This document shows, in pieces, positions 1 through 64,000 of a stretch of DNA of 64,000 nucleotides. Location of the stretch: contig JAHEIZ010000004.1 of the NCBI GenBank assembly GCA_024639145.1, positions 1 to 64,000 of the forward strand. Direction: 5' to 3'. Source of the DNA: Actinomycetes bacterium. GTDB taxonomy: Bacteria > Actinomycetota > Actinomycetes > S36-B12. The first letter of the stretch is position 1. Every line of letters begins with the position of its first letter. A program made the translations under genes and the position numbers. Under the pieces are notes generated by a model. That model had not been told where the DNA came from. It was given only the letters and a program-made list of their open reading frames with translations, and searched no databases.

Positions 1-1751
1 GCTCCACCGCTGCGATCTTCCCGATCGACGAGGCGACCACCGATTACCTGCGACTGACCGGCCGCAGCGCAGAGCAGATCGCACTCGTCGAGGCGTACGC
101 CAAGGAGCAGGGCCTGTGGCATGACGCAGATCATGAGCCCACGTACTCCGAATATCTAGAGCTCGATCTCTCGACAGTCGTGCCCTCACTGGCCGGCCCG
201 AAGCGCCCGCAGGATCGCGTGCTTCTGAGCGAGTCGAAGGCCTCGTTCGAGAAGGCGCTGCCGGCATTCAGCAAGGTGCCGAGCGCCTCGGTTGCCACCA
301 CGATCGACGGCAACGACGTTGTCGTGCGCAACGGTGCGGTTGCCATCGCAGCCATCACCTCGTGCACTAACACCTCGAACCCCTCGGTCATGATCGGCGC
401 GGGCATCCTGGCGAAGAAGGCCGTCGAGCGTGGCCTGACTCGTGCACCGTGGGTCAAGACCACACTCGGCCCGGGCTCCAAGGTCGTGACCGACTACTAC
501 GACAAGGCCGGTCTCAGCCCCTACCTCGACAAGCTCGGCTTTGCCGTCATCGGCTACGGCTGCACGATCTGCATCGGAAACTCCGGTCCCCTGATCCCCG
601 AGGTCAGTGCCGCGGTGAACGAGGCAGATCTCGCCGTGGTCTCGGTGCTCTCAGGCAACCGCAACTTCGAGGGTCGGATCAACCCCGACATCAAGATGAA
701 CTACCTCGCCTCGCCGCCACTCGTCGTCGCCTACGCGATCGCCGGCACCATGGATATTGACCTCGCGACCGAGCCCCTCGGCCACGATCACGAGGGCAAT
801 CCCGTGTTCTTGGCCGATATCTGGCCGAGTGCCACTGAGGTCCAGGCCACGATCGACGCCACGATAGATGCCGACATGTTCACCAACCGCTACAAGGATG
901 TCTTCGCCGGGGATTCCCGCTGGCAGTCACTCCAGACGCCCAGCGGAGACCGCTTCGCCTGGGATCCGAAGAGCACCTATGTGCGCAAGCCTCCGTACTT
1001 CGAGGGCATGGGCAAGACCCCCTCTCCGGTCAGCGACATCTCCGGCGCTCGTGTGCTCGCAAAGCTTGGTGACTCGGTCACGACCGATCACATCTCACCG
1101 GCCGGCAACATCAAGGTCGATAGCCCCGCGGGCAAGTACCTCGCCGCACACGGTGTCGACAAGGCTGACTTCAACTCGTACGGCTCACGCCGCGGAAACC
1201 ATGAGGTCATGATTCGTGGAACCTTCGCGAACATTCGCCTGCGCAATCTCATGCTGACCGATGTCGAGGGCGGATTCACTATCGACTTCTCGAACGCCGA
1301 CAACGAGATCGTCCCGATCTTCGATGCTGCCGAGAACTACGCCAAGGCAGGTACGCCACTGGTGATCCTCGCCGGCAAGGAGTACGGCTCGGGCTCGAGC
1401 CGCGACTGGGCAGCCAAGGGCACCGCACTGCTGGGTGTCAAGGCAGTGATCGCCGAGTCGTACGAGCGCATTCACCGCTCGAACCTGATCGGCATGGGTG
1501 TCATTCCGCTGCAGTTCCAGGCCGGCCAGAATGCCGAGTCCCTGGGCCTGCAAGGTGATGAGGTGTTTACCATTCGCGGTATCGAGGAGCTCAACGCCGG
1601 CACCACTCCTCGCGAGGTCTCGGTCGAGGCGGTTGCCGCAGACGGACGTACCTGCGAATTCACTGCACTAGTGCGCATCGACACCCCGGGTGAGGCTGAC
1701 TACTACCGCCACGGCGGCATCCTGCAGTACGTCCTGCGCTCACTGCTCTAG
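1..1751 (+). CDS. acnA: Aconitate hydratase, C-terminal part (5' end outside window)
   Basis: Frame is open from position 3, upstream of the listed ORF start at 180. Contains aconitase features: [82 protein letters not shown]. Confidence 0.97.
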
Positions 1752-1756
1752 ACATC

Positions 1757-2110
1757 ATGAATGCCGGCTGGCCGCAGGACCTCGTTCCTGTCGTCGCTCC
1801 GGATTTCCTGGATCGTGCGATCGGCTGGCTCCTCGACCGAGGGCCAGCCGATCTGCGTATCTCCCCGCTTCGGGCCTATCCGTTGGCTCTGGCTTTCCTC
1901 GTCGAGCATCACTGCGAAGCCGATGTACAGGCCACTCGGGAGGCCTACAGGCACGCGCGAGCCGAACTCGGCGCCCACCTGAGCGCGGCTGAGCTCACCG
2001 TCGTCCAGCAGGCACTCGAGGCGCAAGGAGCGCGAGCACTGGCTAGCCGGCGTGAGGTGGCCCTCGTGCGCGAGGCCGTCGAACAGGTGGCCGGAGTCAA
2101 CGGGGCCTAG
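1757..2110 (+). CDS. Small conserved-looking protein of unknown function (117 aa) between acn and dxs
   Basis: ORF starts 5 nt after the acn stop and ends just before dxs; compact alpha-helical composition; no domain recognised. Confidence 0.65.
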   Translation: MNAGWPQDLVPVVAPDFLDRAIGWLLDRGPADLRISPLRAYPLALAFLVEHHCEADVQATREAYRHARAELGAHLSAAELTVVQQALEAQGARALASRREVALVREAVEQVAGVNGA

Positions 2111-2119
2111 ACTCGGGGG

Positions 2120-4054
2120 GTGTCGAATGGTGGTCGCCCGAGCCTGATCGAGGGAATTCACGACCCTCGCGATCTTCGTGCTCTGGCCCCTGAACAGCTT
2201 CCTGAACTCGCCACCGAGATCCGCTCATTCCTGGTCGAGAAGGTGTCGGCGACCGGTGGTCACCTAGGGCCCAATCTTGGCGTGGTCGAGCTGACCATCG
2301 CACTGCATCGGGTGTTCTCGAGTCCCGATGACGCCATCATCTGGGACACCGGCCACCAGGCCTACGTGCACAAGATCGTGACCGGTCGAGCGGGGGAGTT
2401 CGACACCCTGCGCCAGGAGAATGGCCTGTCGGGCTACCCGAGTCGTACCGAGAGCGCACACGACATCGTCGAGAATTCCCACGCGTCAACTGCCATCTCT
2501 TATGCCGACGGCCTCGCGAAGGCCTGGGAGCAGCGCGGGCTGCTCGGATCCCATCACGTCGTTGCCGTGATCGGCGATGGCGCGCTCACGGGCGGCATGG
2601 CCTGGGAGGCGCTCAACAACATTGCCGGCAGCACTCGCCAGGTCATCATCGTCGTCAATGACAACGGGCGCTCCTATTCCCCGACCATCGGCGGTCTCGC
2701 GCACCACCTGTCGACCTTGCGCACCACGCACGGCTACGAGCGCTTCATGGCGTGGGGCAAGCGCGTTCTTCATCGCACGCCAGTGCTCGGCCACACGGTG
2801 TATGGCGCCCTTCATGGCATGAAGAAGGGCGTGAAGGATATCGTCGCCCCGCAGGGCATGTTCGAGGATCTCGGCCTGAAGTACGTGGGTCCTGTCGACG
2901 GTCACGACGAACTCGAGCTCGAGCACGCTCTGCGCCGTGCCAAGGACTTCCCCGGCCCGGTCATCGTGCATGCCATCACGCAGAAAGGTCGTGGTTACGC
3001 ACCTGCCGAGCAGGATGAAGCCGAGAAGTTCCACGGTGTGGGCGTCATCGATCCCGATACCGGCAAGCCGATTGCGGCGAGCGGACCAACCTGGACAAGT
3101 ACCTTCGGAGACGAGATGCTCCTGATTGGTGCCGAGCGCTCAGATGTCGTGGCAATTACCGCGGCGATGCTCGGCCCGACCGGTCTCAACGCCTTCGCCC
3201 GCCAGTTCCCGACGCGCACCTACGACGTCGGCATCGCTGAGCAGCATGCCGCGACGAGCGCTGCGGGCCTGGCCATGGGCGGGGCGCATCCCGTTGTGGC
3301 GCTCTATGCCACCTTCCTTAATCGCGCCTTCGACCAGGTGCTCTTCGACTGCGCCCTACATCGCCTCGGCGTCACCTTTGCCCTCGACCGAGCGGGTATC
3401 ACCGGAGATGATGGCGCTAGTCACAACGGCATCTGGGATCTCTCGATGCTCAACGTGATCCCTGGTGTGCGCGTGGCCGCACCTCGAGATGCCTCGAGCC
3501 TTCGCACACTGCTGCGCGAGGCAGTGGCTGTCTCCGATGCGCCCACAGTGGTGCGCTACCCCAAGGGTGCCGTGGGCCCGGACCTCGTGGCACTTGAACG
3601 ACATGTGGGCTATGACCTGCTTTCCCGTCACGGCGATGCCGAGGTGCTCATCGTGGGCATTGGTGCCATGGCCGCCGTGGCCGCCGATGTGAGCGAGGGC
3701 CTGTCGGCCCAGGGCTACGGTGCAACGGTCATCGATCCTCGATGGGTCAAGCCCCTTCACTTATCGGTTGTCGAGCTCGCACGATCCGCATCCCTGGTCA
3801 TCGTGATCGAAGATGGCATCCGCCAGGGCGGCATTGGCTCGGCGATGTCACAGGCCATGAGCGATGCCGGAATCGACACTCCGATTCGAACCTTTGGCGT
3901 CGATCAGGGCTTCTTGCCGCAGGCCAAGCGCGCGCGACTGCTCATTGAGGCCGGTCTGACCGCGCAGGACATCACGCGCAGCACGATCGAGACACTTGCC
4001 GGACGCGCAGACACCGAGACCCGCGAGCCGAGCCAGCAACCACTGCCGGAGTGA
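2120..4054 (+). CDS. dxs: 1-deoxy-D-xylulose-5-phosphate synthase
   Basis: TPP motif [54 protein letters not shown] start preceded by TAGACT-N6. Confidence 0.97.
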
Positions 4055-4068
4055 CACTTCCAGCCGTC

Positions 4069-6159
4069 TTAGGCAGGAAGTGAGGCAACACCAGGTGCGA
4101 GGAATCTCTTTCCATTGACGCGCTCCGAGGCCCCGCTGCGATCCAGGTACGGCGTGATGCCGCCATTGGCGAATGGCCAGCCGGCTCCGAGGATCATGCA
4201 CAGATCGATGTCCTCGGGGGCGATGACCACGCCTTCGTCGAGCATGCGACGTGCTTCGTCTGCGAGGGCATCGAGGGCCCGCTCGCGTACCTGCTCAGCT
4301 GTGAGTGGGTTGTCACCGCGTACGAAGAGGGCCTCGACTTCGGGATCGATGACCTGACCGCCTGTGCCGGTCTTCTTCCAGATACCTGGCTTGCCGGCTT
4401 CGACGAGCCTGCGCATGTTGTCAGACACATAGAAGCGATCGGGGAATGCGGCATTCATGGTCTCGGATACATGGAAGGCTACGGCGGGGCCGACGAGTGC
4501 CAGGAGATTGAACGGTGACATCGGGAAAGCGAGAGGCTGCATCGCCTCGTCGGCAACAGTGAAATCGGTGCCCTCGTCGACAGCCCGGGTGATCTCGCCG
4601 AGGAATCGGGTGAGCAGGCGATTGACCACAAATGCGGGAGCGTCCTGCACGAGCACGCACGACTTCTTCAGTGTCTTGCCTACGGCAAAGGCCGTGGCGA
4701 CCGTGGCATCGTCACTCTGCTTGGCGCGTGCGATTTCCAGGAGCGGCATGACCGCTACCGGATTGAAGAAGTGGAAGCCCACGACACGCTCGGGATGCTT
4801 GAGCCCTTCGGCCATGTCGGTAACCGAGAGCGACGACGTATTCGTGGCGAGAATGCAGGTATCGGAGACCACTGCCTCAAGCTCGGCGAACACTGCCTTC
4901 TTCACGCCGAGATCCTCGAAGACGGCTTCGATCACGAAGTCTGCGTCGGCGAATGCGCTCTTGTCCGTGACGCCGCTAACGAGCGCCGTGAGACGGTTGG
5001 CCTTATCGGAGCTCAGTCGGCCCTTGTCGACCAATGTTGCGATCTCCTTATGGACGTAGCCGACACCCTTGTCGACCCGTTCCTGATCAAGGTCTGTCAT
5101 CACGACAGGCACTTCGAGGCGGCGAGCGAACAGCAGGGCGAGCTGGCTCGCCATCAAGCCGGCGCCGACGATGCCCACCTTGGTGACGGGCCGGGCCAAG
5201 GCCTTGTCCGGTGCGCCGGCCGGGCGCTGCGCGCGCTTCTGCACGAGATTGAACGAATAGAGAGATGCTCGGACGGCGTCGCTCATGACGAGATCAGCGA
5301 GTGCTTCGTCCTCGGCTGCGAAGCCCTCATCGCGCGAACGCGACTTGGCCCCTGCCACGAGATCGAGGGCGCGGTACGGCGAGGCGAGTGCTCCGTGGAA
5401 TCGTGCATCCAGCTGCGCCTTGGCACCGCCAATGATCATGTCCCACATGCCACGGTTCGGATCCTGGCGCTTGACTGCAACCTCGCCGGTGAGCACCTTG
5501 GCTGCCCAGAGCATCGACTGCTCGAGGAAGTCAGCAGGCTCGAAGAGCGCGTCGGCGATTCCGAGTCGCTTCGCGTCAGCGGGCCTCATCTGCTTGTTCA
5601 TCGTGAGTGCGTTAGTGAGGATGACCTCGAGGGCGTCGATCGGACCGACGAGATTCGGCAGCAGGTAAGCGCCACCCCAGCCGGGAATGATGCCGAGGAA
5701 GACCTCGGGCAGCGACAGCGCGGCGGCTCCTGTCGACACCGTTCGATAGGTGCAGTGCAGGGCGATCTCGAGTCCGCCGCCCATGGCTGCACCATTGACG
5801 AAAGCGAAGCTCGGCACGCTCATTTCGCCCAGTCGGCGGAAGGCGTCGTGGCCGGCGCGTCCAACTGCTAGAGCCTCGTCACGCGTGGTGATCATGGCCA
5901 TTGCGGAGAGATCCGCGCCGACGGCGAAGATGAACGGCTTGCCGGTCAGGCCCACGGCGACGATGTCGTCCATGGCCTGGACCTGATCGATCGCCGCGTT
6001 CAATTCGACGAGCCCATGGGCGCCGAAAGTGGTGGGCCGAGTGTGGTCGAGATCGTTGTCGAGGGTGATCAAGGCCATGCGACCGGCCTGCAGGGGCAGG
6101 TCGAAGACGCGCACTCGTGCATGGGTGACTACCTCAGCGGGCATTGCAGACTCGTTCAT
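4069..6159 (-). CDS. fadB: 3-hydroxyacyl-CoA dehydrogenase / enoyl-CoA hydratase (FadB/FadJ-like bifunctional protein)
   Basis: N-terminal crotonase region (GGGLEIALHCTYR) plus Rossmann GIVGAGLMASQLALLFARR and HFFNPVAVMPLLE. Start placed at MNESAMP (6159), giving an ATGA overlap with the upstream thiolase. Confidence 0.93.
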   Translation of the reverse strand: MNESAMPAEVVTHARVRVFDLPLQAGRMALITLDNDLDHTRPTTFGAHGLVELNAAIDQVQAMDDIVAVGLTGKPFIFAVGADLSAMAMITTRDEALAVGRAGHDAFRRLGEMSVPSFAFVNGAAMGGGLEIALHCTYRTVSTGAAALSLPEVFLGIIPGWGGAYLLPNLVGPIDALEVILTNALTMNKQMRPADAKRLGIADALFEPADFLEQSMLWAAKVLTGEVAVKRQDPNRGMWDMIIGGAKAQLDARFHGALASPYRALDLVAGAKSRSRDEGFAAEDEALADLVMSDAVRASLYSFNLVQKRAQRPAGAPDKALARPVTKVGIVGAGLMASQLALLFARRLEVPVVMTDLDQERVDKGVGYVHKEIATLVDKGRLSSDKANRLTALVSGVTDKSAFADADFVIEAVFEDLGVKKAVFAELEAVVSDTCILATNTSSLSVTDMAEGLKHPERVVGFHFFNPVAVMPLLEIARAKQSDDATVATAFAVGKTLKKSCVLVQDAPAFVVNRLLTRFLGEITRAVDEGTDFTVADEAMQPLAFPMSPFNLLALVGPAVAFHVSETMNAAFPDRFYVSDNMRRLVEAGKPGIWKKTGTGGQVIDPEVEALFVRGDNPLTAEQVRERALDALADEARRMLDEGVVIAPEDIDLCMILGAGWPFANGGITPYLDRSGASERVNGKRFLAPGVASLPA

Positions 6160-7352
6160 CACTTGGCTCCTGCGTAGTTGACGTTCTCCCAGATCACGGT
6201 GCCGCCCATTCCGAGACCGATGCACATCGTGGTCAGGCCATAGCGCGCAGTGGGATTCATCTCGAAATCCCTGGCGAGGTAGGTCATCAGGCGGATACCG
6301 CTCGAGGCGAGCGGATGGCCGACCGCGATCGCTCCACCGAGCGGGTTGACGCGCGGATCCTCATCGTCGATTCCGAAGTGATCGGTGAAGGCGAGAACCT
6401 GCACGGCGAAAGCCTCGTTGATCTCGAAGAGATCGACATCGCCGATGGCCAGGCCTGCTCGCTGAAGTGCCTTCTCAGTGCTCGGCACCGGTCCGACGCC
6501 CATGATCTCGGGTGCTACGCCGGCGAAGGCGTAACCGACCATGCGCATCTTCTTGGTGAGGCCGAGCTCATCGGCCTTCTCCTCCGAGGCGAGCAGGGCA
6601 GCCGTGGCTCCGTCATTGAGACCTGAGCTATTTCCCGCGGTAACTCGCCCATGTGGTCGAAATGGAGTCTTGAGGCCGGCGAGCCCTTCGAGGGTGGTCT
6701 CGGGTCGAGGGCCCTCGTCGACACTGATGAGTGACCAGCCATCGGCCGACGGCACGGCAACAGGAACGATGTCGGGTTGCAGGTGACCGGCTGCGTAGGC
6801 TGCGGCAGTCTTGCGCTGCGAGCCGAGGGCGAATCGGTCAGCGCGTTCCTTGGTGATCTTCGGGTAGCGATCGTGGATGTTCTCTGCCGTCTTGCCCATG
6901 ACAAGTGCATCTGTATCGACGAGCTTCTCTGCTACGAATCTCGGATTCGGATTGATGCCCTCGCCCATGGGGTGGCCGGTCATGTGCTCGACGCCACCGG
7001 CAAGTGCGATATCGAGTGCGCCCGCCATGATGCCGGCCGAGAGCGTGGTGACGGCGGTCATCGCGCCTGCGCACATGCGATCCACCGAGTAGCCCGGCAC
7101 CGACGAAGGGAGTCCGGCCAGGATCCCGGCTGACCGGCCCAGGGTCAGCCCCTGATCTCCGATCTGCGTTGTGGCCGCTACGGCGACATCATCAATCGCG
7201 GCCGGGGGAAGTGCTGGATTCCGACGGAGCAATTCGCGGAAACTCTTGACTACTAGGTCATCAGATCTCGTGCCAGCGAAGGCACCGCCTGCCTTGCCGA
7301 AGGGGGTGCGTACCCCATCCACGAACACGACGTCTCGGACACTTCGTCCCAT
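6159..7352 (-). CDS. fadA: Acetyl-CoA C-acyltransferase (thiolase)
   Basis: VDRMCAGAMTAV (active Cys), NPLGGAIAVGHPLASSGIR, CIGLGMGGTVIWE. Confidence 0.94.
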   Translation of the reverse strand: MGRSVRDVVFVDGVRTPFGKAGGAFAGTRSDDLVVKSFRELLRRNPALPPAAIDDVAVAATTQIGDQGLTLGRSAGILAGLPSSVPGYSVDRMCAGAMTAVTTLSAGIMAGALDIALAGGVEHMTGHPMGEGINPNPRFVAEKLVDTDALVMGKTAENIHDRYPKITKERADRFALGSQRKTAAAYAAGHLQPDIVPVAVPSADGWSLISVDEGPRPETTLEGLAGLKTPFRPHGRVTAGNSSGLNDGATAALLASEEKADELGLTKKMRMVGYAFAGVAPEIMGVGPVPSTEKALQRAGLAIGDVDLFEINEAFAVQVLAFTDHFGIDDEDPRVNPLGGAIAVGHPLASSGIRLMTYLARDFEMNPTARYGLTTMCIGLGMGGTVIWENVNYAGAK

Positions 7353-7418
7353 GATCCCTCACCCATCTCGCGGTTATTACCGACGAGTAACAAAATAGCA
7401 CGACGTGACAGGTCGCAC

Positions 7419-8666
7419 CTACGAATCGGCACCCTCGGTCGTCCATGCTGCGTTGAGTGCCTCAGCCAGGAGGCCTGACTGCCAGGCGCGCGCACCGGCA
7501 TCGAGCAGGGCCGTCTCAAGGGTCGAGGAGGTGATCTGCGACGGCGGTTCCCAGCACAGCCGGCGGAGCAGATCAGGATTGACGATGTTCTCTGTGGGAA
7601 GCCCGCGCGCATCGCTGATCTCGCTGACGATCGACTTCGCTGCCTCGAGTCGGGCGAAAGCCGCAGGATTGCGATCAGCCCATGCCCGCGGCGGCGGCGG
7701 TCCTGTGGGAGGCACGGTGATGGCTGGCAATTCCGAGTCCGGCAATGCATACGCCCGTTCGATGGCTGACCACCACGTCGTGCGCCTGCGCTGCTGCCCG
7801 CGGCCGCTGAAAGGCGGCAGCGCACTGAGTTCGTCCGCATTCTTCGGCAGCGCAATCGCAGCCGCGACGATTGCGGTGTCAGGGAGGATGCGGCCGGTGG
7901 CGATATCCGAGCGCGTCGCCACGCGATCGCGCTCACGCCACAGTTCGCGAACCACGGCAAGATTACGTGCCTTGCGCACTCCGTGAATTCCGCTCGTCTT
8001 GCGCCACGCCTCCTCGCCGCGCTCGCGCGGGCGGAAGTCGAGCAGTGACGTGAACTCCTGCTCGGCCCATTCCCATTTGCCGTCCTCGACCAACGCCGAG
8101 TGCAGGGCATTGCGCAGTTCAACAAGGAACTCGACGTCGAGCACCGCATACCGCAGTTGATTCGCGGGCAAGGGACGCACCGACCAGTCGGCTGCTCCAT
8201 GGCCCTTCTCGAGAACGAAGCCGAGCTCACTTCGCACGAGAGCACCAAGGTTCACGCGTTCACGCCCGAGCAGACGGCCGGCGAGCTCGGTATCGAAGAG
8301 GGCGGAAGGCACGAGACCTACCTCGGCGAGGCAGGGCAAGTCCTGCGTGGCTGCATGAAGAATCCATTCGACACCCTGCGTGGCCGCGGCGATGGATGAG
8401 AGATCAGGGACGGCGATCGGGTCGATGAGCGCACTGCCGGCACCCTCGCGGCGCAATTGGATCAGGTAGGCGCGCTGGCTGTACCTGTAGCCGGACGCGC
8501 GCTCGGCATCGACGGCCAGCGGCCCGCTGCCCGAGGCAAGTGCGTCGGCATAGGCCTGAAGTGCTGCCACCGTGGTGATGACGTCGGGTACCCCGTCACG
8601 TGGCTCGGCAGGAGCTGGCTCTGGTTCCTGCTGGATCTCGACGTCGAGGTCGGCCTGGTCGCTCAT
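7419..8666 (-). CDS. rnd: Ribonuclease D-like 3'-5' exonuclease with HRDC domain
   Basis: DEDD features (AVDAERASGYRYSQRAYLIQL, LFDTELAGRLLG, YAVLDVEFLVEL). Start at MSDQADL (8666), ATGA overlap with the upstream gene; the 543-aa ORF extension is rejected. Confidence 0.88.
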   Translation of the reverse strand: MSDQADLDVEIQQEPEPAPAEPRDGVPDVITTVAALQAYADALASGSGPLAVDAERASGYRYSQRAYLIQLRREGAGSALIDPIAVPDLSSIAAATQGVEWILHAATQDLPCLAEVGLVPSALFDTELAGRLLGRERVNLGALVRSELGFVLEKGHGAADWSVRPLPANQLRYAVLDVEFLVELRNALHSALVEDGKWEWAEQEFTSLLDFRPRERGEEAWRKTSGIHGVRKARNLAVVRELWRERDRVATRSDIATGRILPDTAIVAAAIALPKNADELSALPPFSGRGQQRRRTTWWSAIERAYALPDSELPAITVPPTGPPPPRAWADRNPAAFARLEAAKSIVSEISDARGLPTENIVNPDLLRRLCWEPPSQITSSTLETALLDAGARAWQSGLLAEALNAAWTTEGADS

Positions 8667-9265
8667 CACGCGCGCGTGCGGCGACGGGCACTGCCGACAT
8701 GCGCGATGCCCGTGGGTATCGGGGCGAGACCCGCAGCCTGGGCCATGACGTCGATCCAGGCGTGGACGTGTCGATTCATGGTCTCGGGGACCGTGAGTCC
8801 GTCGATCTCGATCGGAGTCCAGGAGGCACGGATTTCGACAAAGGACTCGGCGGGTCGATCGGACATCGAGCCGAATGACGCACCTGAGGTCACGGTGATG
8901 GTGCCGCCCACGTGTGTTCCCTCGGCACCGGCACCTGACATTGCGTCGACGAGCCATGTCCAGGCGACTTCCTGGAGCATCGGATCGGTGGCGACATCGT
9001 GCTCGAGTTCGGCTCGCGCGAAGACCACTGCGCGGAAGGTGCCGTCCCATTCATCAACGCCATCGGGGTCATGGAGGAGGACGAATCTGCCGGAGGCGCG
9101 ATCATCGTCGAGATCTGCCATCTCTGCGGTAATGGCGACCGCATGTGGTGCTAGGCGCTGAGGTGCCGGCCCTTCCTCGATGAGGAATTCGGGGCGGATC
9201 GAGGCTGCGCGAACGCTGGCCAGTGCGTCGGTGAAGGCATTGGCCGTGGCGTCGATTGGTCTCAC
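8666..9265 (-). CDS. DUF3000-like protein
   Basis: Overall sequence and pairing with RNase D resemble the actinobacterial DUF3000 family; GTG start with TAGCCT-N6 upstream. Confidence 0.75.
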   Translation of the reverse strand: MRPIDATANAFTDALASVRAASIRPEFLIEEGPAPQRLAPHAVAITAEMADLDDDRASGRFVLLHDPDGVDEWDGTFRAVVFARAELEHDVATDPMLQEVAWTWLVDAMSGAGAEGTHVGGTITVTSGASFGSMSDRPAESFVEIRASWTPIEIDGLTVPETMNRHVHAWIDVMAQAAGLAPIPTGIAHVGSARRRTRA

Positions 9266-9332
9266 CTTTGCAGGCTATTGGGAGCAAGGCTGCTGGGCGG
9301 GGACTGACGCGCCGCCACCGTAGGCTGAGCGC

Positions 9333-10166
9333 ATGGCCGCCGCACTCTCCATGCTCTCGGCGCTCATGTGGGGGTCGGCCGACTTTCTGGGCGGACTCAC
9401 TTCACGACGACGCCCGGCCGTCGTGGTCTACCTCGGATCCCAGGTATTCGGATTCTTGCTACTGCTGACCGTGGTGCTGGTGAGAGGTGACTGGCATTCC
9501 CCCTTGAACTACCTGTGGTGGGGAATCGGGCTGGGGATCACCGGATTCATCTCGATGATCGCCTTCTATCGCGCCCTCGCCCTAGGCCCGATGGGGCTGG
9601 TGTCCCCGCTCGTGGCAGTCTCGGTGGTCATTCCAGTCGTGGTCGGGTTCGCCCAGGGGGAATCTCCGAGTGCGGCGGAGATCGCGGGAATCGTGATTGC
9701 CTTCGTGGGAGTGCTCTTGGCAAGTGGCCCCGAGCTCACCGGTGCCGAGAGCATGAAGCCGCTGCTTTACACGGTTGTCGCAGCGATCGGCTTCGGACTG
9801 CTCTATGTCGGCATGGCCAAGGGCAGCGAGACCAGCCCATCGATGACGATGCTGACCTTCCGATCGACCTCCATCGTCATTCTTCTGGTGCTGATGGCCG
9901 CTACTAGGAGCGCCGGGGGAGTGACGAGGGCAGACCTGCCCGTGCTCGCTGCCATCGGCGTTATCGATGCCTCGGCCAATCTGCTGTTCGGCGTTGCGAG
10001 CACGATGGGAATGCTCTCGACGACGTCGGTGATTAGTTCGCTGTACCCGGTGGCTACGGCAATCCTGGCGGCTGTCGTGTTGCGCGAGCGGCTGCGACCG
10101 ATTCAGTATGTAGGTGTCACGGTGGCCATGGTCGGCGTCGTGCTGCTCAGTGCTGCTGGCGCGTGA
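9333..10166 (+). CDS. EamA/DMT-family membrane transporter
   Basis: About 10 hydrophobic segments; EamA-like repeats (SALMWGSADFLGG, ALGPMGLVSPLVAVSVVIPVV); TAGGCT-N6-ATG upstream. Confidence 0.88.
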   Translation: MAAALSMLSALMWGSADFLGGLTSRRRPAVVVYLGSQVFGFLLLLTVVLVRGDWHSPLNYLWWGIGLGITGFISMIAFYRALALGPMGLVSPLVAVSVVIPVVVGFAQGESPSAAEIAGIVIAFVGVLLASGPELTGAESMKPLLYTVVAAIGFGLLYVGMAKGSETSPSMTMLTFRSTSIVILLVLMAATRSAGGVTRADLPVLAAIGVIDASANLLFGVASTMGMLSTTSVISSLYPVATAILAAVVLRERLRPIQYVGVTVAMVGVVLLSAAGA

Positions 10167-10622
10167 TCACGCGTTTTCGGGCGCGAATCTCACGCTGATC
10201 GAATTGATGCAGTAACGCTGGTCGGTGGGGGTGCCGTAGCCCTCGCCCTCGAACACGTGACCCAGATGCCCACCGCAGGTCGCACAGCGAACCTCGGTCC
10301 GCACTCGACCGAGCGAGGCGTCCTCGAGATAGATCACCGAATCACCCGCGAGCGGCGAGTAGAAGCTGGGCCAGCCGCAATGCGAGTCGAACTTGGTCGT
10401 GCTCTCGAACAGGGGCGCGCCGCAGGCGCGGCACGAGTACGTGCCGCGGGCCTTGTTGTCGGTGTACTCGCCAACGAAGGGGGCTTCGGTGCCTGCCTCG
10501 CGCAGTACGTGGTACTCGGCCGGGGTCAGCTGCGTGCGCCACTCTTCCTCGGAGCGTGTCACCTCGTACGAGCCGCCATCGGGACGAGTCGAGCCTGCGC
10601 GTGCCGGAGTGTCATGAGCCAT
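10167..10622 (-). CDS. msrB: Peptide-methionine (R)-S-oxide reductase
   Basis: CRACGAPLFES, HCGWPSFYSPL, EVRCATCGGHLGHVFEGEG, QRYCINSISVRF. Confidence 0.97.
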   Translation of the reverse strand: MAHDTPARAGSTRPDGGSYEVTRSEEEWRTQLTPAEYHVLREAGTEAPFVGEYTDNKARGTYSCRACGAPLFESTTKFDSHCGWPSFYSPLAGDSVIYLEDASLGRVRTEVRCATCGGHLGHVFEGEGYGTPTDQRYCINSISVRFAPENA

Positions 10623-10729
10623 GAGTACAGGCTAGATCAGAACGGCATTTCGGCGAGCGGGCCGCATGTCACGAAATCGCGTGGGCGGGGACTATGGTCG
10701 GAACTGCCCGAGCCGGAAGTGGAGGAGCA

Positions 10730-11266
10730 GTGAGCGACGTTCTCGATACCAGGGGTTCTTGGCTCAGCGGCGAGGAGCTCGATTCCGCGCGCGAGCGCCT
10801 CCCGATTGTGTATGTCGATGCCGTTCCCGTGCGCACTGACTCCCAGGGACAGGTCACCTCGATCGGACTCCTGCTGCGCGGGATGCCCGATGGAAGTATC
10901 TCGCGGGCCATCGTCTCCGGCCGAGTGCTCTACGGCGAGCGAATTCGCGACGCCCTCGTGCGCCATCTCGAGAAGGATCTCGGGCCCGTGGCACTTCCGC
11001 GTATTCCGGCGTCACCTCAGCCGTTCACTGTCGTCGAGTACTTTCCCGATCCGGAAGTCACCGGCTTTCACGATCCACGGCAGCACGCAGTGTCCTTGGC
11101 GTTCATCGTCCCGTGCGGAGGGGATTGCTCGCCTTCGCAGGATGCCCTCGACCTTGTCTGGGTGTCGCCGATGGAGGTCACCTCGCCCGACTTCGAGCTG
11201 GAGATGTCGGGCGGTCAAGGACGCCTCGTGCGCATGGCCCTCGCACACTGCGGCTTGCTGCCCTAG
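10730..11266 (+). CDS. NUDIX-hydrolase-like / DUF4916 family protein
   Basis: GTG start at 10730 with ggagga SD; VDAVPVRTDSQGQVTSIGLLLRGMPDGSISRAIVSGRVLYGE resembles actinobacterial DUF4916/NUDIX-like proteins. Confidence 0.7.
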   Translation: MSDVLDTRGSWLSGEELDSARERLPIVYVDAVPVRTDSQGQVTSIGLLLRGMPDGSISRAIVSGRVLYGERIRDALVRHLEKDLGPVALPRIPASPQPFTVVEYFPDPEVTGFHDPRQHAVSLAFIVPCGGDCSPSQDALDLVWVSPMEVTSPDFELEMSGGQGRLVRMALAHCGLLP

Positions 11267-12049
11267 TCAGGCCCCGCGCGGCGGAAAGTTCACTGCGCGC
11301 TTCTCGCCTTTGGCTGCAAGCGCCTCAGCGAGATCGGGTAGACCGAAGGACACCTTCATCATTGCCAGCGACTCGTCGACAGCGACGGGCAGAGGCTGTT
11401 CGCTGACGCGCAGTAGCTGACCCTTCATGGCCGCCATCGAGGCAGGCGAGCAGTTGTCCGCGATATCGCGCGCCCATTCCACCGCGCGCGTCAGCGGATC
11501 GTCCGCGATCTCGTTGATGAGGCCGATGCGCAGCGCCTCGGCGGCATCGATGGCACGACCTGACAGCAGCAGCTCAGTGGCATTGCCGTAGCCGACCAAG
11601 CGCGGGAGGAGCCAGGCTATGCCGTACTCGGCGACCAGTCCCAAGCGGCTGAAGGTGGTGCCCATACGCACCCCTGAGCCGATAATGCGAACGTCGGCGC
11701 AGATGGCGAGAAGGAAGCCAATACCCGCGCAGGCGCCATTGATGGCAGTCACCACGGGAGTGCCGATCATCAGCGCACGGAAGGGGAGGGTCTCGGCTGA
11801 CTGCTCGTCGACGTATTTATTGAGGCCGTCGGTGCCCTCGGCGAGTACCGAGAGATCGGCACCAGCGCAGAAGCCCTTCCCGGCACCGGTGACCACGATG
11901 ACTCGTACCTGAGGATCGGCATCGGCTCGCTGGAGCAGCTCTGCGTAGAGCTCGCCCATGCCGGGGAGCATGGCGTTCATCCGATCTGGACGATTCAAGG
12001 TGATGGTCGCGATGCCGTCGGCCACGGAATACAGGATGTCGTCAGTCAT
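11267..12049 (-). CDS. Enoyl-CoA hydratase/isomerase family protein
   Basis: Crotonase motifs VTGAGKGFCAGADLSVL and AINGACAGIGFLLAICADVRI. Confidence 0.93.
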   Translation of the reverse strand: MTDDILYSVADGIATITLNRPDRMNAMLPGMGELYAELLQRADADPQVRVIVVTGAGKGFCAGADLSVLAEGTDGLNKYVDEQSAETLPFRALMIGTPVVTAINGACAGIGFLLAICADVRIIGSGVRMGTTFSRLGLVAEYGIAWLLPRLVGYGNATELLLSGRAIDAAEALRIGLINEIADDPLTRAVEWARDIADNCSPASMAAMKGQLLRVSEQPLPVAVDESLAMMKVSFGLPDLAEALAAKGEKRAVNFPPRGA

Positions 12050-12174
12050 GAGCAGAGTCTGGCATCTGAGGAGCCCGGGCAGGGGTGGGATCGCTGTGAG
12101 GTTTCCCTCGAGGCGAGCGTGAATTTCCCTCGTGCCGAGTATGAATACCGAGTCGAATCTGAGAGGCTGAACAT

Positions 12175-13122
12175 GTGACCGCCCTTGCTGATGACGTCCG
12201 TACCCAGAACCTCCTGCGCGAACTCGAGCCAGTCGTCGAGGCTGAGCTGAATCGCCATCTGTCGATGGCCAAGGAGTGGTTCCCGCATGAGTACGTCCCG
12301 TGGGGCGAGGGCGTGAACTTCGCCGGTGTTCTCGAGGGCAAGGACTGGACCCCGGAGGAGCAGCGGTTCAGCGAGGCAGCTCGTACGAGTCTCGTCATCA
12401 ATCTGCTCACCGAGGACAACCTGCCGAGCTACCACCGGGAGATCTCCACGTACCTCGGTCGCGATGGCGTGTGGGGCGAATGGATTGGTCGCTGGACAGC
12501 CGAGGAAGGGCGCCATGGCATCGCCATTCGTGACTACCTCACCGTGACCCGCGCGGTCGATCCCGTTGCCCTCGAACGAGCCCGCATGACTCATATGACC
12601 GAGGGATTCGACGCCATACATCCCGGGGCGATCTCCGGACTGGCCTACGTGTCGTTCCAGGAGCTTGCGACGCGGGTCTCGCATCGCAACACCGGAGCAG
12701 CGACGGGGGATCCGATCGCCGAGCAGCTCTTCGCTCGCATTGCCACTGATGAGAACCTGCACATGGTGTTCTACCGCAACGTCATGGAAGCGATCTTCGA
12801 GCTCGAGCCCGATGAGGCGATGGTGGCGGTGCTCAACAATGTTCGCGACTTCGCGATGCCCGGTCACGGCATCGAGGGATTCGGGCGCAAGGCAGTCGAG
12901 ATTGCCGTGGCCGGAATCTACGATCTTCGCCAGCACAAGGACGATGTCGTCATGCCGGTTCTCCGCAAGTGGCGCGTCTTTGAGCGCGAGGACTTCGGTA
13001 CCGAGGGGCAGCGCGCGCGGGATGAGCTCGCAGTTCTTCTCGAGGGACTTGAGGTCGGTGCTGTGCGCTTCGAGGAGCGTCGTGACGCCCTGAAGGTCCG
13101 CTTGGCTGCGCGCGACGCGTAG
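12175..13122 (+). CDS. Acyl-[acyl-carrier-protein] desaturase (ferritin-like di-iron)
   Basis: Di-iron motifs EEGRH (WTAEEGRHGIAI) and DENLH (ARIATDENLHMVFYRNV); WFPHEYVPWGEG. Confidence 0.92.
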   Translation: MTALADDVRTQNLLRELEPVVEAELNRHLSMAKEWFPHEYVPWGEGVNFAGVLEGKDWTPEEQRFSEAARTSLVINLLTEDNLPSYHREISTYLGRDGVWGEWIGRWTAEEGRHGIAIRDYLTVTRAVDPVALERARMTHMTEGFDAIHPGAISGLAYVSFQELATRVSHRNTGAATGDPIAEQLFARIATDENLHMVFYRNVMEAIFELEPDEAMVAVLNNVRDFAMPGHGIEGFGRKAVEIAVAGIYDLRQHKDDVVMPVLRKWRVFEREDFGTEGQRARDELAVLLEGLEVGAVRFEERRDALKVRLAARDA

Positions 13123-13149
13123 TCGTCTACTGATCAGGATTTCACGAGA

Positions 13150-15114
13150 GTGAATGCGGGTACACCGATGCCCGTGGCGGCTAGGCGCCGGTTCAGGCCA
13201 GAGATCGAGGGTCTACGCGCAGTTGCTGCGTTCCTTGTCGTCATCTTCCATGTGTTCATCGGCAAGGTCTCCGGCGGTGTCGACGTTTTCTTCGTTGTTG
13301 CCGGTTTCCTGATCACGCTCATCCTGATCGACCAGGTGGTCGTGCGCGGCGGCCTGGCACCAGGGCGCTATTTCTCGCGGCTCGCATCACGACTTCTGCC
13401 CATGTCGATTCTCGTGCTCATCGTTGTCTCCGCGGCGATCTTGCTGCTGGCACCGCTGTGGTATCAGGCACCGTGGATGAGGCAAGTGGGCTGGTCCTCG
13501 TTGTATCTCGAGAACTGGTCACTGGCGGGGGAGTCAGTTGAATACCTGAACAAGGCAGCGCCTGCGAGCCCGGTACAGCAGTTTTGGGCGCTGTCGATCC
13601 AAGGTCAGTTCTACGTGATCTGGATCCTGCTGTTCGCCCTTGCATTACTCTTCGTGCGCCTTGTAAAGACCCTGAATGTCACACGCGTAATCACCGTCAT
13701 TCTCATCATCACCTTCGGCATTTCGCTCGCATACTCAGTGCAGATGGAGCGCGACGGAGCCCTGAACGCCTACTTCCACACGGGGACACGTGTGTGGGAG
13801 TTCGCGGCCGGCGGCCTGCTGGCGCTGACGATCATGAATGGTCGTCGATTCGCCACCCTTGTGGCGGTTCCTGCGGGCTGGATCGGACTTGCACTACTGC
13901 TCACCTGCGGAATCGCGATCGGTGCGCCGTCGAACTTCCCGGGCTGGGCCGCCCTCTGGCCCGTCACCGGTGCGGTCTTGATCCTGATCAGCGGTGACGC
14001 ACGCACGAATTCCCGATGGTCGGTCACCCGGCTTCTCGGCAGCAGGCCGCTCGTGTGGGCGGGCGCCTTCAGCTATGCGCTCTACCTGTGGCATTGGCCG
14101 ATCCTGGTCTTCTACCGCATCCGCACCGGAACCTACGCGGTCACGCTGGTGCCGGGCATCGCGATCATCGTGTCCGCCGTGGTGCTGGCGTATGTCACCA
14201 CTCGCCTTCTTGACGGCGGTCTGCGTACACGCGTGCTCTCGGCCTGGAGCGCAACGCGCATCCTGGTGACCGGTGGAGTCTGCCTGGCCGTCATCGCCGG
14301 CTGTGCGTTCGGAAGCGGGTGGCTGCGCTCGAATCTGCTCATCGAGCGCGTCGGCGATCCGCGCTCTGCGCACGTCGACAATCTCGCCTCGGCTCGCGAG
14401 GACTTCCCGATGGTCTACCTCAACGGCTGCGTGCAGGATCTCTCTCATTCGGCCGTCATTGAATGCGCAGCAGGTGATCCGGCCGGAACAACCACAGTCA
14501 TGCTCGTCGGCGGAAGTCACACCGCCCACTGGTTCCCGGCCATTGATGCTCTCGCCAAGGAACGAGGATGGAGGGTCATCACGGCCTTGAAGGATGCCTG
14601 CCGATTCACGATGGTCGAGGACGAATCCGCGATCGGCGGAACTTCCTGCCACGAGTGGAATGACTCGCTGATGTACCGCCTGAGGCAGAACCCACCGGAT
14701 CTCATCGTCACGACATCGACAGTCAGTGATGGAGGAGGTGAGTTCACGCCGGATGGGTACGTCGAGCAATGGCGAACGCTGCAGTCACTCGGCGTCGACG
14801 TTGTCGGCATTCGCGATACGCCGCGGTGGATGCGCGACCCGGTGGACTGCCTGTGGGCCAATCCCGACGACATCACATCGTGCTCAGTGCCCAGAAGTCA
14901 GAATCTGGCTCCGTCAGATCCGGCTGCACTTCGAGAAGACCTACCTTCGAATGTCACCTTGATTGATGTGAACGACCGAATCTGTGAAGGCGATATCTGC
15001 TCGGCGGTCATCGGGGACACAGTCGTCTACTGGGATCTCTCGCACCTGTCAGCAACCTTCGCAGCCAGCCTCGCTGGCGCCATTGGCGAGGGATTCCCAT
15101 CCAAATATCAATGA
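13150..15114 (+). CDS. OafA/YrhL-type membrane acyltransferase with C-terminal SGNH-like domain
   Basis: FRPEIEGLRAVAAFLVVIFHVF, DVFFVVAGFLIT, SYALYLWHWPILVF, then VMLVGGSHTAHWFPAI in the C-terminal region. Confidence 0.92.
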   Translation: MNAGTPMPVAARRRFRPEIEGLRAVAAFLVVIFHVFIGKVSGGVDVFFVVAGFLITLILIDQVVVRGGLAPGRYFSRLASRLLPMSILVLIVVSAAILLLAPLWYQAPWMRQVGWSSLYLENWSLAGESVEYLNKAAPASPVQQFWALSIQGQFYVIWILLFALALLFVRLVKTLNVTRVITVILIITFGISLAYSVQMERDGALNAYFHTGTRVWEFAAGGLLALTIMNGRRFATLVAVPAGWIGLALLLTCGIAIGAPSNFPGWAALWPVTGAVLILISGDARTNSRWSVTRLLGSRPLVWAGAFSYALYLWHWPILVFYRIRTGTYAVTLVPGIAIIVSAVVLAYVTTRLLDGGLRTRVLSAWSATRILVTGGVCLAVIAGCAFGSGWLRSNLLIERVGDPRSAHVDNLASAREDFPMVYLNGCVQDLSHSAVIECAAGDPAGTTTVMLVGGSHTAHWFPAIDALAKERGWRVITALKDACRFTMVEDESAIGGTSCHEWNDSLMYRLRQNPPDLIVTTSTVSDGGGEFTPDGYVEQWRTLQSLGVDVVGIRDTPRWMRDPVDCLWANPDDITSCSVPRSQNLAPSDPAALREDLPSNVTLIDVNDRICEGDICSAVIGDTVVYWDLSHLSATFAASLAGAIGEGFPSKYQ

Positions 15115-15162
15115 TCGGCGCGGCACATAGGCAAGTACCCCACCGCCTGGTCTGATTCCCAT

Positions 15163-16200
15163 ATGTCCACAGCTCCCGATAGTCCTGCCTCGCCTGCACC
15201 TGGACCTGCGAGTCATTCGGGTCGCAAGGCGGCCAAGATCGTCGTGCTGTCGATCGTCATGCTCAACGTCGCGGCCTTCGCGCCAGCGATGATCCTCGGC
15301 GCCCTCGGCTGGCACGACGGCGTCTTCGTGGCGATGCTGGCGGGTCTCGCAGCATTCATGGCCTGCTTCATGGGTTCCGGGTGGCAGACCGGACTGAGGG
15401 TCTCAGTGCCGTTCGCGGCGTTCACGGCGTTGACCGTGTGGGCTGCGCCATATGCCCTTCCGGCGGCGCTAGTGCTCGGTGCCGCGGCTTTTTGGCGTGG
15501 ATACGGTGCGCGGCTCGGCCTGCACAATGCTCTGATGATGACGGTGATCGCCCTGGGCTTCATCGTCACTCAGCCGCCGAAATTCGATGGAGCCTCTCTC
15601 GCGCCGGTGATCGCAGGTCTGATCACGCTGGGTGCCTCTCTCTACGTAACACTCGTGATGTTCGTTGCTCGACGGTGGATGCACCCGCCCGCTCTGACCA
15701 AGCTCGTGACCTCGCGGGTCGTGGCGTACAGCAGCATCCTGGCCGTGATGATCGGCGGGGTGACCTGGTGCGTAGTTCATTTCGATCTCGGACATGCCGG
15801 GGCCTGGATCATCCTGACAATCCTGGTGGTGTTTCAGCCCTATCTCGGTACCAGTTATTCCAAAGCCGGACAGCGCATCATCGGCACAGCTCTGGGCTTC
15901 GTTGTGGCCAGCGTCATCGGTCTCTTTATCTCAAGCGGGCCGTGGCTCTATCTGATCGGGGTGATTCTCTTCATGGTGGCGGGCTCGTTCATGATGCTGG
16001 GCAAGCCCTATTGGGTCTTCGTCCTGTTCTTGACGCCGGCGGTCGTGCTGTTCACCTCAGCCGGCTCAACCGTTGACCAGACTGCCGTGATCCGGCTCGA
16101 GGCAACAGGCGTGGGAGTCCTGGTCACCCTTCTGGTGATGCTTCTATTGACCCCGCTGGCCAAGCGCCTGCAGGTGAAATCAGGAGCATCCAAGTTCTAG
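15163..16200 (+). CDS. FUSC-like integral membrane protein, copy 1
   Basis: Multi-TM protein closely related to the next ORF (ILGALGWHDGVFVAMLAGLAAFMAC / VMGALGWKSAVSVAMLAGLASFMAC). Confidence 0.75.
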   Translation: MSTAPDSPASPAPGPASHSGRKAAKIVVLSIVMLNVAAFAPAMILGALGWHDGVFVAMLAGLAAFMACFMGSGWQTGLRVSVPFAAFTALTVWAAPYALPAALVLGAAAFWRGYGARLGLHNALMMTVIALGFIVTQPPKFDGASLAPVIAGLITLGASLYVTLVMFVARRWMHPPALTKLVTSRVVAYSSILAVMIGGVTWCVVHFDLGHAGAWIILTILVVFQPYLGTSYSKAGQRIIGTALGFVVASVIGLFISSGPWLYLIGVILFMVAGSFMMLGKPYWVFVLFLTPAVVLFTSAGSTVDQTAVIRLEATGVGVLVTLLVMLLLTPLAKRLQVKSGASKF

Positions 16201-16249
16201 TCGGCGCGCGCTGTCCCTGAATCGGTCCCTGACCTGCTCTGATTACGCA

Positions 16250-17272
16250 ATGACCTCACCGACCGCGACCTCACCGACCGCGACCCCACCGAAGTTCGCC
16301 AAGACGAAGAACATCGTGATTTCGGTACTCCTGATGGTGATCGCCGGCTTCTCGCCGGCAATCGTCATGGGTGCGCTCGGCTGGAAGAGTGCCGTGAGCG
16401 TTGCGATGCTGGCTGGGCTGGCATCTTTCATGGCATGCACGATGGGTAAAGGATGGACGTCCGGTCTCATCATCGCGCTGCCGTTCTCTGTTCTCACTGC
16501 ACTCACGGTGTGGGCTGCGCCCTATGCGCTCGCCGCAGCTGTCGTGTTGGCCGTAGCCGCGTTCTTCCGGGGGTACGGAGCCAAGGCAGGGCTGCACAAC
16601 GCGTTCCTGACCACCGTGATTGCCCTGGGCTTTCTTGTGGCAGCTCCGCCTAAGTTCACTGGTTCTGTGCCGTCGCCCATCATGGCCGGCCTAGTCACGC
16701 TCGTGACCGTGCTCTGGGTGACGCTCATCGTCTTCATTGCGCAGCGTTGGGTCCACCCGCCGAAGCTCGCTCCGATCGAGACCACTCGCGTGCTTTGGTT
16801 TAGTGCACTGCTGGCGTTACTCGTGGGCATCGCCACCTGGTGTGTTGTCCACTTCGACCTCGGCCACGGTGGTGGATGGATCATCCTGACGATTCTCGTG
16901 GTCTTCCAGCCCTACATGGATTCGAGCTTCTCGAAAGCCGGCGGGCGTGCACTCGGCACCCTGGCCGGATTCGTCATCGCGATCGCGGTCGGAGCCGTGG
17001 TCACGAATGGTCCGCTTCTCTACCTGATCGGCACGATTTTCATGATCGCTTCCATGGTCTTCATGCTGGGCGGCAAGCCCTACTGGCTGTTCGCAGCCTT
17101 CCTCACCCCGGCCATCGTGCTGTACGAGAGTGCTGGGTCGACGGTGACAAAGGTGGCGCTTGAGCGTCTCGAGGCAACGATCGTGGGAATCGCGGGCACT
17201 CTTGTCGTGCTGGCGCTCCTGTATCCGGTGGCCAAGCATTGGCAGCGCAAGAGCGGGGCTTCGACCTACTAA
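16250..17272 (+). CDS. FUSC-like integral membrane protein, copy 2 (tandem paralog)
   Basis: Collinear similarity to the 15163..16200 product along its length; shared WILTILVVFQPY and KPYWxF motifs. Confidence 0.75.
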   Translation: MTSPTATSPTATPPKFAKTKNIVISVLLMVIAGFSPAIVMGALGWKSAVSVAMLAGLASFMACTMGKGWTSGLIIALPFSVLTALTVWAAPYALAAAVVLAVAAFFRGYGAKAGLHNAFLTTVIALGFLVAAPPKFTGSVPSPIMAGLVTLVTVLWVTLIVFIAQRWVHPPKLAPIETTRVLWFSALLALLVGIATWCVVHFDLGHGGGWIILTILVVFQPYMDSSFSKAGGRALGTLAGFVIAIAVGAVVTNGPLLYLIGTIFMIASMVFMLGGKPYWLFAAFLTPAIVLYESAGSTVTKVALERLEATIVGIAGTLVVLALLYPVAKHWQRKSGASTY

Positions 17273-17610
17273 GCGAAATTCTTGAGCGGCACCTGTATCG
17301 CCGTGATGTAGGCCATTGAACTTTGATGGGTGCCCAGGAAGTTCGCGTGCAGCGGATGTGCGAGGTAGGCCTCGAACTCCGTCATCGAGGCGAAGTCCAT
17401 GCACACTAGCCAGGTGGCAGTCACGGGAGCCGCAGGTCGGCGACCGAGATCGCGATGAAGGGTGGCTGCCTGCGCATGCGGATGCTCTGCTACGAGTTGA
17501 TGGAGATCCGCCTCGAGAGGCTCCCGAAGGCTCGCGTCGAGACCTGGCTCAAGTCGAATATTGACGATATGACGAATCGGCTCGGACCAGGCGGCGTCAG
17601 TGGTGCTCAT
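17269..17610 (-). CDS. Dabb (stress-responsive A/B barrel) family protein
   Basis: HIVNIRLEPGLDASLREPLEADLHQLV and MDFASMTEFEAYLAHPLHANFLG. Start placed at MSTTDAAW. Confidence 0.75.
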   Translation of the reverse strand: MSTTDAAWSEPIRHIVNIRLEPGLDASLREPLEADLHQLVAEHPHAQAATLHRDLGRRPAAPVTATWLVCMDFASMTEFEAYLAHPLHANFLGTHQSSMAYITAIQVPLKNFA

Positions 17611-17665
17611 GGCCCCATTCTTCACCGTGGCTACGCACTGGCCCAGGGACCACCCACTGGAACGA

Positions 17666-17695
17666 CGAAGGCCCCCGCCGAAGCGGGGGCCTTCG
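17666..17695 (-). terminator. Perfect 13-bp GC-rich hairpin downstream of tRNA-Leu
   Basis: cgaaggcccccgc-cgaa-gcgggggccttcg is perfectly palindromic; lies 3' of the minus-strand tRNA. Confidence 0.75.
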
Positions 17696-17716
17696 CGTAT
17701 CGCTGTCTCAACGACG

Positions 17717-17802
17717 TGTCCGAGAAGGGAGTTGAACCCTCACTCCCGGTAAAGGGAACTAGCACCTCAAGCTAGCGCGTCTGCCTATTCCGCCACCCGG
17801 AC
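17717..17802 (-). tRNA. tRNA-Leu (GAG)
   Basis: Reverse complement GTCCGGGTGGCGGAATAGGCAGACGCGCTAGCTTGAGGTGCTAG...GGTTCAACTCCCTTCTCGGACA: acceptor stem pairs, long variable arm (class II), TTGAGGT anticodon loop, GGTTCAA T-loop; CCA not encoded. Confidence 0.95.
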
Positions 17803-17867
17803 GAGGTGTTGAAGCATGAGAAGCATACCTGCTCCGATCGGTGCCGCTGACACGGCAGTATGGGAGA

Positions 17868-19196
17868 GTGGAAACCACCTGGTCTGCCCTGCCTGGAGCC
17901 GAGTCCGATGTCGTGGAGATATGCCGCGGTCTGATCCGCCTCGACTCGAGTAATTTCGGCGATTCCCCTCTCACGGTGGGGGAGGCGGATGTCGCTGAGT
18001 ACGCCGCCCAGGTACTTCGGGAGGCAGGGTGGCAGCCGGAGGTATTCACGACCACCGACTCTTCTCGCCGTGGGGTGTATCTCCGGGTGCCGGGGACTGA
18101 TCCCGGCGCCGGGGCACTTCTTCTTCACGGACATCTCGATGTGGTGCCGGCCATTGCTTCCGACTGGACTCGCCCGCCGTTCGCGGCCGAGGTTGAGGAT
18201 GGCTTCATCTGGGGCCGCGGCGCTGTCGATATGAAGGACATGGACGCCATGATCCTGGCCGTGCTGCGGGGCTGGGGGCGTGAGGGCATTCGACCCCGTC
18301 GCGACATCGTCATCCTGCTCCTACCCGATGAGGAGGCCGGTGGACGTCACGGCGCTCACTGGCTTACCGCTCATCGGCCTGAGATCTTCACTGGCATCAC
18401 GGAGGCTGTTGGCGAGGTCGGGGGCTTCTCGATCACCGTGCGTGATGACCTTCGGTTGTATCCCATCCAGACAGCCGAAAAGGGCATGCGCTGGTTGCGC
18501 CTGCATGCCGCCGGCCGCGCCGGCCACGGCTCGATGATCCATGACGACAACGCCATCACTCGTCTGTGCGAGGCAGTGATCCGCGTCGGAAACCACGAAT
18601 GGCCAGAGCGGCGCACTGCGACAGTCGACCGTTTCCTGGGCGAATTGAGCGATGCCTTCGGGGTTGATCTCGCTGTGCACGACAACGAGGAACTCGTGCG
18701 GAAGCTGGGCACGCTCGGTCTGCTTGTTGGAGCAACACTGCGCAACACCGCGAATCCGACGATGCTCGAGGCCGGGTACAAGCACAACGTCATCCCAGGT
18801 GAGGCGTATGCCGCGATCGATGGGCGCACTATCCCCGGCTTCGAGGAGGAATTCGAGCATACGATTCGAGCGTTGGTGGGCCCTGACATCACTATCGAGC
18901 ACGTGGTCGACGACATCGCCCTCGAGGCACCCTTCGACACGCTTTCCGTGGACCTCATGGCGTCGGCTCTGCGCGCCGAGGATCCTGGAGCCCGGGCGAT
19001 TCCCTACATGATCTCCGGTGGGACTGATGCAAAGGCTTTCCATCGCCTCGGTATTTCCTGCTATGGATTCTCGCCATTGCAGATGCCGGCGGATCTCGAT
19101 TACTGGCGCCTGTTCCACGGGGTTGACGAGCGAGTTCCGCTCGACGGGCTCACCTTCGGTGTGCGCGTACTCGATCGCTTCCTGCGTGCGGCCTGA
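17868..19196 (+). CDS. M20/M25/M40 family metallopeptidase
   Basis: LLHGHLDVVPA, GRGAVDMKDMDAM, LLLPDEEAGGRHGAHWL; GTG start at VETTWSAL. Confidence 0.93.
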   Translation: METTWSALPGAESDVVEICRGLIRLDSSNFGDSPLTVGEADVAEYAAQVLREAGWQPEVFTTTDSSRRGVYLRVPGTDPGAGALLLHGHLDVVPAIASDWTRPPFAAEVEDGFIWGRGAVDMKDMDAMILAVLRGWGREGIRPRRDIVILLLPDEEAGGRHGAHWLTAHRPEIFTGITEAVGEVGGFSITVRDDLRLYPIQTAEKGMRWLRLHAAGRAGHGSMIHDDNAITRLCEAVIRVGNHEWPERRTATVDRFLGELSDAFGVDLAVHDNEELVRKLGTLGLLVGATLRNTANPTMLEAGYKHNVIPGEAYAAIDGRTIPGFEEEFEHTIRALVGPDITIEHVVDDIALEAPFDTLSVDLMASALRAEDPGARAIPYMISGGTDAKAFHRLGISCYGFSPLQMPADLDYWRLFHGVDERVPLDGLTFGVRVLDRFLRAA

Positions 19197-19202
19197 GCGC
19201 GC

Positions 19203-19400
19203 TTATGCGGTGCGCTGCACTCGATAGACCTTGCGACGCAGCTCAACCTTGCGACGCCCGTCGTGCATGATCGCGACCCGGGAAAGTTCCCAGCGACCCT
19301 GCTCGGCCATCTCGGTGAGGGCCTGACGTGCGACCTCGCGCGTGGTGCCCCGCGGAAACCAGAACTCGCGGAATTCCCAGACCGCACCTGAGGGTTGCAT
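19203..19400 (-). CDS. DUF5703-like small protein
   Basis: WEFREFWFPRGTTREVARQALTEMAEQGRWELSRVAIMHDGRRKVELRRKVYRVQRTA resembles a small actinobacterial family; forms a unit with the aldo/keto reductase. Confidence 0.7.
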   Translation of the reverse strand: MQPSGAVWEFREFWFPRGTTREVARQALTEMAEQGRWELSRVAIMHDGRRKVELRRKVYRVQRTA

Positions 19401-19402
19401 CG

Positions 19403-20386
19403 TTATCTCCGCTGCGCCCAGCCGGCTTCGGGGTAGCCCATCGGGGGAGCCGAGACATCATCGAGGGCGATCAGGATCTCCTCAGGCAGCTCGAGCTCTT
19501 CGGCGGCAAGTGCGGCCACCAGTTGGCTTGTCGTGCGCGGGCCGAGGATCGGTGCCACGACTCCCGGGCGATCGCGCAGCCAGGCAATTGATACCTCAGT
19601 CGGTGAACAGCCAAGACCCTCGGCCGCGGTGGCGACGGCATCGACAATCCGCCGGCAGCGCTCGTCTTGGTATACCTGGATCCACGACGCCGTGTCGGCA
19701 TTGCCCCCGCGGGAATCAGCAGGAGTGCTGTGCCGATACTTGCCGGTGAGAACCCCACGGCCCAGCGGCGACCAGGGCAGGATGCCGAGCCCCAGCGACT
19801 GTGCCGCCGGCACGATCTCTCGCTCAATCCCGCGCTCGAGCAGTGAGTACTCCATTTGCGTGGTGATGATCGGGGCCCGACCCGGCACGGCCTTCTGCCA
19901 TGTAGCCGCACGAGCTGTCTGCCAGCCCGAGTAGTTGGAAATGCCCGCGTAGCGCACCTTGCCGCTCGAGACGGCCTCGTCGACGGCCGCGAGAGTCTCG
20001 TCCATGGGAGTCCAGGGATCCCAGGCGTGCAATTGCCACAGATCGATGACGTCGGTGTTGAGCCGACGGAGGGATCCTTCGAGGGCTCGGAGGAGGTGAA
20101 GGCGTGAGCCATTGAAGCGACGTCCGGGGTCGGCCTGAGAAACCGCCTTGGTTGCCAGGATGATCTCGTCGCGAATATCAAACTCGCGGATGAGCTCGCC
20201 GAGGAGCTGCTCGGAGACACCCTCGGCATAGACATCGGCCGTGTCGATCAGGGTGCCGCCTGCACTCAAGAACGCCGCCAGCTGATCACGCGCTTCGTAC
20301 TCGTCGGTCCCTCGACCCCAGGTCATGGTGCCGAGGGCAAGACGACCGACCCAGATGCCGGATCTACCTAGGGGACGCTGCTGCAT
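19403..20386 (-). CDS. Aldo/keto reductase
   Basis: GTLIDTADVYAEGVSEQLLG, IDLWQLHAWDPWTP, GILPWSPLGRGVLTGKY. Confidence 0.93.
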   Translation of the reverse strand: MQQRPLGRSGIWVGRLALGTMTWGRGTDEYEARDQLAAFLSAGGTLIDTADVYAEGVSEQLLGELIREFDIRDEIILATKAVSQADPGRRFNGSRLHLLRALEGSLRRLNTDVIDLWQLHAWDPWTPMDETLAAVDEAVSSGKVRYAGISNYSGWQTARAATWQKAVPGRAPIITTQMEYSLLERGIEREIVPAAQSLGLGILPWSPLGRGVLTGKYRHSTPADSRGGNADTASWIQVYQDERCRRIVDAVATAAEGLGCSPTEVSIAWLRDRPGVVAPILGPRTTSQLVAALAAEELELPEEILIALDDVSAPPMGYPEAGWAQRR

Positions 20387-20434
20387 GAGGTGACGGTACC
20401 TGGGGTGCGGCCTCAGGGGGCATAGGCTCGCCTT

Positions 20435-21484
20435 ATGGAAATCGGACTCAATCTTGGCTACTGGGGCGCCGGAAATGACGCGTCGAACATCGCTTTAGCA
20501 CTGGAGGCCGATTCGTGCGGGTACTCCTCGGTGTGGGTGGCCGAGGCGTATGGCTCCGATGCCGTCACGATCTTGTCGTGGATCGGAGCGCAGACCTCGA
20601 CTATTGACCTCGGCTCCGCCGTATTCCAGATCCCGGCTCGCACGCCTGCGAATGTGGCGATGACCGCAGCAACCCTTGATGCGCTGTCGGGCGGTCGGTT
20701 CCGACTCGGGCTCGGCGTGTCCGGTCCTCAGGTCTCCGAAGGCTGGCACGGGGTGCGTTTCGACAAGCCGCTTGCGCGCACGCGTGAATACGTAGCAATC
20801 GTTCGTGATGCCCTGGCTCGGAAGAAGGTCACTTTCGACGGCGATTTCTTCACCCTCCCTCTGCCCAATGGCCCTGGCAAGGCACTTGCGATCAACTTCC
20901 CGCCCGTGCGTGAGCACCTGCCGATCTACCTGGCGGCCATCGGGCCGAAGAATCTCGAGCTCTGCGGTGAGATCGCCGACGGTTGGCTGGCGATCTTTTA
21001 CTCGCCCGAGTATGCGGGTGAGCAGCACGAGGCGATCGCACGAGGACGCGCCAAGATTGGCAAGACCATGGACGGCTTCGACGTTGTCCCGACTCTTCCG
21101 GTTGTCGTGGGGGATGACCCGCACATGTGTGCCAACGCCCTTCGCGCGAACAGTGCCCTGTACATCGGCGGCATGGGCAGTCGCGAGAAGAACTTCTATA
21201 ACCAGCTTGCCGTGCGGATGGGCTTCGATGAGGCGGCAGCACAGGTGCAGGAGCTCTTCCTCGACGGCAAGTACAAGGAAGCCGCGATGGCCGTGCCCTT
21301 CGAATTCATCGACCAGACCTCCCTGCTCGGATCCCCGGCTCGCATCAGCGAGCGACTTGCTGCGTACGAGGCTGCGGGTGTTACGACGATCAGCATCACT
21401 CCGGTGGCCGAGTCTCTCGAAGACCGGCTCAAGGTAGTTCGCCTCATGGGTGATCTCGTCGATGACTCCCCGGATGCCGCCTGA
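20435..21484 (+). CDS. LLM-class F420-dependent oxidoreductase
   Basis: Luciferase-like signatures AEAYGSDAVTILSWIGAQT, LDALSGGRFRLGLGVSGPQVSEGWHG. Confidence 0.92.
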   Translation: MEIGLNLGYWGAGNDASNIALALEADSCGYSSVWVAEAYGSDAVTILSWIGAQTSTIDLGSAVFQIPARTPANVAMTAATLDALSGGRFRLGLGVSGPQVSEGWHGVRFDKPLARTREYVAIVRDALARKKVTFDGDFFTLPLPNGPGKALAINFPPVREHLPIYLAAIGPKNLELCGEIADGWLAIFYSPEYAGEQHEAIARGRAKIGKTMDGFDVVPTLPVVVGDDPHMCANALRANSALYIGGMGSREKNFYNQLAVRMGFDEAAAQVQELFLDGKYKEAAMAVPFEFIDQTSLLGSPARISERLAAYEAAGVTTISITPVAESLEDRLKVVRLMGDLVDDSPDAA

Positions 21485-22302
21485 TGGGGTGGTTCGAAGC
21501 CCTTGTCCTGGGCATCGTCCAAGGACTCACGGAATTCCTGCCCGTGTCCTCCAGTGCACACATCCTCATCGTCTCCCAATTGTTCGGCTGGAACGATCCG
21601 GGCGCTGCATTCACTGCAGTCACACAGATCGGCACCGAGTGCGCAGTGCTCCTGTATTTCCGCAAGGACCTGATGCGCATCATCGGCACGTGGTGCCGCA
21701 GCCTCGTGAACCCTTCGCTGCGCAGGAATCTTGATGCACGAATGGGCTGGTACATCATCATCGGCACGATTCCTGTCGTGGTTCTCGGCGTGATCTTCGC
21801 AGATCAAATCGAAACCGTCGCCCGCAATCTGTGGCTCGTGTCCTTCACCTTGATCATCTTCGGCCTGATTCTCGGTTATGCCGATCGCATCGGACGCAAG
21901 CAGAAGTCACTCGCCAGCCTGAACTCCGGCCAGGGCATCATGTTCGGAATCGGCCAGGCATTTGCGCTCATCCCCGGTGTCTCGCGCTCAGGTGCAACGA
22001 TCTCCACTGGCTTGTTTCTCGGCTTCACTCGCGAGGCAGCGGCCCGCTACTCATTCCTACTTGCCATACCCGCGGTACTCGGTTCGGGCCTTTACGAGGC
22101 TCGCAAGATCGGCAGTGATGCGAGTGTTGCCTGGGGGCCGACCATCATGGCCACGATCATCGCGTTCGTGATCGGTTTCGCCGTGATCGCCTGGTTGTTG
22201 CGCTGGGTGAGCACGCGAAGCTTCACTCCCTTCGTCATCTACCGGGTAGGACTCGGCTTTGTCGTCATGATCCTGCTGGCGGCGGGAGTGCTGAGCTCAT
22301 GA
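21484..22302 (+). CDS. uppP: Undecaprenyl-diphosphatase
   Basis: GIVQGLTEFLPVSSSAH and IPGVSRSGATISTGLFLGF motifs; start overlaps the preceding stop. Confidence 0.96.
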   Translation: MGWFEALVLGIVQGLTEFLPVSSSAHILIVSQLFGWNDPGAAFTAVTQIGTECAVLLYFRKDLMRIIGTWCRSLVNPSLRRNLDARMGWYIIIGTIPVVVLGVIFADQIETVARNLWLVSFTLIIFGLILGYADRIGRKQKSLASLNSGQGIMFGIGQAFALIPGVSRSGATISTGLFLGFTREAAARYSFLLAIPAVLGSGLYEARKIGSDASVAWGPTIMATIIAFVIGFAVIAWLLRWVSTRSFTPFVIYRVGLGFVVMILLAAGVLSS

Positions 22303-22985
22303 CCACCGTGCTCCTCGTTCGGCATGGCCGGACCAAGGCCAATGCCGACGGAATCCTGGCCGGACACATGCCCGGCGTGAAGCTCGATACGCAAGGGCGC
22401 AAGCAGGCCGCAGAACTCGCGGAGCGCCTCTCCGAGGTCCGCATTCCGCGCATCATCAGCTCACCGCTCGAACGCACGGTTGCCACGGCTGATGCGATTG
22501 CCGCGTTTCAACGCCGGTCTGTCATCAGGGACATTGATGATCGCTTCGTCGAATGCAAGTACGGAGACTGGACAGGCCGAAAGCTCGGCGATCTCGCCAA
22601 GGAGCCGATGTGGTCGGTTGTGCAGGCACATCCGAGCGCCGCGGTGTTTCCCGGTGTCGAGGGCGAGAGCATGCGAGATATGCAGCATCGGGCCGTTGAG
22701 GGTGTCCGCGAATGGAATGAGACCGTGGGCAATGACGGGCTCTACGTGGTGGTCAGCCATGGGGATGTCATCAAGGCGATCCTGGCCGATGCCCTGGGCA
22801 TGCACCTTGATGCCTTCCAGCGCATCCGCGTTGATCCGGCCTCGCTGAGCATCGTGCAGTACACGTCACATCGACCCTTCGTCGTGCGTAGCAATGACTC
22901 GGGGGTTGATCTCGCGCGTCTCCTCAAGCCCGCACGATCGAAGGCGAAGTCGAGTGATGCCGCTGTCGGCGGAGGCAAGGGATGA
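22299..22985 (+). CDS. Histidine phosphatase superfamily protein (MSMEG_4193-type putative phosphomutase)
   Basis: VLLVRHGRTKANADGILAG; SSPLERTVATADAI; YVVVSHGDVIKAILADALG. Confidence 0.9.
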   Translation: MTTVLLVRHGRTKANADGILAGHMPGVKLDTQGRKQAAELAERLSEVRIPRIISSPLERTVATADAIAAFQRRSVIRDIDDRFVECKYGDWTGRKLGDLAKEPMWSVVQAHPSAAVFPGVEGESMRDMQHRAVEGVREWNETVGNDGLYVVVSHGDVIKAILADALGMHLDAFQRIRVDPASLSIVQYTSHRPFVVRSNDSGVDLARLLKPARSKAKSSDAAVGGGKG

Positions 22986-23548
22986 GCCGCCAGGTCTTCG
23001 AATTCCGCGATCCGGAGCGCTTCGTTGCTGGCACTGTCGGCATGCCGGGAGAGCGCACGTTCTTCCTTCAGGCACGTAAAGGGAACGCACTTACGAGCAT
23101 CGTGGCGGAGAAGGGTCAGGTCTCGGTACTCGCCGATCGCATTGACCAGCTCCTCGACGAGGTTCTCGAGACGCGTGAGGTCAACGTGGAGATCCCACCC
23201 GCCGGAGTTGATCTCATTGCCGACTCGGCACCACTCGATGCTCCGATCGTGGAGGAATTCCGAGTCGGGGCAATGGCGCTGGGCTGGGATGACGCCTCAT
23301 CGCATGTTGTCATCGAGGCGCATGCCATCAGCGAGGAGTTCGACGAGATCCCGGAACTGGCTGACGATGATGCCGAAGGTCCCGATTCGCTTCGCGTCTG
23401 GGTCACGGCCATCCAGGCGCGCTCATTCGCTGAGCGCGCTCGAGCAGTGGTCTCCGCGGGTCGGCCGCCCTGCCCGTTCTGCAATCAGCCTCTTGATGCC
23501 GGTGGTCATGTCTGCCCGCGCGCCAACGGCTACCGACGACGCACATGA
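22982..23548 (+). CDS. DUF3090 family protein
   Basis: FEFRDPERFVAGTVGMPGERTFFLQA N-terminus; C-terminal CPFCNQPLDAGGHVCPRANGYRRR; position between the phosphatase and the PI4K-like gene. Confidence 0.9.
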   Translation: MSRQVFEFRDPERFVAGTVGMPGERTFFLQARKGNALTSIVAEKGQVSVLADRIDQLLDEVLETREVNVEIPPAGVDLIADSAPLDAPIVEEFRVGAMALGWDDASSHVVIEAHAISEEFDEIPELADDDAEGPDSLRVWVTAIQARSFAERARAVVSAGRPPCPFCNQPLDAGGHVCPRANGYRRRT

Positions 23549-24351
23549 TCGAGCCGGTCCACGAATGGCTGAATGATCCACGACTGCTCACGGCATTGTC
23601 CGAGGGCGAGCTCACGGTCGAGGGTCGTCTCGCCGTGGCTTCAAATGCGACGCTTTTGTGCACTGTGCCGATTGAGGGCGATCGACTCCTGCACTGCGTC
23701 TACAAGCCGGTTGGCGGTGAGCGCCCGCTTTGGGATTTCCCCGACGGGACCCTTGGCCGCCGCGAGCTGGCGGCTTTCTCGCTCTCTGAGGCATTGGGCT
23801 GGCATCTGGTGCCGCCTACAGTGTGGCGTGAGGATGGCCCGGCCGGCCCGGGCATGTGCCAGGCCTGGATCGAAGAGTCCGAGAGCGCCGATGTCATCGA
23901 TGTCTGCGCGCCGACCGACGTACTGCCCGGCTGGATTCTCGTCATGACCGCTGAGGATCAGCAGGGCAACCCACTCCTTCTCGTGCATGCCGATCGCGCG
24001 GATCTCCATCGAGTGGCGGCATTCGATGCGCTGACGAACAATGCCGACCGTAAGGGCGGGCACGTGATTCTCGATTCCGATGACCGCATCTGGTGTATTG
24101 ATCACGGAGTGTCCTTCAATGTCGACGACAAGCTGCGCACTGTGCTCTGGGGTTGGGCAGGGGAGTCAATCGATGACGATGTCGTGAGGGATCTGATCAC
24201 TATCGAACCTCGGCTCGCGGAGATTCTTGAGCCCTGGCTGGCGCCGGAGGAGATCAGGGTCACCCAGCAGCGCCTGCGGTCACTCATTGACACCGGCACG
24301 ATGCCGCAGCCATCGCCCGAGTGGCCTGCGGTCCCGTGGCCGGTCTTCTAG
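23545..24351 (+). CDS. SCO1664-family protein, PI3/PI4-kinase-like fold
   Basis: CVYKPVGGERPLWDFPDGTLGRRELAAFSLSEALGWHLVPPTV plus ALTNNADRKGGHVILDSDDRIWCIDHGVSF (kinase-like Lys, catalytic Asp loop, metal Asp). Confidence 0.88.
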   Translation: MIEPVHEWLNDPRLLTALSEGELTVEGRLAVASNATLLCTVPIEGDRLLHCVYKPVGGERPLWDFPDGTLGRRELAAFSLSEALGWHLVPPTVWREDGPAGPGMCQAWIEESESADVIDVCAPTDVLPGWILVMTAEDQQGNPLLLVHADRADLHRVAAFDALTNNADRKGGHVILDSDDRIWCIDHGVSFNVDDKLRTVLWGWAGESIDDDVVRDLITIEPRLAEILEPWLAPEEIRVTQQRLRSLIDTGTMPQPSPEWPAVPWPVF

Positions 24352-24369
24352 TCGCACTAGGCTGATCGG

Positions 24370-25596
24370 GTGAAGTCGTGGAGCGTGCCGGCACCGGCGA
24401 AGATCCCGGGCCTGGCGCCTGCCCTGTCGTTGATGGATACAGGTACCGGAACCATCAGGCCAACCGATCCGCAGGGCACGGCGCGTATGTATGTCTGCGG
24501 CATCACGCCCTACGACGCTACCCACATGGGTCACGCGGCCACCTACGTCGCATTCGACATGGTGCAACGAGTCTGGCGCGATGGTGGTCACCCGGTGCTG
24601 TATGTGCAGAACGTCACGGATATTGATGATCCCCTGCTCGAGCGCGCTGTTGCCGTGGGAGAGGACTGGCAGGTGATCGCCGAGAGAGAGACCGCGCTCT
24701 TCCGTGAGGACATGACAGCCCTCAATGTGCTGGCACCGGATCACTACATAGGTGCCGTCGAGGCGATTCCCTCGGTAGCGGGCTACGTGCAGTCGCTCCA
24801 AGAGCGAGGCGTGGTCTACGCAGTCGACGAGGATCTCTATTTCTCAGTGGGCAGCGATCCTGCCTTCGGCAGCGTGGCCCATCTCGATGAGTCGGAGATG
24901 ATTCGGATCTTCGCCGAGCGCGGGGGCGATCCTGATCGCCCCGGGAAGCGGCATCCACTCGATTGCCTCCTGTGGCAGGCCGCCCGACCGGAAGAGCCGT
25001 CGTGGGATACAGCACTCGGGCATGGCCGTCCCGGCTGGCATATCGAGTGCACCGCCATTGCCCTCGACTACCTCGGCATGGGCATTGAGGTGCAAGGCGG
25101 CGGCAGTGATCTCGCATTCCCTCATCATGAGATGGGAGCCTCCGAGGCTCAGGTCATTCGCGAGGAGTACCCCTACGCACAGCACTACGTGCATGCGGGA
25201 ATGGTCGCCTGGCAGGGACACAAGATGTCGAAGTCGCGCGGAAATCTCGTATTCGTGTCCGTGCTGCGAGCCGAGGGGCACGATCCAATGGCCATCCGGC
25301 TCTCGCTTCTCGCGCACCACTACCGCAGCAATTGGTCCTGGACTCCGCATGGCCTGCAGGGTGCCACCGACCGTCTCGGCCTCTGGCGAAGTGCAGTGGC
25401 GTGCGCTGCCGGAGATGAGGCAGCGCCTTACATCACGCGAATCCGCGAGCATCTGGCCAATGATCTCCAGACGGCTGCGGCCCTCGACGTCATGGACGCA
25501 TGGAGTGTCAAGGCAATGACCGGTGCCGGCACGGACACCGATGCTCCGGCGCAGATGTCAGCCCTGTGTGACTCGCTGCTCGGCGTACGTCTATAA
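24370..25596 (+). CDS. mshC: Cysteine--1-D-myo-inosityl 2-amino-2-deoxy-alpha-D-glucopyranoside ligase (mycothiol biosynthesis)
   Basis: CysRS-like motifs [73 protein letters not shown]. Confidence 0.95.
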
Positions 25597-25600
25597 ACAG

Positions 25601-26626
25601 CTACTTCTTTTCGGAGTGGCCACCGAAGGCCTTGCGCATTGCGCTCAGCACCTTGCCTGCGTAGGTGCCGTTGCCCTGTGACTCGAAGCGTTCGTACAGC
25701 GCCGCGGTGAGCACCGGGGCCGGTACGCCCTCGTCGATGGCGGCGATTGCAGTCCAGCGTCCCTCGCCGGAGTCAGAGACGCGGCCGCCGAACTCTTCGA
25801 GACCAGGTGACTGGTGAAGGGCGTTAGCCGTGAGGTCGAGTAGCCAAGAGCCGACGACGCTGCCGCGACGCCATAGCTCGGCGACGGCAGGAATATCGAT
25901 GTCGTACTGGTAGAACTCCGGGTTGCTCATCGGGGCGGTCTCGGCATCGGCGTCGCGAGAGGCCTTGCCCGCATTGGCGTGCTTGAGAATGTTCAGGCCC
26001 TCGGCATACGCGGCCATCAACCCGTACTCGATGCCGTTGTGCACCATCTTCACGAAATGGCCGGCACCGCTGGGGCCGCAGTGCAGCCAGCCGGTCTCTT
26101 CGGGGGCGACGTCGCCGCTGCGCCCAGGCGTGCGTTCTGCGGTGGCGAATCCGGGAGCGATGGTGTCCCACAGGGGTGCGAGTCGATTCACCGCAGAGTC
26201 ATTCCCGCCGATCATCAGGCAGTAACCGCGCTCGAGACCCCACACGCCGCCTGAGGTGCCGACATCGAGGAAGTCGATGCCCTTGTCGGCAGCCTGGGCC
26301 GAGTGCCGGATGTCGTCGCGGTAGTACGAGTTGCCGCCGTCGATGAGCGTGTCGCCGGGGCTCAGGAGGCCCAGGAGTTCACTGACCACGGAATCGGTGA
26401 TGCGACCGGCCGGAACCATGACCCAGATGGTGCGTGGTGCGGGCATTGCCGCCACGAGTTCGGCCAGGCTGGCCGCACCGGTGGCTCCATCGGCCACCAG
26501 GGGAGCAACGGCCGCGGGATCCGGGTCATAGGCAAAGGCCTGGTGTCCGCCGCGCATGGCACGCCGCACGAGGTTGGCACCCATGCGGCCGCAGCCGACC
26601 ATTCCCAGGGTTACTGACTGGCTCAC
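25601..26626 (-). CDS. gnd: 6-phosphogluconate dehydrogenase, decarboxylating (short type)
   Basis: GMVGCGRMGANLVRRAMRGGH, DVGTSGGVWGLERGYCLMIGG, GHFVKMVHNGIEYGLMAAYAEG. Confidence 0.94.
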   Translation of the reverse strand: MSQSVTLGMVGCGRMGANLVRRAMRGGHQAFAYDPDPAAVAPLVADGATGAASLAELVAAMPAPRTIWVMVPAGRITDSVVSELLGLLSPGDTLIDGGNSYYRDDIRHSAQAADKGIDFLDVGTSGGVWGLERGYCLMIGGNDSAVNRLAPLWDTIAPGFATAERTPGRSGDVAPEETGWLHCGPSGAGHFVKMVHNGIEYGLMAAYAEGLNILKHANAGKASRDADAETAPMSNPEFYQYDIDIPAVAELWRRGSVVGSWLLDLTANALHQSPGLEEFGGRVSDSGEGRWTAIAAIDEGVPAPVLTAALYERFESQGNGTYAGKVLSAMRKAFGGHSEKK

Positions 26627-26682
26627 GCGGACTCCTCGCGGTCAATGCGCCTCGTAGGTGGCAGCAGTGCAAGGCTAGTGCC

Positions 26683-28314
26683 ATGACCACGGCCGCCCTC
26701 TCGTCCGACAGTCCTCTCGACACATCTGCCTGGGCTGCCTTGCGCGCCCTCGCCGAGGGCATGGAGGGCACCACCATTCGTTCCCTCGTCGAGGCAGATG
26801 ATTCACGGCCCGGGCGACTAACACTCGATGCGGCCGGACTCAGCCTCGACTTCTCGCGCCAGCGTGTCACCGACGAAGTCCTGGCGCAGTTGCGTGAGCT
26901 CGCCGAGCAGCGGGGCGTGGCCCCGGCACGTGCGGCAATGCTCGAAGGCGCGCACATTAATACCACCGAGGATCGCGCAGTGCTGCACACCGCATTGCGT
27001 CGACGCGGCGAGCTGTCTCTCATCGTCGATGGCCAGGACATCTCCGCCGATGTCCATGACGTCCTGGACCGCATGGGTCATTTCGCCGAGCGCGTGCGAT
27101 CAGGCGAGTGGAAGGGTGCGACAGGTCAGCGGATCCGCACAGTCGTCAACATCGGTATCGGCGGCTCTGATCTCGGTCCGGCGATGGCCTATCTGGCGCT
27201 GCGTGCCTTCAGCGACCGAGATCTTGCCTTCCATTTCGTCTCGAATGTTGACCCCACCGATCTGGCCGAGGCCATTCGCGATCTCGACCCGGCGACGACT
27301 CTGTTCATCGTCGCCTCCAAGACCTTCACGACCCTCGAGACAATGACGAATGCCGAGGCGGCACGACGTTGGCTCGTGAACGATCTTGGTCCCGATTCCG
27401 TCTCGCATCACTTCGTCGCGGTCTCCACGAATGCGTCAGCAGTATCAGCTTTCGGCATCGATCCTGCGCACATGTTCGGCTTCTGGGATTGGGTCGGCGG
27501 GCGCTACTCCATGGATTCCGCCATCGGTCTGTCGACCATGATCGCGATTGGCTCCGATGGCTTTGCGCAGCTGCTTGATGGCTTCCGTGCGATGGACGAG
27601 CACTTTGCCAGTGCACCCGCAGAGGCGAATCTGCCGCTCCACCTTGGCCTTCTGAGTGTGTGGAACCGCAACTTCCTTGACATCGAGACCACGGCAGTCC
27701 TGCCGTACTCGCAGTACCTGTCGCGCTTCCCGGCGTACCTTCAGCAGCTCACCATGGAGAGCAACGGCAAGAGCGTGCGGCGCGATGGCACCCCTGTGGA
27801 CTATGAGACAGGCGGGATTTTCTGGGGCGAGCCCGGCACCAATGGGCAGCATTCGTTCTATCAACTTCTCCACCAGGGCACCGATACTGTCGCCTGCGAC
27901 ATCATCGTCGTTGTGCAGTCGGAGAATCCTGACGGCGACCAGCAGGCGATGCTCGTGGCGAATGCTCTCGCGCAGGCTTCGGTGCTCTCCATCGGCCGCG
28001 ATGCGGCACAGGTCGCTGCTGATGGAACGCCCGCCGCACTCGTGCCGCACAAGGTGATGCCCGGAGATCGTCCGGTGAATCTCATCATGCTGGAACGACT
28101 CGATCCCGCTGCTCTCGGTGCGCTCGTCGCGCTCTATGAGCACAGCGTGTTCGTGCAAGGCGTCATCTGGGGGATTGATTCATTCGATCAGTGGGGAGTC
28201 GAACTCGGCAAGAAGGTTGCCATGGGGATCTTGAGCCAATTGGTGGAGGGAATTCCTGCAGATGTCGATGCCTCCACCCGGGCATCCATAGCGCGCTACG
28301 AGGCCCTGCGCTAG
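26683..28314 (+). CDS. pgi: Glucose-6-phosphate isomerase
   Basis: VNIGIGGSDLGPAMAYLAL, GGRYSMDSAIGL, MESNGKSV, GEPGTNGQHSFYQLLHQGTD, FDQWGVELGKKVA. Start at MTTAALSS rather than the ORF start 26434. Confidence 0.96.
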   Translation: MTTAALSSDSPLDTSAWAALRALAEGMEGTTIRSLVEADDSRPGRLTLDAAGLSLDFSRQRVTDEVLAQLRELAEQRGVAPARAAMLEGAHINTTEDRAVLHTALRRRGELSLIVDGQDISADVHDVLDRMGHFAERVRSGEWKGATGQRIRTVVNIGIGGSDLGPAMAYLALRAFSDRDLAFHFVSNVDPTDLAEAIRDLDPATTLFIVASKTFTTLETMTNAEAARRWLVNDLGPDSVSHHFVAVSTNASAVSAFGIDPAHMFGFWDWVGGRYSMDSAIGLSTMIAIGSDGFAQLLDGFRAMDEHFASAPAEANLPLHLGLLSVWNRNFLDIETTAVLPYSQYLSRFPAYLQQLTMESNGKSVRRDGTPVDYETGGIFWGEPGTNGQHSFYQLLHQGTDTVACDIIVVVQSENPDGDQQAMLVANALAQASVLSIGRDAAQVAADGTPAALVPHKVMPGDRPVNLIMLERLDPAALGALVALYEHSVFVQGVIWGIDSFDQWGVELGKKVAMGILSQLVEGIPADVDASTRASIARYEALR

Positions 28315-29159
28315 TCGTTGGAACCGCGGCGACGCAGGTAGCGCTCGAACTCACGGGCAATAGCCTCGCCACTTGCCTCGGGCAAATCAGCGGTGTCGCG
28401 CGCTTCTTCGAGTTGTTTGACGTATTCCTCGATCTCGTCGTCCTCCGCAGCCAGTTCGTCGACGCCGGCTTCCCACGCACGTGCGTCCTCAGGCAGATCT
28501 CCGAGCGGAACAGGCACGTCGAGAATGTCCTCGATGCGGCCGACTAGCGCCAAGGTGGCCTTCGGGCACGGCGGTGCCGCGACGTAATGCGGAACGGCAG
28601 CCCAGAGGCTTATCGCCGGAATCTCGAACCGCGTGCATGCTTCCTGGATCACGCCCACTATGCCGGTCGGTCCTTCGTAGTGAGAAGCCTCGATTCCCAT
28701 CTCGTCGCACAGGGAGAGATCGGTCGAGGAACCGGTGACCGGAACCGGTCGCGTATGCGGGCTGTCGGAGAGCAAGGCTCCGAGAGTGATGACGAGTTGC
28801 ACGTCGAGCTCGGCAGCGAGCGCGAGGATCTCTCGGGTGAACTGCTGCCATTTCATATTCGGCTCCACGCCCTGCACGAGGATTACATCGCGCGGCGACA
28901 GCGGTAACCGCGCGACGTAAAGTCGAGTCCCGGGCCAGGTGAGCTGGCGAACGCCGGCCTCATCGATGGCGATCATCGGGCGATTGACCTGATAGTCGTA
29001 GTACTCCTCGGAATCGAGCTCAGTGAGAAGCTGCGCATCCCATGCATCGATCAGGTGGGCAATCGTTCCGCTCGCGGAGTCACCTGCGTCATTCCAGCCC
29101 TCGAATGCGCAGACCATGACCGGGTCCACGAGTACGGGAAGCTCGTCGTACTCGATCAT
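28311..29159 (-). CDS. PAC2 family protein
   Basis: MVCAFEGWNDAGDSASGTIAHLI, TLGALLSDSPHTRPVPVTGSS, ISLWAAVPHYVAAPPCPKATLAL. Start MIEYDEL, ATGA overlap. Confidence 0.9.
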   Translation of the reverse strand: MIEYDELPVLVDPVMVCAFEGWNDAGDSASGTIAHLIDAWDAQLLTELDSEEYYDYQVNRPMIAIDEAGVRQLTWPGTRLYVARLPLSPRDVILVQGVEPNMKWQQFTREILALAAELDVQLVITLGALLSDSPHTRPVPVTGSSTDLSLCDEMGIEASHYEGPTGIVGVIQEACTRFEIPAISLWAAVPHYVAAPPCPKATLALVGRIEDILDVPVPLGDLPEDARAWEAGVDELAAEDDEIEEYVKQLEEARDTADLPEASGEAIAREFERYLRRRGSND

Positions 29160-29986
29160 CAGCCCTCCTCGCCTGCGGCATCGTGCACCGTGGTGATCCA
29201 GCCTGCCACGAGTGCGGGCCATTGCAGAGGTACGTCGTGAATCGCTCCCTGCCAGATCTGAAGATTGAACTCACCGATCTCCTGAAGTCGACGTTCAACC
29301 AAGGCATCCAGTGCACGGGAGTCCGTGCAGAGAACTGCCCACGTATCGAGTCGACGTGCGCGAATGTCAGACACGCTGTCGTAATCGAGCAGGCCGTCGA
29401 GCACCTCCATGTGCCGATCAACGCCGATTCGAGTACGGATGACGCCATCGGCCTCGATGAATGTAGGGGCGAGGGCGGCACGGATCTCCTCGGACCAGTA
29501 CGAAGCAAGATTCCCGGTGGAGATGAGGCGCCAGAGCTCATCGACGCGAATATTCAGGGCAGGCGGCCGCAGTCGTTCGCGTACCTCGGCGCGATCGCCC
29601 ATGTCCCCAGGGCCGCGCAGTCCGCCGTCGAGCAGGCCGATGGTGCGCACCCTGTCGGGATCCGCGGCGCCAAGCCGGGCCGCCACGGCGGCGCCCCAGG
29701 AGTGACCGATGACAGTGGCGGTACTCACGCCACGCGCATCCATGACCTCGATGACGTCCTGGGCGCATCGTTCGATGGAGAAGTCGGCGCCAAGCGGGGT
29801 GTCGGACAGCCCATGCCCTCGTTGATCAAGGCGCAGGATGCGCGGAGCCTGCAGGTACGTGCAGACGGGATCCCAGAAGTGGCGCTGCTGGGAGAGTCCG
29901 TGCAGCAGCACGAGGGCATCAGTGCCGCTTCCCTCGTCACTGCCGTGCAGAACCTGCTCATCTGAGGTCTCCACGGTCCAGGACAT
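29159..29986 (-). CDS. Alpha/beta hydrolase
   Basis: VLLHGLSQQRHFWDPVCTYL, RILRLDQRGHGLSDTP, VIGHSWGAAVAARLG (GxSxG). Start at MSWTVET. Confidence 0.92.
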   Translation of the reverse strand: MSWTVETSDEQVLHGSDEGSGTDALVLLHGLSQQRHFWDPVCTYLQAPRILRLDQRGHGLSDTPLGADFSIERCAQDVIEVMDARGVSTATVIGHSWGAAVAARLGAADPDRVRTIGLLDGGLRGPGDMGDRAEVRERLRPPALNIRVDELWRLISTGNLASYWSEEIRAALAPTFIEADGVIRTRIGVDRHMEVLDGLLDYDSVSDIRARRLDTWAVLCTDSRALDALVERRLQEIGEFNLQIWQGAIHDVPLQWPALVAGWITTVHDAAGEEG

Positions 29987-30032
29987 GTCTCCACCGTAGC
30001 GTCTCAACGCTTGCAGGTAGGCTTGCCTAACT

Positions 30033-33000
30033 ATGGGACAGAGCCTTCGGGAAGCCTTGCGCAGTCGTGTCGTCGTCGCCGATGGGGCCATGGGCACCAT
30101 GCTCCAGGCGCAGGATCCCAGCCTGGAGGACTTCCAGGGATACGAAGGCTGCAATGAGATCCTCAATGTGACCCGCCCCGACGTCGTGGCCGCGGTTCAC
30201 GATGCGTACTTCGCAGTGGGCGTCGACTGCGTGGAAACCAATACCTTCGGTGCCAACTTCGCGAACCTGGCCGAGTACGACATCACCGACCGCATTTTCG
30301 AGCTCGCCAAGGCCGGGGCTCAGATCGCCCGCGAATGCGCGGACAAGTGGTCAACCGTGGATCAGCCCCGCTGGGTACTCGGGTCGATGGGGCCGGGCAC
30401 CAAGCTTCCTAGCCTCGGCCATGCGCCTTACGCCCTGCTGCGGGATGCCTATGAGACCCAGGCACTTGGCCTGATCGAGGGTGGGGTCGACGCCTTTCTC
30501 GTCGAGACCGCACAGGATCTCCTGCAGGCCAAGGCAGCCATCATTGGCGCACAGCGGGCAATGGAGAAGGCAGGCGTTGATCTGCCTGTGCTGGCCCAGG
30601 TGACCGTCGAGACCACGGGCACGATGCTTCTCGGTTCCGAGATCGGCGCAGCGCTCACCGCGCTCGAGCCCCTGGGCATCGAGATGATCGGCCTGAACTG
30701 CGCGACCGGTCCGGCCGAGATGAGCGAGCACCTGCGTACGCTCTCGAAGTCCGCTCGCATCGGCATCAGCGCGATGCCCAACGCCGGTCTTCCCGTACTC
30801 ACCGCTGACGGTGCGCACTACCCGCTCGGTCCTGATGAGCTCGCTGCGGCGCATGTCGCCTTCACCCGCGATTACGGCCTGGGGCTGGTCGGTGGCTGCT
30901 GCGGCACCACCCCGGCTCACCTCGAGGCCATCGTCAAGGCCGTGCGCGGCCAGCAGGTGGTTGAACGTGCTGTTGAGCCAGAAGCGGCGATTGCGTCGCT
31001 CTACCAGTCTGTTCCCTTCCGACAGGACACTGCCTACTTGTCCATCGGTGAGCGTACGAACGCCAATGGATCCAAGGCGTTCCGCGAGGCCATGCTTGAG
31101 GGCAACTGGGATGACTGCATCGAAATTGCTCGCGCCCAGATCCGCGATGGCGCGCACATGCTCGATCTCTGCGTCGATTACGTCGGTCGCGATGGAGTCG
31201 CTGACATGCGTGAGCTGGCCGGGCGACTGGCGACAGCTTCGACTCTGCCGATCATGATCGACTCGACCGAGCCTGCGGTTCTCGAGGCAGGCCTCGAAGC
31301 GCTCGGCGGTCGCGCCACTATCAACTCGGTGAACTACGAGGATGGCGACGGCCCGGACTCCCGATTCGCGCGCATCATGCCCCTTGTTCGCGAGCACGGT
31401 GCTGCTGTCGTAGCGCTGACCATCGACGAGGAGGGCCAGGCCCGCACCGCCGAATGGAAGGTGCGCATCGCCGACCGCCTGATCGCCGACCTCACCAGCA
31501 ACTGGGGGATGCGCGTTGAGGACATCATGGTCGACACCCTGACATTTCCCATTGCGACGGGACAGGAGGAAACCCGTCGCGATGCGATCGAGACCATGGA
31601 TGCCATTCGCGAGCTCAAGCGCAAGTACCCGACCGTGCAGACCACCTTGGGCTTATCGAATGTGTCGTTCGGCCTTAACCCGGCAGCACGGCAGGTACTC
31701 AACTCGGTGTTCCTGCATGAGGCCATGGAGGCGGGTCTCGACTCCGCGATCGTGCATGCCTCGAAGATCCTTCCGATGAACCGCATCCCCGATGAGCAGC
31801 GCGAGGTCGCGCTTGATCTCGTGTACGACCGCCGCGTATTCAACGACGAGGGCATCGCCACCTACGATCCGCTGGGCCGCTTCCTCGATCTCTTCGAGGG
31901 TGTCGAGTCCAAGAGCCTCAACGCCTCTCGTGCCGAGGAACTCGCAGCGCTGCCGCTGAACGAGCGACTCGAGCGTCGCATCATCGATGGCGAACGCCAA
32001 GGTCTCGAGGCTGATCTCGACGAAGCGCTTCTCACGCGCACCGCACTCGAGATCGTCAACGACTCTCTGCTGGAGGGCATGAAGGTTGTCGGACAGCTGT
32101 TCGCCAGCGGCGAGATGCAGCTTCCCTTCGTCCTTCAGAGCGCCGAGGTGATGAAGACCGCTGTCGCCTACCTCGAGCCGCACATGGAGAAGACCGACGA
32201 AGAGGGCAAGGGAACGATGGTGCTCGCCACTGTCAAGGGCGACGTACACGACATCGGCAAGAACCTCGTCGACATCATCTTGACGAACAACGGTTACAAC
32301 GTCGTAAACATCGGTATTAAGCAGCCGGTCAACGCCATCATCGAGGCCGCTGAGCAGCACAACGCCGATCTCATCGGCATGAGCGGTCTTCTCGTCAAGA
32401 GCACCGTCATCATGAAAGAGAATCTCCAGGAGATGAACGCCCGCGGAATCGCGACGCGCTTTCCGGTGCTTCTCGGTGGCGCAGCTCTCACCCGCGCCTA
32501 CGTCGAGCAGGATCTCGCGGACATCTACGAAGGGGAAGTGCGCTACGCACGCGATGCCTTCGAGGGTCTGCGACTGATGGACGCCGTCATGGCGGTCAAG
32601 CGCGGCGTCCCCGGTGCCGCGCTGCCCGAGCGTCGCGAGCGTCGGGTCAAGGGCTCTGCTGCAACGCCGACCCTGACTGATCCTGCTGATATGCCGGCGC
32701 GCTCGGATGTCGCCATTGACGTGCAGCTGCCCGAAGCCCCGTTCTTCGGTGATCGCATCGTGCGCGGTATCTCGCTGGCTGAGTACACGCCGTACCTAGA
32801 CGAGCGTGCGCTCTTTCTCGGTCAGTGGGGACTGAAGTCGAGTCGTGGTGATGGTCCGTCGTACGACGAGCTGGTAGAGACCGAAGGGCGCCCGCGGCTG
32901 CGCGAATGGCTCGGCCGGATTCAGACTGAGGGCATGATCGAACCTGCAGTCGTCTACGGCTACTTCCCCTGCTACTCCGAGGGTGATGACCTCGTGATCG

Positions 33001-33533
33001 TGTGGCACGAGGGCCCGAAGAAGGGACAGGAGCGCGTGCGCTTCAGCTTTCCGCGTCAGCGCCGTGATCGTCACCTGTGCCTCTCGGACTTCTTCCGTCC
33101 GAAGGAGTCAGGCGAGCTCGATGTGGTCTCCTTCCAGGTCGTGACCATGGGACAGGCTGCATCTGATGCCACGGGCAAGCTGTTCGAGTCCGATTCCTAC
33201 CGCGACTACCTTGAACTGCACGGTTTGTCTGTGCAGCTCACGGAGGCTCTTGCGGAGTATTGGCACGCGCGCACCCGTGAAGAGCTCGGACTCGGTTCGG
33301 ATGATTCCGGAGACATGAGTGAGCTGATCGAGAAGCAGGGCTACCGTGGTTCGCGCTACTCATTCGGCTACCCGGCGTGCCCTGACCTCGAGCAGCAGAC
33401 GATGCTGATGGAGCTTCTTGATCCCGGGCGCATCGGCGTCGAGCTGAGCGAGGAATTCCAGTTACACCCCGAGCAGTCGACAAGCGCGATCATTGCTCAT
33501 CACCCGGAGGCCAAGTACTTCAACGCGGGCTGA
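30033..33533 (+). CDS. metH: Methionine synthase (cobalamin-dependent)
   Basis: ADGAMGTMLQAQDPSLEDFQGYEGCNEILN, GCCGTTPAHLEAI, GERTNANGSKAFRE, cobalamin motif VKGDVHDIGKNLVDIILTNNGY, C-terminal activation domain RYSFGYPACPDLEQQ. Confidence 0.98.
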   Translation: MGQSLREALRSRVVVADGAMGTMLQAQDPSLEDFQGYEGCNEILNVTRPDVVAAVHDAYFAVGVDCVETNTFGANFANLAEYDITDRIFELAKAGAQIARECADKWSTVDQPRWVLGSMGPGTKLPSLGHAPYALLRDAYETQALGLIEGGVDAFLVETAQDLLQAKAAIIGAQRAMEKAGVDLPVLAQVTVETTGTMLLGSEIGAALTALEPLGIEMIGLNCATGPAEMSEHLRTLSKSARIGISAMPNAGLPVLTADGAHYPLGPDELAAAHVAFTRDYGLGLVGGCCGTTPAHLEAIVKAVRGQQVVERAVEPEAAIASLYQSVPFRQDTAYLSIGERTNANGSKAFREAMLEGNWDDCIEIARAQIRDGAHMLDLCVDYVGRDGVADMRELAGRLATASTLPIMIDSTEPAVLEAGLEALGGRATINSVNYEDGDGPDSRFARIMPLVREHGAAVVALTIDEEGQARTAEWKVRIADRLIADLTSNWGMRVEDIMVDTLTFPIATGQEETRRDAIETMDAIRELKRKYPTVQTTLGLSNVSFGLNPAARQVLNSVFLHEAMEAGLDSAIVHASKILPMNRIPDEQREVALDLVYDRRVFNDEGIATYDPLGRFLDLFEGVESKSLNASRAEELAALPLNERLERRIIDGERQGLEADLDEALLTRTALEIVNDSLLEGMKVVGQLFASGEMQLPFVLQSAEVMKTAVAYLEPHMEKTDEEGKGTMVLATVKGDVHDIGKNLVDIILTNNGYNVVNIGIKQPVNAIIEAAEQHNADLIGMSGLLVKSTVIMKENLQEMNARGIATRFPVLLGGAALTRAYVEQDLADIYEGEVRYARDAFEGLRLMDAVMAVKRGVPGAALPERRERRVKGSAATPTLTDPADMPARSDVAIDVQLPEAPFFGDRIVRGISLAEYTPYLDERALFLGQWGLKSSRGDGPSYDELVETEGRPRLREWLGRIQTEGMIEPAVVYGYFPCYSEGDDLVIVWHEGPKKGQERVRFSFPRQRRDRHLCLSDFFRPKESGELDVVSFQVVTMGQAASDATGKLFESDSYRDYLELHGLSVQLTEALAEYWHARTREELGLGSDDSGDMSELIEKQGYRGSRYSFGYPACPDLEQQTMLMELLDPGRIGVELSEEFQLHPEQSTSAIIAHHPEAKYFNAG

Positions 33534-34352
33534 TCAGCGCTTGGTGAATGGGGTCTTCTCCAGCCACAGATCACGGGGTGGCATCGGAGGGGGAGTGCCG
33601 CCCTTGGTAGGGCAGATTGCCTGATGATCGCACCAATCGCACAGTTTCGAGGGTGTGGGCGCGAACTCGCCGATCTCCGCAGCTGTTGAGATGGCATCAC
33701 GAACGGTCAGTACCCGACGTTCCGTCGCGAGAAGATCCGCCTCAGTCGGCTCGTAGCGAAGAACCTCGCGGTTACCGAGGAAGAGCAACTGCAGCATCGC
33801 CGGCACGACCTCATGAATGCGCCACCACGCCAGGGCATAGAACCGCATCTGGAACATCGGCTTGTCCTGGTACTGCGGTCGGGGCGCCTTGCCTGTCTTG
33901 TAATCGACGATTCGAATACGACCATCAGGTGCCTTGTCGATGCGATCGACGTACCCGCGAATATTGAAGGTGGACGTCAGGGGTGTTTCGAATCCGAACT
34001 CTCGAGCATGCGGTTCCAAGCGAACGGGATCCTCGATGGCGAAGTACGAGGCGATCAGATCAGGTGCACTTCCAACTCGATCGATGACGGCGGCGGCAGC
34101 CGCGACATCGTCCTTCTGGAGTTCAGCCCAGGCCGCTTCGAAGAGCTCGTGGGTGGCAGCAGGCGTGCGGTCACGTGCGGGAAGGTTGAAGAGATCCTCG
34201 AGAGCCGTGTGCATCAAGGTACCCATGATCGCGGCGGGCGCCGGAGCCTCGGGGAGGCGGTCGATAGTGCGGAATCTGTAGAGGAGCGGACATTGGGTGA
34301 AGTCCCCAATACGAGAGGCCGACAGGGATCGCGGAAAGTCGTCTGCACTCAC
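33534..34352 (-). CDS. RecB-family exonuclease (PD-(D/E)XK nuclease)
   Basis: LSASRIGDFTQCPLLYRFRTIDRLPE, RIRIVDYKTGKAPRP, LCDWCDHQAICPTKGG (Fe-S-like Cys cluster). Confidence 0.9.
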   Translation of the reverse strand: MSADDFPRSLSASRIGDFTQCPLLYRFRTIDRLPEAPAPAAIMGTLMHTALEDLFNLPARDRTPAATHELFEAAWAELQKDDVAAAAAVIDRVGSAPDLIASYFAIEDPVRLEPHAREFGFETPLTSTFNIRGYVDRIDKAPDGRIRIVDYKTGKAPRPQYQDKPMFQMRFYALAWWRIHEVVPAMLQLLFLGNREVLRYEPTEADLLATERRVLTVRDAISTAAEIGEFAPTPSKLCDWCDHQAICPTKGGTPPPMPPRDLWLEKTPFTKR

Positions 34353-34394
34353 GCGGTCAGCCTATGCCGATCGCCTGCCGCTAATGTGTGCGCA

Positions 34395-35315
34395 ATGTCA
34401 TCGATGTCGCAGGCGCGTCGCCGGGGTCCGTTCGAAGCGGGCGATCTGGTGCAGTTGACCGATCCCAAGGGCAAGCTGCACACCATCACCCTCACGCCCG
34501 GCAAGGTGTTCCACACGCACCGCGGCCAACTTCCGCACGACGACATCATCGGCACACCTGATGGCTCGGTCATTGCCTCCTCGAACGGAAGCTCTTACCT
34601 GGTGCTGCGGCCGCTTCTCGATGACTTCGTGCTGTCTATGCCGCGTGGTGCAGCGGTGGTGTACCCGAAGGACGCGGCCCGCATCGTCGGCCTGGCAAAC
34701 CTTCATCCAGGCTCGCGCGTGGTGGAGGCCGGCGTTGGCTCCGGCGCTCTCTCCTGCTCACTGCTGCGCGCTATCGGCGATGACGGAGTGCTCCACAGCT
34801 TCGAGCGACGTGACGACTTTGCGGATATTGCCCAAAAGAACGTCGAGCAGTGGTTCGGCATGCGACCAGCCCACTGGACTGTGACCGTGGGCGATCTTGC
34901 CCATGAACTGAGCGATCGTGACGTCGATGCCGTCATCCTCGACATGCTCGCCCCGTGGGACTGCCTCGAGGCGTCGGCTGCCGCCCTCGCTCCTGGCGGT
35001 GTCATCGTGATCTATGTGGCAACAGCGACCCAGATGTCCAAGACGGTCGAGACTGCGCGAGTGATGGGCGTCTGGACCGAACCACGCGCCGAGGAGTCGA
35101 TGGTGCGCACCTGGCATCTCGAAGGCCTCTCGGTTCGCCCGGATCACCGCATGAACGGGCATACCGGCTTCCTGGTGACCATGCGCCGATTGGCTCCAGG
35201 CACCGTGCTGCCCGTCCGTCGTCGTCGCCCTGCACCAGGCGCCTACGGTGAGGATTACACGGGCCCGGGAGCCGAGCCACGAGGCGAAGATGCGCAGCCT
35301 GGCCTAGAGTCGTAG
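34395..35315 (+). CDS. trmI: tRNA (adenine-N1)-methyltransferase
   Basis: GARVVEAGVGSGALSCSLLRAIG-like motif (GSRVVEAGVGSGALSCSLLRAI), YPKDAARIV, ILDMLAPWDCLEAS; start at MSSMSQARRRGPF. Confidence 0.93.
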   Translation: MSSMSQARRRGPFEAGDLVQLTDPKGKLHTITLTPGKVFHTHRGQLPHDDIIGTPDGSVIASSNGSSYLVLRPLLDDFVLSMPRGAAVVYPKDAARIVGLANLHPGSRVVEAGVGSGALSCSLLRAIGDDGVLHSFERRDDFADIAQKNVEQWFGMRPAHWTVTVGDLAHELSDRDVDAVILDMLAPWDCLEASAAALAPGGVIVIYVATATQMSKTVETARVMGVWTEPRAEESMVRTWHLEGLSVRPDHRMNGHTGFLVTMRRLAPGTVLPVRRRRPAPGAYGEDYTGPGAEPRGEDAQPGLES

Positions 35316-35333
35316 ACGACTCAAGGAGGCCGC

Positions 35334-36968
35334 ATGACCGACAACACCGCCGATGCGGCGCTGCCCGGTTCACGCGACCCGTTAGTAGCCCTGACTGAGC
35401 AGAACGAGAGGCTCACCACTGTCTTGCGCGAGGCGCGCGAGCAGATCCTGGGTCTTAAGGCGGATGTCGCCAAGCTCGCCGAACCTCCCAGCGGCTTCGG
35501 CATATTCCTCGAGGCGCACCTTGACGGCACCGCTGATGTCCTGAGCAATGGCCGTCGCTTTCGGGTCGTCCTGAGCCCGACAGTGGACCTCGCCGACCTG
35601 GGTCCTGGCCAGGATGTCCTGCTTAACGAGTCGATGAACCTGATCGAGGCGGCCGGGTTCGAATCGGCGGGGGAGATCGTCACGCTGAAGGAGATTCTTG
35701 CTGACGGTCGTCGCGCCCTCATCAAGGGCCGAACCGATGAGGAGCGGATCGTGCACATCGCCGCCCCGCTTCTCGGCAAGCGGCTTCGCTCAGGTGACTC
35801 TCTGCTGATGGACTCGCGTGCCGGGTTCGTCCTCGAGCGCGTTCCTAAGTCAGATGTCGAGGATCTCGTACTCGAGGAAGTCCCCGATATCGGCTATGAC
35901 GACATCGGAGGCCTCACCTCTCAGATCGAGCAGATTCGCGACGCCGTCGAACTGCCATTCCTGCACCCGGGGCTCTACGCCGAGCATGAGCTTGCCGCGC
36001 CGAAGGGAATCCTGCTCTACGGACCACCCGGGTGCGGCAAGACTCTTATCGCGAAGGCCGTGGCCAATTCGCTCGCGAAGCAGATTGCAGAGAAGTCAAG
36101 TGTCGATCACGGCCGATCCTTCTTCCTGAACATCAAAGGCCCGGAGTTGCTCAACAAGTATGTCGGCGAGACTGAACGTCATATCCGCATCGTGTTTGAG
36201 CGCGCACGTGAGAAGGCGAGCGAAGGCATGCCCGTCATCGTGTTCTTCGACGAGATGGATTCCCTCTTCCGCACGCGCGGATCAGGAGTCTCCAGCGACG
36301 TCGAGAACACGATTGTGCCGCAGCTTCTCAGCGAGATCGATGGTGTCGAAGGCCTCGAGAACGTCATCGTGATCGGCGCCTCGAATCGAGAGGACATGAT
36401 CGACCCGGCCATCCTTCGACCCGGCCGACTCGACGTCAAGATCAAGATCGATCGCCCTGATGCCGCGGCGGCTAGAGAGATCTTCGCCAAATACCTCACG
36501 ACAAGCCTGCCGATTCACCCCGAGGAGATCGCGCGGCATGGGGAGGCCCAGGCTGCCTGCACGGCGATGATCAACGGTGCAGTGGAATTGATGTATTCCG
36601 ATGCGCCGGAGAATCAGTTCCTCGAGGTGACGTACGTCAACGGTGACCGAGAGATCCTCTACTTCCGCGACTTCAGCTCCGGCGCCATGATCGAGAACAT
36701 CGTGTCTCGCGCGAAGAAGTCGGCAATCAAGGAATTCATCGCAGGCCAGGGAAAGGGCATTCGAGGCGAGCATCTCATCAGTGCCTGTCTCGACGAGTTT
36801 CGCGAAAACGAGGATCTCCCGAACACGACGAATCCTGATGACTGGGCACGCGTTTCGGGCAAGAAGGGTGAGCGCATCGTCTACATACGCACACTCGTCC
36901 ATGGAGGGGCCGCCGGAGACACCGGCCGGTCTATCGCCGACATCGGCAGCACCGGCACCTACCTCTAG
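35334..36968 (+). CDS. arc: Proteasome-associated AAA ATPase (ARC/Mpa)
   Basis: N-terminal coiled coil, [40 protein letters not shown]-terminus ...[12 protein letters not shown]. Confidence 0.97.
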
Positions 36969-36970
36969 CG

Positions 36971-38494
36971 ATGGAGTCACGCGGGGTTCGCAGAGTCATG
37001 GGCATCGAGACCGAATATGGCATCAGCATGCCCTCGCATCCCACCATCACGGCAATGCACGCCTCAGGTCTCGTGGTCAATGCCTACGCTCAGCGTTATC
37101 TGCCGGCCGCCGATCGGCGGGCTCACTGGGATTACCTCCCCGAGTCGCCGCTGCGCGATGCGCGCGGGTTCGACATGAGTCGCGCCGATGCCGATCCGGG
37201 TCAGCTGACCGACGAGGATCTCGGAACGGCGAACGTGATCTTGACCAATGGTGCTCGGCTGTATGTCGATCACGCGCACCCGGAGTACTCGGCGCCGGAG
37301 TGCCTGACTCCACGCGAAGCAACTCTTCATGATCGTGCCGGCATGATGGTGATGGCCGAAGCTGCTGACCTGGCTTGCCGGATTCCGGGAAGTCCGTCGA
37401 TCCTTCTGTACAAGAACAACACCGATAACAAGGGCGCGTCCTACGGCTGCCACGAGAACTACCTGATGTCTCGCACGACAGCCTTTGCCGACGTGGTGCG
37501 TTTCTTCACGGCATTCCTAGTCACCCGGCAGGTGTTCACCGGCGCCGGTCGACTGGGCAAGGGTCAAGAAGGCAGGGTTCTCGAGTACCAGATCAGCCAG
37601 CGCGCTGACTTCTTCGAGACTGAAGTCGGGCTCGAGACCACCGTGCGTCGACCGATCATCAATACTCGCGATGAGCCCCACGCTGATCCGGAGATATCTC
37701 GACGTCTGCATGTCATTACCGGCGACGCCAATCTCAGTGATACCGCGACCTTGCTCAAACTCGGCAGTGCCTCACTCGTGCTCGGCATGATCGAGTCTGG
37801 ATTCCTGCGCGATGACGACTTCACTCTCATCGATCCGGTAAGCGAGATGCATCGAGTCAGCCATGATCCCAGCCTTCAGCATCGAGTGCGACTGAGTGGT
37901 GGCAGAAGCATGACGGCGGTGGAAGTTCAGTCGCTCTATCTCGAGCGTGCGCTGGAATGGGTGGGCAGTTCACCTGATCCGCAGACGCTGGAGATTCTGA
38001 GGCTATGGGAGTTCGTGATCACGACCTTAGGTGCGGACCCCATGAAGTGCGGGGGATTCCTCGACTGGGTGGCAAAACTGAGGCTACTCGAGGCGTATCG
38101 CACTCGTGACTCACTGAACTGGGATTCACCGGCGCTTCAGCTCATCGATCTCCAGTACTCCGATATCCGAGCCGAGAAGGGTCTGGCCCGCCGACTGGAG
38201 GAACGCGGACGACTGGCTCGCCTGTTCACCGACGACGAAGTGAAGGCGGCCGAAAGGTGCGCTCCCGAGTCGACCCGCGCGTATTTTCGGGGCGAATGCG
38301 TGCGTCGATATCCAGAGCAGCTAGCGGCAGCCTCATGGGATTCCGTGGTCTTCGACGTCCCGGACCAGGAGCAGCTGGTGCGAGTGCCCACGCGTGATCC
38401 CTTGCGCGGCAGCCGAGCCCATGTCGGCGAACTCTTCGATGTCGATCCATCGCTGGCGGATCTTCTTCGGGCGTTATCCCTCGACGAGGGCTAG
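36971..38494 (+). CDS. dop: Pup deamidase/depupylase
   Basis: [55 protein letters not shown]. Confidence 0.96.
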   Translation: MESRGVRRVMGIETEYGISMPSHPTITAMHASGLVVNAYAQRYLPAADRRAHWDYLPESPLRDARGFDMSRADADPGQLTDEDLGTANVILTNGARLYVDHAHPEYSAPECLTPREATLHDRAGMMVMAEAADLACRIPGSPSILLYKNNTDNKGASYGCHENYLMSRTTAFADVVRFFTAFLVTRQVFTGAGRLGKGQEGRVLEYQISQRADFFETEVGLETTVRRPIINTRDEPHADPEISRRLHVITGDANLSDTATLLKLGSASLVLGMIESGFLRDDDFTLIDPVSEMHRVSHDPSLQHRVRLSGGRSMTAVEVQSLYLERALEWVGSSPDPQTLEILRLWEFVITTLGADPMKCGGFLDWVAKLRLLEAYRTRDSLNWDSPALQLIDLQYSDIRAEKGLARRLEERGRLARLFTDDEVKAAERCAPESTRAYFRGECVRRYPEQLAAASWDSVVFDVPDQEQLVRVPTRDPLRGSRAHVGELFDVDPSLADLLRALSLDEG

Positions 38495-38503
38495 CCTACG
38501 AAC

Positions 38504-38689
38504 ATGCCTCAACAGCACATCTCCGCAGAATCATCCCGTGACCGTGATGACGATGTGAGCCCGTTCGGCGGTAATGCTCCAGCGGCGTCCACGTCCGGGG
38601 TTGATGACCTGCTCGACGAGATCGACAGCCTGCTTGAGGACAACGCCGAGGCATTTGTGAAGTCCTTCGTCCAAAAGGGCGGGCAGTGA
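38504..38689 (+). CDS. pup: Prokaryotic ubiquitin-like protein Pup (GGQ terminus)
   Basis: 61 aa; [28 protein letters not shown]; lies between dop and pafA. Confidence 0.97.
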
Positions 38690-38717
38690 TCCTTGCCCGT
38701 CGAGGCTCGAGCGTGGC

Positions 38718-40097
38718 ATGAGGCGGCGCATCTTCGGCCTGGAGACCGAGTATGGAATCACCTGCTCCTTCAAGGGGCAACGCCGGCTCAGCCCGGATGA
38801 AGTGGCCCGCTACCTCTTTCGGACTGTTGTCAGCCGAGGCGGAAGCAGCAACATGTTCCTTGCCAATGGCGGACGTCTGTATCTCGACGTCGGTAGCCAT
38901 CCTGAGTACGCGACCGCTGAGTGCGACTCCATCCTTCAGCTCATTGCACAGGACGAAGCCGGCAAGGTAATCGTGCAGGAGTTGGCCGATCTCGCCGAAA
39001 TGCGACTCCGGGACGAAGGTGTCGAGGGCGATATATACCTCTTTCGAAACAACACTGATTCCGTCGGTAACAGTTACGGGTGCCACGAGAACTACCTCGT
39101 GGATCGCATCGGTGACTTCGTCGGACTCACCGAGCAGTTCATCCCCTTTCTCGTCTCGCGTCAGGTGCTCACCGGGGCGGGCAAGGTGCTTCCGCAACCG
39201 GAGGGAGCGATCTTTTGCCTCAGTCAGCGCGCTGATCACATGTGGGAGGGGCTCGCCAGCTCGACTACCCGTTCACGCCCAATCATCAATACGCGCGATG
39301 AACCACATGCGGATGCCGATAGGTATCGACGTCTTCACGTCATTGTCGGTGACTCGAATATGAGCCAGGTCACCACGCGACTCAAGGTCGGAATGGGTCA
39401 CCTCATGCTCTCCGCGCTTGAGAACGGTGTCACAACATCTCACCTCGCGCTCGAGAATCCGATTAAGGCCATTCGTGAGATCAGCCATGACGTCACAGGT
39501 CGTACGCCCGTGGCACTCGCAGACGGACGCACAATGTCAGCGCTCGATTTGCAGGGGGAGTACTTGCGCCTTGCGACGTCCTGGCTTGCCGAGAGCGACG
39601 AAGTAGATGATCCCGAGCATGCCTGGACATTGGACCTGTGGACACGCGGACTCGTGGCGGTGGAATCTGGTGACCTCACATCAGTTGAGACGGAATTGGA
39701 CTGGGTCATCAAGTACCGCCTCCTCAGCCGCTATCTCGGCACGAACGGTCTTGACTGGGATTCGCCGCGAATCGCCCAACTGGATCTTGCTTTTCACGAC
39801 ATCAATCCCGGGCGAGGGATCTTCCCTGTTCTCGAGCGACGCGGCCTAGCTGAACGTCTCGTGACGCAGCAGGAAATCATGGACGCGGTCTCGCTGCCCC
39901 CTCAGACCACCCGGGCACGTGTTCGCGGTGAGTTCGTACGGGCGGCCACTGAGCATGGCCGCGACTTCACCGTGGACTGGGGTCAGGTCAAGCTCAATGA
40001 CCAGCCGAGTCAGGTGCTCATCTGCCCTGATCCATTCGCGAACGTTGACGAGCGTGTCGAGCGACTCATCGCCGATCTCGCCGACGAGTCTAGGTAG
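38718..40097 (+). CDS. pafA: Pup--protein ligase
   Basis: [57 protein letters not shown]. Confidence 0.96.
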
Positions 40098-40106
40098 GCT
40101 CATCGG

Positions 40107-40679
40107 GTGAAGAAATCGCTGCTCGCCCTCGTGCTCCTGCCCATTCTCGCCGTGAGCGCCTGCTCCGGCTCCAGCTCCAGCTCCTCCTCCGCGAGCGCCG
40201 GCGCCGGCAAGACAACTGACTGTGCCGTTCAGGCACCGCCCGTGTCCGTGACGAGCATTCCCGACGGTCCCACCCTCGACGGTGTCACGGTGATTGCCGA
40301 CGGAACCAAGGCTCCGCTCGTCACGATCGTCGATGGCGCGGCTCCGGTCACCGAGCTCGGCAGCCTGGAAATCACCCCGGGCGACGGAACGGCGGCCAAG
40401 GCTGGCGACACGCTCACTGTTGACTACTGCGGAATCGGCCTCTCCTCGCAGTCGATCTTTGATTCTTCCTGGGTCCGAGGCGAGCCGGCCACTTTTCCGC
40501 TCGACGGCCTGATTCAGGGCTGGGTACAGGGCCTCCCGGGCATGAAGGTGGGCGAGACTCGTCTCCTGGTCATCCCAGGAGCGCTCGCCTACGGTCCTAA
40601 TCCGCCGTCGGGTTCGGGCATCGAGCCCGATGAGACCCTCGCTTTCGTTATTACCCTCAAGGATGTCGTCGCATCCTGA
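40107..40679 (+). CDS. FKBP-type peptidyl-prolyl isomerase lipoprotein
   Basis: Lipobox LAVSACSGSSSSSSSAS; FKBP core DTLTVDYCGIGLSSQSIFDSSWVRGEPATFPLDGLIQGWVQGLPGMKVGETR. Confidence 0.9.
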   Translation: MKKSLLALVLLPILAVSACSGSSSSSSSASAGAGKTTDCAVQAPPVSVTSIPDGPTLDGVTVIADGTKAPLVTIVDGAAPVTELGSLEITPGDGTAAKAGDTLTVDYCGIGLSSQSIFDSSWVRGEPATFPLDGLIQGWVQGLPGMKVGETRLLVIPGALAYGPNPPSGSGIEPDETLAFVITLKDVVAS

Positions 40680-40713
40680 TCGTTCACATCCGTCCCTCTC
40701 GCCTAGGAGTGTC

Positions 40714-41076
40714 ATGAGCACCAAGCCCGAAATCGAATTCATCGAAGGTCCCGCTCCGACTGAGCTCGTCATCACCGACATCGTCGTGGGCGATGGAGCC
40801 GAGGCTGTTGCAGGTGCTCGCGTCGACGTGCACTACCTCGGAGTCGACTTCGAAACCGGTGAGCAGTTCGATTCCTCCTGGGATCGCGGCGAATCCATCA
40901 CCTTCCCGCTCGCGGGTCTCATTGCCGGCTGGCAGGAAGGCATTCCGGGCATGCGAGTCGGCGGACGTCGCCAGCTCGTCATTCCCCCCGCGCTTGCCTA
41001 CGGCGAGGCAGGCAGCGGACACAGGCTCTCCGGTCGCACCCTCGTCTTCGTCATCGACCTGCTGAACGTCGGGTAG
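40714..41076 (+). CDS. FKBP-type peptidyl-prolyl cis-trans isomerase (cytoplasmic)
   Basis: VDVHYLGVDFETGEQFDSSWDRGESITFPLAGLIAGWQEGIPGMRVGGRRQLVIPPALAYGEAG; start at MSTKPEIEF. Confidence 0.93.
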   Translation: MSTKPEIEFIEGPAPTELVITDIVVGDGAEAVAGARVDVHYLGVDFETGEQFDSSWDRGESITFPLAGLIAGWQEGIPGMRVGGRRQLVIPPALAYGEAGSGHRLSGRTLVFVIDLLNVG

Positions 41077-41085
41077 TACCCGTCG

Positions 41086-42063
41086 ATGGCGGCGCCGCGT
41101 ATCGACCGCACCGAACGACTGCTGAACCTTGTCTTTGCCCTGATGGGGTCGGGTCAGCCGGTGTCGCGTGCGTCGATCGCTGCCTCCATCCCGGGCTATG
41201 ACCCATCTGCCGGCCAGGCCGCTTTCGAGCGGATGTTCGAGCGCGACAAGGATGAATTGCGTGGGCTGGGCATACCCATTCGTACCGTTCTCGATGTCAA
41301 TGGCGATGTCTCGGGCTACACGATTGATCGTGATGATTACGCTTTGCCGGATCTTCACTTCACTGCAGCGGAGAAGTCAGTTCTCTCCCTGGCGGCGTCA
41401 GCGTGGCAGGGCGCCCTCCTCAAGTCGAGTGCGACATCGGGGATCCGCAAGATCGAGAGTGATTCCGACATCCCTGCCCATGGCGATGCCGCTGCAGGCT
41501 TCGTGGCATACGTCAACGCCCCCGATGTCACGCTCCTTGCACTCCTCGGACAACTTCGGGCTCGTCGCTCCGTGTGCTTTGACTATCAGGCCCCCGCGGC
41601 TGACGCCCCTCAGGAGCGCCACGTCGATCCCTGGGGGTTGATCGCGCAGGATGGCGGCTGGTATCTGGTGGGCTACGACCATGATCGGCAGGCCACGCGC
41701 GCATTCCGTCTCTCGAGAATGGGCAGTGACGTCCGTGAGCACGGTGAGATACGGCAGCCCGCTCCGCCAGGCACGGACCTCCGCGCGCTCATCGATCCCT
41801 CAACACGGTCAGGTGATCGCGTATCTGCTCGTGTGCGCGTGTCACCGGGCGGCGCTGCTGCCGTGCGGCGCATGTCGAATGACGAACTCGCGCATGACTC
41901 GGCGGGGGAGTTGAATATTGACTCCGCTGACCCGGCCACGGTTCTCTCGGCTGCATTATTCGCCGGCAGTGGCGTCGAGATCCTGGAGCCGGTCGAGCTG
42001 CGACGCGAGATCGTGGTCGCCCTCGAACGGATCCGTGATTCCCATGACAAGGCCCTTGCATGA
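41086..42063 (+). CDS. pafB: WYL-domain transcriptional regulator PafB
   Basis: HTH N-terminus plus WYL-like region (VDPWGLIAQDGGWYLVGYDHDRQATRAFRLSRM); pafA-pafB-pafC-tatA synteny. Confidence 0.9.
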   Translation: MAAPRIDRTERLLNLVFALMGSGQPVSRASIAASIPGYDPSAGQAAFERMFERDKDELRGLGIPIRTVLDVNGDVSGYTIDRDDYALPDLHFTAAEKSVLSLAASAWQGALLKSSATSGIRKIESDSDIPAHGDAAAGFVAYVNAPDVTLLALLGQLRARRSVCFDYQAPAADAPQERHVDPWGLIAQDGGWYLVGYDHDRQATRAFRLSRMGSDVREHGEIRQPAPPGTDLRALIDPSTRSGDRVSARVRVSPGGAAAVRRMSNDELAHDSAGELNIDSADPATVLSAALFAGSGVEILEPVELRREIVVALERIRDSHDKALA

Positions 42064-42989
42064 CCGCGAGCACGTCGGCAGAGCGACTGTCTCGCATGCT
42101 GGCTCTGGTGCCTTGGCTCCTCGCTCATGACGGCGTCTCGATCGATGAGGCCGCGGCTCACTTCGGTATCACTGCAGAGCAGTTGGAAAAGGACCTCTGG
42201 CTCCTGATCGTGTGCGGTCTGCCCGGTTACGGTCCCGACCAGCTCGTGGATATCGACTTCTGGGACGACGGACGCATCCACGTGATCGATGCGCAAACCC
42301 TCGATCGTCCGATGCGCCTGGGTGCCGATGAGGCAACGGCGCTTCTCCTAGGGCTACGTCTTCTGGAGCAGGTGCCCGGTGTTCACGATCGATCGGCACT
42401 CGTCTCGGCGGCAGCCAAGCTCGGTCAGGCGGTCGATCTGCCGGATGGAGAGGCCCAGATATCGGCGCAGCCGGTCATTGATGAGGCCATCTCTGCGGCC
42501 GTCGCGACCGCAATAAATCTCCGCGCCGATCTCGACATCACCTACGCCTCGGGGACCAGTGACCAGGTGTCCGAGAGGCGCATTAGCCCCGATCAGGTGA
42601 TGCTCGTAGACGGCCGCGCCTACCTCGAGGCTTTCTGTCATCGCGCCGGCGCGCAGCGCACCTTCCGTCTTGATCGCCTGATGTCGGTCAGTGCAGCCTC
42701 CGGCCCACGAGAAGTGCCGGAGGCGGTCCCGCCGTCTCGCACGCCCGCGGTGGCCACCTTGGCTGTGGAGGCGAAATCAGCCTGGGTGGTCGATGTTCTC
42801 GGGGCCGAGCCTGTCGGACTGACTGCCGACGGGCGGCAGAAGGTGCGACTCGAGTTCTCCGACCCTCGCTGGCTGGTCAGGTTCGTGCTCAGTCGGGCCG
42901 GTGAGGTCGAGGTCCTAGAACCCGCCTCGGTGCGCACAGATGTGACAGATGCAGCCGAGGCTGCCCTAAGGGCGTACGCTGAGTCCTAG
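42060..42989 (+). CDS. pafC: WYL-domain transcriptional regulator PafC
   Basis: [31 protein letters not shown]-like region; ATGA overlap with pafB. Confidence 0.9.
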
Positions 42990-43014
42990 TCGTCGTGTTC
43001 AGGAGAGGTCGCAT

Positions 43015-43248
43015 ATGTTCAGTCAGCTTCGAGGCTGGGAACTTCCCGCCATCGCGATCATCGCGTTGCTCCTCTTCGGCGGAAAGAAGCTGCCCGAGGC
43101 GGCGCGTGGGCTCGGTCGCTCACTTCGCATTCTCAAGGCCGAGACCAAGGGCCTGAATTCCGACGAGACCACTGATGCTCCGGCTGCCTCTGGCAGCGAT
43201 GCGCCGGTAAAGCCGGCTGAGGCTCCGGTCGACCGCACCGAGGCCTAG
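43015..43248 (+). CDS. tatA: Sec-independent protein translocase TatA
   Basis: [39 protein letters not shown]. Confidence 0.95.
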
Positions 43249-43254
43249 GCCTCC

Positions 43255-44094
43255 TTGTCTCGAGGAAACCCCACGGCGGCCATGCCGCTGACGGGACATC
43301 TACGCGAACTCCGCTCGCGACTGGTGAAATCCGCACTGGCGATCGCGGTCGGCATGACCGTGGGATGGTTCTACTACGACCGAATCTTCGCCTGGCTGAG
43401 CGCACCCTTCAATTCCGTGATCGAAGAGGCGCGATCACAGGGCCATCTGGTCACCTTGGCCCTCACGGGCGTAGCCGATCCGTTCGTGCTGCAACTGCAG
43501 ATTGCCGCCGTAGCCGGCCTCGTCGTGAGCTCGCCTATCTGGCTCTACCAGCTCTGGCGCTTCATCACTCCGGGCCTGCACCGTCACGAGAAGCGCTGGG
43601 CTATCGCCTTCGTCGCTGTCGCCGTTCCGCTTTTCGCCGCGGGCGTCATACTTGCCTACACGGTACTGCCGTACGGCCTGCAGATCCTGTTCGGATTCAC
43701 TCCCGACAATGTCGAGAACATCGTCTCAGTAGACAAGTACCTCAGCTTCTTCATTCGAATGATCCTGATCTTCGGCGTGGGTTTCCTCGTGCCCCTGATC
43801 CTGGTGGCGTTGAACTTCGCCGGGATCCTGACCGGGCGCAAGCTGCTCTCGTGGTGGCGATGGATCATCTTCATCACCTTCCTGTTCGCAGCTGTCGCCA
43901 CGCCCACAGGAGACCCGATCAATCTCCTGCTTCTGGCAATCCCGATCCTGGTCCTTCTCTCGTTGGCGATTGTCGTATGCCTGATCAATGACCGTCGACG
44001 TCGCGGTCGTCGCAAGGCTGCCGGAGAGGTCGATTACGAAGAGCTTGAGGACGACGAGATCTCCCCGCTACCGCCTTCCACGCCCGTTGACTGA
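43255..44094 (+). CDS. tatC: Sec-independent protein translocase TatC
   Basis: GHLRELRSRLVKSALAIAVG, multiple TM, FITPGLHRHEKRWAI. Confidence 0.95.
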   Translation: MSRGNPTAAMPLTGHLRELRSRLVKSALAIAVGMTVGWFYYDRIFAWLSAPFNSVIEEARSQGHLVTLALTGVADPFVLQLQIAAVAGLVVSSPIWLYQLWRFITPGLHRHEKRWAIAFVAVAVPLFAAGVILAYTVLPYGLQILFGFTPDNVENIVSVDKYLSFFIRMILIFGVGFLVPLILVALNFAGILTGRKLLSWWRWIIFITFLFAAVATPTGDPINLLLLAIPILVLLSLAIVVCLINDRRRRGRRKAAGEVDYEELEDDEISPLPPSTPVD

Positions 44095-44158
44095 GCTCAC
44101 CCCTCGGTAGTAAGCGTGGGGGAGAGTCCGCATACGGGTGGGCCAATAGTCTGAACCC

Positions 44159-46876
44159 ATGCCCTCGCCCGCAGAACGCTATGCCGCTGCGAAGGCTCGG
44201 CAGTCCGAGCGCGGCACCCTGCTGACGGCATTCGCCGACGCCTACGCATTCGGACTCGACGGATTCCAAGTCGAGGCGTGTAAGGCACTCGAAGCCGGCC
44301 GCAGTGTGCTCGTTGCTGCGCCCACCGGAGCAGGCAAGACCATCGTGGGTGAGTTCGCCATTGAGCTGGCTCTCGCTGAAGGTCGCAAGTGTTTCTACAC
44401 CACGCCGATCAAGGCACTGTCCAATCAGAAGTTCCATGATCTTGTCGATCGCCATGGCCCCGAGAGGATCGGTCTCCTCACTGGTGATACGAGCGTCAAT
44501 AGCGAAGCACCGATCGTGGTCATGACGACAGAGGTGCTGCGCAACATGCTCTATGCGGAGAGCAGCACGCTCAATGAGCTCAGTTACGTCGTCATGGATG
44601 AAGTGCACTATCTGGCGGATCGTTTCAGGGGTGCGGTCTGGGAAGAAGTCATCATTCATCTGCCTGCCTCAGTTACGGTGGCCGCACTCTCCGCGACTGT
44701 GAGCAACGCCGAGGAGTTCGGTGCGTGGTTGGAAGCTGTCCGAGGCGATACCGAGATCATCGTCGAGGAGCACCGCCCAGTGCCGCTCTGGCAGCACGTG
44801 GTGGCCGGCCATCGCATGTACGACCTCTTCGTCGATGACGAACAGACCATCGTAAACCCTGAGCTCACCCGCATCGCCCGAGATGAGGTCCAACGAGCGA
44901 AACTCGGCAAGGGTCGTGGAGGCGGACGTCAGCGCGGTGCACACATCCCATGGCGCACCGATGTCATCGAGCGCCTCGAGCAAGCTGAACTACTTCCGGC
45001 CATCTACTTCCTGTTCAGTCGGAAGGGCTGCGACGATGCGGTCAGCCAGTGCTTGGCGGCGGGCCTGCGACTCGTGCGCCGTGACGATCAAACGCGCATT
45101 CGCTCGATCGTGCTTGAGATGACTCGTTCACTTCCCGACGAGGATCTCGATGCCTTGGGATTCAATGAATGGATTGATGGCCTTGAGCGGGGTATTGCCG
45201 CGCATCATGCGGGGATGCTTCCAGTCTTCAAAGAAGTCGTCGAGCACCTATTCCAGGAGGGACTGCTCAAGGTCGTCTTCGCCACAGAGACCCTGGCACT
45301 TGGTATCAATATGCCGGCGCGGAGTGTGGTTCTCGAGAAGCTCGTGAAGTGGAACGGCGAAACGCACGTTGACCTGACTCCGGGGGAGTACACCCAGCTC
45401 ACCGGACGCGCCGGTCGTCGCGGCATCGATGTCGAAGGACATGCCGTCGTGCTCTGGCATCAGGGAATCGATCCGGTCAACCTCGCGGGTCTTGCATCCA
45501 CACGCACATATCCCTTGCGTTCCTCATTCCAGCCCTCGTACAACATGGCCGTGAATCTTGTCGCACGCATGGGATACCGACCCGCGCGAGAGGTGCTCGA
45601 GACTTCCTTTGCCCAATTTCAGGCCGACAGGTCGGTGGTCGGACTCGCCACGCAGTTGCGCAAGGTCGAAGACGCCATGCAGGGCTACCGCGATTCAATG
45701 ACCTGTCATCTCGGGGATTTCGAGGAGTACGCACGATTGCGCGATCGACTCTCGCAGCGCGAGAAGACAATGACGCGTGATGCGAGTGCTCGCCGCAAGG
45801 ATGCCGCGGTTGATTCGCTTCGCAAGCTCAAGCCGGGTGACGTCATCTCAGTTCCCGGAGGGCGGCGCGCAGGTCTCGTTCTCGTTCTGGATCCGGGAAT
45901 GCGTCATCCGACCGATGAGCCACGCCCGATGGTGCTTACTCTTGAGCGACAGGTGCGTCGAATCTCAAGTGTCGAGATCACCTCACCGGTCGAGTCGATC
46001 ATGCAACTGCGAATACCGAAGAACTTCAATGCCCGCAATGCGCAGGCACGTCGTGAACTTGCTCAGGTGCTCGCCAATGCCACGCGAGACCTGCCGCCGG
46101 GCCAACGTCAGCGCAAGGCCGGTGCCGGCGAGGACGCCGAGATTACCGAGATGCGTGCGCAGCTCCGTCAGCATCCCTGCCATGGATGCGATGACCGTGA
46201 GGCGCATGCCCGATGGGCAGAGAGGCTGATGCGAGCCCATCGCGAAGTCGTCGATCTCGAGCAGCGCATCAACGGCCGCACGAATTCCGTCGCACGCCGA
46301 TTCGATCGCGTATGCGATGTGCTCACCGAGCTGGGCTACCTCGAGGGCAAGGGTGACCAGATGAGGGTGACCGAGGCAGCCTCGGTGCTCAGCCGCCTGT
46401 ACTCGGAGTCTGACCTCCTGGCAGCTCAGTGCATCCGTGATGGCATCTGGGGCGAGCTCGAACCAGCGGACTTGGCAGGTGTGGCCTCGGCTGTCGTATT
46501 CGAGTCGCGGAAGATGGATGACGATGAGCCGATCGCTCTGCCGCGCGGAGTAGCAGGGTCCACCATCTCCACCATGCTCAGGATCTGGGAGGGGCTGCAC
46601 GAGGTTGAGCGCACGCACCATCTGAGCATCACCCGCAAGCCTGACCCAGGATTCGCCGTGGTGATGCAGCGCTGGGCATCGGGCACGAGCCTGCAGACCC
46701 TTCTGCTGTCCACCGACATCACTGCAGGCGACTTCGTGCGCTGGACCCGCCAGACCATTGACCTACTCGGTCAGATCGCACAGGCCACTGCGCGTGAGGA
46801 TCCTCTTCACGATCGAGCCGTCATCGCGGCTGATTTGCTCAACAGGGGAGTGGTGTCGTACTCGTCGCAGCTCTAG
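44159..46876 (+). CDS. helY: DEAD/DEAH-box RNA helicase (HelY/Ski2-like)
   Basis: VAAPTGAGKTIVGEFA, MDEVHYLADRFRGAVWEE, LSATVSNAEEFG, LTGRAGRRGIDVEGHAV, DSHCT-like C-terminus. Confidence 0.93.
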   Translation: MPSPAERYAAAKARQSERGTLLTAFADAYAFGLDGFQVEACKALEAGRSVLVAAPTGAGKTIVGEFAIELALAEGRKCFYTTPIKALSNQKFHDLVDRHGPERIGLLTGDTSVNSEAPIVVMTTEVLRNMLYAESSTLNELSYVVMDEVHYLADRFRGAVWEEVIIHLPASVTVAALSATVSNAEEFGAWLEAVRGDTEIIVEEHRPVPLWQHVVAGHRMYDLFVDDEQTIVNPELTRIARDEVQRAKLGKGRGGGRQRGAHIPWRTDVIERLEQAELLPAIYFLFSRKGCDDAVSQCLAAGLRLVRRDDQTRIRSIVLEMTRSLPDEDLDALGFNEWIDGLERGIAAHHAGMLPVFKEVVEHLFQEGLLKVVFATETLALGINMPARSVVLEKLVKWNGETHVDLTPGEYTQLTGRAGRRGIDVEGHAVVLWHQGIDPVNLAGLASTRTYPLRSSFQPSYNMAVNLVARMGYRPAREVLETSFAQFQADRSVVGLATQLRKVEDAMQGYRDSMTCHLGDFEEYARLRDRLSQREKTMTRDASARRKDAAVDSLRKLKPGDVISVPGGRRAGLVLVLDPGMRHPTDEPRPMVLTLERQVRRISSVEITSPVESIMQLRIPKNFNARNAQARRELAQVLANATRDLPPGQRQRKAGAGEDAEITEMRAQLRQHPCHGCDDREAHARWAERLMRAHREVVDLEQRINGRTNSVARRFDRVCDVLTELGYLEGKGDQMRVTEAASVLSRLYSESDLLAAQCIRDGIWGELEPADLAGVASAVVFESRKMDDDEPIALPRGVAGSTISTMLRIWEGLHEVERTHHLSITRKPDPGFAVVMQRWASGTSLQTLLLSTDITAGDFVRWTRQTIDLLGQIAQATAREDPLHDRAVIAADLLNRGVVSYSSQL

Positions 46877-47787
46877 TTGAGGGTCATGCCTAGCTGCTGG
46901 GCGAGGTCAGCGAACTGGCGCTGGACGCCCCACCTCTGGACAAGTGCCGTCAGAAGTGACGGGTCGGCAGGCACCGAGGGGATTGCTGTGACTACCTCGG
47001 CAACCGGGGCATTCGTAGCGGCCGTCGAGACGAACCTGGCCATGCGGGCTTGTTCGGCGTTTTCGACGAGCAGCCCAGCGATCCTCGGCGTGAGCGGCTT
47101 TCCTGTCGTGCCGCCAGCTGCGGCATCGAGGACCTCATCGAGTGAGCCGAAGTGATTGATCAAGGCTGACGCGGTCTTGGGGCCAATTCCGGGAATTCCG
47201 GGAATGCCGTCAGAGGAATCGCCGCGAAGCGCCGCGAAGTCGACATAGGCGCTCGGATCAACGTCGTAGCGATCTCGGACAAGCTCAGGGGTGAGAAGTG
47301 GCCATTTCTCCATGCCGCCGTTGACCGCGAGTAGGACGCCCACGTGCTGGCTGACCAACTGCACCATGTCGCGATCCCCGGACACCACGGTTACGGCACC
47401 TGGTTCGGTACAGGCGAAGGTGGCAATGACGTCATCAGCCTCGTAACCGATGGCTCCGGGTCGGGCAATTCCTCCAGCGTCGAGGATTTGGGCCAATGCG
47501 TCGATCTGTGGGGAGAGAGTGTCGGGGACTTCCTCGGCTTCGCCGCCCTCCTCTGCGAGACGGTGGGTCTTGTACGAGGGAAGCGCGTCTACGCGCCACT
47601 TCGGCCGCCAGTCGTCGTCCCAGCACGCCGCGAGGGCTGTGGGCTCGAGTTGCCTGGCGAGCTTGGTCATCGTGGACAGTATGCCGCGCAGCATGTTGTT
47701 CGGTTGCCCATCGGGAGCTGTCAGCGACTCCGGGAGGGCGTAGTAAGCGCGGTAATACAGGGACGCGGTATCCAGCAGTACGAGCAC
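46873..47787 (-). CDS. 5'-3' exonuclease (Pol I N-terminal-like)
   Basis: LVLLDTASLYYRAYYALP, YEADDVIATFA, VVSGDRDMVQLVS, GIPGIGPKTASALINHFGSLDEVL. Confidence 0.93.
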   Translation of the reverse strand: MLVLLDTASLYYRAYYALPESLTAPDGQPNNMLRGILSTMTKLARQLEPTALAACWDDDWRPKWRVDALPSYKTHRLAEEGGEAEEVPDTLSPQIDALAQILDAGGIARPGAIGYEADDVIATFACTEPGAVTVVSGDRDMVQLVSQHVGVLLAVNGGMEKWPLLTPELVRDRYDVDPSAYVDFAALRGDSSDGIPGIPGIGPKTASALINHFGSLDEVLDAAAGGTTGKPLTPRIAGLLVENAEQARMARFVSTAATNAPVAEVVTAIPSVPADPSLLTALVQRWGVQRQFADLAQQLGMTLN

Positions 47788-47817
47788 GCCCGATCATCCC
47801 ACGGCTAGGCTGTATGC

Positions 47818-48915
47818 GTGGGATTCGAGACTCGATTGCAGGCCGCCACGGCAGCTATTCGTGAAGCCGGAATCGACGCCCTGCTCATCACTCCTGGCGC
47901 AGATCTCCGCTATCTCGTCGGATACGACGCCAAGCCACTCGAGCGCCTCACCTGCCTGGTTGTTCCCGCGAATGCTGAACCGATCATGGTGGTACCTGCA
48001 CTGGAAGAACTGGCTGCGCTCGCGTCGCCTGTTGCTGATTTGGGCCTGGAGATCGCGACCTGGGGTGAAACCGAGAATCCGATAGCGCTCGTCGCCGACA
48101 GGCTTGCAGGCGCGACCTCAGTAGCGCTTGACGACCATATGTGGGCGGAGAAGGTCCTGCGCTTTCGCGCGGCGATGCCCACCGCGACGCAGCTCCCGGC
48201 CGGATCAATCCTCGGCAGCCTGCGTATCCGCAAGGACGATGACGAAATCGCTTCGCTCATTGCTGCGGGTGCAGCCATCGACTGCGTTCACGAACGTGTG
48301 AGCGAAATGCTTCGCCCCGGCCGAACTGAGCGTGAGGTAGGTCGCGATATTCACGACGCGATCATCGATGCGGGTCATGCGCATGTGGATTTCGTGATCG
48401 TGGCGAGTGGTCCGAACGGCGCGAGCCCACATCACGATGTATCGGATCGAGTGATTCGCGAGGGCGATGCGGTGGTGATCGACATTGGCGGCACGATGCC
48501 CGATGGCTACTGCAGCGACAGTACGCGTACCTACGCAGTAGGTGAGCCTGACCCCGACTTCCTCAGGATGTATGCGATTCTTCACGAGGCACAGAAGGCT
48601 GCTGTTGAGAGCGTGCGTCCGGGCATGACCTGTGAGGAAGTCGACGCTGTCGCGCGAGATCTGATGAGCGATGCGGGCATCGGTGATCTCTTCATTCATC
48701 GCATTGGGCATGGCATCGGCTTGCAGTCGCACGAGGAGCCTTACCTGGTCGCCGGGAATTCGCGTGAACTCGAGTCGGGTATGGCCTTCAGTATCGAGCC
48801 AGGGTTCTATCTCGAGGGACGCTTCGGGGCCCGTATCGAAGACATCGTGATCTGCACCGACGACGGTGTGCAGGCGGTCAATCATCGTCCGCATCACCTG
48901 CAGATCATCGGCTGA
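47818..48915 (+). CDS. M24 family Xaa-Pro aminopeptidase/dipeptidase
   Basis: VVIDIGGTMPDGYCSDSTRTY, HRIGHGIGLQSHEEPYL, GMAFSIEPGFYLEGRFGARIEDIV. Confidence 0.94.
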   Translation: MGFETRLQAATAAIREAGIDALLITPGADLRYLVGYDAKPLERLTCLVVPANAEPIMVVPALEELAALASPVADLGLEIATWGETENPIALVADRLAGATSVALDDHMWAEKVLRFRAAMPTATQLPAGSILGSLRIRKDDDEIASLIAAGAAIDCVHERVSEMLRPGRTEREVGRDIHDAIIDAGHAHVDFVIVASGPNGASPHHDVSDRVIREGDAVVIDIGGTMPDGYCSDSTRTYAVGEPDPDFLRMYAILHEAQKAAVESVRPGMTCEEVDAVARDLMSDAGIGDLFIHRIGHGIGLQSHEEPYLVAGNSRELESGMAFSIEPGFYLEGRFGARIEDIVICTDDGVQAVNHRPHHLQIIG

Positions 48916-48925
48916 CGGGGCGTCG

Positions 48926-50467
48926 ATGGCGCACCTGTTCCGCGGTGGGCGAATCCTGGTGGAATCGTCCCGGGACATCACTGCGCTGCTGATCGATCGC
49001 GGGCGCATTGCCTGGTTCGGCTCGGATGAGGAAGTGGGAGGTCTCTCACTCAGCGGTGCAACGATCACCGACCTCGACGGCGCTCTCGTCACCTCCGGTT
49101 TTGTCGACGCCCACGTTCACGCCACGAGCACCGGACTCACGATGCTGGGACTCGATCTCTCAGGAACCCGTTCGGCTGCTGACCTCCTCGATGCAGTGGC
49201 CAGGGAATCAGTGAGTCATCCGAATTCGTTGATCCTTGGTCATGGCTGGGATGAGTCAGGATGGCCGGATCGCCGGTTGCCCACGGCAGAGGAACTGTCT
49301 CGGGCATCGTCGAACGCGCGTGTCTACCTCACTCGTGTCGATGCCCACTCGGCTCTGGTGTCGTCTGTGCTCATCGATGGCATTGCGGTGTCTCGTGGCT
49401 TGCTCGGCTTCTCGGATTCGGGCTGGGTCACGCAGGAGGCTCATCACCTGCTCAGGGAGCATGCTCTCGGCGCTCTCAGCTCAACAGACATAGCGCGAGC
49501 CCAGAAGGCGTTCCTGGATCGGGCGATGGAGTGCGGAATAGTCGGCGTGCATGAGATGGCCGGACCCGTGATCAGCAGTGAGAGCGATTGTCGGGCTCTG
49601 ATCGCCGCGTCTCGTTCACGTCCGTCACCGCTCGTGACTGCGTACTGGGGCCAGTTGGCGCTCACGGGCGGGATCGACATTGCGCGGAGTATCGGCGCCC
49701 GTGGGTGCGGGGGAGACCTCTTCGTTGATGGCTCCCTCGGCTCGCACACTGCGTGCATGCACCAGTCCTATCTGGATGCGCCGGAGATGCGGGGCCGCGA
49801 ATTCATCGATCACGAGTCCTTGGCCGAGCATGTGCGTCTGTGCGTCGTGGCCGACACCCCGACTGGATTCCACGCCATCGGTGATGCTGCCACTGAAGCA
49901 GTGGTCATGGCCTACTCGAAGGCGGCATCGGTTCATGGAGATGAACGCGTGATCGCGCAGCGTCATCGAATCGAGCACGCCGAGGCATTGAGCGACGCTG
50001 ACATTCATCAGTGCGCACGTTTGGGCGTCATCGCGAGTATGCAACCGGTCTTCGATTCACGATGGGGTGGGCAGGGCGGCATGTATTCCGAACGTCTCGG
50101 TTGGGACCGTGCAGAGCGTCTCAATGCATTCGGGGATCTCCATCGACGTGGCGTGATGGTCGCCTTCGGTTCAGATTCGCCAGTGACTCCGCTGGATCCA
50201 TGGGGTGCCGTACACGCCGCGATGAACCATCACTCGCCGGCACAGCGCATCACCTTCTGGAACGCGATGGACGCTCACACGCGCGCTGGATGGCATGCTG
50301 TGGGCGTGGATGACGCTGGTCAGTTGACTGTCGGTTCCGCAGCGCATGTGGCCATCTGGGCAATGCCTACCCCCGACGCCATTCCGGATCCGGGCGCAAC
50401 GGCACTGCGTACGATCGTGGGAGGCGAGTGCGTGTTCGACTCCGGCCAACTCCAGGATTGCCCATGA
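48926..50467 (+). CDS. Amidohydrolase family protein (YtcJ-like)
   Basis: VTSGFVDAHVHATSTGL, VDGSLGSHTACMHQSYLD, HAIGDAATEAVV, RIEHAEALSD, AFGSDSPVTPLDPWGAVHAA. Confidence 0.92.
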   Translation: MAHLFRGGRILVESSRDITALLIDRGRIAWFGSDEEVGGLSLSGATITDLDGALVTSGFVDAHVHATSTGLTMLGLDLSGTRSAADLLDAVARESVSHPNSLILGHGWDESGWPDRRLPTAEELSRASSNARVYLTRVDAHSALVSSVLIDGIAVSRGLLGFSDSGWVTQEAHHLLREHALGALSSTDIARAQKAFLDRAMECGIVGVHEMAGPVISSESDCRALIAASRSRPSPLVTAYWGQLALTGGIDIARSIGARGCGGDLFVDGSLGSHTACMHQSYLDAPEMRGREFIDHESLAEHVRLCVVADTPTGFHAIGDAATEAVVMAYSKAASVHGDERVIAQRHRIEHAEALSDADIHQCARLGVIASMQPVFDSRWGGQGGMYSERLGWDRAERLNAFGDLHRRGVMVAFGSDSPVTPLDPWGAVHAAMNHHSPAQRITFWNAMDAHTRAGWHAVGVDDAGQLTVGSAAHVAIWAMPTPDAIPDPGATALRTIVGGECVFDSGQLQDCP

Positions 50468-51978
50468 TGTCGCGTTGGTGGTCCCGCGTGGTCCTGGGAG
50501 CGCTCTCTGGCGCGGTACTTGCTGCAGCATTTCCGCCATTGAGCTGGTGGATCACTGCACCTATCGCCGTTGCCCTGCTGACTTATGCCTGCTGGCGTGC
50601 TCGCTGGTGGCAGGGCGTGCTCGTCGGGGCAGCCATGGGCCTGGTGTTCTTTTTGCTTCTGATGCCGTGGCTACGTGTGATCGGCAACGAGGCCTGGATC
50701 GGTTTGTCGCTTTACTGTGCAGCCTGGATCTCATTCGTGGGCTTCGGCACTGCGACGCTCACCCGGTATCGCGGGTGGCCACTGTTCGTGCCTGCTGTCT
50801 GGGTTCTCGAAGAGGCATTGCGCGATCGAATCCCGTGGGGTGGCTTTCCCTGGGGAAGGCTGGCGTTCTCCCAGGCTGACGCGCCGTATGCCTGGAGCAG
50901 CCGTCTCGGTGGTATGCCGCTCCTGACCTTCTGGGTGGCGGCGCTGGGCACGGCTTTGCTCGTGCTTGTCCTCGCAATTCTGCGACATCATCGCCGCGCC
51001 CTTGTCGCGACTGTTGCGATCATCAGTCTCGTGACTGTGGGGCGCGCTGTTGCCGTCTACGCGCCATCTCCGCAGGGGAGTGCGGTGATCGCCGTGGTGC
51101 AAGGCGGCACTCCGCAGATGGGCATGGGCGCGATGGATGTTCGTCGCCAGGTGCTCGACAATCACGTGAATGAGACATTACGTCTTGCACGGGAGATTGG
51201 ATCGGGAGACGTTCAGCAACCTCAACTCGTGATCTGGCCCGAGAACTCAAGCGATATCGACCCGTTCACTGATGTCGATGCGGCGGCCGAGATCCAGCGT
51301 GCTGCCGATGCCGTGCACGCACCGATCTTGGTGGGAGCTGTTGCGGAGGTTCCCGGTCAGCCGCAATCGCTGTGGAACCTGGGCATTGTCTGGAATCCGG
51401 GTACCGGACCGTCGCAGCGTTACGCCAAGACTCATCTCGTGCCGTTCGGCGAGTTCATTCCGATGCGCGGACTCATCAGCTCCTGGTTCGCCGATTTCCA
51501 GCGCATCTCACGGGACTTCGTCCCCGGCACCAAGTCGGGCGCCATGCAAGCAGGCGGTATTCGGATCGGCGACATCATTTGCTTCGAGGTCGCCTATGAC
51601 GACATTCCACGCGATGTGCTGAATGCGGGTGCGCAGCTCCTGGTCGTGCAGACCAACAACGCAACGTATGGAGACACGTCGCAGCCCGATCAGCAACTTC
51701 AGATCGAGAGGCTTCGAGCCATCGAGTCTTCGGGCTCGCTTGCCGTCGCGGCCACGACGGGTATCACCGCACTGATCGACTCAGAGGGAACGCCGATTCA
51801 GCGCATTGATTCGGGGGAGACGGGTTACCTCGTGGGCGAGGTGACCCTGCAGGGTTCGCGCACGCTTTCCACACGTCTCGGTGCCTGGCCTGAGGGCCTG
51901 CTGAGCCTCCTCGCAGTGATGGCACTCACGTGGGTACTCGCCGCAGGGCTACGCCGCCGTCGAGCAGCGAGAACGTAG
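50464..51978 (+). CDS. lnt: Apolipoprotein N-acyltransferase
   Basis: WVLEEALRDRIPWGGFPWGRLAFSQADAP, VIWPENSSDIDPF, YAKTHLVPFGEFIPMR, ICFEVAYDDIPR. Confidence 0.94.
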   Translation: MMSRWWSRVVLGALSGAVLAAAFPPLSWWITAPIAVALLTYACWRARWWQGVLVGAAMGLVFFLLLMPWLRVIGNEAWIGLSLYCAAWISFVGFGTATLTRYRGWPLFVPAVWVLEEALRDRIPWGGFPWGRLAFSQADAPYAWSSRLGGMPLLTFWVAALGTALLVLVLAILRHHRRALVATVAIISLVTVGRAVAVYAPSPQGSAVIAVVQGGTPQMGMGAMDVRRQVLDNHVNETLRLAREIGSGDVQQPQLVIWPENSSDIDPFTDVDAAAEIQRAADAVHAPILVGAVAEVPGQPQSLWNLGIVWNPGTGPSQRYAKTHLVPFGEFIPMRGLISSWFADFQRISRDFVPGTKSGAMQAGGIRIGDIICFEVAYDDIPRDVLNAGAQLLVVQTNNATYGDTSQPDQQLQIERLRAIESSGSLAVAATTGITALIDSEGTPIQRIDSGETGYLVGEVTLQGSRTLSTRLGAWPEGLLSLLAVMALTWVLAAGLRRRRAART

Positions 51979-51987
51979 GCTAGGCAG

Positions 51988-52764
51988 GTGAGCGACTCGA
52001 CCTTTGCCGACCTGGGCCAGATCCTGGTCATCATCCCGACCTTCAATGAGCTCGAGTCATTGCCGGTCATCATCGGTCGCGTGCGCGCATCTGTTCCCGA
52101 GGCGCACATCCTGGTGGCCGATGACAACTCACCTGACGGCACGGGCATGCTCGCGGATGAGCTGGCCGTCTCCGATGATCACATCAAGGTGATGCACCGC
52201 TTGGGCAAGGAAGGCCTGGGCGCCGCTTATCTGGCGGGATTCGCCTGGGCGCTTGAGCATGGGTACGACGTCGTGGTCGAGATGGACGCAGACGGGTCCC
52301 ATCAGCCGGAGCAGCTTCCGCGGCTGCTTGATCAGTTACGCACCGCAGATCTGGTTCTCGGTTCGCGCTGGGTGGCGGGGGGTGGCACGGTCAATTGGCC
52401 GAAGAGTCGCCAGTTCCTCTCCAAGGGCGGCAGTCTTTACACCCGCGTGATGCTCGGAGTGCCGTTGCGCGATGTCACCGGCGGCTACCGAGCCTTTCGC
52501 GCTGACACGCTTCGCAAGCTAGATCTTCATGAGGTTGCCTCACAGGGCTACTGCTTCCAGGTTGATCTCGCGTGGCGCGCCGTTCAGCGAGGTCTCGTGG
52601 TGAAAGAAGTCCCAATTACCTTTGTCGAGCGCGTGGCAGGCTCGAGCAAGATGAGCCAGAAGATCGTGGTCGAGGCACTGTGGCGAGTCACGGTGTGGGG
52701 CGTCGACGACAAGATCACGCGAGTTCGTAAGCGCACCCAGAAGCGGCGCGCGAGCAGTCGCTGA
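51988..52764 (+). CDS. ppm1: Polyprenol monophosphomannose synthase (GT2)
   Basis: VIIPTFNELESLPVIIGRV, LVADDNSPDGTG, EMDADGSHQPEQLPRLL, DVTGGYRAFR; next to lnt. Confidence 0.93.
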   Translation: MSDSTFADLGQILVIIPTFNELESLPVIIGRVRASVPEAHILVADDNSPDGTGMLADELAVSDDHIKVMHRLGKEGLGAAYLAGFAWALEHGYDVVVEMDADGSHQPEQLPRLLDQLRTADLVLGSRWVAGGGTVNWPKSRQFLSKGGSLYTRVMLGVPLRDVTGGYRAFRADTLRKLDLHEVASQGYCFQVDLAWRAVQRGLVVKEVPITFVERVAGSSKMSQKIVVEALWRVTVWGVDDKITRVRKRTQKRRASSR

Positions 52765-53192
52765 TGTCACGCACCAAGCTGATCGTCTTCGGCTATCCGA
52801 TCGTCGAGTTGATCGCCCTGTGGCTCGTTGCCCAGTGGATCGGCTGGGGGAGCGCGATCATCCTGATCCTGATGGGCATCCCCGTCGGGTTCATCATCAT
52901 GGGCAAGGCCTCACGCAAGCGCCCTGTCTGGTTTCTCGCCGGGCTGCTCGTGGCCATCCCGGGTTTCGTCACCGATGCCATCGGACTCGTGCTCCTGCTG
53001 CCACCGATCCAGCGAATGCTCGAGCGACGCGGTAGGGCGTGGCTCGACGCCAACGTCACATTCCTGGATTTCTCCGGGGGAGCAGCGCAGACGCGCAGTC
53101 CGTATGACTCCGGCGATGTCATTCCTGGGACCGTCATTCATCCTGACGATGAGGGTGTTCCTCCGGCCAGGCCGCCGGTGATAGGAAACTGA
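52764..53192 (+). CDS. fxsA: FxsA family membrane protein
   Basis: YPIVELIALWLVAQWIGWGSAIILI, GLLVAIPGFVTDAIGLVLLLPPIQ. Confidence 0.9.
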   Translation: MSRTKLIVFGYPIVELIALWLVAQWIGWGSAIILILMGIPVGFIIMGKASRKRPVWFLAGLLVAIPGFVTDAIGLVLLLPPIQRMLERRGRAWLDANVTFLDFSGGAAQTRSPYDSGDVIPGTVIHPDDEGVPPARPPVIGN

Positions 53193-53209
53193 ATCTGCCG
53201 GGAAATGCC

Positions 53210-53235
53210 GATGGCCCCCCATTTGGGAGGCCATC
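53210..53235. terminator. Hairpin between convergent fxsA and rbpA
   Basis: gatggcccccc-attt-gggaggccatc, one mismatch; in the 59-nt convergent intergenic region. Confidence 0.65.
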
Positions 53236-53251
53236 GACAATCGATGAATCT

Positions 53252-53620
53252 TTATGCAGTTCGTGCCAGTTGAGGCTCCTCAGCGTGAATCTCCGCGAGG
53301 CGCTCAGCCATCAGCTTCTCGAGGTCAGCGATAGTTCGACGCTCCATGAGCATGTCCCAGTGGCTGCGCACATGCTTGGCCGGATTGTCATCCGGCTGGG
53401 CCATATTCGGGACACTATGGGCCGCGTGAGCCTGTCGGCCGCATCGGCATGACCAGTCCAGCGGGATGTCCTCAGCCTCGACGAAGAACGGCACGAGGGT
53501 GGCGTGGCCCTTGGCGCACTCGTATCGCACGATGCAGCGCTCAGCGGGCTCGACATTGTCATCTCGCTCGTAGCTCAGGGCTCCGAGACGGGTTCCTCGC
53601 ATTGAGGTGTCCTGGATCAT
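53252..53620 (-). CDS. rbpA: RNA polymerase-binding protein RbpA
   Basis: RGTRLGALSYERDDNVEPAERCIVRYECAKGHATLVPFFVEAEDIPLDWSCRCGRQA and MLMERRTIADLEKLMAERLAEI. Confidence 0.96.
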   Translation of the reverse strand: MIQDTSMRGTRLGALSYERDDNVEPAERCIVRYECAKGHATLVPFFVEAEDIPLDWSCRCGRQAHAAHSVPNMAQPDDNPAKHVRSHWDMLMERRTIADLEKLMAERLAEIHAEEPQLARTA

Positions 53621-53661
53621 GGGAACTCCTTTCCTTGCATCGGATGGTGCTTGTCATGTCT

Positions 53662-53689
53662 GACGAGCACGGCATACCCGCGCGTTCCC
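53662..53689 (-). promoter_or_regulatory. ECF (SigR/SigE/SigH-type) promoter-like motif upstream of rbpA
   Basis: Minus strand GGGAAC-N18-CGTC, about 42 nt upstream of the rbpA start codon. Confidence 0.5.
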
Positions 53690-53789
53690 TGGTGAAACCA
53701 GATCTGAACACCATTTACATGGTCTTTACCTAGCGCTACTCACGTCGTGAGAACCGCCGATAACGCACATTATGACAGATAAGAGACGA

Positions 53790-53825
53790 GGCCCCGTGAG
53801 GGGGAAATCCCCCACGGAGCCCCTC
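53790..53825 (-). terminator. Stem-loop immediately downstream of gcvP
   Basis: ggccccgtgaggggg-aaat-cccccacggagccc forms an imperfect GC-rich hairpin directly after the minus-strand gcvP stop. Confidence 0.55.
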
Positions 53826-53832
53826 AGTCGAT

Positions 53833-56715
<2,883 letters not shown>

Positions 56716-56741
56716 TGCTGACCTCTCGGGCGCATCGAGAT

Positions 56742-56958
56742 AGCAGCCACGGCGTGGCTGCTCTCCCCCTCTGTCTTCCGCGCACCGCGCGACCTGAGAG
56801 CTTCACCGCTTTCGCGGCTTTCACCGTCGGTGGGGAATTTCTTCCCGCCTTCCAGAGATGCCTTCCCCACACGGTCCGGGTGCCTGAGAGATTGTCGGGG
56901 AGACTTGCTCCTTCGGCGCCGAATCTGCGTGCGCAGTCCAGCTCTCCCGTGCAGGGTC
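56742..56958 (-). promoter_or_regulatory. Tandem glycine-riboswitch-like leader plus expression-platform hairpin upstream of gcvP
   Basis: Minus strand: aptamer 1 CGGGAGAGC...GCCGAAGGAGCAAG...AATCTCTCAGGCA; aptamer 2 ...GGAAGGCATCTCTGGAAGGCG...ACCGACGGTGAAAGCCG...GAAGCTCTCAGG; then a 9-bp hairpin with arms agcagccac/gtggctgct before the gcvP ATG. Confidence 0.88.
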
Positions 56959-57005
56959 GATCAGCCCCATAAGCCTATCCGCTGGGGGTCAGTTCGCTCG
57001 GTGGG

Positions 57006-57575
57006 CTAGCTGGCGGCGCGGCGAGCGCGGCGAGCGGCAAGTTCGTCCCCTGCCGTCGGGGGCACCGAGATCTCTCCGTCGGGATTCTCGCCCGGAAGTG
57101 TGGCCAAGGTGCCCTCGACTTCGCGCCAGACACTGCCGACGGCGATACCGAAGACTCCCTGGCCCCCGCGCACGAGATCGACGACCTCATCGGCACTGCG
57201 GCACTCGTAGATGCTGGCGCCGTCGCTCATCAACGTGATGCGGGACAGATCGTCTCCTCCGCGCTGATCGAGATGCTCAACAGCGGCCCGGATATTGGGC
57301 AGAGATACACCTGTGTCGATCAGGCGCTTGACGATACGCAGCACCAAGATGTCGCGGAATCCATAGAGACGCTGCGTGCCGGAGCCGCTCGCATCGCGAA
57401 TTGAGGGGGTGACGAGGCCGGTTCGCGCCCAATAATCGAGCTGGCGATACGTGATTCCGGCAGCGGCACAGGCGATAGGCCCGCGGTAGCCGATGTTCGC
57501 CGGCAGGGGCCGCAATTCGGCGTCGTCGAAGAGTGCGCTCTGACCTGACACGGACTCGTTGTCGCTGACGTTCAT
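57006..57575 (-). CDS. ftsR: MerR-family regulator, FtsR-like
   Basis: GYRGPIACAAAGITYRQLDYWARTGLVTPSIRDASGSGTQRLYGFRDILVLRIVKRL; located in the garA-merR-BFN-ftsR synteny block; aggaggcc SD. Confidence 0.85.
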   Translation of the reverse strand: MNVSDNESVSGQSALFDDAELRPLPANIGYRGPIACAAAGITYRQLDYWARTGLVTPSIRDASGSGTQRLYGFRDILVLRIVKRLIDTGVSLPNIRAAVEHLDQRGGDDLSRITLMSDGASIYECRSADEVVDLVRGGQGVFGIAVGSVWREVEGTLATLPGENPDGEISVPPTAGDELAARRARRAAS

Positions 57576-57734
57576 TAGGCCTCCTGGTGAGACGACTCTC
57601 CCACACCAGCCAGCGCGGGGGAAGTCGCGTATTTGCTGTTACGGAAGTTACGCAAGTGAAACTCGAGGGTCAATTCGAGGCGCGGCGTGTCGCGGACGTA
57701 AGTCTGAGCCTGTACTTGAGGGTTCGATCGTGGA

Positions 57735-58214
57735 TCAGGAGAGCTCGCCGAAGTCCTCTGGCGACACCTGGTCGAGGAACTCGCGAAATTTCTCGACTTC
57801 GTCCTCAGCGGGGATCTCGGCATCCGGAATATCGACGCCGGCCTCATCGAGAAGATCGTCATCACCCCAGATAGGCACCTGGGTGCGAAGGGCCAGGGCA
57901 ATGGCGTCCGAGGGACGTGCACTGACCTCGATCCCGCTTGCGAAATGCAAGGTCGCGAAGAAGACACCGTCCTTGAGACCGGTAATGCGCACCTCCGTGA
58001 GCGGAGAGCCGATGGCCCCGAGCACGCTGGCAAAGAGGTCATGGGTCAGGGGTCGCGGGGGTACGACGCCTTGCTGAGCGAAGGCGATAGCGGTGGCCTC
58101 GACTGCCCCTACCCAAATGGGCAGGTATCGCTCACCCTCCGATTCGCGGAGGAGAACGATGGGATTGTTGGAGGGCATTTCCATCCGGACGCCGACTACC
58201 TCGAGTGCTCGCAC
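57735..58214 (-). CDS. Bifunctional nuclease (BFN, DUF151) family protein
   Basis: ALEVVGVRMEMPSNNPIVLLRESEGERYLPIWVGAVEATAIAFAQQGVVPPRPLTHDLF. Start set at GTG 58214 with TATCCT-N6 upstream. Confidence 0.92.
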   Translation of the reverse strand: MRALEVVGVRMEMPSNNPIVLLRESEGERYLPIWVGAVEATAIAFAQQGVVPPRPLTHDLFASVLGAIGSPLTEVRITGLKDGVFFATLHFASGIEVSARPSDAIALALRTQVPIWGDDDLLDEAGVDIPDAEIPAEDEVEKFREFLDQVSPEDFGELS

Positions 58215-58233
58215 GCCTTCAGGATACGCGGGA

Positions 58234-58953
58234 TCAGGCCTTGCCACCACGTACGAGTTCGGCCCTGAGCAAAGCGGCGTGCAGTTGGACGAAGAGGGCG
58301 GCCAGTTCCCGAATGACCTCTTGCGCTCGAGCGCGGGCGTCCTTGTCGCGGGGCTGGCTGAACGGTGTCGCGATCTGCTCGACAAGTCCGCTCTCTCGAT
58401 CTGCCACCACGCGAAAACTCTTGAGATGACGGGGCTCGACACCGAATTCGCTCAGTCGGGATACAACGGAGCAGATGGCGAGGGCATCCTCGTCGTAATG
58501 GCCGGTGGGGCTGGCCCACACCAGACCGAAGGATTCGAGTGAGGCCACGGTTGCCTCGGGAAGGTCTGTAGCGTCAGCCAGCTCGCCCCGTGTCATGCGC
58601 ACCTTGCCTGCGCCCGGTCGGAAGTCATCGGCGCGCATTCCGGTGCCGGCGGTGGAAGTGACGACCTCTGGTTCGTTCGGGTTCTCGAGGTGCTCGCGAA
58701 TCACCTTCAGTGGTAGATACTGGTCGCGTTGCAAGGTCAGAACCTTGCGCAGTTGCTCGAGGTCATACTCGGTGAAACGTCGATAACCGGTGGGCGTGCG
58801 CTCCGGGGTCACAAGCCCCTCGGTCTCGAGGAACCGAATCTTGCTGATGGTGACGTCTGGAAACTCCTTGCGCAGCAGCGACAGCACCTCACCGATGCTA
58901 ATCGTGCCTACCACGATGGGGGTCTTGCGCTCCCCCGTGCTGCCAGAGGGCAT
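58234..58953 (-). CDS. MerR-family transcriptional regulator
   Basis: SIGEVLSLLRKEFPDVTISKIRFLETEGLVTPERTPTGYRRFTEYDLEQLRKVL. Confidence 0.92.
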   Translation of the reverse strand: MPSGSTGERKTPIVVGTISIGEVLSLLRKEFPDVTISKIRFLETEGLVTPERTPTGYRRFTEYDLEQLRKVLTLQRDQYLPLKVIREHLENPNEPEVVTSTAGTGMRADDFRPGAGKVRMTRGELADATDLPEATVASLESFGLVWASPTGHYDEDALAICSVVSRLSEFGVEPRHLKSFRVVADRESGLVEQIATPFSQPRDKDARARAQEVIRELAALFVQLHAALLRAELVRGGKA

Positions 58954-59441
58954 CAGCCGGCGTCGCTCACGAGGAAGGCGAAGCGAAACTTGCCGATTTG
59001 CAGCTCGTCCCCGCCATTGAGGCGTATGTCGTCAACACGCTTGCGATTGACGTAGGTCCCATTGAGGCTGCCCGCATCGCGCAGGCTCCAGCCCTCGGCA
59101 CCGTGACGCAGTTCGGCATGCCTACGACTGACAGTGATGTCATCGAGGAACACGTCGGACTCGGGTGTGCGCCCGATCGACACAGTGGTCGAGCCAGCTG
59201 ACAACGGATATTCGGTGCCCTCACCCGGACCGCGTCGCACGACGAGAATCGCAGAGCCCAGCGGAAGATCGCTGCTCGTGCCAATGCCGACGGCAGACAA
59301 GGGGCCCGAAGGATCCGCCGGCTTCATGATGATCGAGGTCATCGATCCCGTGTGATCGAGTGCATTCACGGGCCGGCCACAACCCGCGCAGAAGTGATCG
59401 TCAGCCTCGAGGGCATGACCGCACTGCTGGCAGGTGGACAT
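58953..59441 (-). CDS. FHA-domain protein (GarA/OdhI-like) with N-terminal zinc ribbon
   Basis: N-terminal CQQCGHALEADDHFCAGCG; FHA core VSIGRTPESDVFLDDITVSRRHAELRHGAEGWSLRDAGSLNGTYVNRKRVDDIRL. Confidence 0.92.
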   Translation of the reverse strand: MSTCQQCGHALEADDHFCAGCGRPVNALDHTGSMTSIIMKPADPSGPLSAVGIGTSSDLPLGSAILVVRRGPGEGTEYPLSAGSTTVSIGRTPESDVFLDDITVSRRHAELRHGAEGWSLRDAGSLNGTYVNRKRVDDIRLNGGDELQIGKFRFAFLVSDAG

Positions 59442-59443
59442 GA

Positions 59444-59830
59444 TCAGTGGCCCTTCTCGACCAATTCACGGTAAGCGGCGGCTGTCATGAGTGCATCGAG
59501 ATCATCGGCATCTGTCGGGCGCACTTCGATGAGCCAGCCGTCACCGTACGGGTCGGAATTCATGAGTTCGGGATTCGCGTCAAGCGCGTCATTGCGCGCG
59601 ACAACTTCGCCGGTAACGGGCGCGTAGATGTCGCTGACACTCTTGGTCGACTCGACTTCGCCGCAGGTAGCCCCGCCGGTGACTGACTCCCCCACTGCAG
59701 GAGACGAGACGTACACGATGTCGCCCAGGGAATCCTGCGCGTAGTGAGTGATGCCGACGCGCACGCTGCCGTCGGCGCCGGAGCGCACCCACTCATGCTC
59801 GGCGGTGTAGCGAAGATCCTCGGGATACAT
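59444..59830 (-). CDS. gcvH: Glycine cleavage system H protein
   Basis: MYPEDLRYTAEHEWVRSGADGSVRVGITHYAQDSLGDIVYVSSPAVGESVTGGATCGEVESTKSVSDIYAPVTGEV (lipoylation Lys in ESTKSVSD). Confidence 0.97.
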   Translation of the reverse strand: MYPEDLRYTAEHEWVRSGADGSVRVGITHYAQDSLGDIVYVSSPAVGESVTGGATCGEVESTKSVSDIYAPVTGEVVARNDALDANPELMNSDPYGDGWLIEVRPTDADDLDALMTAAAYRELVEKGH

Positions 59831-59862
59831 CAATACTCCAGTCATCTCGTCGTGCAAGAACT

Positions 59863-60453
59863 CTAACGCACGGGCGCGTGGCGACCGGGGCTGCCAGAGC
59901 CGAGTGATCGGGCAATGGCGAGGTACGAGAGGCCCGCCCACCAGTACAGGCCGACGCCCCAGGCGGCGAAGGCCCAGCCCAGGGCCGAGGACCAGGTTCC
60001 GACCCCACCCGCCATCGTCGAGAGCAGGAGAAACGGGAAGCCCCAGAGAAGGCAGAACGTCGCCGCCTTACCGACCAGCGTGACGGGTAGGGCCAGGAGC
60101 CCGCGGCGACGCAAGTACGGAAGCAGGCAGACGAGCATGAGATCGCGCGCGGCGAGCACGATCACGAGCCACCACGGGATGATTCCGCGCACGGCGAGAC
60201 CGATCACCGTGGCCGCGATGTAGAGGCGATCAGCGAGTGGGTCGAGCAACTCCCCTAGTCGGCTCATCTGGCCGGTGGCGCGGGCGACAGCGCCGTCAAG
60301 CCAGTCGCTGATGCCTGCGAGAACCAGGAGAAAGAATGCCCAGCCATCGGCGTGCTCGACGAGCAGCAGCCAGAGAAACAGAGGAACCCCGAGCAGGCGC
60401 GCAAAGCTCATGAGATTCGGAATCGTCCAGATGCGATCACGCACTGTGCTCAT
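59863..60453 (-). CDS. CDP-alcohol phosphatidyltransferase family protein (PgsA-like)
   Basis: Signature DGAVARATGQMSRLGELLDPLADR; multi-TM. Confidence 0.92.
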   Translation of the reverse strand: MSTVRDRIWTIPNLMSFARLLGVPLFLWLLLVEHADGWAFFLLVLAGISDWLDGAVARATGQMSRLGELLDPLADRLYIAATVIGLAVRGIIPWWLVIVLAARDLMLVCLLPYLRRRGLLALPVTLVGKAATFCLLWGFPFLLLSTMAGGVGTWSSALGWAFAAWGVGLYWWAGLSYLAIARSLGSGSPGRHAPVR

Positions 60454-61078
60454 CGATCCTCCTTCGCATCAGCCGGACGATGCCAAAGGCGAGCGCGAGT
60501 CCGGCAAGCAAGAGGACTCCACCGCTGATGGCCAGTAAGAGTGCTGCGTGGGGTGCGCGTGGCGCCGCGAACCGCAGTGAGGCGTCAACATCGACGCCCG
60601 GGGCGCCGGAGGCATTGGCGATGACGACGGTCTGCCCATCGTGAACATCGATCTCCACCGAACTGCCCGTCGTGAGCCAGTCAGGCGCAGACTGTGGTGA
60701 CCCTGCAGGTGTCGCGCCGGGCACGTGGATGAGGCTCCATTGTCCCTGCGAGCGATATGCCGCATCGATGTCACGGGATCCGAGATACGCATCAATCGAG
60801 GCCTGGTCATGTGAACCCGCGACAAGTACCGAGCCGGTGGGAGAATCAAAGCGCACCTTTGTGCTGCCGTGCACCGGCAGAACAGGCATGGACACGCGAG
60901 CACTGTCGACGTCGATCACGATGGCGGTCGACGAGGGCGACGAACGCAACTCTCCAAGCGAGGACGCCGCCTGCCCGTCGGTACCAAAGGCTGCATAGAT
61001 CCACCCGGCAATCGCAAGAAGCACGACCGCCGCAATCACCATGACTGCCGCGAGTACTCCCAGTAGTGCGCGTCTCAC
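60437..61078 (-). CDS. Membrane-anchored protein of unknown function
   Basis: N- and C-terminal TM segments around an extracytoplasmic domain; overlaps the start of the CDP-alcohol PT gene. Confidence 0.7.
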   Translation of the reverse strand: MRRALLGVLAAVMVIAAVVLLAIAGWIYAAFGTDGQAASSLGELRSSPSSTAIVIDVDSARVSMPVLPVHGSTKVRFDSPTGSVLVAGSHDQASIDAYLGSRDIDAAYRSQGQWSLIHVPGATPAGSPQSAPDWLTTGSSVEIDVHDGQTVVIANASGAPGVDVDASLRFAAPRAPHAALLLAISGGVLLLAGLALAFGIVRLMRRRIDEHSA

Positions 61079-61101
61079 CTGTCTCCTCCGTTGCTGTGAG
61101 A

Positions 61102-61857
61102 CTAACGGAATCCGAGGAGATAGATCGTTGCCGCGACACCGACGAGGACGACGAGTCCGCGGAGAACGGCATCAGGAAGCCGCTTGGCCCAGTGTCCGCC
61201 CACGTAGCCGCCGGGAATTGACCCGAGGGCTATGCAGCCAGCGACACCGAGAGCCACGTGTCCGGTAACGAGGAAGACGAGGGATGCCGTCAGGTTGGCC
61301 GCGCAGGCGAAGGCATTCTTGGCGGCATTCGCGCGCTGCATGTCAGTGTCGTAGCGCAGTCCGAACAGGGCCATGAGCACGATTCCCTGACCGGCACCGA
61401 AGTATCCGGAATACACGCCGATGAGACCCGTGAACGGCCACAGCGACTTCGGAAGCGACGAGTCATGGTCGGAATTCGCGCGCAGCCATCGCGTGACCAG
61501 CGGGGATACGGCCACGAGAACGGTGGCGGCGAGAACCAGCCATGGGATCACCGCGATGAAGTATCGCTGATCCAGGCCGACGACGAGACTGGCTCCGAGA
61601 ATCGCGCCGATGGCCCCGGCAAGGATCGGCCAGCGCAGGATCACGAGTCGATCGAGCCACAGAGATCGGTAGGTCCATGCAGATGTCAGGGATCCCGCTG
61701 CGAGCCCAAGACTGTTCGACCCATTCGCAGTGATGGGCGGCACCCCCACCCCGGTGAGAACCGGGTACACAAGCAGGGTTCCCGATCCCACTGCCGCATT
61801 GATGGCTCCTCCTCCGAAACCGGCCAACGCGATGAGCGCCCATTGCAGGGTCGTCAT
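61102..61857 (-). CDS. TSUP family transporter (TauE/SafE-like)
   Basis: GFGGGAINAAVGSGTLLVYPVLTGVGVPPITANGSNSLGLAAGSLTSAWTYR; multi-TM. Confidence 0.92.
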   Translation of the reverse strand: MTTLQWALIALAGFGGGAINAAVGSGTLLVYPVLTGVGVPPITANGSNSLGLAAGSLTSAWTYRSLWLDRLVILRWPILAGAIGAILGASLVVGLDQRYFIAVIPWLVLAATVLVAVSPLVTRWLRANSDHDSSLPKSLWPFTGLIGVYSGYFGAGQGIVLMALFGLRYDTDMQRANAAKNAFACAANLTASLVFLVTGHVALGVAGCIALGSIPGGYVGGHWAKRLPDAVLRGLVVLVGVAATIYLLGFR

Positions 61858-62642
61858 GTCCGGGCACGACGCGCGAAGAAGCGACCGCTCTCATGAGTGA
61901 CAGTGATCGGGAGCTTGAATGCCGAGGAAAGGGTCGCCGCGGTGAGCACCGTGCTGATGGGCCCGCCTGCGATCACTCGTCCTTCGGCAATCACCAGCGC
62001 ATGCGTGAAACCGGGGGGAATCTCCTCCACATGATGGGTGATGAGAACAAGCCCTGGAGCCATCGAATCCTCGGCAAGCCTCTCGAGTCGCTGCACGAGA
62101 TCCTCACGGCCGGCGAGATCGAGTCCTGCGCCGGGCTCGTCGAGTAGGAGCAGTTCAGGGTCGGCCATCAGCGAACGTGCGATCAGGCACCGTTTGCGCT
62201 CGCCTTCTGAGAGCGTGCCGAACGTGCGATCAGCGAGATGGGTGAGATTCCAGGCCGCGAGCAGGCTGTCACGTCGCAGTTCGTCGGCGGGGTCGTACTC
62301 CTCGATCCATCGGCCGGCGACAGCCTGTGCGCCCGTCATCACGACATTGGCCACCGACTCACCCGGTGGTAGGTCGATCAGCTCTCCGCTGCTGGCCCAG
62401 CCGATACGGGTGCGGAGCTCTGCGAGATCGGTGGCTCCGAGCTCTTCGCCGAGAACCTCGATGAGTCCACTAGTCGGAAACATGCGTCCGGCGAGAATCG
62501 ACAGGAGCGTGGTCTTGCCGGCGCCGTTAGGGCCGATGACAACCCAGTGCTCGCCCTCCGCGACGCTCCAGTTCACGTCATCGAGAAGCAGCGTCGTGCC
62601 ACGTCGCACCGTGAGCCCGATGCCGGTAAATACCTCAGCCAC
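61854..62642 (-). CDS. ABC transporter ATP-binding protein
   Basis: Walker A VVIGPNGAGKTTLLSIL, signature LSEGERKRCLIARSLMADPELLLLDEPGAGLD; TAGGCT-N6-GTG upstream. Confidence 0.93.
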   Translation of the reverse strand: MAEVFTGIGLTVRRGTTLLLDDVNWSVAEGEHWVVIGPNGAGKTTLLSILAGRMFPTSGLIEVLGEELGATDLAELRTRIGWASSGELIDLPPGESVANVVMTGAQAVAGRWIEEYDPADELRRDSLLAAWNLTHLADRTFGTLSEGERKRCLIARSLMADPELLLLDEPGAGLDLAGREDLVQRLERLAEDSMAPGLVLITHHVEEIPPGFTHALVIAEGRVIAGGPISTVLTAATLSSAFKLPITVTHESGRFFARRART

Positions 62643-62693
62643 GAGAGGAGCCTATGCGGCTCGGTCCGTACTCCCCGCACTAGTGTGAGGGTG

Positions 62694-63920
62694 ATGAACG
62701 ACGCAGCCGCCGGCACACTCCTGCTGATCCTCACCGGGCCTGATCGCCCTGGCGTGACACGTCAGGTAAGCGGAATTCTCGCTGAGCACGATGTCGTGAT
62801 CATCGATATCGAACAGATCGTGGTTCGTGGACACCTGATGCTTTCCTTCCTTGTCTCGACCCCGCACAGCATTGACCAGACTGACACCATCACTCACGCG
62901 GTTCGTGACTTCGGTAACGGGCTCGGACTCGACGTGCATGCTCAGGTGGGCGAGCCGGAATCCGAAACTGGGCGTCGGGGTCGAATCCAGGTCACTGTCA
63001 TGGGGGCGCCACTGCGTCCTGCGGCGATCGCCCGTGTCGCGAGCGAGATCGCAGATCGCGGGGGCAACATCGATCGCATTCGCCGTATCGCCAGTTATCC
63101 GGTGACGGCTGTTGCCTTCGAGGGTTCAGGTGCTGATGTCGCTGAGCTTCGATCGGCGCTTGCTGCTGCCGCCGTCGATACGGGTGTCGACATAGCCGTG
63201 CAGGCTGCGGGTCTCGATCGACGAGGCCAGCATCTCGTCGTGATGGATGTCGACTCCACAGTGATCCAGGATGAAGTCATCGACCTGCTTGCTGACGAAG
63301 CAGGCACTCACGCGCAGGTGGCCGAGATCACCGAGCGAGCGATGGCAGGAGAACTCGATTTCGGTGCGTCCCTGCGGGCTCGTGTGGCCCTCTTGGAGGG
63401 CCTACCTGCTGAGGTCATTGACCGTGTTCGCGACCGGATCACGCTGACTCCAGGTGCCCGCACCCTCTGTCGCACGCTCCGCAATCTCGGTTACCGCATC
63501 GCCCTGGTATCCGGCGGGTTCACTGAAGTCATCGCCCCGCTCGCTGTCGAGTTGGGCGTTGATCATGTGCGTGCCAACACCCTCGAGATAGTCGACGGAC
63601 GGCTCACGGGCAAGGTGATCGGCGAGATCATCGACCGCGCCGGCAAGCGCACGGCCCTTGAGGAGCTCGCCCGCGAGTATGGCATCCCGATCAGTCGCAC
63701 TATCGCTATCGGTGATGGCGCTAATGATGTCGACATGCTCGAGGCAGCCGGACTCGGAATCGCCTTCAACGGAAAGGCCGCGGCTCGTGACGCTGCCGAT
63801 AGCTCGGTCAGCGTGCCCTATCTCGATTCCGTGCTCTACTTGATGGGTATCTCCCGCGAAGAGGTTGAGGACGCCGACGCGCATGCCGGTATCGACGTGA
63901 CGACGCCACCGGTCAACTAG
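62694..63920 (+). CDS. serB: Phosphoserine phosphatase with N-terminal ACT region
   Basis: TGPDRPGVTRQVSGILAEHDVVIIDIEQIV (ACT); HAD motifs VVMDVDSTVIQDEVID, LVSGGFTEVIAPLA, AIGDGANDVDMLEAAGLGIAF. Confidence 0.96.
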   Translation: MNDAAAGTLLLILTGPDRPGVTRQVSGILAEHDVVIIDIEQIVVRGHLMLSFLVSTPHSIDQTDTITHAVRDFGNGLGLDVHAQVGEPESETGRRGRIQVTVMGAPLRPAAIARVASEIADRGGNIDRIRRIASYPVTAVAFEGSGADVAELRSALAAAAVDTGVDIAVQAAGLDRRGQHLVVMDVDSTVIQDEVIDLLADEAGTHAQVAEITERAMAGELDFGASLRARVALLEGLPAEVIDRVRDRITLTPGARTLCRTLRNLGYRIALVSGGFTEVIAPLAVELGVDHVRANTLEIVDGRLTGKVIGEIIDRAGKRTALEELAREYGIPISRTIAIGDGANDVDMLEAAGLGIAFNGKAAARDAADSSVSVPYLDSVLYLMGISREEVEDADAHAGIDVTTPPVN

Positions 63921-64000
63921 CTCGCGGTACGGCGTACGTCAGGAGTTCGGCTTCGCCTGAGCCGAGGGTTTCCCAGCCGCCGTGTCGCAGAACGCAGATG
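63913..64000 (-). CDS. C-terminal fragment of an unidentified protein (5' part outside window)
   Basis: Open minus-strand frame ICVLRHGGWETLGSGEAELLTYAVPRAS* running from the window edge to a TGA that overlaps the serB 3' end. Confidence 0.45.
   Translation of the reverse strand, partial: ICVLRHGGWETLGSGEAELLTYAVPRAS

Follow-up and report, generated by a model that had tools for sequence, protein, structure and literature searches.

Three gene families of Actinobacteria, a histidine phosphatase, DUF3090 and a SCO1664-type kinase, form a well conserved, uncharacterised module, which is already known at the level of families and is ordinary at the locus analysed here. The observations on which we build are the families themselves, their gene order, the kinase fold, the invariance of its catalytic residues and the co-occurrence of the genes among genomes. 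On balance we believe that the trio works as a reversible phosphorylation module, in which a kinase with the PI4KII/FAM20/HipA fold would use ATP to phosphorylate a substrate in vivo, the histidine phosphatase would remove the phosphate that the kinase adds, and DUF3090 would be a small, putatively zinc-binding accessory co-produced with the kinase. As leading specific substrate we tentatively propose an inositol-phosphate headgroup, either of a PI/PIP lipid or of a soluble inositol phosphate, since nearly all genomes that carry the trio have inositol-1-phosphate synthase (Ino1) and PIP synthase (PIPS). The comparative distribution directs work on these genes elsewhere than to mycothiol, the connection proposed until now.

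The gene chain in the window

The window, that is the whole stretch of 64,000 nucleotides that was analysed, contains the following genes around the trio:

20435..21484, + strand: F420-dependent LLM-class oxidoreductase (TIGR03559), upstream end of the chain
21484..22302, + strand: uppP, undecaprenyl-diphosphate phosphatase (NF001392, 353 bits, cut-off 308)
22299..22985, + strand: histidine phosphatase, MSMEG_4193 family (TIGR03848, 290.7 bits, cut-off 203.85)
22982..23548, + strand: DUF3090 (TIGR03847, 229.7 bits, cut-off 117.25; PF11290, 212.6 bits, cut-off 27)
23545..24351, + strand: SCO1664-family protein with a predicted PI3/4K-FAM20-HipA kinase fold (TIGR03843, 334.6 bits, cut-off 172.4; profile positions 1-253 of 253)
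24370..25596, + strand: mshC, cysteine:GlcN-Ins ligase of mycothiol synthesis (TIGR03447, 607 bits, cut-off 485)
25601-26626, - strand: 6-phosphogluconate dehydrogenase-like
26434-28314: glucose-6-phosphate isomerase-like (by eye)
28311-29222: PAC2-like (by eye)

The first-pass annotation described a chain of uppP, phosphatase, DUF3090 and SCO1664 genes with mshC following after 18 nt. Its coordinates and the three 4-nt ATGA overlaps (22299-22302, 22982-22985 and 23545-23548) are exact, and mshC starts with a GTG codon at 24370, 18 nt downstream of the kinase stop. The chain is in fact one gene longer than was noted, since the start of uppP is overlapped by 1 nt by the upstream oxidoreductase gene. 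All chain products score above the curated NCBIfam cut-offs, and the earlier statement that the trio consists of known actinobacterial families is borne out by TIGR03848, TIGR03847/DUF3090 and TIGR03843/SCO1664. Judged by their sequences, the window proteins are ordinary members of these families, with nothing distinctive at the locus. The description of the genes as translationally locked is only partly general: among 72 loci, counted with a start-codon choice that is biased toward overlaps, the 4-nt overlap of DUF3090 and kinase is found in 51, whereas that of phosphatase and DUF3090 is found in just 2.

Two relatives likewise have the dehydrogenase and PAC2-like genes after mshC. Elsewhere in the window (35334-40097) the neighbouring genes of a proteasome ATPase, Dop, a Pup-like ORF (38504-38689, 61 aa, judged by eye to end in GGQ) and PafA form a pupylation group. 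The interval from Dop to PafA leaves no space for prcB/prcA, and a 20S core does not adjoin the group.

The proteins of the trio

The AlphaFold model of the window kinase has a pLDDT of 91.2 and a pTM of 0.89. Compared with the PDB by Foldseek, it matches DrFam20C1 (1.2e-6), Fam20A (1.4e-6), PI4KIIalpha (6.9e-6) and CtkA (3e-5), all with probability 1.0; other matches are a hydra FAM20 solved with sugar, PI4KII-beta and HipT. The window sequence alone gave no useful match in the PDB, whereas a profile built from 28 kinase members matches FAM20A and PI4K2B (PI4KII-beta). Pfam PF00454 (PI3_PI4_kinase) is matched by 25 of 28 kinase relatives, the best at 7.8e-14, and HipA_2 by 8 of 28; for the window kinase's own sequence no PF00454 match is listed up to E=10. 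The expected ATP lysine, catalytic aspartate and metal aspartate of a PI3/PI4-kinase-like fold (PF00454 group) are found as K54 in YKP, D168 in NNADRKGGH and D186 in IDHG. From the window to the deep lineages, 28 diverse sequences and 44 from the class share K54, D168, R169, K170, H173 and D186 without exception. A kinase fold with an intact catalytic site is well supported, because the profile, Pfam and Foldseek matches are accompanied by these invariant residues. The earlier kinase call thus agrees with both model and profiles, which place the protein in the FAM20/PI4KII/HipA group; the structural comparison with PI4KII and HipA that had been proposed as a check returned a kinase-fold match and an ATP site that is not degenerate. 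In the literature we found only passing mentions of the SCO1664-type kinase and of DUF3090.

The window phosphatase is a histidine phosphatase of branch 1. It carries, as previously claimed, an RHG motif, located near the N terminus, and also VVSHGD with the second catalytic histidine; together with its score these features place it in TIGR03848. In the PDB it is most closely related to phosphoserine phosphatase 1 and to phosphatases of the CobC type.

DUF3090 carries the C-terminal motif C164-x2-C167-x8-H176-x-C178, in which the three cysteines are invariant and H176 is conserved in at least 90% of 27 sequences. The earlier label of putative zinc protein is plausible because this CxxC...HxC site is conserved; it gains conserved candidate ligands, while zinc-ribbon Pfam matches are only weak. 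The structural model is of fair confidence (pLDDT 85), and its fold has no PDB or viral structure match at E<=1e-3. A resemblance to PURA, in two bbbba-like repeats, is weak and was not relied on.

Distribution, neighbourhoods and candidate substrates

Distribution was analysed in a phylum sample of 197 Actinomycetota genomes and in a class sample of 118 genomes of class Actinomycetes, with co-occurrence statistics that ignore phylogeny. Of the 197 genomes, 81 have both kinase and DUF3090; DUF3090 occurs once without the kinase, and the only kinase without DUF3090 is a single match at E=9e-4, which we take as spurious. This near-strict association supports the first-pass reading. The C. glutamicum control is without DUF3090 and keeps kinase and phosphatase. 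The best 80 loci of a GTDB scan are all actinobacterial, and most of them have the same gene order; phosphatase, DUF3090 and kinase are contiguous in 19 of 20 deep-lineage loci. The gene order recurs more than chance would give. Clustering of the 20 deep neighbourhoods revealed no conserved fourth partner, and other shared neighbours are lineage-specific.

The trio is not always complete. No phosphatase was found beside the DUF3090-kinase pair in the loci of Saccharopolyspora, Actinophytocola and Umezawaea, and DUF3090 is relocated, away from a phosphatase-kinase pair, in seven genomes of family f72. Since DUF3090 is absent or relocated, or the phosphatase is not found, in some loci, the three proteins need not form one complex; the kinase is the hub and the constant element of the module. 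Variants were recorded on the side. Four loci hold DUF3090-kinase pairs with no phosphatase match in the available flank, at four loci the relocated f72 DUF3090 adjoins a lineage-specific gene resembling ferrochelatase (by eye), and three genomes have two DUF3090 copies each. In genome G008 a second phosphatase-kinase pair (L050:8892-10266) is unaccompanied by DUF3090; its neighbours resemble VWA, MoxR-type ATPase and LLM genes (by eye) and give no clue to a substrate. This second kinase may have been acquired horizontally, because it is closest to deep-lineage sequences in the alignment.

These variants bear on the nature of the substrate. The kinase might phosphorylate a protein, as HipA, CtkA and FAM20C do, with the histidine phosphatase reversing the reaction and DUF3090 serving as an adaptor, a regulator or one substrate among several; we consider this a serious possibility, although not one that we would assume. 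Proteins are the substrates of FAM20C, CtkA, HipT and HipA, and several solved kinases among the Foldseek matches (FAM20C, CtkA, HipT) are of this kind; moreover, the DUF3090-kinase overlap is kept in most loci, and a putative zinc ribbon is present in DUF3090. However, C. glutamicum and the second pair of G008 have the kinase but no DUF3090, therefore DUF3090 cannot be the sole substrate, and histidine phosphatases of branch 1 mostly act on small molecules.

The distribution of the trio suggests inositol as one candidate. Of the 82 trio genomes 79 have Ino1, against 58 of 115 others; PIPS-like genes, whose matches in deep lineages are mostly below the curated cut-off, are found in 80 of 82 versus 55 of 115. 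Counted by families, with the tables drawn up by eye, Ino1 is found in 24/24 versus 19-21/32 (Fisher p ~2e-4 to 1e-3) and PIPS in 24/24 versus 17/32 (Fisher p=4e-5). The five-genome family f81 is without PIPS, trio and mshC; against the association, about half of the trio-less genomes also carry PIPS-like and Ino1 genes. The trio is therefore nested within the lineages having Ino1 and PIPS and almost confined to genomes equipped for inositol lipids, an association that is suggestive only, because the tests take no account of common descent, and PIPS matches in deep lineages are often below cut-off.

Shared ancestry alone would explain the inositol correlation if the kinase acted on some other small metabolite, a sugar (as FAM20B acts on xylose) or another compound. 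The fold similarity to the hydra Fam20 solved with sugar, and a correlation uncorrected for phylogeny, speak for this reading, which we hold to be rather doubtful; against it, the correlation is kept when families are counted, and f81 is without PIPS, trio and mshC together.

The inositol headgroup, our leading candidate, matters beyond this locus. We know of no kinase assigned to the stress-induced PI3P synthesis of mycobacteria. This synthesis has been reported (Morita 2010, as cited in PMC3542357), and the actinobacterial phosphatase that turns PIP into PI has been described as unknown (PMC7502851, PMC9246714); for these two reasons the inositol association deserves attention, and a module acting on inositol headgroups would fill recognised gaps. 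The fullest version, a bacterial phosphoinositide cycle in which the SCO1664 kinase would be the actinobacterial PI kinase of stress-induced PI3P and/or the TIGR03848 phosphatase would be the PIP phosphatase of PI synthesis, with DUF3090 as accessory, is in our opinion unlikely.

A linkage between SCO1664 and mshC has been published, and a link to mycothiol suggested with it (PMC4255298). In the phylum sample mshC is above cut-off in 18 of the 197 genomes, all of the window's class; at our own threshold for mshC-like genes (360 bits, counts tallied by eye) it is present in 40 of 82 trio genomes, absent from the other 42, and present in 2 of 115 genomes without the trio. Genomes with mshC almost always carry the trio (18/18 in the class, 22/24 in deep lineages), but the reverse fails, so that of the proposed co-occurrence of the three families with mshC one direction only is retained. 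Phosphatase, DUF3090, kinase and mshC are nearly universal in the 118 class genomes, and the same seven genomes are without all four. Five of these are the complete or near-complete genomes of f81; the remaining two are MAGs, in which one missing contig could explain the loss and which both keep PIPS.

Linkage is equally uneven. Within class Actinomycetes mshC lies downstream of the kinase as a rule. By eye, about 13 of 110 genomes depart from this, with mshC far away, divergent or on a different contig, and it was not found in the flanks of the Pseudonocardia trio loci. In many class loci uppP is several kb off or was not found. Neither uppP nor mshC was found in the flanks (mostly 8-10 kb each side) of the 20 deep-lineage trio loci. 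Presence and linkage of the trio are not restricted to mshC producers, and the functional connection with mshC and uppP proposed earlier does not hold as a general rule, the trio being present and contiguous in many families without mshC. On this evidence the mshC and uppP neighbours are a lineage-level gene cluster and not parts of the module.

It is accordingly improbable that the phosphatase is MshA2 (GlcNAc-Ins-P to GlcNAc-Ins) and that the trio serves mycothiol synthesis: the adjacency of mshC in most of the class, the trio in nearly all mshC genomes, the joint absence from seven class genomes and the published suggestion favour it, but about half of the trio genomes are without mshC, none of the 20 deep loci has it in its flanks, it is unlinked in several class genomes and the known pathway has no step for a kinase. 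As a general rule, a mycothiol-specific role is ruled out by the distribution. An action on undecaprenyl/decaprenyl phosphate together with UppP is most improbable, despite the direct 4-nt uppP overlap in the window and the shared role proposed for Rv2135c and the adjoining uppP, Rv2136c (PMC3866925), and on the neighbourhood data just given (0 of 20 deep loci; many class loci with uppP distant or not found) we reject a uppP-specific role. Of the substrates inferred in the first-pass annotation, inositol survives in the nesting of the trio with Ino1 and PIPS, whereas what speaks for polyprenyl phosphate is adjacency alone.

Comparison with known systems

The M. tuberculosis protein Rv2135c is a tetramer, occurs in membrane fractions and acts as an acid phosphatase but not as a mutase (PMC3866925), which speaks for the phosphatase role proposed here. 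Like the window gene, it is a histidine phosphatase encoded beside uppP, and the two are assigned to the same family by position and description, not by alignment; it differs in carrying RHA, where the window phosphatase has the usual RHG. FAM20A/FAM20C and PI4KII share the fold of the window kinase, and in the alignment with FAM20A the KP, NxDR and D(H/N) stretches correspond; identity is however about 14%, and the DRKGGH loop of the window protein has Lys and His. HipA/HipT and CtkA are bacterial members of the same fold group. No toxin-antitoxin-like partner of the SCO1664-type kinase was seen; its context is instead a conserved phosphatase and DUF3090. A further comparison is with the families TIGR03843, TIGR03847 and TIGR03848, whose TIGRFAM notes presumably describe already an actinobacterial trio with a PI-kinase-like member: the window proteins belong to them, and their gene order is the same as that of their relatives.
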